Made by a program: the position numbers and the translations under genes. A stretch of 32,570 nucleotides of DNA from Clostridiales bacterium. Its GTDB lineage: Bacteria > Bacillota > Dehalobacteriia > UBA4068. The stretch is taken from positions 1 through 32,570 of the forward strand of contig WRHF01000007.1 of NCBI GenBank assembly GCA_009783415.1. Direction: 5' to 3'. Shown one piece after another: positions 1 through 32,570 of the stretch; position 1 is the stretch's first letter, and every line of letters begins with the position of its first letter. Below the pieces are notes generated by a model that was not told the origin of the DNA, ran no database searches, and saw only the letters and a program-made list of their open reading frames with translations.

Positions 1-585
1 AAAATTCTTCAGCGCGCTTTCCGCCGCCATTTTGATCACCGCCGCCGTGGCCGGGGCCGTCGTCTCGAAACCTATGCCCCAAAAAACAACCGTTTTATGC
101 GAAAGCCGCCGGGCCAAAGCCAAGGCGTCCAAAGGCGAATTGACGATGCGGACATCGGCCCCACGGACCATCGCTTCCCTCAAGCCGCCTTTTGACCCTG
201 GAACATTCATCATGTCGCCATAGACGCAAAAACAAATGCCGGGGGCGGCGGCCAAGGCCAGCGCCTTATCCACCAGGCGCGTAGGAGTGACGCAGACCGG
301 GCATCCGGGGCCGGAAAGCAATTCTATCTGAGGAGGAAGCAGGCTTTTCAGGCCGTGGCGGTGAATGGACATGGTATGGGTGCCGCAAATTTCCATAATT
401 TTCCAATTCCGCTCAGTAACTGCAGTCAATTCCCGGATCTCTGCCGAAAGATCTGCCACCTGCCCTGCATCCCGAAAAGGGCTGCTTTGCAGCCCTAGTG
501 CTGAGTTTTGAGTTTTGAGTTTTGAGGTGAAATCGGTTTTTTTATTTTCTGTTGGCATTTCGCGCCCAAAAGTATCTGTCTTCAC
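1..585 (-). CDS. hypD: HypD, hydrogenase maturation protein (N-terminal part, cut by window edge)
   Basis: HypD is the Fe-S protein that works with HypC to assemble the Fe(CN)2CO group of [NiFe] hydrogenases in the cytoplasm. The frame is open from 585 to the left edge (195 codons). It carries the family signatures IMEICGTHTMSIHRHG and LSGPGCPVCVTP, then CFCVYGDMMNVPGS and FWGIGFETTAPAT. The preferred start is GTG at 585, whose GTGA overlaps the hypC stop, as expected for translational coupling; ATG at 558 is the alternative. Residues about 4-36 have no HypD counterpart and are encoded by a hairpin plus a seven-base repeat, so the N-terminus has been remodelled by a repeat element. The C-terminal half, with the usual [4Fe-4S] cysteines, lies outside the window. 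Confidence 0.93.
   Translation of the reverse strand, partial: MKTDTFGREMPTENKKTDFTSKLKTQNSALGLQSSPFRDAGQVADLSAEIRELTAVTERNWKIMEICGTHTMSIHRHGLKSLLPPQIELLSGPGCPVCVTPTRLVDKALALAAAPGICFCVYGDMMNVPGSKGGLREAMVRGADVRIVNSPLDALALARRLSHKTVVFWGIGFETTAPATAAVIKMAAESALKNF
478..575. repeat. Hairpin plus heptad repeat inside the hypD 5' end
   Basis: A perfect hairpin AGGGCTGC-TTT-GCAGCCCT (478-496) is followed by tandem TGAGTTT units (502-526) and a tail containing TGTTGGCATTTCGCGCCC. The same three modules (GCTTTGC-core hairpin, TTGAGTT word, TTGG..TTTCG.GCCC tail) recur inside hypF at 9871-9935. The element is read in frame as the HypD N-terminus. Confidence 0.75.
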
Positions 586-803
586 AGTAAATCAACCTCT
601 TTTGCCAGTTCTGCCAGCTCTTTTCCTTCTTCAGGGTTCAATATCTGAATCAGAAAACCGGCGTGGACCAGCACATAATCCCCCACCTGCGCCTGAGGGC
701 ATAAACGTAAAGAAGCCCAGCGGCTGATCCCGTTATAATCCACCCGGGCCTCCTTTTGATCTTCAGAAATTTCAATAATAACCCCCGGTATCGCCAGGCA
801 CAT
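582..803 (-). CDS. hypC: HypC, hydrogenase maturation chaperone
   Basis: HypC is the small chaperone that carries the Fe(CN)2CO precursor with HypD and delivers it to the hydrogenase large subunit. At 73 residues it has the usual length. It begins MCLAIPG, with the essential Cys2 that becomes N-terminal after Met removal. AAGGACGTG lies just upstream of the ATG. It overlaps hypD by 4 nt. hypF would normally precede it directly, but here a 7.7-kb island separates them. Transcription may come from the minus-strand promoter at 1120-1148 reading through the small-peptide element, because I see no better promoter close to the gene. Confidence 0.95.
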   Translation of the reverse strand: MCLAIPGVIIEISEDQKEARVDYNGISRWASLRLCPQAQVGDYVLVHAGFLIQILNPEEGKELAELAKEVDLL

Positions 804-842
804 ATAATCACGTCCTTACCCTGGATAAAACGAATAAAATCC

Positions 843-871
843 TTGACAAAAGTGCTAAAAGGATATATAAT
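843..871 (+). promoter_or_regulatory. Consensus sigma-A promoter of antisense RNA, copy 1
   Basis: TTGACA (843-848), 17 bp, TATAAT (866-871): a perfect consensus. Predicted start is near 878. The same promoter is kept in copy 2 at 4422-4450. It points away from hypC and opposes the small-peptide gene at 971-1069. Confidence 0.8.
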
Positions 872-970
872 GAAAGCTAGAAGGGGCGATGCCTGGCTGG
901 GCAAGGTCGCTTCTCCCTGAATTTTATGTAATATTCGAAGAGAAAGGCCTTTCCTACTACCTAGGGAAGG

Positions 971-1069
971 TTATTTCTTATCCCGAAGGATATCTCTCAG
1001 GACAAGAGCAGTAAGATAAATTATATAGGCTATTTCTAAAACAGCGGACAAGATTTTTATCACTGCCAC
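971..1069 (-). CDS. Small hydrophobic peptide, putative type I toxin, copy 1
   Basis: A frame of 32 codons plus TAA. Its core ILSAVLEIAYIIYLTALVL forms one membrane segment, and the end RDILRDKK is charged, the usual shape of type I toxins. GTG at 1069 opens the homologous frame; GTG at 1063 (30 residues) is better placed, 5 nt after the GGGAGG ribosome site. CCTCCC just upstream can pair with that site and hide it. Against copy 2 (4549-4647), codons 4-32 differ at eight positions: six synonymous, two conservative (A/V, I/V). That is a clear coding signature. The peptide family is not one I recognise; toxicity is inferred. Confidence 0.6.
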   Translation of the reverse strand: MAVIKILSAVLEIAYIIYLTALVLRDILRDKK

Positions 1070-1119
1070 CTCCCTTCGCGGGAGGAACAACCACATCGCC
1101 CGACTAGCTTTCTATGCTC

Positions 1120-1148
1120 GTTATAAAATAATTTGCTGAAAACAGCAA
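1120..1148 (-). promoter_or_regulatory. Promoter of small-peptide mRNA, copy 1
   Basis: On the minus strand TTGCTG (1148-1143), 17 bp, TATAAC (1125-1120). It would start near 1113, transcribe the peptide gene and could read on into hypC-hypD. Its -35 overlaps the stem of the terminator that ends the opposing RNA. Copy 2 has the equivalent at 4697-4725. Confidence 0.5.
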
Positions 1149-1158
1149 GTTCTTTTTT
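1133..1158 (+). terminator. Rho-independent terminator of antisense RNA, copy 1
   Basis: Stem TTGCTG / CAGCAA with loop AAAA, then GTTCTTTTTT. It ends two bases before the stop codon of the ATPase operon (1161). On the minus strand the stem is followed by ATTATTTTAT, so it may also end the operon transcript. Confidence 0.7.
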
Positions 1159-1160
1159 AG

Positions 1161-2390
1161 TTAAATACTTATTCCTTCCTCCAATAAGGCTTCTAATGAC
1201 GGCATATCATCCTCTTCATCAAATTTAGTCTGCCCCAGCTCGTTTACCGTTATATTCCCTGCCGCTTTGTATTGGAAATGCTGGTCCAGTAACTCCACGG
1301 CAGTTCTGATCCTTGTCCGCAGGAGGTAGCCGCTTTTTTCGGTGGCGGCAAAAACGCTGTTCAGATCTATATTCGGCTCCCAGTCATAGGCTTTGGCATG
1401 AAAATCCCGGATCTTTTCTATTATTGACATGATCTCGCGCTCATTCAGGGGAACTAACTGAGGTGAGGAGGAAATAGCACCCAGTATATTTTTTACATCC
1501 ACTCTGTCGTCGGGGCTCATCAGGGATGCATCCAGATTTTCAAACTCATTCTTACTTTCGATCACATCCGGCACAAAGGAAGCGTTAAAGGCAAAAAAGC
1601 TGTATACCGCCTCTAAATTGGACTCCGGGCCTGGAAAGAGGAATTTCGCCAGATTCAGATAGGCGTTAAGCCGGGCCTTTTTGCCGAGCCGGCCGATAAG
1701 TTCGGCCTCGTCAAACAAAATCACCCAGCCCGAATATCCCAATGCGGAAAAAAGGCGGCCCAAAAATGCGAAATAATCCGCTGAATGCTTTGTTTTGGCG
1801 AAATTTGTATTATAAGCGACTTTTTCGGTAAATATTCGCTTGTAGATCTTTTTTAGGATGTTGTTTGTGGTAAAATCCCCCTCAAGGTCGGCTAAGAGCA
1901 TGAATTTTTCTTCATCATCCTCGGTGCCCAGATATGATTTCAAAAGATAATATAATCTATCAGTTTCCAGATTTCTCAGTATATATTCCAATAGATCCGC
2001 AGACACGGGGCTTTTAAGAGCCATTTTTTCAAATATATGCCCGAATCCCGGCTGCAGGCGCCCGGGCAGATATGTCCCCTGGACGACTTTTTGATAGACA
2101 AGATAAAGCTTGTCGAACGGGGTTTCCTTACTTAAAGATACCAGAGTTACCACCATATCCCTCTCATGGGCCATGTTAAAAACAGTATTTAAGAGATGGG
2201 TTTTGCCCTCGCCGTATTTTCCGGTAATAATCATTCCGCCTGAAGTACGGTTCTCGACAGTATTATCAAGCGCTTTGCCTATTTCGTTCATTATTTTTGG
2301 CCGGGCCGAGGAAAAATAATGCCCTACCGACCGGGAAGAAATGCCGGAACGCAGCGCCTCTATAACCCGCCTTGCCTCAAAGTCAATCAT
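1161..2390 (-). CDS. P-loop ATPase, BrxD/DUF2791-like
   Basis: A cytoplasmic AAA-type ATPase of 409 residues. The N-terminus RRVIEALRSGISSRSVGHYF resembles the start of BrxC/BrxD-type (DUF2791) proteins of BREX-like systems. Walker A is GKYGEGKTH (57-65); Walker B is VILFDEAEL (about 222-230), followed by a likely sensor segment FFAFNASF. The C-terminal part (about 300-400) looks helical and ends in an acidic tail. It is the third gene of a tight operon: its ATG overlaps the end of the preceding ATPase by 8 nt. No BREX hallmark (PglX methylase, PglZ phosphatase) is in the window, so this is not a classical BREX locus. The family assignment is from memory of motifs and moderate; the ATPase call is solid. 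Confidence 0.75.
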   Translation of the reverse strand: MIDFEARRVIEALRSGISSRSVGHYFSSARPKIMNEIGKALDNTVENRTSGGMIITGKYGEGKTHLLNTVFNMAHERDMVVTLVSLSKETPFDKLYLVYQKVVQGTYLPGRLQPGFGHIFEKMALKSPVSADLLEYILRNLETDRLYYLLKSYLGTEDDEEKFMLLADLEGDFTTNNILKKIYKRIFTEKVAYNTNFAKTKHSADYFAFLGRLFSALGYSGWVILFDEAELIGRLGKKARLNAYLNLAKFLFPGPESNLEAVYSFFAFNASFVPDVIESKNEFENLDASLMSPDDRVDVKNILGAISSSPQLVPLNEREIMSIIEKIRDFHAKAYDWEPNIDLNSVFAATEKSGYLLRTRIRTAVELLDQHFQYKAAGNITVNELGQTKFDEEDDMPSLEALLEEGISI

Positions 2391-3609
2391 ATCCGACCTC
2401 CAAACCGGCAGTCGCCAAACTTATCATCCTCGGTAATGAGATCTGCCCGTAGCGGGCACGTTCAATCAGATCCCTTGCCATGTCCTCTCCCAGCGGGCTG
2501 ATCTTGCCGTCAAGCCCCGCCAGCACCCCGGCTATCCGGCGGGACATTTCCATCACGGTAGCTTCGTCATATTCCTGCCGCGCCAGCCTGTCCATATCTA
2601 CCATATCGGTAAAACGGTTGAAGCGCTCACCTTCTATCTCGTTTTGGATCCGCATCCAAAGAGCCTGATATGATTTGAGGCCAAAGTTATCATTGTCTAT
2701 CAGGCATCTGTTAAAAGAGAAGATAAACATGATATTCTTTAAAGTATCTATTTCATCAATCAGCTCGCGAATGCTTTCATAGGCGTCCTCGCGGCGCATT
2801 TTGGTATAGCGTATTTCGTCCAGCCCGTTGTTTTGGATCAGGATCTCCATATCGTCCATAGCAATGAGCAAGCCAAAATATCCGGCTGTTTTGATAACCT
2901 CAACCAAAGAACGCAGCATATGCCGGGCATTGTATTTGGTGATCCTGCTTGGGGAAAGCCCTAAAGCCCGGACAGCGGCCAGTTTGGCCTCGCGGCTGCC
3001 GGCAAGCCACATCAAAAGCAGCTCCCTGTTATGATCCTCCAAGAGGGGATGGCCTAAAATCCCACCTGTCAGCAAGCTGCAGCAAAAAGCAAAATTATTG
3101 TCAATAAGGGGATTTTGCAAAAACATCCTGTTGAGCTGCAAGCGTATTTCCCTTTTTACGATAGGATCCAATTGATTTATCCCGGACAGATAATCGGTAA
3201 AAGGCATTCCCTCCGGGATCTCTTCACTGCCATAGCCAAGCTCATTAATGATTTTGGCCGCGCATTTTTCCAGGCAGGAAAGTATATCTATTTCGGACAG
3301 CACAGCCGCATAGATTTCTTTGAAGTCGTGGATCCAAACGTTTTTAGCGGAAAGGCTGACGGTCTTGTAATTGTTTTTAGAGGCGCCGGCGAGAAACAGC
3401 TCCAGAAAGTGCGATTTTCCGCTGCCGGCATTGCCGGTCAGAAATTTTATTTTGCTGCCGCCGAGCTTGACATATTGCTCAAGATATTGCTCCTGCCAAA
3501 AATCGGTAATAAAATCTATGCCTACCGAGATTTTTTCAATAAGTTCAGGGTTCCCGGGCGGGATCCCGGTTTTCAGGTTGTAGATTGCGGTTTTATAATC
3601 ATTTCGCAT
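2383..3609 (-). CDS. P-loop ATPase, second subunit of the island operon
   Basis: 408 residues with Walker A TGNAGSGKSHFLE (58-70) and Walker B LLIAMDDMEIL (about 247-257). The segment IMFIFSFNRCLI resembles a sensor-1 strand. Size and layout match the ATPase encoded next (1161-2390), so the two probably form a pair or mixed ring. It starts at ATG 3609, 2 nt after the stop of the preceding gene, and overlaps the next gene by 8 nt. Such tight packing suggests fixed stoichiometry. I place it near DUF2791-type ATPases but cannot name a family with certainty. Substrate and partner are unknown; the divergent helicase is the likely partner by position. Confidence 0.75.
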   Translation of the reverse strand: MRNDYKTAIYNLKTGIPPGNPELIEKISVGIDFITDFWQEQYLEQYVKLGGSKIKFLTGNAGSGKSHFLELFLAGASKNNYKTVSLSAKNVWIHDFKEIYAAVLSEIDILSCLEKCAAKIINELGYGSEEIPEGMPFTDYLSGINQLDPIVKREIRLQLNRMFLQNPLIDNNFAFCCSLLTGGILGHPLLEDHNRELLLMWLAGSREAKLAAVRALGLSPSRITKYNARHMLRSLVEVIKTAGYFGLLIAMDDMEILIQNNGLDEIRYTKMRREDAYESIRELIDEIDTLKNIMFIFSFNRCLIDNDNFGLKSYQALWMRIQNEIEGERFNRFTDMVDMDRLARQEYDEATVMEMSRRIAGVLAGLDGKISPLGEDMARDLIERARYGQISLPRMISLATAGLEVGYD

Positions 3610-3611
3610 TT

Positions 3612-4397
3612 TTATTCACCCCGATAGAACCGTATGGTTGCCAAAAACCGCTCATGGCCGTCCCCGTCAAGTATCCTGATCGCTCTTTTTTGTTCCCTGC
3701 TCGGCCCGAACTGAAAACTCCGTCCGTCATCAATAGTCCGGATATCCGATGAATTGAGCCGCGCCAAATCAAAAGCAAAGCTTTGCAGATCATATTCGCG
3801 GCGGAATCTCCTCATGGGGGTCAGATGTTTATACAAGTCAGTCAAATAAAAATCCGCATCGGGGGCAACAGGCTTGTTTTTGCTTTTAAGCGTAACAGCC
3901 AAGTCATAGGCATGGGCCAGCTCACTGGCAAAGAGCAAGGGATTAAAGGAGACCGCCATCAGCTTGTCCCGGCTTGACTTAATATCACCGGCCAAGCTTT
4001 GGGGGCGCAGGCATTGAACTCGCCTTTTATTGATATAGACATCATAACTTTCAAAGTCCAGCTTTACTTTGTAGGGAAAAACTTCATATACATTATGCTC
4101 GCCCTTGGCATCCACCCCGGATTTTTCCAGATACTCCAGCATTTGCAAGGCATAGTCGCCGCTTTCCATATATTCCTTGGCATCAAAGCTTTCCAGGGTT
4201 TCCCGCATAAAGGCGGTCGCAGGCTGATAATCCGACTGCACTCCCTGCAGCAAGGTCATATCCTTAAGAGCGCTTTTTAAATCACCCTTTTCCAGGTTTT
4301 TCGCCATCCGTTTAAAAAACTTCTGCTGGTTTGCCAGCATGTCCCTTATTTCTTTTTCTTGAACCTGAGCTTTAGCATAAAATTCCTCGTAATTCAT
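3612..4397 (-). CDS. Uncharacterised protein, first gene of the ATPase operon
   Basis: 261 residues, not recognised. The first 60 residues are charged and probably form a coiled coil (YAKAQVQEKEIRDMLANQQK). The middle contains YKVKLDFESYDVYINKRRVQ, which looks like a small beta-rich unit. The C-terminal part is basic and ends in RILDGDGHERFLATIRFYRG. There is no signal peptide or membrane segment. GGGAGGAAAG lies 3 nt before the ATG at 4397, which fixes the start. As the first gene before two ATPases it may be an adaptor or DNA-binding subunit, but that is inference from context. Confidence 0.65.
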   Translation of the reverse strand: MNYEEFYAKAQVQEKEIRDMLANQQKFFKRMAKNLEKGDLKSALKDMTLLQGVQSDYQPATAFMRETLESFDAKEYMESGDYALQMLEYLEKSGVDAKGEHNVYEVFPYKVKLDFESYDVYINKRRVQCLRPQSLAGDIKSSRDKLMAVSFNPLLFASELAHAYDLAVTLKSKNKPVAPDADFYLTDLYKHLTPMRRFRREYDLQSFAFDLARLNSSDIRTIDDGRSFQFGPSREQKRAIRILDGDGHERFLATIRFYRGE

Positions 4398-4421
4398 TTA
4401 CTTTCCTCCCAAATTATTATC

Positions 4422-4450
4422 TTGACAAAAGTTCTAAAGAAATATATAAT
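4422..4450 (+). promoter_or_regulatory. Consensus sigma-A promoter of antisense RNA, copy 2
   Basis: TTGACA (4422-4427), 17 bp, TATAAT (4445-4450), predicted start near 4457. It lies 25 nt from the start codon of the ATPase operon and points away from it. Confidence 0.8.
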
Positions 4451-4548
4451 GAAAGCCAAGAGGGCGATGCCTGGGGAGGTAAGGTCGCTTCTCCCTGAAT
4501 TTACTTTATTATTCGAAGAGAAAGGCCTTTCCTACTACCTAGGGAAGG

Positions 4549-4647
4549 TTATTTCTTATCCCGAAGGATGTCCCTTAGGACAAGCGCAGTAAGATAAACT
4601 ATGTACGCTATCTCTAAAACAACGGACAAGATTTTTATCGTTACCAT
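4549..4647 (-). CDS. Small hydrophobic peptide, putative type I toxin, copy 2
   Basis: 32 codons plus TAA, homologous over its length to 971-1069, with the same membrane core (ILSVVLEIAYIVYLTALVL) and the same RDILRDKK tail. It opens with ATG at 4647, but the purine-rich AAGGGGG directly touches the ATG, which is poor spacing. The well-spaced codon is ACG where copy 1 has GTG, so this copy may be weakly translated or decaying. CCTCCC upstream can still pair with GGGGG through one U-G wobble. The transcript from 4697-4725 could continue into the ATPase operon. Confidence 0.5.
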   Translation of the reverse strand: MVTIKILSVVLEIAYIVYLTALVLRDILRDKK

Positions 4648-4696
4648 CCCCCTTCAAGGGAGGAACAACCACATCGCCCAGCTAGCTTTCTTCACC

Positions 4697-4725
4697 ATTA
4701 TAAGATAATATACCAGAAATAGCAA
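4697..4725 (-). promoter_or_regulatory. Promoter of small-peptide mRNA, copy 2, likely also of the ATPase operon
   Basis: Minus strand TTGCTA (4725-4720), 17 bp, TATAAT (4702-4697). No better minus-strand promoter is visible closer to the operon start at 4397. If it drives the operon, the operon leader is about 290 nt, contains the peptide gene and is antisense to the RNA at 4457-4737. Confidence 0.55.
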
Positions 4726-4756
4726 GCATTTTTTTATGTTGTGTTTTCAAAGCAAT

Positions 4757-4785
4757 TTGACATTTTTCCTTAAATATAGTATTAT
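4757..4785 (+). promoter_or_regulatory. Helicase promoter
   Basis: TTGACA (4757-4762), 17 bp, TATTAT (4780-4785), 36 bp before the helicase ATG. The ribosome site (AGGTTGGG) is weak and far from the start. Confidence 0.8.
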
Positions 4786-4821
4786 CTTGTCCTAAGTGAC
4801 TAAATAGGTTGGGCAAAAAAT

Positions 4822-6360
4822 ATGTATAATTTACCCAATAAAACACTATTCACCTGGCAACAGGAATGCCTTAGGCTGTGGTTTGAAAACGGCTCCAGAG
4901 GCATCGTTAATGTTGTGACCGGGGCCGGCAAGACGCTTTTGGCTTTGGGCGCTGTACATAGTATTAAAGAAAAGCTGAAAGTCAAAATAGTTGTACCCAA
5001 GGTGTTCTTAGTATCCCAATGGACCAATGCGATCAGGGACGAGCTGGGAATTCCCCGCGAGGAAATAGGGGTATACAGCGGAAAGCATAAGGATGCCGCT
5101 CCCAAGGATTATATGATCTATGTGATAAATTCCGCCCGTTACAGCATTTCCCGGCATATCCTTGACGATCTGGAATGCGGATACCCTGTTTTGCTTATTT
5201 GCGATGAATGCCATAACTACGGCAGCGGGGAAAACTCAAAAATATTTGATTTTTTACCCTATGTCCACCGCTATGAGGCAAAATATTATTCCCTGGGGCT
5301 GTCCGCCACTCCCCAGTCACCGAATTATCACAAGGTGCTTGTACCTGCGCTTGGAGAGGAAATCTACAGATTAAGTTTTTCAGAAGCCATCAAAGAAAAT
5401 ATTATCTCAAAATATTCGATTTTCAACATCGGACTTCATTTTCATACCGATGAAGCAGGCGAATATGCTGATTTGAGTGACAAAATAACCAAGAATATGC
5501 ATACCTTAAAAAAGCACATTCCTCAGCTGGGCAGCCTGAATCGCGCCGGTTTTTATGCAGCGCTCCAAGACTTATGCGACGGACCCCATGCCCAGCTGGC
5601 CAAACTGACTATGGCTTTGCTCTATAAAAGAAAAAAGATCGTTTATTCAGCCCGGGCCCGTATTGACTGTGCCTGTACGCTGATAGAACGCCTTGACAAA
5701 AAGAGCAAAATAATTATTTTCGGCGAGCAAATTGAAATGATTGAAGCTTTGTATAAACGGTTAAATACGCTTTTACCCGGACAAACCGGCAGATATCACA
5801 GCAAAATGAGCGTTGCCGCCAGAACGATTACGCTCAATAATTACCAAAATATGGAAATTCGTATCCTGATTTGCTGCCGGGCTCTGGACGAGGGGTTGAA
5901 TGTGCCTCAAACTGATGTGGGGATCATTTTGTCTTCTACCGGCAGCGTCAGGCAAAGGATCCAACGGATCGGGAGAATTTTGCGGCGTTGTGCGGAGGAT
6001 GGCGCCAAAAGTGTCTATTATCTGCACGTTGCCGATTCCAGCGAGGAAGACGGCTTGGTTACCGAAGATATTTACGCGGATATGCCGGTATACCATCTGT
6101 CTTACGACTATAAAACCGACGACTTTGCTTTTTCCGAGTATGACCGGTGTGCCTTGCAAATCATGGATGACCTTTCCCGAAAAGGAACATCCCCTGATCT
6201 GATGATCGAACTCAGCAAAAATTTTAAGCTGGGCCAACTGCGGGGCGGCTGGCAGATTTCCGCAGAAAAATGCCTGGCAAATATCAGAGCGGCGACCGAC
6301 AAGGCAGAGCGCAACTATTGGATAGCTATGCTAAAAATTATTCAAAAAGTTCACTATTGA
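4822..6360 (+). CDS. SF2 DNA/RNA helicase, XPB/RAD25-like
   Basis: An ATP-dependent helicase or translocase of 512 residues. Visible motifs are: a Q-motif-like TWQQECLRLWF (11-21), Walker A VTGAGKT (about 32-38), DECH box (128-131), SATP (161-164), the second RecA domain with FGEQIEMIEALYKRL, and motif VI QRIQRIGRILRR (378-389). The region about 180-265 between the two halves could contact DNA. The overall plan recalls XPB-like and restriction-type SF2 enzymes, but there is no nuclease domain. It is divergent from the three-gene ATPase operon and separated from it only by the small-peptide/antisense element, so it probably belongs to the same system. Product class is certain; role is not. Confidence 0.88.
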   Translation: MYNLPNKTLFTWQQECLRLWFENGSRGIVNVVTGAGKTLLALGAVHSIKEKLKVKIVVPKVFLVSQWTNAIRDELGIPREEIGVYSGKHKDAAPKDYMIYVINSARYSISRHILDDLECGYPVLLICDECHNYGSGENSKIFDFLPYVHRYEAKYYSLGLSATPQSPNYHKVLVPALGEEIYRLSFSEAIKENIISKYSIFNIGLHFHTDEAGEYADLSDKITKNMHTLKKHIPQLGSLNRAGFYAALQDLCDGPHAQLAKLTMALLYKRKKIVYSARARIDCACTLIERLDKKSKIIIFGEQIEMIEALYKRLNTLLPGQTGRYHSKMSVAARTITLNNYQNMEIRILICCRALDEGLNVPQTDVGIILSSTGSVRQRIQRIGRILRRCAEDGAKSVYYLHVADSSEEDGLVTEDIYADMPVYHLSYDYKTDDFAFSEYDRCALQIMDDLSRKGTSPDLMIELSKNFKLGQLRGGWQISAEKCLANIRAATDKAERNYWIAMLKIIQKVHY

Positions 6361-6732
6361 CAATGTCCGGAAAGATCATAATCGGCATTATTACCGGATG
6401 AACTTGAACATCAAAAGTGGCGGGTCTTACGGCGGATCGGTGCTATTGGCCTGTTTTGGGGCGAGCAATTTATAGGACGAGTTGAAGCAATTTGCGAACG
6501 AAAAACAGGCACTCTAATAGCCAAAAACCCTGCAAAGCATACCGTAAATTATTTTATTTTTGGACGTGGACTTTTGTGACTTAGTGTGGTACAATACCTA
6601 TAGTACCTCAACCTGTAAATCAGTAAAAAATTACAGTCGCTGACTAAAATGTAGTTTGAGAATATAGTATGTAACATCATTGATTATTCGATAATATAAA
6701 ATCGGATATTTTTCGAAAAGTGGTGATTTCAG
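6361..6732. other. Gene-free stretch with a possible gene remnant
   Basis: Between helicase and DUF488 genes. A start-less frame on the plus strand (6382-6579, 65 codons) reads like protein (DELEHQKWRVLRRIGAIGLF, then NPAKHTVNYFIFGRG) and ends in TGA; I cannot assign it. It may be the 3' remnant of a gene destroyed when the island was assembled. The rest is AT-rich promoter sequence; no terminator for the helicase is evident. Confidence 0.35.
6567..6595 (+). promoter_or_regulatory. Possible promoter of the DUF488 operon
   Basis: TGGACT (6567-6572), 17 bp, TACAAT (6590-6595). The -35 is weak (4 of 6) and the leader would be about 130 nt, so this is tentative. Confidence 0.35.
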
Positions 6733-7398
6733 ATGCTTAATGTTCTATATACAATAGGCTACTCAGGTTATAAGGTAGAGGAATTTCTTAGTGTGATTAA
6801 AGAACGCGCAATATCTACTGTAATTGACGTCAGAAGTGTCCCTTATTCACAATATCACTCCGATTACAACAAAGAGGTTTTGAAAGCATTCCTAAATACT
6901 AATAGAGTTCATTACCGCAATTACGCTAAAGAATTTGGTGCTCAGCAAATAAGTAAAATATTCTATTCACCCAACGGGTATTTGGACTTTGATATATTCA
7001 CAAAATCCGAAGAATTTTTAAGTGGTATTGGAAAGCTCAAATCAGGAATGGATAGTGGGTATACGTTCGTGTTGATGTGTGCTGAAAAAGACCCTATTAA
7101 TTGCCATAGGGCAATAATGGTTGCTCGTGAATTTCAAAAAAACGATTATAACATTGTTCATTTATTACCCGACGGCAACGAACAATCCCAGAGAGATATA
7201 GAAACACGTTTGCTGGAACGTTATTTTCCTAACAGAAAGCAGCTTACAATATTTGAAAATAGCGATTTGACGAATCAAGACATGATTGATTTATCGTACA
7301 GAAAAAGAAACGCTGAAATTGGCTATACAATGGGAGGTGAAAGAAATGATAATATATACAATAGGGTTTACTCAAAAAACAGCACAGCGGTTCTTTGA
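6733..7398 (+). CDS. DUF488 family protein
   Basis: 221 residues. DUF488 signatures are clear: YTIGYSGYKVEEFL at the start, IDVRSVPYSQYHSDYNKE (about 35-53), and LMCAEKDPINCHRAIMVA with the conserved Cys-x(7)-Cys-His-Arg arrangement. The biochemical function of DUF488 proteins is not established. GTGGTGATTTCAG precedes the ATG. Its last 53 nt overlap the next gene, another DUF488 protein, indicating translational coupling. Base composition is clearly more AT-rich than the flanking hyp genes, which suggests transfer. Confidence 0.8.
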   Translation: MLNVLYTIGYSGYKVEEFLSVIKERAISTVIDVRSVPYSQYHSDYNKEVLKAFLNTNRVHYRNYAKEFGAQQISKIFYSPNGYLDFDIFTKSEEFLSGIGKLKSGMDSGYTFVLMCAEKDPINCHRAIMVAREFQKNDYNIVHLLPDGNEQSQRDIETRLLERYFPNRKQLTIFENSDLTNQDMIDLSYRKRNAEIGYTMGGERNDNIYNRVYSKNSTAVL

Positions 7399-7786
7399 AA
7401 TCATACAGAATAATGGCATCAAGCTCGTAATTGATATTCGGCTTAATAATGCTTCGCAGTTGGCAGGATTTTCAAAAGGCAATGATTTGAAATATTTTTT
7501 ATCCAAAATATGTGGGTGTGATTATACACATCGTGTTGATTTTGCACCTACAAAAGAAATTCTTGATGGATATAAAGGGAAAATAATAACTTGGCCAGAA
7601 TACGAAATGCAGTATACTTCGCTCATCTATAATAGAGGGTCGCTTGGCGGTTTTATTGAAAAATATAATAAATATCAAAAAGTATGCTTGCTATGCAGTG
7701 AGCCAACAGAAGCAAATTGTCACAGACGGCTTTTTGCTGAAATGCTTGCTAAGGAGTACCAGCAAATTACAATTAAGCACATATAA
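7346..7786 (+). CDS. DUF488 family protein, shorter paralogue
   Basis: 146 residues from ATG 7346, chosen because GGGAGGTGAAAGAA sits directly before it and the protein then opens with the family motif MIIYTIGFTQKTAQRFFEII. IDIRLNN and LLCSEPTEANCHRRLFAEML repeat the motif set of the upstream DUF488 gene. It lies inside the end of that gene in another frame and is followed after 12 nt by the dual-OB-like gene. A tandem DUF488 pair suggests a heteromer. Function unknown. Confidence 0.8.
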   Translation: MIIYTIGFTQKTAQRFFEIIQNNGIKLVIDIRLNNASQLAGFSKGNDLKYFLSKICGCDYTHRVDFAPTKEILDGYKGKIITWPEYEMQYTSLIYNRGSLGGFIEKYNKYQKVCLLCSEPTEANCHRRLFAEMLAKEYQQITIKHI

Positions 7787-7798
7787 ATAGAGGGAAAT

Positions 7799-8434
7799 AT
7801 GGATATAGAGCTTGTTATATTAACAAAATCATCAAAATATAAGGGTTATTGTGTTGCTGGTATTGACATAAGAAGTGGTCAATGGGTTCGCTTAACATCG
7901 GATGATGAGAGTACACATGGTGCATTATCTCTAAGAGATATGCAGTATAAAAACAGATCCGTTTGCCAAACTCTTGATATAGTAAAAGTTGAAGTAGTTA
8001 ATAGGAATCCATCAGAATATCAGCCCGAAAACGTTTTAATTAACACAGGCTATTATTGGCAAAAAATAGGGAAATACACAATTAATGATATTTTAAGAAT
8101 TCATCCGGCTGAAAAACATGAATTTTTATTCGGAAATCTGCGTCCATATACTACGGAAGCTGAAATGAGTTCCATCGGCTATTCACTTGCTTTAGTTAAT
8201 GCTAAAAACTTAATTATCTCACAAACGACAAATCCATATGGCAAACCTAAAACAAAGATTGATTTTTCATATGGGGCAAAGTGGTATAAAAACATATCGG
8301 TAACTGATCCAAATTATTATAACGCACCTGATAGAATGCAAATAAGTAAAGCTGTACTTGTAATAAGTTTGCCAGATAGTCCATTTCCGGAAGATAAATA
8401 TTATAAGTTTGTTGCTCAGATTTATAATATTTGA
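7799..8434 (+). CDS. Dual OB-fold-like protein
   Basis: 211 residues. The opening LVILTKSSKYKGYCVAGIDI then SGQWVRLTSDD resembles proteins described as having a dual OB domain, often found beside DUF488 genes; this is recalled, not searched. It is rich in beta strands, has no catalytic motif I recognise and no membrane segment. GAGGGAAAT precedes the ATG. It is third in the AT-rich DUF488 operon. A nucleic-acid-binding partner role for the DUF488 proteins is inference. Confidence 0.55.
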   Translation: MDIELVILTKSSKYKGYCVAGIDIRSGQWVRLTSDDESTHGALSLRDMQYKNRSVCQTLDIVKVEVVNRNPSEYQPENVLINTGYYWQKIGKYTINDILRIHPAEKHEFLFGNLRPYTTEAEMSSIGYSLALVNAKNLIISQTTNPYGKPKTKIDFSYGAKWYKNISVTDPNYYNAPDRMQISKAVLVISLPDSPFPEDKYYKFVAQIYNI

Positions 8435-8524
8435 CTATACATAATTACAAACACAAATAATCGACCTACCGTCATGCTCATTTATAACAGCTCATACAAG
8501 TGATGATGTACGGGAAATAAGCTG

Positions 8525-10960
8525 CTAATTTTTTTTGGCAATTGCAACCGCAATCTGGCCGAACGCCAGCCCCCCGTCATTAGCCGGGACAGCCTGATTA
8601 GTCAGAACCTCGAAACCTGCCTTTTCCAGGCAAGTTATTGTTTCCTGCAAAAGATAAACATTCTGCCAAACCCCGCCCGAAAGGGCCACCAGGTTCAGGC
8701 CTTCTTCTTCCCGGATTTGCAGGCAAACCTTTTGGCATAACTCAATCACAGCCAGGTGAAAACGGGCGGAAATAGTTCCCGGAACAGCTCCTGCCGCCAG
8801 ATCTGCATTAATTTCCCGGATCAGAGGCCGCCAATCAATGATTTGGCAGTTATTCTCTTCTATAATTTTCCAGTTATAAGAGCCGCTAATATTTGGATCA
8901 AGAACCTGTTCCAGTTCTACCGCTGCCTGGCCTTCATAATTGACCCGGCGGCCAATCCCGCAAAGAGCAGCCACTCCATCAAAGAGACGTCCCATGCCAC
9001 AGCTGAGCGGGGCGTTTATATTTTTTTCTACTGCCTGCCAAAGCAGGGGCCATTCCTCTTCCAGCAAGCCGGGAGGAGCCAACTCCTCCACTTTCTCCCC
9101 GCCATAGGTCAAGGCTAAATAAGCGGCAGTCACTCGCCAAGGCTGATGAATAGCCTGCTCTCCCCCGGGTAGGGGCAGGTAATCCAGATGTCCCCAGCGT
9201 CTATAGCCACAGCAATCGCCCAGAAGAATCTCCCCACCCCAGAGATGACCATCCTCCCCATAGCCGGTACCGTCAAAAATCAGACCGATAGCAGGTTCAT
9301 GGCGCTCATGTTCCGCCAGCACCGAGGCCAGATGGGCATGATGGTGCTGCACCCCGATTTTCTCTACTTTTGGATAGGCAAGAGCATATTGGCTGGCCAG
9401 GTAGTCCGGATGCAAATCATAGGCTATCAGCCGGGGTTTGACATTAAACATTTGAGAAAAGTATTCTATTTCCTGCTGATAACTTTGATAGGTAGGCAAG
9501 TTTTCCAAATCTCCTATATGCTGACATAAAAAAACCCGCCCACCTTTTAACAGGCCAAAGGTATTTTTCTGCTCGCCGCCACAGGCCAAAATTTCCTTGC
9601 CACTTGCAAAGATTTCCAACCCAGCCAAACCGGAACACCTGCAAGAGCCACCTCCGCCCCCTTCTCCGAAGGGGGTGGCCCGAAGGGCCGGGGGTTGCCC
9701 TTCTCCGAAGGGGGTGGCCCGAAGGGCCGGGGGTTGAGAAATCCGCAAAGGCTCAGGGGCAAATCCTCTGCTCCGGCGAATCATAATTTTCCTTCCGGCT
9801 ACAGCCATTGTTACAGAATCATCACAACGGCGGAAAATAGGGCGGTCATGGCTCAAAAAACCATCGGCTATGGTCTGCTTTGCAGACCAACGTTGAGTTG
9901 CTTCTTGTTTTTTGTTGGTGTTTCGTGCCCCCAAGGTACAAAATGCTTCCTCATCTTCATATACAATGGGTTCATCGGAAATGTTGGCGCTGGTCATCAC
10001 CAGAGCCTCCCAGCCCTCCAAAAGCAAATGATGAAGAGGGGTATAGGGCAGCATCAAGCCCAGACGTTTATTACCGGGAGCCAGATCAGGAGCCAGTTTT
10101 TCTCCATCCTTTTCCAAAAGGACAATAGGCCGCCGGGGGGAAGTTAAAAGCTCTTCCTCCTCCCGGTCGATCCGGCAAAAGCGCCGGGCCATCTCCAAAG
10201 AAGGAACCATAATCGCAAAGGGCTTATCCCAGCGGTATTTGCGCCTGCGCAGCTTGGTCACAGCCTCTTCATTTTTAGCATCACAAACCAGATGATAGCC
10301 GCCCAAACCCTTCACCGCCAAAACATCTCCCCAGCTCAGACTTTCATTAACTAATTCCCATATATTTCCAGACACTTCCTGACCTTCTTTATCATAAAAA
10401 CTAAGGCGGGGGCCGCAAATGGGGCAGGCATTGGGCTGGGCGTGGAAGCGGCGGTCAGCAGGGTTTTCATATTCCTCCTGACATGCGGGACACAGAGGAA
10501 AACCCGCCATAGTGGTTTGAGGGCGGTCATAGGGCAGGGCCTTGATAATAGTGAAGCGGGGGCCGCAATTAGTACAATTGGTGAAGGCATAGCGATAACG
10601 GCGATTAGCGGGATCCGCCATATCAGCCAGGCAATCAGGACAAACCGCCATATCCGGGGAAATCAAGGTAGCCCGCTCCCCCTGGCTGCTGGGCAGAATA
10701 CGAAAAACGCTTTCTCCCAAGCAGGGCAGATCCGATATTTCCAGATTTTCCAATAAAGCCAGGGGAGGAAGTTCTTGGGGCAAGCGCAGGGTAAATTGAG
10801 CAAGATCCTCACAAGGACCCTCCACCTCGATCTCCACCCCGGCGGCGGAATTGAGCACCCAGCCGGCCAAGCCCAAAGAGCAGGCCAAACCATAAATATA
10901 AGGGCGGAAACCCACCCCTTGGACAATGCCGTTGACTAAAAATCGTTTGCGTTGATTCAT
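8525..10960 (-). CDS. hypF: HypF, carbamoyltransferase of [NiFe]-hydrogenase maturation
   Basis: HypF uses carbamoyl phosphate and ATP to carbamoylate the HypE C-terminal cysteine, the source of the CN ligands. Domains in order: acylphosphatase-like FLVNGIVQGVGFRPYIYGLA; two zinc-finger units (CPDCLAD..NCTNCGPRF and CPACQEE..ACPICGPRL); YrdC-like domain (about 200-400); Kae1-like domain with VQHHHAHLASVLAEH, LIFDGTGYGEDG and LSGGVWQNVYL. At 811 residues it is about 50 longer than usual. Two in-frame insertions, at about 343-364 and 409-434, are encoded by repeat DNA. They sit at the YrdC end and the linker to the Kae1 domain, so activity may survive. It starts 28 nt after the DUF4143 ATPase stop, so the two may be co-transcribed. 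Confidence 0.95.
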   Translation of the reverse strand: MNQRKRFLVNGIVQGVGFRPYIYGLACSLGLAGWVLNSAAGVEIEVEGPCEDLAQFTLRLPQELPPLALLENLEISDLPCLGESVFRILPSSQGERATLISPDMAVCPDCLADMADPANRRYRYAFTNCTNCGPRFTIIKALPYDRPQTTMAGFPLCPACQEEYENPADRRFHAQPNACPICGPRLSFYDKEGQEVSGNIWELVNESLSWGDVLAVKGLGGYHLVCDAKNEEAVTKLRRRKYRWDKPFAIMVPSLEMARRFCRIDREEEELLTSPRRPIVLLEKDGEKLAPDLAPGNKRLGLMLPYTPLHHLLLEGWEALVMTSANISDEPIVYEDEEAFCTLGARNTNKKQEATQRWSAKQTIADGFLSHDRPIFRRCDDSVTMAVAGRKIMIRRSRGFAPEPLRISQPPALRATPFGEGQPPALRATPFGEGGGGGSCRCSGLAGLEIFASGKEILACGGEQKNTFGLLKGGRVFLCQHIGDLENLPTYQSYQQEIEYFSQMFNVKPRLIAYDLHPDYLASQYALAYPKVEKIGVQHHHAHLASVLAEHERHEPAIGLIFDGTGYGEDGHLWGGEILLGDCCGYRRWGHLDYLPLPGGEQAIHQPWRVTAAYLALTYGGEKVEELAPPGLLEEEWPLLWQAVEKNINAPLSCGMGRLFDGVAALCGIGRRVNYEGQAAVELEQVLDPNISGSYNWKIIEENNCQIIDWRPLIREINADLAAGAVPGTISARFHLAVIELCQKVCLQIREEEGLNLVALSGGVWQNVYLLQETITCLEKAGFEVLTNQAVPANDGGLAFGQIAVAIAKKN
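9659..9736. repeat. Two 39-bp tandem repeats in frame within hypF
   Basis: Units 9659-9697 and 9698-9736 are identical and a multiple of three, adding 13 residues each (PALRATPFGEG on the HypF strand). Each unit holds two hairpins, CCCTTC-TCC-GAAGGG and GGCCC-GAA-GGGCC, the same three-base-loop style as the intergenic hairpins of this window. Confidence 0.9.
9871..9935. repeat. Hairpin element in frame within hypF
   Basis: Hairpin TGGTCTGC-TTT-GCAGACCA, then GTTGAGT and a tail TTTGTTGGTGTTTCGTGCCC. It is the same element as at 478-575 in hypD, with both stem arms changed together. It encodes about 20 extra residues (NTNKKQEATQRWSAKQT) between EDEEAFCTL and IADGFLSHDRPI of HypF. Confidence 0.75.
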
Positions 10961-10988
10961 TTAGAGGTTATCCTTTAACAGGTTTTGT

Positions 10989-12293
10989 CTATATGCAAAA
11001 TGCTGCATATAACGGAACTGTCTTTTTCCCATCCTCAAAACCAAAGTTCTTTGTAGACAGCTTAATCGAATATTCCGGTTTAAAAACACTAATATATATG
11101 CTTAAGCTTTTCGCCTTGGTGTTATCCGCTGACTTAACCTCGATGGGGATAATTTTGCCTTCTCTTTGAATGACAAAATCCACTTCGGCGCCGCGGCTTG
11201 AGGTCCAGTAATAGCTTTTATAGTCATTGGCCAAAAGCTGGCAGTAAACATAATTTTCTACCATGCCGCCTTTGAAATCATCCAAGTCGGAGGAAAGATA
11301 CAGGACATCCTCAGCAACAATGTCCTTTTTAGCGCAAAGCAAGCCAGGATCGGAGACATAAGTCTTGAATGAATCAATATCCCGATAATTATCCAAAGGC
11401 TTTTGGGGATGATCCAGACGATAGATGCGGTTAACAATGCCGGAAAGAGTCAGCCATTCGATTGCGTTTTCAAATTCTGACGCCCGGGCGCCCGTTTTTA
11501 TCAGTTTATATTGAAAACGCGTATTTTTTTTAGAAAGCTGCACAGTTATATTATCATAAACCAATCTGGTTTTTTTGATTTCGTTTTGGTTATTGTATTT
11601 GCTCATGTCGTTAAGATAATTTCCCAGAATTTCTTTTTGGATATGGCGAATTAAGACAAAATCCAAAGTCCGCAAGTATTTATCTACACATTCGGGCATT
11701 CCGCCAACCACCAAATATTGCCTGTATTTTTTCAGCAATTCTTCATGCTCAATAAATGGCAGCGGCAGGTTGCCCTCAAAGCAGTTTTTGATTTTCGTGA
11801 CTAGCTCATCCAGGCCGAAAGCAAGTAAAAATTCCTCCATATCCATCGGCCTCAAGGTAAGAGAATTTACTTTTCCCACAGGAAATGAGAACGTTTCGCG
11901 ATTAACAGCGACCCCAAGCAAACTTCCCGCAACAATTATGTGATAATCCGGCGCGAATTCGCAAAAATACTTCAGCGAGGTCAAGGCTCGGGGGCAAAGC
12001 TGAATTTCATCAAGAAATATCAGGGTTTCACCCCTTAGTATGCTTTGCTTTGAATGCAATGATAATTGGGGTATCAGATCTTTCGGGTCAATGCTTTCGG
12101 CAAAAACCTGCGCTAAATTCAGATCGGTTTCAAAATTAAAATAGGCCACATTCTGATAATTTTCCCGCCCAAACTCCAACACAGAAAAAGTCTTACCCAC
12201 CTGCCTTGCCCCTTGCAAAATCAAAGGCTTGCGATAAGGACTGTTTTTCCATTCGCTTAAATTTTTCATAATTTTCCGGTACATTCCAGACAC
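10989..12293 (-). CDS. AAA ATPase with DUF4143 domain
   Basis: 434 residues. AAA_14-type N-terminus with Walker A GARQVGKTF (28-36) and Walker B LIFLDEIQLCP; arginine-finger region EFAPDYHIIVAGSLLG. The C-terminal DUF4143 part contains SRGAEVDFVIQREGKIIPIE, a PD-(D/E)XK-like nuclease fold signature, followed by K of VKSAD. These widespread genes are poorly understood and often move horizontally. It has its own promoter at 12315-12343 and lies between hypB and hypF, so it interrupts the hyp gene order. Confidence 0.85.
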   Translation of the reverse strand: MSGMYRKIMKNLSEWKNSPYRKPLILQGARQVGKTFSVLEFGRENYQNVAYFNFETDLNLAQVFAESIDPKDLIPQLSLHSKQSILRGETLIFLDEIQLCPRALTSLKYFCEFAPDYHIIVAGSLLGVAVNRETFSFPVGKVNSLTLRPMDMEEFLLAFGLDELVTKIKNCFEGNLPLPFIEHEELLKKYRQYLVVGGMPECVDKYLRTLDFVLIRHIQKEILGNYLNDMSKYNNQNEIKKTRLVYDNITVQLSKKNTRFQYKLIKTGARASEFENAIEWLTLSGIVNRIYRLDHPQKPLDNYRDIDSFKTYVSDPGLLCAKKDIVAEDVLYLSSDLDDFKGGMVENYVYCQLLANDYKSYYWTSSRGAEVDFVIQREGKIIPIEVKSADNTKAKSLSIYISVFKPEYSIKLSTKNFGFEDGKKTVPLYAAFCI

Positions 12294-12314
12294 TCCAGAA
12301 AAGCTGTTACGGCT

Positions 12315-12343
12315 AATCTATCATATTTTCATGTAAATGTCAA
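12315..12343 (-). promoter_or_regulatory. Promoter of the DUF4143 ATPase
   Basis: Minus strand TTGACA (12343-12338), 17 bp, TAGATT (12320-12315). Confidence 0.65.
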
Positions 12344-12345
12344 GG

Positions 12346-12362
12346 AATAATTCCGAATTATT
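12346..12362. promoter_or_regulatory. Perfect inverted repeat next to the -35 of the DUF4143 ATPase
   Basis: AATAATTC-C-GAATTATT, 8-bp arms with a one-base centre, 2 bp upstream of the -35 at 12338-12343. The position suits an operator for an activator or repressor; no regulator is identified. Confidence 0.5.
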
Positions 12363-12384
12363 TGCAAAAAATTACATGAATAAT

Positions 12385-13029
12385 TTATTTGATATGTTTT
12401 TCCAGCCAATTGACCAATTTGTCTAAACCGTCCTCCGCCCCTTCCCGGCTACAACAGGCAAAGATTTGGGCCTGGGGATTGACCGTTTCGATCTCCCTGT
12501 GCAAATCATCCAGAGAAAAACCGCAAAAAGGCAGCAGGTCTATTTTATTGATGATCACAACTGCCGCTTTCAAAAAAGTCGAGGGGTATTTAGCAGGCTT
12601 GTCCAAACCTTCGGCTACGCTTAAGACCACAATTTTTGCTGTTTCTCCCAGGTCGAAACCGGCAGGACAAACCAGATTGCCTACATTCTCAATAAAAAGC
12701 AGATCCAGTCCGGCCAGGTCAAAACCGGGCAACACCTGGTTTATCATCCGAGCGTCCAGGTGGCAGCCGCCATTGGTATTGATTTGCACAACAGGAGCCC
12801 CGGCAGCACGAATACGCTCCGCGTCTTTGGCAGTGGCCAAATCACCCTCGATCACCCCGGAAGCCAAATTCAAACGGGGCAAAAGCCGCTCCAGCAGGCT
12901 GGTTTTGCCGCTCCCCGGTGAGCCCAAAATGTTGAGGGATGTCACGCCATGCTTTTGTAAGAGCTGGCGATTGGCAGTAGCCAAGGCATCGTTAGCAGCT
13001 AATATATTCTCTTTTACCTTCAATTCCAT
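12385..13029 (-). CDS. hypB: HypB, nickel-inserting GTPase
   Basis: HypB is the SIMIBI GTPase that, with HypA, delivers nickel to the hydrogenase large subunit. Visible are Walker A GSPGSGKTSLLE (36-47), the metal site NGGCHLD at the dimer interface, the G3-like ENVGNLVCPA and the guanine motif NKIDLLP. The N-terminal Cys motif and His-rich stretch of some HypBs are absent. I chose ATG 13029 (214 residues) because AGAGGTG precedes it and the protein then starts like its family; the longer reading frame begins within the leader. It is preceded by a leader of about 250 nt that carries an attenuator-like switch. Confidence 0.94.
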   Translation of the reverse strand: MELKVKENILAANDALATANRQLLQKHGVTSLNILGSPGSGKTSLLERLLPRLNLASGVIEGDLATAKDAERIRAAGAPVVQINTNGGCHLDARMINQVLPGFDLAGLDLLFIENVGNLVCPAGFDLGETAKIVVLSVAEGLDKPAKYPSTFLKAAVVIINKIDLLPFCGFSLDDLHREIETVNPQAQIFACCSREGAEDGLDKLVNWLEKHIK

Positions 13030-13047
13030 AGATTGCACCTCTTCTAT

Positions 13048-13065
13048 GTCATAATCAATTATGAC
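13048..13065. promoter_or_regulatory. 18-bp perfect palindrome before hypB
   Basis: GTCATAAT-CA-ATTATGAC, about 10 nt from the hypB ribosome site. It could be an operator (arms recall Fur-family boxes but with a 2-bp centre) or an RNA hairpin that affects initiation. Confidence 0.5.
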
Positions 13066-13110
13066 TTCTATCTTTCTCAAGCTTATCCACTTTGCTCCTC
13101 TATGCAACAG

Positions 13111-13161
13111 TAAAAGGGGCTATAAACGCCCCTTTGCTATTACAGCTGCGTTTAAGGCAGC
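13111..13161 (-). promoter_or_regulatory. Terminator/antiterminator switch in the hypB leader
   Basis: On the minus strand a hairpin with arms AAAGGGGC (13135-13128) and GCCCCTTT (13120-13113) is followed by TACTG: a short-tailed intrinsic terminator. Its loop side GCGTTTA (13129-13123) is perfectly complementary to TAAACGC (13154-13148), which otherwise belongs to the hairpin GCTGC-CTTAAAC-GCAGC (13161-13145). The two states exclude each other, as in riboswitches and attenuators. Confidence 0.6.
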
Positions 13162-13275
13162 AGCGCACCTTTCATAAATGATCTGCTCTCAAAGCGGCAG
13201 GGCGCTTGTCATAAATGATTCGCACTTGCGGTGGCGAGGCACCGAACATTAATACACCCAATCGGGCGCCACCAA
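13145..13275 (-). ncRNA. Structured hypB leader with 37-nt tandem repeats
   Basis: Read on the minus strand, a 7-bp stem GGTGGCG (13273-13267) / CGCCACC (13236-13230) opens the leader. Three AUGs follow exactly 37 nt apart. The last two repeats share ATCATTTATGA and about 76% identity, and each holds a seven-codon frame (MTSALPL and MKGALLP). I do not recognise a known riboswitch class. By position, control of nickel insertion genes is plausible, but the ligand is unknown. Confidence 0.5.
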
Positions 13276-13287
13276 TATTATATGTAT

Positions 13288-13316
13288 ATTGTAACGAGAA
13301 AATGCGTAATTGTCAA
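13288..13316 (-). promoter_or_regulatory. hypB promoter
   Basis: Minus strand TTGACA (13316-13311), 17 bp, TACAAT (13293-13288). The predicted start near 13281 gives a leader of about 250 nt. Confidence 0.8.
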
Positions 13317-13450
13317 TAGTTCTGACAAAGAATAACATTATTTGCCAGTAGAAATACTAAAAAATTTATGTTTTGTAAAACCAGTTAATACTATAGTTGT
13401 CTTTTTGACTTTCTTGTTTTTATACCGCCTGTTGGCTGTCTTTTTATAAT

Positions 13451-14560
13451 CTACTTACTTTTATCGCCAAAATACATATAAAGATAGCACAAGATCATCC
13501 CATTATAAAGCTTGCGTTTTTTATCAGCTTTGCAACCAAATATCTGCTCAAATTCGGGATGAGAGGAAAGCAGATATAAGTTCTTGCGAACATTGGGCGA
13601 AAGCGCCTTGTATAATTTCTCCGCTTCATTAATATCGTTCAGCCGCTCCCCATATGGCGGATTTGTCACGGTCACCATTTCTGCAGAAGGAATAAAATTG
13701 CAGGCATCTGCCTGTTTAAAACAGATGTAATCGCCGACACCGGCACGAATGGCGTTTTCCCTGGCCAGGGCCACGCAGTCGCCATCAATGTCGCTGCCCC
13801 ATAGCTGATAGGGGTTATAATACTCCGCCTCGCGGGCTTCTTCGCGGGCAAGATGCCAGAGTTTTTCCGGAATGCAGCCCCATTTTTCGGCGTCAAAACT
13901 ACGGTTGAGGCCGGGGGCGCGGTTTTTGGCGATCAGGGCGGCTTCTATGGGCAAGGTGCCGGAGCCGCAAAAGGGATCGGCAAAAATGCCCTTGCCTTTG
14001 TAGCGGGAAAGGATGACCATGGCTGCCGCCAGGGTTTCCCGTAAAGGGGCAATGCCGGCACTGGGTCGGTAGCCGCGTTTGTGCAGGCTGTCGCCGGAGG
14101 TATCCAGGTAGAGGGTGGCAATATTGTTTTGCAGGGCAAATTGGATCCGGAACCGCCGGCCATCCTCGTTAAAGTAATTGATTCCATAGCATTGCTTCAA
14201 ACGCTCCACAACAGCTTTCTTGATAATACTTTGGCAGCTGGGGATGCTGGACAGTTGGGAATCCAGAGAAAAACCTTTAACGGGAAAGCTCCCGTTTTGC
14301 GGAATAAATGACTCCCAGGGCAGCTCTTTTACACCCTCAAAAAGCAGCTCAAAGCTATCCGCATAAAAACTGCCCATTTGGATCAGGACCCGTTCGGCCA
14401 TACGCAGCCACAGGTTGGCACGCACCAATTCCTCCGGCCCTCCACCAAACAATACCCGCCCGTTTTGCGCCTGCACATCTGTAATGCCCAGGCGCTTTAT
14501 TTCATCTCTCACCAGGCCCTCCAAACCAAACAGACAGGGGGCGCATAAGGTTAATTGCAT
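13451..14560 (-). CDS. THUMP-domain rRNA methyltransferase, RlmL/YpsC-like
   Basis: A SAM-dependent methyltransferase, 369 residues, of the RlmL N-terminal type (predicted N2-guanine methylation of 23S rRNA). A ferredoxin-like start (CAPCLFGLEGLVRDEI) is followed by a THUMP region (about 45-155), HKRGYR (160-165) that joins the domains, the SAM loop DPFCGSGT (195-202) and the catalytic TNPPYGERL. The length suits the short single-methylase YpsC form rather than the fused RlmKL of Proteobacteria. It has its own promoter (14597-14625), divergent from the DUF4325 gene, and is followed by about 420 nt before hypB. Confidence 0.9.
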   Translation of the reverse strand: MQLTLCAPCLFGLEGLVRDEIKRLGITDVQAQNGRVLFGGGPEELVRANLWLRMAERVLIQMGSFYADSFELLFEGVKELPWESFIPQNGSFPVKGFSLDSQLSSIPSCQSIIKKAVVERLKQCYGINYFNEDGRRFRIQFALQNNIATLYLDTSGDSLHKRGYRPSAGIAPLRETLAAAMVILSRYKGKGIFADPFCGSGTLPIEAALIAKNRAPGLNRSFDAEKWGCIPEKLWHLAREEAREAEYYNPYQLWGSDIDGDCVALARENAIRAGVGDYICFKQADACNFIPSAEMVTVTNPPYGERLNDINEAEKLYKALSPNVRKNLYLLSSHPEFEQIFGCKADKKRKLYNGMILCYLYMYFGDKSK

Positions 14561-14596
14561 TTCTTAAAGTTCACTCCTCAAAATCCATTTAAAGAA

Positions 14597-14625
14597 ATCA
14601 TAGCTAAATCTCACTAAATTGTCAA
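14597..14625 (-). promoter_or_regulatory. rRNA methyltransferase promoter
   Basis: Minus strand TTGACA (14625-14620), 17 bp, TATGAT (14602-14597). Its -35 lies 31 bp from the -35 of the divergent promoter. Confidence 0.75.
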
Positions 14626-14656
14626 GCAACTTAAACTCATACGCAGAATAATTATC

Positions 14657-14685
14657 TTGACATTTTTAAGATTTAAGGTTATTAT
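14657..14685 (+). promoter_or_regulatory. Promoter of the HTH-HATPase-DUF4325 gene
   Basis: TTGACA (14657-14662), 17 bp, TATTAT (14680-14685). It closely resembles the helicase promoter at 4757-4785 (TTGACATTTTT, then TATTAT). Confidence 0.8.
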
Positions 14686-14727
14686 AGTAGCGAAATAAGG
14701 TAACTATTAATAAGGAGGCGCCTTCAA

Positions 14728-15774
14728 ATGTCACTATCAAAAAATAAGCGGGAAGAAATGCAAGATGCTGTAATAGACCAAATTCATACCCTCGGCGATG
14801 TAAACATCAAGGAAATTGCCCAAGATTTCGGTATAACTACAAAAAGTGTTTATGCCGCCATCAAAAAACTGGAACAAGAAGGAAGAATAGCCATTTTGAA
14901 AGATAGAAAGAAAAACCAATACGAGCTGGCAAAAAAAGAAATGCGTTTGTCCTATGAATTAGCAGGGTTAGATGAAAGTATGGTTTTGAAAAAGGCATTT
15001 CTGTTTATTAGTGAAATTCCAAAGACTGTGTATGAAAATTTTGAATATGCGTTTCTCGAAATCATGAATAATGCAATAGAACATTCAAATGGAACCAAAG
15101 CAGAAGTTGTAATAGAAAAAACCGAAAGAAGTATTGCATTTACTATAATCGACAACGGAGTTGGTATTTTCAAGAAGATCACAGCAGCCTTGCAACTGTG
15201 GGATGAGAGGCATGCGGTGCTGGAACTGGCAAAAGGTAAATTTACTACAGATCCTCAAAGCCATTCGGGGGAGGGGATCTTCTTCTCTTCTAAGGTGGGG
15301 GATTTTTTCTCAATCAAATCAGGAGGAATTGCCTTCTATGCCCGGGAAAACGCTAATAATAACGAGCTGTATCATGTGATTAATGAAGAAACACCGGATA
15401 ATGAGGGAACCATGGTATCATTTACAATAAACCTGAATCACTCAAAAACGCTTTCGGATGTCTTTGCCAGATTTACTCAATCACCGGAAGATTACGGCTT
15501 TAGTAAAACATGTATACCGGTAAAATTATTAAAGCCCGATGAGGAAGATGTGACACTCATGTCCCGCTCACAAGCAAAGAGATTACTGAGTCAGGTCGAA
15601 AAATTTGTTAATGTCATATTTGATTTCGAAGGGGTAAGATTAATCGGTCAAGGATTCGCAGATGAAATATTTCGTGTTTTTCACAATGCCCACCCTGAAG
15701 TCAATCTTTCATATGTAAATTACAATGATGAAGTTCTTTTTATGATAAAGAGAGCTGAACAGCATAAAAACTAA
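14728..15774 (+). CDS. HTH + GHKL ATPase + DUF4325 (STAS-like) protein
   Basis: 348 residues in three parts. Residues 1-65 form a winged HTH (VNIKEIAQDFGITTKSVYAAIKK minus the ends). Residues about 100-250 are an HSP90/histidine-kinase-like ATPase with N box IMNNAIEHS, G1 box DNGVGIFKK and G2 box SGEGIFFSSKVGD. Residues about 265-340 match the DUF4325 region (SRSQAKRLL, then FVNVIFDFEGVRLIGQGFAD). No phosphoacceptor His domain is seen, so it resembles an anti-sigma/SpoIIAB-like switch joined to a STAS-like partner in one chain. AAGGAGG precedes the ATG. It stops 3 nt from the end of convergent hypA. The role is not known; DNA-linked signalling is inference. Confidence 0.8.
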   Translation: MSLSKNKREEMQDAVIDQIHTLGDVNIKEIAQDFGITTKSVYAAIKKLEQEGRIAILKDRKKNQYELAKKEMRLSYELAGLDESMVLKKAFLFISEIPKTVYENFEYAFLEIMNNAIEHSNGTKAEVVIEKTERSIAFTIIDNGVGIFKKITAALQLWDERHAVLELAKGKFTTDPQSHSGEGIFFSSKVGDFFSIKSGGIAFYARENANNNELYHVINEETPDNEGTMVSFTINLNHSKTLSDVFARFTQSPEDYGFSKTCIPVKLLKPDEEDVTLMSRSQAKRLLSQVEKFVNVIFDFEGVRLIGQGFADEIFRVFHNAHPEVNLSYVNYNDEVLFMIKRAEQHKN

Positions 15775-15777
15775 AAG

Positions 15778-16125
15778 CTATTCTTCGTTGAAATCTATTT
15801 TGTCTAAATACATTTCATCTCCACTGATTATATCCGCCACATTACCGCCGCAAACCGGGCAGGTTAAAGGTAAGCTTCGGCTTTGATATTTTGTTACGCA
15901 ATTCTGACATTTAGCCTCGATCGGCTCTATCTCCAGCACCAGCTCCGCCCCTTGGCAGATATGTCCCTGACTGAGAGTAGTAAAAGCAAATTCCAGAGCC
16001 TCCGGGATGATTTGAGCCAAAAAGCCGGCTTTGACCACCAGCTTGTTCACCCGTTCTATCCTGTAGGGCGCCAGGGCGGAAGCAGCTATAGTTAAAATGT
16101 TTTCTGCCAGGGCTGTTTCATGCAC
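15778..16125 (-). CDS. hypA: HypA, nickel metallochaperone
   Basis: HypA binds nickel through its N-terminal Met-His-Glu and passes it to the hydrogenase with HypB. I choose GTG 16125 over the longer frame (GTG 16134) because it gives the obligatory MHE start and GGTGGG lies at the right distance. The zinc ribbon is CQNC (about 70) and CPVCGG (about 91). 115 residues is the usual size. It is separated from hypB by two genes. The upstream gap carries REP-like hairpins rather than a clear promoter, so it may be read from ligA. Confidence 0.94.
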   Translation of the reverse strand: MHETALAENILTIAASALAPYRIERVNKLVVKAGFLAQIIPEALEFAFTTLSQGHICQGAELVLEIEPIEAKCQNCVTKYQSRSLPLTCPVCGGNVADIISGDEMYLDKIDFNEE

Positions 16126-16186
16126 TCTACCCACCTGACTTTCAATTCACAATTAAGTGTCTCTAAAAAACTAAGTGCCTGCAACT

Positions 16187-16235
16187 AGGGGGAGCTCCCT
16201 CCGGCGCTTCGCGCCACCTCCCTCTGTGAGGGAGG
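16187..16235. repeat. Cluster of three small hairpins between ligA and hypA
   Basis: GGGAGCTCCC palindrome, GGCGC-TTC-GCGCC, and CCTCCCTC-TGT-GAGGGAGG in a row. The middle one has the GC-N3-GC core seen in the other hairpins. It may act as a terminator or mRNA stabiliser after ligA. Confidence 0.6.
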
Positions 16236-16257
16236 CTTCATCCACCTAATTTTTCTA

Positions 16258-18336
<2,079 letters not shown>

Positions 18337-18337
18337 T

Positions 18338-18366
18338 TATAGGCTATAAGGCTGTCTTTGTCAATG
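18338..18366 (-). promoter_or_regulatory. ligA promoter
   Basis: Minus strand TTGACA (18366-18361), 17 bp, TATAAT (18343-18338): perfect consensus, about 70 bp before the start codon. Confidence 0.85.
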
Positions 18367-18384
18367 TTTGATACAGACCCACCA

Positions 18385-18476
18385 CTAATTATTAAAACAA
18401 TCTGCAACTAATTATTAAAACTTTTAGCCACTAATTATTCAAAAATGCTTGCGCTAATTACTAAAATATCCTATAA
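18385..18476 (+). repeat. Four 23-bp direct repeats in the promoter of the second DUF4143 ATPase
   Basis: CTAATTATTAAAA occurs at 18385 and 18408, CTAATTATTCAAA at 18431 and CTAATTACTAAAA at 18454, always 23 bp apart. The last unit lies across the spacer and reaches the -10. Copies on roughly the same helical face every two turns look like an operator or iteron array for a protein binding cooperatively. Confidence 0.85.
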
Positions 18477-18477
18477 T
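18449..18477 (+). promoter_or_regulatory. Promoter of the second DUF4143 ATPase
   Basis: TTGCGC (18449-18454), 17 bp, TATAAT (18472-18477). The -10 is perfect and the -35 poor; the fourth 23-bp repeat overlaps the promoter. Confidence 0.65.
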
Positions 18478-18507
18478 AGGTTTATCATAAAACAGCGGGA
18501 GGTCATT

Positions 18508-19779
18508 ATGACTTATATAAAAAGGATTATCGACAAAACCATTGCTGAAAAATTGCAAATTATGGGCTGCGTAGTTGTTAGAGGGCCGAAATGGTGCGGT
18601 AAAACTACTACAGCAGAACAAATTGCCAAAAGCAGTATAGAGTTTCAAGACCCTGTCGAAGGAGAAAAATACAAAGAAATTGCTGAGAACAATATAAAAT
18701 TATTATTAGAGGGCGAAAAGCCTCGCCTTATTGATGAATGGCAATTGATACCTAATATTTGGAACGCCATCAGATATGATGTCGATAAGAAAGGAGAACC
18801 GGGTTTGTATATAATTACCGGTTCTGTAACTCCTAATGATGAAGATAAAAAAGATTTGCACTCAGGAACCGGCAGAATGTCTTTCGTTACCATGTACCCA
18901 ATGTCTTTATATGAAAGCGGGGACTCAAATGGTTCGATTTCTCTCAAAAGTATCTTGGATGGTGATATTGAAGTAAATGGGCAAAAATCGGATATAACCT
19001 ATGAAAGATTAGCTTACCTTACTTGCCGGGGCGGTTGGCCATCCGCAGTCAAGATCAGTGATGAAAATTTAGCCTTGAAAGTTGCCAAAGAGTATTTAGA
19101 TGCTTTATGCGAAAGCGATATTGAAAATGAGGAGAAAAAAAACATCAACCCTGCCTTGACCCGAGCAATAATCAGAGCATACTCAAGGCTTGTCTGCACT
19201 ATTGAAGCCGATAAAACTCTTTATGAGGATATTAGGAATATCTACGGCGACGTGTCTGACCCGACAATAATGTCATATCTCAATAAACTTAACCGCTTGT
19301 ATGTAACGGATGAAATTGAAGCATGGAATCCGAACATTATCAGTAAAACAAATGTCCGGACATCTCCTAAGAAAGCCCTTGTTGACTCATCTATTGCCGT
19401 AGCAGCTTTGCAGTGTTCACCAAAAGAACTGGCCTTGGATCCTATTTCTTTCGGCTTATTATTTGAGAATTTAGCTGATAGAGACTTGAAAATCTATGCA
19501 AACAGTCGAGGTGGATTTTTAAGACATTACCGGGATAGATATGGGCTGGAATGCGACCAAGTCATTCATTTTGATAATGGCGAGTATGGACTTATCCAAA
19601 CAAAGCTGGGGACAAAAAAAATAAAAGAGGCTACCAATAAATTAATCGAATTGAGGGATAAAATCAAAGCTAATGGGAGAAAAGAGCCTAAATTTTTGAT
19701 GGTTGTAACAGGAAGCGATATTGCCTACACAACAAAAGAAGGCGTATTAATTGTTCCGATCGGGTGCTTAAAAGATTAA
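18508..19779 (+). CDS. AAA ATPase with DUF4143-type C-terminus
   Basis: 423 residues from ATG 18508, chosen for GGGAGG 5 nt upstream; the longer frame runs back through the promoter repeats. N-terminus RIIDKTIAEKL, a variant Walker A GPKWCGKTTT (26-35), then LIDEWQLIPNIWNAIRYDV as Walker B and MYPMSLYES. The C-terminal half has LYVTDEIEAW and the nuclease-like SRGGFLRHYRDRYGLECDQV with a later QTKLG. It is transcribed against ligA and pcrA, with its own terminator at 19815-19845, so it looks like a self-contained insertion. Confidence 0.85.
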   Translation: MTYIKRIIDKTIAEKLQIMGCVVVRGPKWCGKTTTAEQIAKSSIEFQDPVEGEKYKEIAENNIKLLLEGEKPRLIDEWQLIPNIWNAIRYDVDKKGEPGLYIITGSVTPNDEDKKDLHSGTGRMSFVTMYPMSLYESGDSNGSISLKSILDGDIEVNGQKSDITYERLAYLTCRGGWPSAVKISDENLALKVAKEYLDALCESDIENEEKKNINPALTRAIIRAYSRLVCTIEADKTLYEDIRNIYGDVSDPTIMSYLNKLNRLYVTDEIEAWNPNIISKTNVRTSPKKALVDSSIAVAALQCSPKELALDPISFGLLFENLADRDLKIYANSRGGFLRHYRDRYGLECDQVIHFDNGEYGLIQTKLGTKKIKEATNKLIELRDKIKANGRKEPKFLMVVTGSDIAYTTKEGVLIVPIGCLKD

Positions 19780-19814
19780 GTAAATGATTTTGATAGCTGA
19801 TGAACCACTACTGA

Positions 19815-19845
19815 AGCCGCCTTCGTTATGAAGGCGGCTCTTTTT
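19815..19845 (+). terminator. Rho-independent terminator
   Basis: Arms AGCCGCCTTC and GAAGGCGGCT (10 bp, perfect), loop GTTAT, then CTTTTTG. It ends the DUF4143 ATPase transcript before convergent pcrA. Confidence 0.9.
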
Positions 19846-19961
19846 GCTATTTTCCTCTCTAATTATGCTAAAGCCTCCCTCGTAGTTATAGCCCCATTGT
19901 ATCACAATCAATGTTATTTGGAAAGCATTTTTTTGCCCAAATACCCATTTCCCTCTATTTG

Positions 19962-19980
19962 TTACCTATTACTTATTGCT
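19962..19980. repeat. Short heptad array at the pcrA stop codon
   Basis: TTACCTA-TTACTTA-TTGCT: the same word as the long array at 30114-30197. The pcrA stop (19979-19981) lies in its last unit. Confidence 0.6.
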
Positions 19981-22198
19981 AGATTTTTTTAGCCGGTGCA
20001 TATCTCCATAGCAGCTTTCTTATTCCTGCTTCCGGAAAAGCTACTCCTACTTCCAGATCATCGCCGCTGCCGCTCATACTGATAATCACCCCCAGGCCAA
20101 ATTTGCTATGCTCAATTTTATCTCCTATATTGAGCATAGCCCCTGCCGTCTGGGCTTTGGGTTGCTCTTTTTGAATAGTAAATTTTTCCATATTATGAAA
20201 TGAAGGCTCTTGCTTTTGCCGGGCCAGGGCTGCTTCGCGAATGGGGTCGCCGCCGCTTTGGCTCAGCAAATGATCGGGGATCTCCTCCAGAAATCGGGAA
20301 GGCGGATAGTGGCGCAGATTGTTCCAGAGCATCCGCCGCTGGCTTCGCAGCAAAAACAGCTGCTCCATAGCCCGGGTCATCCCCACATAGCAAAGGCGGC
20401 GCTCCTCTTCCAGCTCCTCCGGTTCCGCGCTGTCCAGGCTTCTTTGATGAGGGAAAATCCCTTCCTCCATCCCCACCAAAAAAACAAAGGGGAATTCCAG
20501 GCCCTTGGCGGCATGCAGGCTCATCATGGTCAAAGAGCCGCTGCCCTCCTGCCAATCATCCGTATCGGTAGCCAGAGCCACCTGAGCCAAAAAGTCCACT
20601 AAAGAACCGGAGCTTTCCTCATCCTCCTCTTCATCCAGGCGGCGGGCATCAAATTCCGCCGCCACATTATAAAGCTGAGCCAAATTCTCCAGACGGTCTT
20701 CGCCCTCCGGATCATTTTTCAGCATTTGATAATAACCGCTGCTTTGCCAGATATACTCCAATAGTTCCGCCACGGAATCATGTTCTCTGATAAAACTGAG
20801 CCAGGAGCGGATTTGCCCGCCAAAATTCAGCAGCTTGCTCCGGGCGCCAAAACTGAAATCGGCCAAAGCCTCCGGATCCTGGAGCAATTGATAGGCGCTT
20901 TGTTCCCTGCCCGCCGCCAATATAGTCAGCTTGTCCCAGCTGGTTTTGCCTATACCCCGGCGGGGTTCATTATAGATGCGGTCCAGGCTGATCCCATCGG
21001 CCGGATTGGCTACCAGCCGCAAATAGGCCAGGCTGTCCTTGATCTCTTTGCGCTCATAAAATTTGATCCCGGCAAAAATCCGGTAGGGGATCCGGTATTT
21101 GATGGCCTGCTCCTCCAAAGAACGGCTTTGGCTATGCATCCGGTAAAGCACGGCAAAATCGCTATAGGGCCGGCCTGCGGCAGCTAATTTGGTAATATTT
21201 TCCATTACATAAAGAGCTTCAGCCCGGTCATTGGCGGCCGAGTGGCTGATCACCGGCTGACCCATGCCCTTATCTGTCCATAAATCCTTTTCCAGACGGC
21301 CGGTATTATTACTGATCACCTGATTGGCCGCCGCCAGAATAGTCTGGCTGGAGCGATAGTTTTGGGTAAGGTTTATTACCCGGCAACTGGGAAAATCCCG
21401 CTCGAAATCAAGGATATTGGTAATATCCGCGCCTCGCCAGCCATAAATGGACTGATCCGGATCGCCCACTACAAAAACATTGCCGCTAGATCCGGCCAGC
21501 TGTTTGATCAGGCGGTATTGGCAATGGTTGGTATCCTGATATTCATCCACCAGGATATAGGGAAAGCGGCTGCGATAGCGTTCCAAAACGCCCGGATGCT
21601 GTTCAAAAAGGCGTACAGCTTCCATCAGCAAATCATTAAAATCCAAGGCATTGTTATGGCGCATCTGCTTTTGATATTCGCTATAGATGGCAGCAACAGA
21701 TTTATCCCAGTCATCTTTAGCCGACTCCAGCAGATCAGATGGGGTTTGCAGTTTATTTTTAAGCTCGCCGATCCGCCAGGACATGCTTTTGGCCTTAAAT
21801 TTCTCCGGGTTCAGTTCCAAGCTGATTACAACTTGTTTCAGCAGTTTTTGACAGTCATCATCGTCATAAATCACAAAATTGGCATCAAAAGGACAAAATT
21901 CCTCCTCCATGCGCAGGATCCGGCAGCAAAGAGAGTGAAAAGTTCCCAGCCACAAGCGGCGCACATCCAGCCCGGTCAGGCTTTCCAGGCGCTCTTTCAT
22001 TTCCCTGGCGGCTTTGTTGGTGAAAGTGGTAACAAAAATCTGATAAGGGCTGACCCGCTTTTCCGTCAGCAACCAGGCCACCCGGCTCACCAGCACCCTG
22101 GTTTTACCACTGCCGGCTCCGGCCACCACCAAAACCGCGCCATCCGGAACAGTAACAGCCTGACGCTGGGCCTCATTAAGCTTATCTAAAAATTCCAT
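19979..22198 (-). CDS. pcrA: PcrA/UvrD-type DNA helicase
   Basis: An SF1A 3'-5' helicase for repair, removal of RecA and rolling-circle replication. It has 739 residues: Q motif LNEAQRQAVT, Walker A AGAGSGKT (26-33), DEYQDTN, motif III-like VVGDPDQSIYGWRGAD, motif IV YRSSQTIL, motif V SLHAAKGLEFPFVFLVG and motif VI YVGMTRAMEQL. The C-terminal Tudor-like domain (IGDKIEHSKFGLGVIISM) that binds RNA polymerase is present. It begins 18 nt after the DUF234 ATPase stop, so transcription may come from 23635-23663. Its stop codon lies in a heptad array. Confidence 0.97.
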   Translation of the reverse strand: MEFLDKLNEAQRQAVTVPDGAVLVVAGAGSGKTRVLVSRVAWLLTEKRVSPYQIFVTTFTNKAAREMKERLESLTGLDVRRLWLGTFHSLCCRILRMEEEFCPFDANFVIYDDDDCQKLLKQVVISLELNPEKFKAKSMSWRIGELKNKLQTPSDLLESAKDDWDKSVAAIYSEYQKQMRHNNALDFNDLLMEAVRLFEQHPGVLERYRSRFPYILVDEYQDTNHCQYRLIKQLAGSSGNVFVVGDPDQSIYGWRGADITNILDFERDFPSCRVINLTQNYRSSQTILAAANQVISNNTGRLEKDLWTDKGMGQPVISHSAANDRAEALYVMENITKLAAAGRPYSDFAVLYRMHSQSRSLEEQAIKYRIPYRIFAGIKFYERKEIKDSLAYLRLVANPADGISLDRIYNEPRRGIGKTSWDKLTILAAGREQSAYQLLQDPEALADFSFGARSKLLNFGGQIRSWLSFIREHDSVAELLEYIWQSSGYYQMLKNDPEGEDRLENLAQLYNVAAEFDARRLDEEEDEESSGSLVDFLAQVALATDTDDWQEGSGSLTMMSLHAAKGLEFPFVFLVGMEEGIFPHQRSLDSAEPEELEEERRLCYVGMTRAMEQLFLLRSQRRMLWNNLRHYPPSRFLEEIPDHLLSQSGGDPIREAALARQKQEPSFHNMEKFTIQKEQPKAQTAGAMLNIGDKIEHSKFGLGVIISMSGSGDDLEVGVAFPEAGIRKLLWRYAPAKKI

Positions 22199-22216
22199 GA
22201 GTGTTCTCCATTTTTC

Positions 22217-23593
22217 TTATTCTATCATTTCGGTAAAGGCAATGAGCTTGACATTGGGCAAAGAACCTGCTTTTTGCCAACAGCTTTCAGTAAATCCCGA
22301 TTTTGAAAACAAATAAAAGTATTTATCCGGAAAACTGAATAATCCGCTGCGATCCAGCAAAAGGTGCAAAATGTCTAAGCCTACTTTATCATTTGTCCAT
22401 TTGCATTCGCAAAAAATCGCGCTTTCCTTGCCTGCATAAGCCAATAAATCTATTTCGGTTTCACACTTATTGCGCGGATCATTTCCCCACCAGCGCCCGA
22501 TATCATCAAATTCTAGAGGCAAATTACCGCTAAGCAGCATTCTCCACATATATTGCCTGCAGATCTCTTCAAATACTACGCCCATAAAATTTGCCAGCTG
22601 CCCGCTTATTTTTTGGTAAACCCTGTCAATATTGCCTTGCTGAAGCTGAGAAATATTTTTCGCAATAAATCTATACCAAAATCTAAATAATCCATCTTCG
22701 ATCTTATAAAGCGTTTTTTGCGGTGAAGGTTTATATATGGGTGTTTCTTTTTTGATCAGGCCCAATGAGATCAAATTGCTTAAGTATTCAGTTAAAGAGC
22801 CGTCTACCTTGGAAGCTATTTCTGAGTATTTAGCGCTTCCATTAGCTATAACGCTGATTATTGAATTGTAGGTTGCAGGCTCTCTGACCTCTTGTTTTAG
22901 GAGATTTGCCGGCTCCTCAAAAAGATAGGATGATGGATCCAAAAAGTGCTTTTTAATATTTTGCTCCAGGGATAAACTTTCATTGATTTGATTTAGGTAT
23001 TGAGGAGTTCCCCCGGTTATGCCGTAAATAACAGCCGTTTCTTCCGCTGAAAATTTCCTGAAAAACCCTTTTGCGGCAAAAAAATCAAAAGGCAAAAGTT
23101 TTATTTGTCCGGTCCTTCTGCCATAAAGCGGACTTTGATAAGCCAAAACCTGTTTTTCCATGAAAGACATTGACGATCCGCACAGAATTAAGAACAAATT
23201 GGTATTCTGGTATTTATGGTCTATCTGGACTTGCAATAGCGACGATATTCCCGGAAATGCTTTTGCCAGGTAAGGATATTCATCAATCACAAAAACCACT
23301 TTCTCTTTTTGGGCTCTTTCAAAGACTTCGTCCAAAACAGTCTGATATCCTTGTACCAGGGTTCCGGTTGGATAAATATCGCTTTTAAAAACAACTTTAC
23401 TCAATTCTTCCAAGTTTCTTTGGGCATCCATCTCAAGGCCGGTATACATAAAAACCTTTTTATCCTTAATAAATTCGCTGATCAGAGCTGTTTTTCCCAC
23501 ACGCCTGCGTCCGTAAATTATGATACATTGGAATTTGTTTTCTTCATATCTTTCGCATAATGAACTCAGCTCTTTTTCCCTGCCAATGAACAT
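22217..23593 (-). CDS. Archaeal-type ATPase with DUF234 C-terminus
   Basis: 458 residues. MFIGREKELSSL start, Walker A GRRRVGKTAL (28-37), Walker B VVFVIDEYPYL (about 98-108) and CGSSMSFME. A winged-helix stretch is at about 240-290 (ANGSAKYSEIASKVDGSLTE). The DUF234 part has FEEICRQYM and the nuclease-like ETEIDLLAYAGKESAIFCEC followed by KW. These STAND-like ATPases are common in anaerobes and of unknown function. A perfect promoter at 23635-23663 and a GGGAGG ribosome site suggest strong expression. It precedes pcrA by 18 nt on the same strand. Confidence 0.87.
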   Translation of the reverse strand: MFIGREKELSSLCERYEENKFQCIIIYGRRRVGKTALISEFIKDKKVFMYTGLEMDAQRNLEELSKVVFKSDIYPTGTLVQGYQTVLDEVFERAQKEKVVFVIDEYPYLAKAFPGISSLLQVQIDHKYQNTNLFLILCGSSMSFMEKQVLAYQSPLYGRRTGQIKLLPFDFFAAKGFFRKFSAEETAVIYGITGGTPQYLNQINESLSLEQNIKKHFLDPSSYLFEEPANLLKQEVREPATYNSIISVIANGSAKYSEIASKVDGSLTEYLSNLISLGLIKKETPIYKPSPQKTLYKIEDGLFRFWYRFIAKNISQLQQGNIDRVYQKISGQLANFMGVVFEEICRQYMWRMLLSGNLPLEFDDIGRWWGNDPRNKCETEIDLLAYAGKESAIFCECKWTNDKVGLDILHLLLDRSGLFSFPDKYFYLFSKSGFTESCWQKAGSLPNVKLIAFTEMIE

Positions 23594-23608
23594 AATGAAC
23601 CTCCCAAT

Positions 23609-23663
23609 ATACAGACTGTCAAATATATATCTGTATTATAATCTGCACAATCAGAATTGTCAA
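23609..23663 (-). promoter_or_regulatory. Promoter of the DUF234 ATPase with flanking dyad
   Basis: Minus strand TTGACA (23663-23658), 17 bp, TATAAT (23640-23635): perfect consensus. ATACAG (23609-23614) and CTGTAT (23631-23636) form a dyad covering the -10 and start region, a possible repressor site. Confidence 0.8.
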
Positions 23664-24049
23664 GGTTTAAACTATGTATATTCAAATTAGAGCAAACATC
23701 CCCGCACCGCAAACCAAGCGCCTTCCGGAGAGCATTTCGTTTATTTTAGAATCTGTATCTTCAGATAGAGATTGGAAAACCCACTAAACAAATAAGCTGC
23801 TCATTTTTGGATAAGCAGCTTTTACTATCCTTCTAAATTATTATTGCACCGCACGTCGAATCTAAATATTCTGATAACTTTTTACTATGAGCGGTGAGCC
23901 AATTGACTTCAAAGCACTCCCTGAGTCAATTGGGTTATTTTATCACACTGGCGCCAATGAACCTGTGGTTGCTGAATTATGGCATAATTATGGCCCTTAC
24001 ATTGGAATACAACGGACAGGAGAATCAATTTCTTATCTGTGTTTGCTTT
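23664..24049. other. Gene-free stretch between DUF234 ATPase and toxin gene
   Basis: About 390 bp. It holds the hairpin at 23794-23821. A plus-strand frame of 68 codons from 23887 contains IDFKALPESIGLFYHTGANE, but it runs into the antisense of the toxin gene, has no ribosome site and matches nothing I know. I do not call it a gene. Confidence 0.4.
23794..23825. terminator. Hairpin, probable terminator
   Basis: AAGCTGCT (23794-23801) and AGCAGCTT (23814-23821), followed by TTTTAC on the plus strand and ATTTGTTT on the minus strand. It most likely ends the toxin-antitoxin transcript. Confidence 0.6.
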
Positions 24050-24337
24050 TTAAAAAATCTCGCTGTGGGTACCCGTGCGGGTGGCTGTCATAATCAGAGC
24101 GTCATTGTCAATCCTATAAATAAGCAGCCAATCAGGTTGGATGTGGCAGTCACGGTGTCCAGACCAATTGCCGGTCAGAGGATGGTCGTTATACTTTTCG
24201 GGGAGTGACTTTCTTTCCCGAAGCAATATGATGACTTCATCCAAGAGATCCATATTTGCGCCGCGCTTAGACATACGCCGTAAATCCTTTTTGAATTGTG
24301 TAGTTTGTTTTAATTCGAGTAACTTCGATTCAATCAC
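24050..24337 (-). CDS. YafQ-type mRNA interferase toxin
   Basis: 95 residues of the RelE/ParE superfamily, YafQ branch. Such toxins cleave mRNA on the ribosome. Signatures are TTQFKKDLRRMSKRG, LPEKYNDHPLTGNWSGHRDC and HIQPDWLLIYRI, with a late His in TGTHSEIF; the catalytic His/Asp set is plausible. It begins 3 nt after the antitoxin stop, the usual antitoxin-first order. Both genes lie between the Kae1-like gene and the DUF234 ATPase. Confidence 0.9.
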   Translation of the reverse strand: MIESKLLELKQTTQFKKDLRRMSKRGANMDLLDEVIILLRERKSLPEKYNDHPLTGNWSGHRDCHIQPDWLLIYRIDNDALIMTATRTGTHSEIF

Positions 24338-24340
24338 GGT

Positions 24341-24634
24341 CTAGTCCTCCGAATCATCGGCGAGGGCATCGTTAAGCATATCCTTAAAAGATGAATAAGA
24401 CTTTGATTGCACCTTCCCGCTAATAATGTCGTCCGCTTCCTTCATTGCGGCGATGGTTTCGGTATTAGGGATTTCGCGGCATAAATCAAATGGAAGCCCG
24501 CGAAAGTCAATTGATTTATAGAGGAACATATTGATCGCGTCGGAAAGGGACACACCCATGCTGTTATACAGGTTTTCAACCTGCTCTTTTATTGCCGGTT
24601 CCGTCCGGACATTGATTACTGCTGTCTTAGCCAT
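24341..24634 (-). CDS. RelB/DinJ-family antitoxin
   Basis: 97 residues from ATG 24634, preferred over the upstream TTG because AAAGGGG lies 8 nt before it. The N-terminal ribbon-helix-helix (TAVINVRTEPAIKEQVE, then MGVSLSDAINMFL) binds DNA as a dimer; the C-terminal part wraps the toxin. The complex should repress the promoter at 24663-24690. Confidence 0.9.
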   Translation of the reverse strand: MAKTAVINVRTEPAIKEQVENLYNSMGVSLSDAINMFLYKSIDFRGLPFDLCREIPNTETIAAMKEADDIISGKVQSKSYSSFKDMLNDALADDSED

Positions 24635-24662
24635 AACAAAAACCCCTTTCAAAGTAGTTCTG

Positions 24663-24690
24663 ATAATAGTATAGTAAATTTGTATGACAA
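24663..24690 (-). promoter_or_regulatory. Toxin-antitoxin promoter
   Basis: Minus strand TTGTCA (24690-24685), 16 bp, TATTAT (24668-24663). Repeated ATAGT words beside the -10 could be RHH half-sites. Confidence 0.55.
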
Positions 24691-24821
24691 AAGCAATACT
24701 TTTTTATGGTTATTTTTGACAATAAAAGTAGACATTTGCTATCTTTCTTATTTACTATTCTTTTCATAACAATTGTTTTTACACAGCAAAACCCCACCCT
24801 ATCCTCTGGTTCCTATCCCCT

Positions 24822-25766
24822 TTATTCTGCCTCTGAATTTTGCATTCGTGAAGCGAATACAGCCACCCCTACCGCATTATCCCCGCTATACTGTTTATCA
24901 GCAAAGACAACCTCTGCCTGGCTTGCCAGTCTCTCTGTTAAATGAGCTTTTACTAAACTATTTGCGGCTACCCCGCCCATAAAAATTACCCGGGACAAAT
25001 TATATTCCGAAATAGCTGCTGCCACCGCCCGGACCAGGCTCTCGCCAATCGTAAAGAAAACTGCCAGGGCCAGCTCTTTAGGCTCTGCGCCTTGGGCCAG
25101 CAACCGGTCGGCGGCGCTTTGGGGTCCGGAAAAAGAGATCTTGCTGCCTTGCACTGCCACCGGCAGCTTGATTTTACTACCTTCGCTTCTCAGCGCCAAA
25201 GCCTCTAAATGAGGCCCGGCCGGAAAGGGCAGGCCCAGGTTCACCCCTACCCGGTCCACAAATTGCCCTGCCGCCAGATCGCAGTCGCCTACGATTTGCA
25301 GGCAAAAGCCTGTGGACTGCGGCCTGACCAGGAGCAGCTCTGTAGTACCCCCGGAAATATGCACAGCTAAAAAGGGCTCCTCCCAAACGCAGGCGGCAGA
25401 CCACAGAGCCGCTGCCAGATGACCGTCTTGATGGCTGGTAAAATAAAGAGGTATCCCCAAACTGACAGATAAAGCCTTGGCCAGGCTCTCCCCCGCCCGG
25501 AAAACCGGCATATAGGAATCGGGCAGAGAACGGGGCTTGTTGCTGACGCCAATAGCCGTTAGCTCTCTTGGGGATATCTCTGCAAAAACCCTGGTCAGTA
25601 AAAGGGGCAATTGGTTGACATGACTAAAAAAAGCCTCAGACTGGGCCAAGCCCCGGCTGCCCTCTTTGACAGGCAAAAGCTGGCGGCAATCCGCCAGCAG
25701 TTTTGCATTTTCATCAACCACTGCCAAAGATGTAGTGTAGCAGCTGGTATCCACACCCAAAATCAT
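24822..25766 (-). CDS. Kae1/TsaD-like protein (M22/ASKHA paralogue)
   Basis: 314 residues with the ASKHA signatures of the TsaD family: ILGVDTSCYTTSLAVV at the start, FTSHQDGHLAAALWSA where TsaD has its metal-binding His pair (here only one HxxGH-like pattern), HISGGTTELLLV, GQFVDRVG and the late IFMGGVAAN. It is shorter and more divergent than true TsaD, so the t6A enzyme is probably encoded elsewhere. In many Clostridia a paralogue of this kind sits next to nusB. Its function is unknown. A dispersed repeat fills the gap to nusB. Confidence 0.8.
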   Translation of the reverse strand: MILGVDTSCYTTSLAVVDENAKLLADCRQLLPVKEGSRGLAQSEAFFSHVNQLPLLLTRVFAEISPRELTAIGVSNKPRSLPDSYMPVFRAGESLAKALSVSLGIPLYFTSHQDGHLAAALWSAACVWEEPFLAVHISGGTTELLLVRPQSTGFCLQIVGDCDLAAGQFVDRVGVNLGLPFPAGPHLEALALRSEGSKIKLPVAVQGSKISFSGPQSAADRLLAQGAEPKELALAVFFTIGESLVRAVAAAISEYNLSRVIFMGGVAANSLVKAHLTERLASQAEVVFADKQYSGDNAVGVAVFASRMQNSEAE

Positions 25767-25816
25767 TTATTTGTCACTTACTCCCACACAACATCAATCA
25801 AAAACAAGAATCAAAT

Positions 25817-25926
25817 AGGCACTTATTCCTGAAATTCTGCATAAAATGGCAAAATTTTCGTGCCGCCGTATTCCTGTTCCCACTCAAAACTCAACATTCA
25901 AAACTCAACACTCCGGCTTGTCCGGG
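25817..25926 (-). repeat. Dispersed 110-bp repeat, copy 3
   Basis: Reverse-complement copy of the repeats at 30007-30117 and 32461-32565. Order on the minus strand: CCGGACAAGCCGG, four heptads of TTGAGTT type (25909-25882), CGGCACGAAAATTTTGCC, then GTGCCTA. Confidence 0.9.
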
Positions 25927-25978
25927 TTAAGCCCATTCTTTTAATTCCATCATTTTCATGAAGTGAAAACATACAACA

Positions 25979-26006
25979 ATTCAGCACTCAGCACTCATAA
26001 TTCAGC
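25979..26006. repeat. Heptad array overlapping the nusB 3' end
   Basis: ATTCAGC, ACTCAGC, ACTCATA, ATTCAGC. The nusB stop TGA and its last codons (NAEL) lie within the array. Confidence 0.75.
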
Positions 26007-26417
26007 ATTGCGCTCAACGAGCGCTTGAGCTTTGCGGATATTATCCAGTATCCCATTAATGAAAGCCCCTGATTCGGCGGTGCTAAAATTCTTCGCCAGC
26101 TCTATGGCTTCATTGATCACTACCTGAGCCGGAGTTTCCCGTTGGTATTTCAGCTCATAGGCAGCCAGGCGCAAAATGTTACGATCCACATTAGCCAGGC
26201 GGTCCAGCTCCCACTGACAGCAATAGTCGGAAACCAGACTGTCCAGTTCTTCTTTGTGCTGCCAAGCCTCCCGGAAAAGCTGGCGGGAAAAATCGCTGTA
26301 TACCGGCGCCAAGCCGGCTTCCTCCACGGTCAGCTCGGTCATGCCTGCTTCGTTTTGACCCAGATCTACCTGAAACAACATTTGCAAGGCGGTTTCCCGC
26401 GCCAGATGTCTAGTCAT
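25995..26417 (-). CDS. nusB: NusB transcription antitermination factor
   Basis: 140 residues, all-helical, typical NusB: ARETALQMLFQVDLGQ near the start, then ELDRLANVDRNILRLAAYEL and PAQVVINEAIELAKNFS, ending INGILDNIRKA. It binds boxA RNA with NusE for rRNA antitermination. GGGAGAGAGG precedes the ATG. The final residues come from an inserted heptad array, so the C-terminus is slightly altered. It follows DUF2273 by 21 nt in the same operon. Confidence 0.96.
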   Translation of the reverse strand: MTRHLARETALQMLFQVDLGQNEAGMTELTVEEAGLAPVYSDFSRQLFREAWQHKEELDSLVSDYCCQWELDRLANVDRNILRLAAYELKYQRETPAQVVINEAIELAKNFSTAESGAFINGILDNIRKAQALVERNAEL

Positions 26418-26438
26418 GCCTCTCTCCCGGTAATTAAT

Positions 26439-26669
26439 TTATTTGCCATCCTCTTTTTTAAAAATCCTGGTAATAGCGCCCTTCACTATCTCCCCGGCAT
26501 CAGTACGGGAGCCGATAATATAGCCTGCCACCACACAAATCAGGACAAAAAAGGTTTGCCAAAAACCATATTTAAGCACAAATAAACCAAAGCAAAGGCC
26601 CAAAAGCCCCCCGATCACTTTGCCGCGGTGATTCTCCCATAAATAGTTTAACCATTTCGCTATATCCAT
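26439..26669 (-). CDS. DUF2273 small membrane protein
   Basis: 76 residues from the second ATG (26669), which has better spacing (8 nt) from AAAGGA than the ATG at 26675. Two membrane segments (GLLGLCFGLFVL and FFVLICVVAGYIIG) and a basic tail. In many Firmicutes it is encoded beside Asp23 and AmaP and is part of the same envelope-associated group. Confidence 0.88.
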   Translation of the reverse strand: MDIAKWLNYLWENHRGKVIGGLLGLCFGLFVLKYGFWQTFFVLICVVAGYIIGSRTDAGEIVKGAITRIFKKEDGK

Positions 26670-26689
26670 AAGCATAATCCTTTCTTTTT

Positions 26690-27256
26690 TTAAAAAGATG
26701 TTGCTTTAACTTTACTTTCAGCTGCAATGGTATTTACCAAAACTTTTATCTCCAACACCTTTACCCCTGCCATAGTTTCCAGATGCTGCTTTACCTCTTG
26801 TTGGAGGGAAACAGTAGTATCCGGTATAGAAATATCCGGCTTTACCCCCGCCTGGATATAAATAGCTATGCCGGAATCCACCGGCTTGATTTTATTTTTG
26901 GTATCTACTATCCCCTGCACTCCCTGAGCTGCCCGCTGAATCAAATTATCCAGAGCTTGGAGACTGATTTGAATATCCCCGCTCTCGCCGCTGCTAATGG
27001 TAGCCATTGCTAAAGTCCGCTCCTTGCCCTGGCCGCGGGAGGCAGATAAAATAAAATGAAAAATACCGAGAAGAATAAGACAAATAGAGATACACACCGT
27101 AGCTGCCAAATAGCTCCGGCTAAAGAGAAACCCTTCAATAAACCAGCTTAAATTGGATTGAAGAGCTGAGTTGGCTAAACAAAACAGCAGACTTACACCC
27201 AAAAAAATCAGGATCAGAGCCCATAAAAATAGAAATACGCGCCTGAGGGCCTTCAT
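26690..27256 (-). CDS. amaP: AmaP, membrane anchor of Asp23
   Basis: 188 residues. Two N-terminal membrane segments (FLFLWALILIFLGVSLLFCL and CISICLILLGIFHFIL) are followed by a cytoplasmic Asp23-like domain (about 85-185) with TISSGESGDIQISLQALDNL. It tethers Asp23 to the membrane in staphylococci; the same role is inferred here from its position next to asp23. AGAGGATG precedes the ATG. Confidence 0.9.
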   Translation of the reverse strand: MKALRRVFLFLWALILIFLGVSLLFCLANSALQSNLSWFIEGFLFSRSYLAATVCISICLILLGIFHFILSASRGQGKERTLAMATISSGESGDIQISLQALDNLIQRAAQGVQGIVDTKNKIKPVDSGIAIYIQAGVKPDISIPDTTVSLQQEVKQHLETMAGVKVLEIKVLVNTIAAESKVKATSF

Positions 27257-27279
27257 AATAATTCACATCCTCTCTGTTG

Positions 27280-27353
27280 CGGTCTTCGTCCGCAAGTATT
27301 CAGTATTCAGGATTCAGTATTCAGAATACGGGTAACTTTTCGCTCCGCGAAAA
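27280..27353. repeat. Heptad array with two hairpins between asp23 and amaP
   Basis: Hairpin TTGCGG-TCTTCGT-CCGCAA, heptads GTATTCA, GTATTCA, GGATTCA, GTATTCA (27296-27323), then TTTTCGC-TCC-GCGAAAA (27337-27353). The last hairpin is identical to one at 31430-31446. Confidence 0.85.
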
Positions 27354-27446
27354 CTATTGAAGCAAAGAACTTGTCCATCTATTGGGGAATCCCAAAGGAA
27401 ACAAGGGCAGGGCTGACCGGAAAGCCAGCCCTATGTGTTTAGCTGC

Positions 27447-27875
27447 TTATATCTCAACTTTTTCCTTATCGGATTTGATAGCCGGATGGCCCTGGGGGAA
27501 AGTAACCCCTTGGATATGCACATTAAGGGCAATAACCTTGAGACCGGTCATGGTTTCCACCGCGGATTTAACGGCGTTTTGCAGGTTTTGCGCCAAGTCC
27601 GGGATAGCTACTCCAAATTCCACGATCACAAAAATATCAATGGTAGTTTCTTCCTCGCCGACATTGACCTTGATGCCCTTGGTCAGGTTTTTGATACCCA
27701 GCATTTCCGCAATTCCGCCCACTACACCGCCGCTCATACCGGCCACGCCTGCCACTTCAATGGCAGACAGGCCGGCAATGGTAGCCACCACATCATTGGC
27801 AATTTTCACCGTACCCACACTGGTGCTGGCAATATCTTGTTCCAATACATTTTTTTCTTCAAAAATTTGATCCAT
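27447..27875 (-). CDS. Asp23/Gls24 family envelope stress protein
   Basis: 142 residues: GTVKIANDVVATIAGLSAIE, GVAGMSGG, and IDIFVIVEFGVAIPDLAQNL, then VKSAVETMTGLKVIALNVHI, all typical of Asp23. Abundant cell-envelope-associated protein in Gram-positives. AAGGAGG lies 8 nt before the ATG. A promoter is visible at 27914-27942, so the asp23-amaP-DUF2273-nusB group can be expressed apart from spoIIIA. Confidence 0.94.
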   Translation of the reverse strand: MDQIFEEKNVLEQDIASTSVGTVKIANDVVATIAGLSAIEVAGVAGMSGGVVGGIAEMLGIKNLTKGIKVNVGEEETTIDIFVIVEFGVAIPDLAQNLQNAVKSAVETMTGLKVIALNVHIQGVTFPQGHPAIKSDKEKVEI

Positions 27876-27913
27876 AGTCCCTTCCTCCTTTTTTTAGTAT
27901 GTTTTTTAATTAG

Positions 27914-27942
27914 ATTATATCAGATTCTTTTGGAAAAAACAA
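27914..27942 (-). promoter_or_regulatory. asp23 promoter
   Basis: Minus strand TTGTTT (27942-27937), 17 bp, TATAAT (27919-27914). Confidence 0.55.
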
Positions 27943-27990
27943 TAACAATTATGCCTGAAAACATGCTTAATATGCGACAAAAAATGCGTT

Positions 27991-28584
27991 TTAATCCACT
28001 CGGGGAATGATCACTATGTTTTCATAATTCACACCTGTGGTCCGGGCCGCCATATCGGATATTTTTGTCGCCTCCTGCCCGTCAACAGCTCCGGAAACCA
28101 CTACCGTGACCTGGCTGGGCTGGACAAAGACAGCCACATCCTGAAAATTTTTCGCCATCAGCATAGCTTCAAGTAACAACTCCTCCTCTATGGCAGATGC
28201 AACAGCAAGTTTCTGGCGCTGAGCATCCGTCCGGATTTCTTCGCTGCTGGCCGGGTCGGCTATCACTTCAGATAGTATTTCCATTTCCTGGCTGCGTACC
28301 CGTTCCCGTTCCAGGCGATAATTACTGTAAAAACCGCTGGGTCTCAGTTCATTGTCTTCTTCCGTCCCGATATCTTCGCTCTCTAAAGCAGGGACCAGAT
28401 TTTCCAAGGGGTCATCCACACCCTCCGGGACCAGATTGATGACCGGCACAGCCTGGCCCCAATTAACAAAAAGACTGTCCCCACTCAGGCTATAGGCAAC
28501 AAAAGCCACTGCCAAAACAGCCAGGACTAATGACCATTTCTTAGCCGGACTATCCCAAAACTTTTTCTTTTGCGTCACTTTCAC
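27991..28584 (-). CDS. spoIIIAH: SpoIIIAH, forespore-mother cell channel protein
   Basis: 197 residues. A short cytoplasmic start, one membrane segment (WSLVLAVLAVAFVAYSL, about 17-33), then an outer ring-building domain at the end (QPSQVTVVVSGAVDGQEATK, YscJ/FliF-like) that binds SpoIIQ across the septum. GTG start 9 nt after AAGGAGG. Last gene of the operon, as usual. The linker is acidic (about 55-85) and probably flexible. Confidence 0.95.
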   Translation of the reverse strand: MKVTQKKKFWDSPAKKWSLVLAVLAVAFVAYSLSGDSLFVNWGQAVPVINLVPEGVDDPLENLVPALESEDIGTEEDNELRPSGFYSNYRLERERVRSQEMEILSEVIADPASSEEIRTDAQRQKLAVASAIEEELLLEAMLMAKNFQDVAVFVQPSQVTVVVSGAVDGQEATKISDMAARTTGVNYENIVIIPRVD

Positions 28585-28610
28585 GTTTTACGTCCTCCTT
28601 AAAAAATAGT

Positions 28611-28638
28611 AAATACTAAATGATGAATCATGAATAAT
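28611..28638. repeat. Degenerate heptad array between spoIIIAG and spoIIIAH
   Basis: AAATACT, AAATGAT, GAATCAT, GAATAAT: period 7 with drifted words. Confidence 0.5.
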
Positions 28639-28661
28639 TGCTCATTTGGATTTAGGGAAAT

Positions 28662-29237
28662 TTATTTCTGCTCAACAGGAGCGGACTCTGCTATCACTAT
28701 TCTATGCGCCGGCACGTCCAATATGCCGGCTACCGCCTGGAATAATTGCTGCCGCACCACCGTATCCCCGGCGCCGGCAGCTACAACCAAAACACCCTGC
28801 ACCCCCGGTGCTTCCTGGTACAAAAGGTAAGGGCCGCCACTGCCGGTCACCAGTTCCCGGCTTTGGCGTTCATCCTGGCCGTTTTTGCTTTCCTCCTGAT
28901 TATAAGCATATTCGCTGCTGGCACTTTGCTTAAAAGTTATCAACACCCGCACCTCCCCGGCGCCTTTAATTTTGGAAAGGATTTCCTCCAGCTTTTGTTC
29001 TAAACCCGCCTCTCCAATGCTAATAATTTCCTCCTGAGGACTAAAAACATCCGGAGCAGGCTGACTGACATCATCAACTTTGCCGTTTCCCCAAGCAGAA
29101 GCCAACTGCATCAAAATCAGACCGGCCACCAAAATCGCAGCCAACTTTATAAAGAGCGATTTCTCTTTCTTACTCAACTTCCAACGCTCTTTTTTTCCAT
29201 CTTCCTCAGGACTTTTAACTTTATTTAGCCAACTCAT
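28662..29237 (-). CDS. spoIIIAG: SpoIIIAG
   Basis: 191 residues from ATG 29237, fixed by GAGGAGG upstream. The frame stays open through the preceding repeat by chance, which would give a false N-terminal extension. Basic cytoplasmic start, one membrane segment (LFIKLAAILVAGLILMQLA), then the ring domain containing GEVRVLITFKQSASSEYAYN and VQGVLVVAAGAGDTVVRQQL. In B. subtilis SpoIIIAG forms a large ring in the outer forespore membrane. Confidence 0.95.
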   Translation of the reverse strand: MSWLNKVKSPEEDGKKERWKLSKKEKSLFIKLAAILVAGLILMQLASAWGNGKVDDVSQPAPDVFSPQEEIISIGEAGLEQKLEEILSKIKGAGEVRVLITFKQSASSEYAYNQEESKNGQDERQSRELVTGSGGPYLLYQEAPGVQGVLVVAAGAGDTVVRQQLFQAVAGILDVPAHRIVIAESAPVEQK

Positions 29238-29276
29238 ATAGGTCCTCCTCTCAGTCAAGTGGGTAAAGTGGGTAAA

Positions 29277-29402
29277 GTGTGGAGAGTGGAGTGTGGAGAG
29301 TGGAGTTGTTGATGCTTTGCTTCGCAAAGCCTTTATATAATAAAATGTTTTTGCAAAGCAAAAACCTCCACAACTCCACACTCCACTCTCCACACTCCAC
29401 AC
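29277..29402. repeat. Inverted heptad arrays around two hairpins
   Basis: Left arm 29277-29309 (GTGTGGA, GAGTGGA alternating, four units) and right arm 29370-29402 are inverted repeats matching at about 30 of 33 positions. Between them are GCTTTGC-TTC-GCAAAGC (29314-29330) and GTTTTTGC-AAA-GCAAAAAC (29347-29365). The right arm touches the spoIIIAF stop codon. It could form one long hairpin or cruciform. Confidence 0.9.
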
Positions 29403-29944
29403 TAATACAAACCGCCAGAATAAATCTCCGCCTTAATAATCTCCGGATCTAAACTATAAAAGTTACTGATGACCGCTACAGCTTTTTCCCGCAATGCTAT
29501 CAGCTCTTTGGCTTCAAGCCGAGGCTCTTGGGGCAGCAGCAGTTTTAATTGCACTTTGCTGATAGCGCCGCCGTCTCCCAGATTGATTTTGGCTTCTACC
29601 GCCTCTATTTCCGGATAGAAGCAAAGCAGCGCCTCCATTTGTTTGCCCAAACCCTGAAGGTATTCCCGGCCCGCGCTTTGCTGTAAATCCGAAGCCAAAT
29701 CCTGCCCTTCCTGAATAAGAGCCGCCGTCTGACTGCTATCTGCCGCAGCCATCACAGGATTGAGCAACTCACCCAGATTAAGCAGGCCCAACACAGGATT
29801 AAGCACCGCCGCCAGCAATAAAAGACCCATAAACATCTGGACAAAACGGGAAAGCTGGCTATCAGGCAGCAACAACTCCAAAAAAAGAGTAAGCAAAGTA
29901 AGAATAGCCACATTACGCACAATCTCTGTTATAACTTCCAACAT
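29402..29944 (-). CDS. spoIIIAF: SpoIIIAF
   Basis: 180 residues from ATG 29944, chosen because GGAG lies 6 nt upstream; the longer TTG frame is unlikely. Two N-terminal membrane segments (VAILTLLTLFLELLLP and FVQMFMGLLLLAAVLNPVLG), then a soluble ring domain with EAVEAKINLGDGGAISKVQL. Part of the SpoIIIA channel assembled in the mother-cell membrane. Its TAG stop directly abuts a heptad array. Confidence 0.94.
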   Translation of the reverse strand: MLEVITEIVRNVAILTLLTLFLELLLPDSQLSRFVQMFMGLLLLAAVLNPVLGLLNLGELLNPVMAAADSSQTAALIQEGQDLASDLQQSAGREYLQGLGKQMEALLCFYPEIEAVEAKINLGDGGAISKVQLKLLLPQEPRLEAKELIALREKAVAVISNFYSLDPEIIKAEIYSGGLY

Positions 29945-29976
29945 AAGTAACTCCAAAATCTTTTAATTTAATAAAA

Positions 29977-30200
29977 GTTTTGCGAAGCAAAACCAACCAA
30001 ACCTAACCCGGACAAGCCGGAGTGTTGAGTTTTGAATGTTGAGTTTTGAGTAGGAGCAGGAATACGGCGGCACGAAAATTTTGCCATTTTACGCAGAATT
30101 TCGGGAGTAAGTGCCTATTACCTATTACTTATTACTTATTACCTATTACCTATTACCTATTACCTATTACCTATTACCTATTACCTATTACTTATTACCT
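29977..30200 (+). repeat. Hairpin, 110-bp repeat copy 1 and 12-unit heptad array
   Basis: GTTTTGC-GAA-GCAAAAC (29977-29993); the dispersed repeat 30007-30117 with heptads TGTTGAG/TTTTGAA (30023-30050) and CGGCACGAAAATTTTGCC; then twelve CCTATTA/CTTATTA units (30114-30197). This fills the whole spoIIIAE-spoIIIAF gap; no gene is present. Confidence 0.92.
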
Positions 30201-30204
30201 GCTT

Positions 30205-31494
30205 TTACCGCATCATCATAGTTATGTTCCCCGCCGCCAGTACGATCGCCAGAATAAAGAAAAACAGCAACCCGCATACAGCCACCGCCGCAAACAGTAA
30301 CAGCATAGTACCGGCTAGGCCGCTCAAAGCATTGGCTAGCTCCGTTTCCCCTAATGGCTGAATCGCAGCCGCAGCCAGGCGGAACATCAATACCTGGACC
30401 AGGATCTTGACAGCAGGTAAGGCACAGATCAGTAATATGCCCAATACCCCCACTATGCCTACGATATTTTTTAAAAGTAAAGTGGTACCCAGGACACTAT
30501 CCAGGGCATCAGCCAGGCTCCGCCCCACGACCGGAATAAAAATGCCGCTGGCTGTTTTGGCCGCCTTAATGGTAATACCATCAAAAGAAGCCCCTGCCAA
30601 CCCGGCCAGGCTCAAAAAACTGATAAAGACAGTCAGGCCGATACTCATTGCCCCAACGGCTATATCTTTGAACAAACCGGCCATTTTGTCCACATTAAAG
30701 CGAGGGGAAATATGGCTGACCAGACGCAAAATCGCGGAAAAATAAATCAGAGGAAAAATAAAATTACGGATCAAGTTGATCAATACGGAAATGGTAAAAA
30801 TTATGGCGGGATGTACCAAAGTTACGGCAGTAATACCCCCCACCGCAGCCAAGAGAGCCATCAATATAGGTAAAACTGCATATAGAAAGCCGCTCATCAG
30901 ATCTATGGCAGAACGGGCTGCTTCCATAGTTAAGGAAAAACTGGCAATAACAATGGTGGCTAGCACCAAATATATTACCCCCCGGCTGAGCAGGACTATT
31001 TTCCCTTGATCATTGTTCTTTAGATTGCTGACTATAAGGCATAGAATAGCTAAAGCAATCAACTGGGTCAAAAGCCGGCCGGAGGTTGCCACCTCTTTGC
31101 CAAAAATCGTGAGAAGTAATTTCAGGAAACCGGGCAGATCCAAATGGAGACGGCCCTGACGCAAATCCGCCCAGATACCCCGGAGGCTAAAATCCTTGGC
31201 ATAGTTTTGCAGCTGATCATCCATCTGCTGCAAAAACTGCTCCATAGCAGAAAGATCCAGTTTCCGCTCCAAATCCAAAAGATCGGCAGCTTGTCCCTGA
31301 TCCGAAGCGGCAAGGGCAGGCGGTGTCGGGGAGTAGGCCAGAGTTAGGGTAAATGCTATGAGAAATAGGATAGCAGCCAATTTGGGCCGAAATTGACAAT
31401 TGACAATTGACAATTGACAATTTTGGAAGTTTTCGCTCCGCGAAAAAACAATTAAGTGCTTTTTTAATTTTTGCTTCGCAAAAACACCTCTCAT
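30205..31494 (-). CDS. spoIIIAE: SpoIIIAE
   Basis: 429 residues from ATG 31494. A polytopic membrane protein of the SpoIIIA channel. After a signal-like segment (AAILFLIAFTLTLAYSPTPP) come a soluble helical part and at least six membrane segments (e.g. AIDLMSGFLYAVLPILMALL, FIFPLIYFSAILRLVSHI). The first 40 or so residues (VFSRSENFQNCQLSIVNCQ region) are encoded by heptad arrays and hairpins, and the ribosome site GGAGA is itself part of the array. A native start may have been lost or lie closer to the signal segment, e.g. a TTG near residue 37. The C-terminus is normal and ends at a heptad array. Confidence 0.93.
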   Translation of the reverse strand: MRGVFAKQKLKKHLIVFSRSENFQNCQLSIVNCQFRPKLAAILFLIAFTLTLAYSPTPPALAASDQGQAADLLDLERKLDLSAMEQFLQQMDDQLQNYAKDFSLRGIWADLRQGRLHLDLPGFLKLLLTIFGKEVATSGRLLTQLIALAILCLIVSNLKNNDQGKIVLLSRGVIYLVLATIVIASFSLTMEAARSAIDLMSGFLYAVLPILMALLAAVGGITAVTLVHPAIIFTISVLINLIRNFIFPLIYFSAILRLVSHISPRFNVDKMAGLFKDIAVGAMSIGLTVFISFLSLAGLAGASFDGITIKAAKTASGIFIPVVGRSLADALDSVLGTTLLLKNIVGIVGVLGILLICALPAVKILVQVLMFRLAAAAIQPLGETELANALSGLAGTMLLLFAAVAVCGLLFFFILAIVLAAGNITMMMR

Positions 31495-31519
31495 TCTCCA
31501 TTCTCCATTCTCAATTCTC
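31392..31519. repeat. Heptad arrays and hairpins overlapping the spoIIIAE start
   Basis: Four ATTGACA units (31392-31419), hairpins TTTTCGC-TCC-GCGAAAA (31430-31446) and TTTTTGC-TTC-GCAAAAA (31468-31484), then CATTCTC three times and AATTCTC (31492-31519). On the coding strand the last array supplies GGAGA and the ATG. Confidence 0.9.
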
Positions 31520-31523
31520 AATT

Positions 31524-31543
31524 CCGCTTATGATAATAAGCGG
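31524..31543. other. 20-bp hairpin over the spoIIIAD stop codon
   Basis: CCGCTTAT-GATA-ATAAGCGG, perfect 8-bp arms. No T-run follows, so it is more likely an mRNA processing or coupling element than a terminator. Confidence 0.5.
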
Positions 31544-31926
31544 ATCACTGATTCCAGGATCGCGGCCATTACCGGTACGGCCAGGAGCATGATGCTGATT
31601 TTGGCGGCAAATTCTACTTTTAGGGCCATGGCGCCCTGGCCTGCATCCCGGCAGACTTGGGCGCCAAATTCCGCCACATAAGCCACGGCAATGATTTTCA
31701 TCACCACCACCAAATAGTAGTTGTTAAGGCTGGTTTTGCTGGCCAGGCTCTCCAAAAGAGCCAGTAATTCTCTTAATGGCGGTAAAAGCCGTAAAAAAAT
31801 CAAGGCGCCCCCGGCCAAGGCCAGCAGCATAGCCCCGGAAGGCAGTTGATTTTCCTTGAGAAAAACCGCCAGGATCGTAATAATTATAGCCAAGCTGATT
31901 ATAGGGAAAATGTTGCCCACATGCAT
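31528..31926 (-). CDS. spoIIIAD: SpoIIIAD
   Basis: 132 residues from ATG 31926 (MHVGNIFPIISLAIIITILA). Four hydrophobic segments typical of SpoIIIAD: ISLAIIITILAVFL, GAMLLALAGGALIFLRLL, YLVVVMKIIAVAYVAEFG and ISIMLLAVPVMAAILESVI. The related frame upstream of the ATG belongs to duplicated spoIIIAC sequence. The start lies 7 nt after the TGA of the partial spoIIIAC copy, which is the native spacing of the two genes. Confidence 0.93.
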   Translation of the reverse strand: MHVGNIFPIISLAIIITILAVFLKENQLPSGAMLLALAGGALIFLRLLPPLRELLALLESLASKTSLNNYYLVVVMKIIAVAYVAEFGAQVCRDAGQGAMALKVEFAAKISIMLLAVPVMAAILESVIRLLS

Positions 31927-31933
31927 CACCAAT

Positions 31934-32060
31934 TCAATATAATCTAAAGACTTGTTGGACCCCCTCAAACAGTTGCTGTATGAGAGGCAATACCTGCAGC
32001 AGGCCAATGGTTAGACCTACCAATACCGTTAAATAAGCATATTCTTCCCGCCCTATTTCC
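31934..32060 (-). pseudogene. Partial duplicate of the spoIIIAC 3' end
   Basis: Block 31936-32054 matches 32102-32220 at about 106 of 119 positions. It keeps the frame from GREEYAYLTVLVGLTIGLL to the end FEGVQQVFRLY and then a stop. Of about 13 differences only one changes the protein (Q for R). It lacks the first membrane segment and a start codon, and a 15-bp-arm hairpin (32064-32096) sits at the broken end. Confidence 0.85.
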
Positions 32061-32063
32061 CGC

Positions 32064-32096
32064 ATTCTTTCCCCCGCCGGAGGCGGGGGAAAGAAT
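32064..32096. repeat. Perfect hairpin at the spoIIIAC duplication junction
   Basis: 15-bp arms (ATTCTTTCCCCCGCC and its complement) around the loop GGA. Confidence 0.85.
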
Positions 32097-32099
32097 ATT

Positions 32100-32300
32100 C
32101 TAATATAATCTAAAGACTTGTTGTACCCCTTCAAATAGTTGTTGTATGAGAGGTAATACCCGCAACAAGCCAATGGTTAGACCTACCAATACTGTCAGAT
32201 AGGCATATTCTTCCCGACCTGCCTGCTTCAGGAAGGTGTGCAAAATCGTGACCACTATCGCTAAAGCAGTTAGAAAGAAAATAATCGACGTATCCTGCAC
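32100..32300 (-). CDS. spoIIIAC: SpoIIIAC
   Basis: 66 residues with two membrane segments (IIFFLTALAIVVTILHTFL and YLTVLVGLTIGLLRVLPLI), the expected size and sequence for this small channel component. GTG start with AAGGGGGG 8 nt upstream. The gap towards spoIIIAB (which should lie right of the window) is unusually long and filled with repeats. A partial second copy of its 3' end follows. Confidence 0.93.
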   Translation of the reverse strand: MQDTSIIFFLTALAIVVTILHTFLKQAGREEYAYLTVLVGLTIGLLRVLPLIQQLFEGVQQVFRLY

Positions 32301-32340
32301 ACTGATTTCCCCCCTTGAAAGGTAGTTTTATTTCATCTAC

Positions 32341-32570
32341 AGTTAGGAGTTAGGAGTTTGGAGTTAGGAGTTGTTGAAAAAACGCTCCGCGTTTTATCGA
32401 TTTAATAAACAAGGAAAGCCCCGCTTTTTTCCAAAACTCTTTTTAACTCCTAACTCCTAACCCGGACAAGCCGGAGCTTTGAGCTTTGAGTCTTGAGTTT
32501 TGAGTGGGAATACGAAGGTACAAAAATTTTGCCATTTTGCGCAGAATTTCGGGAGTAAGTGCCTAACTCC
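32341..32570 (+). repeat. Heptad arrays, hairpin and 110-bp repeat copy 2, upstream of spoIIIAC
   Basis: AGTTAGG-type heptads, four units (32341-32368), hairpin AAAACGC-TCC-GCGTTTT (32379-32395), inverted TAACTCC units (32444-32457), then the dispersed repeat 32461-32565 with GCTTTGA-type heptads (32476-32503), ending in the start of another TAACTCC array. No gene is visible from 32301 to the window end. Confidence 0.9.

Follow-up and report, generated by a model that had tools for sequence, protein, structure and literature searches.

Two predicted type I toxin–antitoxin loci, divergent relatives of the BsrG/SR4 and TxpA/RatA kind, in a Clostridiales bacterium

Results and Discussion

A stretch of 32,570 nucleotides from a Clostridiales bacterium (contig WRHF01000007.1; the whole stretch is called the window below) carries two copies, A and B, of a short repeat that has a hydrophobic reading frame on its minus strand and a strong promoter on its plus strand. 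The question raised by this element is whether it is a type I toxin–antitoxin locus and, if so, how its two transcripts would be arranged, whether the toxin could still be made, and to which known systems it is related.

The repeat and its peptide gene

An ungapped alignment of the two cores (884-1101 in A, 4462-4679 in B) has 194 identical positions out of 218 (89.0%), very much as a sequence-only reading of the window had described them, and the runner-up ungapped match to the core inside the window, which is unrelated, reaches 85/218. The features of the toxin strand are as follows.

872-1112, minus strand: copy A toxin mRNA unit, about 240 nt
4451-4690, minus strand: copy B toxin mRNA unit
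1120-1148, minus strand: copy A toxin promoter, weak, TTGCTG-17-TATAAC
4697-4725, minus strand: copy B toxin promoter, good, TTGCTA-17-TATAAT
1069-1085, minus strand: copy A hairpin sequestering the Shine–Dalgarno sequence, CCUCCC-GCGAA-GGGAGG
4647-4663, minus strand: copy B Shine–Dalgarno hairpin
971-1063, minus strand: copy A toxin ORF, starting at GTG 1063-1061 or at ATA 1060-1058 (homologous to the ATG of relatives)
4549-4638, minus strand: copy B toxin ORF, from ATA at the homologous start position

Read along this strand, the order is promoter, Shine–Dalgarno-masking hairpin (of the type CUCC/GGAGG in the copies), peptide, stop codon, a conserved hairpin directly after the stop, and a 3′ end that pairs with the 5′ end. 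The ends of the copy A unit are closed by the inverted repeat GAAAGCTAG...CTAGCTTTC; pairing in the closing stem is maintained even though A and B differ from the other copies in stem sequence, and 11 of the 26 consensus pairs are changed on both sides. In 22 of 23 copies the toxin strand has the more stable fold of the two, as would be expected if G–U pairs are allowed on the toxin strand; the plus strand of the element likewise folds well, and long inverted repeats are present. The minus-strand toxin promoter, the masking hairpin and the plus-strand terminator at the toxin stop codon (see below) had been missed when the sequence was first read.

Copy A encodes (GTG)IKILSAVLEIAYIIYLTALVLRDILRDKK and copy B ...IKILSVVLEIAYIVYLTALVLRDILRDKK, hydrophobic peptides of about 29 residues each. 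The two frames differ by nine nucleotides over 30 codons (9/90 bases), distributed 1/1/7 over codon positions 1, 2 and 3; seven of the changed codons are synonymous and two non-synonymous (P = 0.003 when the same changes are placed at random). Judged by these substitutions, A and B contain a short hydrophobic peptide gene that is under coding constraint, and the earlier description of a hydrophobic minus-strand peptide of about 30 residues, with mostly synonymous differences between the copies, is confirmed.

Relatives in the same genome and elsewhere

DNA searches of the window's genome (G000) recovered four relatives, C45, C8, C172 and C24, together with a broken or degenerate one, C74; a tandem pair of copies was recovered in a genome of the same family (G017). 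Two covariance models were also used, the E-values of both being rough. The first, R1, was derived from the window element and contained nine copies; its matches that were not used in building it comprised C183 (E 3e-21), loci in G010, G017, G003 and G030, and then further loci across the phylum. At most R1 loci the matched strand has both a ribosome-binding site and a peptide that is hydrophobic, 20-30 residues long and terminated by lysine or arginine, a convincing peptide being absent from the stretch examined in G025 and G027, whose matches were of the weakest kind. An R1 match at 19674-19859 (16.4 bits) was rejected as an ordinary-looking hairpin without a peptide. A 26-nt match in G015:C40 was also rejected, the flanking features of the element being all absent there.

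The second model, R2, contained 15 copies from other genomes only and no sequence from the window's genome, the 15 having originally been found by window-derived searches. Applied to the window's genome, R2 found copy B (E 6.2e-9), copy A (E 5.6e-8), C8, C183, C24, C172, C45, C81, C134 and C190, with a weaker match at C58; besides A and B, at least nine loci of this genome have E-values below 1e-3 and a recognised peptide. The paralogues share the same layout and encode short hydrophobic peptides with Lys/Arg ends. Homologues of the peptide with a conserved frame, which the sequence-only reading had proposed as a check on itself, are at hand. No matches were found in phages (tblastn with peptide B) or plasmids (distant blastn). 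Pattern scans for the element ends likewise returned nothing from viral contigs or from the contigs of GTDB genomes.

Start codons and the toxin promoter

The start position of the peptide differs between A and B and their relatives. In an alignment of the start region that included C172, C45 reads GGAGGTGGCAGTG-ATG and copy A GGAGGTGGCAGTG-ATA, with the copy A GTG lying one codon ahead of the ATA; copy B has ATA at the position where C45 and C172 have ATG, and its in-frame ATG at 4647-4645 overlaps its Shine–Dalgarno sequence. Non-AUG codons recur elsewhere, as G017b, G010b, G010C70 and G017C16 have ATC where their relative G010C159 and the Hol_Tox peptides (see below) have ATG. The toxin promoter, of the form TTG(C/G)..-17-TATA.., is good in B and in most close relatives and weak in A, where its score is reached by a fraction of 0.395 of shuffles. 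Downstream of A and B on the toxin-strand side no strong terminator was found, only weak ones. Expression of A and B may be weak, because they have AUA where relatives have AUG, and, given also the weak toxin promoter of A and the weak toxin-strand terminators, one or both copies may be attenuated.

The same observations, namely the AUA that both copies have instead of AUG, the poor toxin promoter in A and the weak toxin-strand terminators, together with the presence of the degenerate C74 in the same genome, would also suit decayed remnants, in which A and B no longer make toxin and have kept either the antitoxin RNA, perhaps protecting against related loci, or just a promoter serving neighbouring genes. 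We think this unlikely, since the peptide of A and B is under purifying constraint, the Shine–Dalgarno hairpin has been kept, and the four relatives that start with AUC otherwise look intact. The non-AUG starts are either a recurrent damping of toxin synthesis or else a sign that some copies are dying; the coding constraint in A and B favours damping, though not strongly.

The antitoxin RNA

The plus strand of each copy carries the following features.

843-871, plus strand: copy A antitoxin promoter, TTGACA-17-TATAAT, 12/12 consensus matches
4422-4450, plus strand: copy B antitoxin promoter, TTGACA-17-TATAAT, 12/12 consensus matches
877-983, plus strand: copy A predicted antitoxin RNA, its start placed from the −10 box
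4456-4561, plus strand: copy B predicted antitoxin RNA, its start placed from the −10 box
946-983, plus strand: copy A antitoxin intrinsic terminator, an 11-bp hairpin then ATTTCTTAT, overlapping the toxin stop codon
4524-4561, plus strand: copy B antitoxin terminator, at the toxin stop codon

The promoter, which had been recognised from the outset with its 17-nt spacer, is among the sequences kept between the two copies, and a perfect version is present in A, B and five close paralogues, compared with 0/200 shuffles. The terminator of A and B consists of GGCCUUUCCUACUACCUAGGGAAGGUU then AUUUCUUAU, a hairpin followed by a U-tract; of the 23 copies examined, nearly all have a comparable hairpin and U-tract at about this position, G003C13 being the clear exception. 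In antisense, the U-tract corresponds to the final codons of the toxin and its stop (AAA/AAG codons plus UAA). The antitoxin in A and B is probably about 105-110 nt long, pairing with the 3′ UTR and the last few codons of the toxin mRNA; by prediction, then, each copy has an antisense RNA gene that possesses its own promoter and overlaps the toxin mRNA, as is characteristic of type I systems. Computed pairing energies are best for cognate antitoxin–mRNA pairs, and on the same modelling the antitoxins of A and B should be cross-reactive with one another, as should those of C45 and C172.

The sequence-only reading had proposed an RNA antisense to the whole peptide gene, which would be the arrangement of the Ibs/Sib loci of Escherichia coli, where very short membrane peptides are encoded in many chromosomal copies, each with an antisense RNA, and the Sib RNA spans the entire ibs gene. 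A plus-strand RNA of this type would cross the entire toxin gene and block translation directly by covering the Shine–Dalgarno sequence. In each of A and B the two promoters do face each other across a single segment of about 240 nt, so that read-through would give full overlap, and short membrane peptides in multiple chromosomal copies with an antisense RNA are common to both. However, the antitoxin-strand hairpin and U-tract at the toxin stop codon are conserved in A, B and nearly all relatives and would end the antitoxin there, short of most of the reading frame and of the ribosome site except by read-through, and the homology points to BsrG/Hol_Tox loci instead. Because of this conserved terminator whole-gene antisense is not supported, and we regard control of the Ibs/Sib type as improbable.

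Genomic surroundings

Copy A lies about 70 bp from hypC, and its antitoxin promoter about 40 bp from that gene, on the margin of a 7.7-kb insert that separates hypC from hypF, two genes that are adjacent in 9/9 relatives checked. The insert encodes two BrxC/D-like ATPases, a 261-residue protein, a divergent PbeA-like helicase, two DUF488 proteins and a DuOB protein. A and B flank the ATPase operon, B lying in the divergent gap between the operon and the helicase gene. This bracketing, and the fact that type I pairs of Clostridioides difficile adjoin CRISPR arrays (PMC6563280), could suggest that the element is a dedicated part of a defence-like cassette made up of the ATPases, the 261-residue protein and the helicase, coupling toxin release to phage attack. 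Membership of the cassette found no support when it was tested. The ATPase/261-residue cassette was examined at eight other loci, seven of which have an opposite-facing helicase, and the element is absent from all eight. Five paralogues of A and B adjoin other chromosomal genes, among them a thioredoxin-reductase-like gene with dnaJ, gcvT with a spoVA gene, and prmC with prfA. We therefore hold a dedicated role in the cassette to be very improbable and, as the element is missing from homologous cassettes elsewhere, copy B is best read, from these comparisons, as an insertion into the gap between operon and helicase. For type I pairs carried in prophages, a role in retention has been suggested (PMC6563280); by analogy, A and B may help to keep the 7.7-kb insert.

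Family assignment

The peptides of A and B matched no family in Pfam or NCBIfam. In particular, neither B nor the peptide shared by A and B matched Hol_Tox (PF16935, putative holin-like toxin; curated cut-off 23.3 bits), and A and B gave no match to the Rfam BsrG family (RF01412; gathering score 55 bits). An Rfam search of the window found no family for the element, its plus strand included; weak microRNA-like matches at 29.3 kb are far below the cut-off, and the weak hits that a relaxed threshold gives close to A and B seem to be due to chance. An Rfam search was a second check that the sequence-only reading had proposed, and for neither copy did it yield a family.

Their relatives provide the connection. 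C81 encodes MSTYEALSLMIAFGTLIILVLKFRTKK, and the peptides of C81, C134 and C190 match Hol_Tox above the Pfam cut-off, as four loci of this genome do in all; R1-found loci in other families also carry Hol_Tox peptides. At the RNA level, G243 (72.8 bits) and G265 (55.7 bits), which are among these R1 loci of other families, pass the BsrG gathering score and G160 comes close; in 14 control genomes the BsrG family matched only in Bacillus subtilis. The best RF01412 score in the window's genome, 46.3 bits, is at C81. Since R2 finds A and B as well as the loci bearing Hol_Tox peptides, and R1 relatives pass the Rfam BsrG threshold, A and B are grouped with the BsrG/Hol_Tox loci; with these they share the wider BsrG/TxpA-like RNA scaffold, which consists of the homologous toxin mRNA, the Shine–Dalgarno hairpin and the antitoxin terminator at the stop codon. 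On this RNA homology we place them as divergent relatives of type I toxin–antitoxins of the Bacillus BsrG/SR4 and TxpA/RatA kind, and we refrain from assigning them to RF01412 or PF16935. The initial view that the element was undescribed thus holds for the peptides but not for the RNA scaffold.

A structured plus-strand non-coding RNA unrelated to toxins, with an accidental minus-strand frame, might seem to account for the strong plus promoter, the long inverted repeats and the good folding of that strand, but it is already disfavoured and scarcely credible, in view of the frame conservation, the Shine–Dalgarno spacing, the Hol_Tox peptides that homologous loci encode at this position, the better folding of the peptide strand and the lack of an Rfam family for the plus strand.

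Like BsrG/SR4 of B. subtilis, A and B have a small hydrophobic toxin, sequestering of the Shine–Dalgarno sequence and an opposite-strand antitoxin that runs into the 3′ end of the toxin mRNA (PMC6562991); unlike that pair, the start of their predicted antitoxin lies inside the closing stem, which would nest the antitoxin wholly in the toxin unit, and their peptide sequence is unrelated by profile. TxpA/RatA of the B. subtilis skin element, compared here by layout only, has convergent toxin and antitoxin genes with overlapping 3′ ends (PMC3531473), whereas the antitoxin of A and B would be nested and not only 3′-overlapping. The C. difficile pairs (CD2517.1-RCd8 and others), again likened by layout only, come from Clostridia, have convergent overlapping genes and lie near defence genes, although their toxins are of 34-59 amino acids (PMC6563280), compared with about 29 residues in A and B. 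Hol_Tox peptides occupy the same RNA scaffold in this genome (C81, C134 and C190) and in others; in contrast, the peptides of A, B, C24, C45, C8, C183 and C58 are without a profile match and have YIxxLT-type cores or plain hydrophobic segments, with Lys/Arg ends.

Proposed mode of action and implications

A type I toxin–antitoxin layout with a coding membrane peptide, which was the central proposal of the sequence-only reading, is well supported by frame-conserving homologues, two opposed promoters and conserved RNA structure. The paired promoters, the conserved frame, the hairpins, the terminator and the homology to Hol_Tox and BsrG loci can all be read in the sequence itself, and on their strength we consider it very probable that A and B are chromosomal type I toxin–antitoxin loci working like BsrG/SR4 and TxpA/RatA. 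The minus strand would give an mRNA of about 240 nt for a single-pass membrane peptide of about 29 residues, translated poorly on its own, since its Shine–Dalgarno sequence would be buried in a local hairpin and its two ends, 5′ and 3′, would be paired with each other. From the stronger plus-strand promoter, just past the 3′ end of this mRNA, an antitoxin of about 105-110 nt would be made, its synthesis stopping at the intrinsic terminator that overlaps the toxin stop codon.

Antitoxins of B. subtilis bind the 3′ end of the toxin mRNA over 100-140 bp and lead to its decay, SR4 also tightening the Shine–Dalgarno stem (PMC6562991), and the overlap of about 120 nt between RatA and txpA acts through RNase III (PMC3531473). 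From these precedents we infer that the antitoxin of A and B would pair with the 3′ half of the toxin mRNA and that the duplex would then be degraded, RNase III being the presumed enzyme. Should the antitoxin no longer be made, the peptide would be produced and would damage the membrane. Transcription of both strands, toxicity of the peptide and continued expression of A and B despite AUA at the start position are likewise expected on this scheme.

As to the wider family, we tentatively suggest that these loci may form a separate branch of type I toxins, of about a dozen paralogues, in a little-studied Clostridia-like lineage, in which the scaffold does not change but Hol_Tox peptides give way to new ones, the lysine-rich tail is kept largely as the U-tract of the antitoxin terminator, and output is damped by recurrent AUA or AUC starts. 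The loci themselves extend the BsrG/Hol_Tox kind to peptides that are unnamed in the annotation libraries searched, and they show that searches for this kind of locus are better guided by the RNA scaffold than by the peptide. They also offer a simple and testable reason for lysine-rich toxin tails, namely that the antisense of the tail is the antitoxin terminator.

Gene neighbourhood of the insert

An insert of 7.7 kb separates hypC from hypF in the window (804-8524), and the two genes are neighbours without any insert in all nine of the relatives compared. The gene content of the insert is as follows.

804-8524: insert with a defence-like gene set, comprising two BrxC/D-like ATPases, a 261-aa protein, a divergent helicase, two DUF488 proteins and one DuOB protein
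1161-6360: three-gene ATPase cassette (the two ATPases and the 261-aa protein) with the divergent helicase

Three separate AAA-type ATPase genes also lie within the 32-kb window; that at 10989-12293 matches PADLOC PDC-S01, and the resemblance of those at 18445-19779 and 22217-23593 was judged by eye only. Near the window end, a short tandem repeat (30046-30300), one frame of which reads LPITYYLLPITYY, is typical of intergenic repeats, and a nearly identical repeated stretch in two overlapping frames (31934-32300; GREEYAYLTVLVGLTIGLL...) resembles a partial duplication of a gene for a small membrane protein.

Other copies of the toxin–antitoxin scaffold

A same-family genome carries a tandem pair of differing toxin–antitoxin units on one common scaffold (L013, 1186-1381 and 1510-1727), one of which encodes a Hol_Tox-like peptide with an apparent ATC start. 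On contig C74 of the window's own genome, a further copy (L017, about 1475-1740) is broken, its middle being occupied by an unrelated inverted-repeat stretch and the peptide being absent.

The ATPase cassette

The cassette with its divergent helicase was found at seven further genomic loci (L077 and L079-L084), and at L078 the three genes are present without the helicase. PADLOC returned only weak SngB/BrxD and partial PbeA matches for these genes; the cassette with its helicase may therefore be an unnamed defence system.
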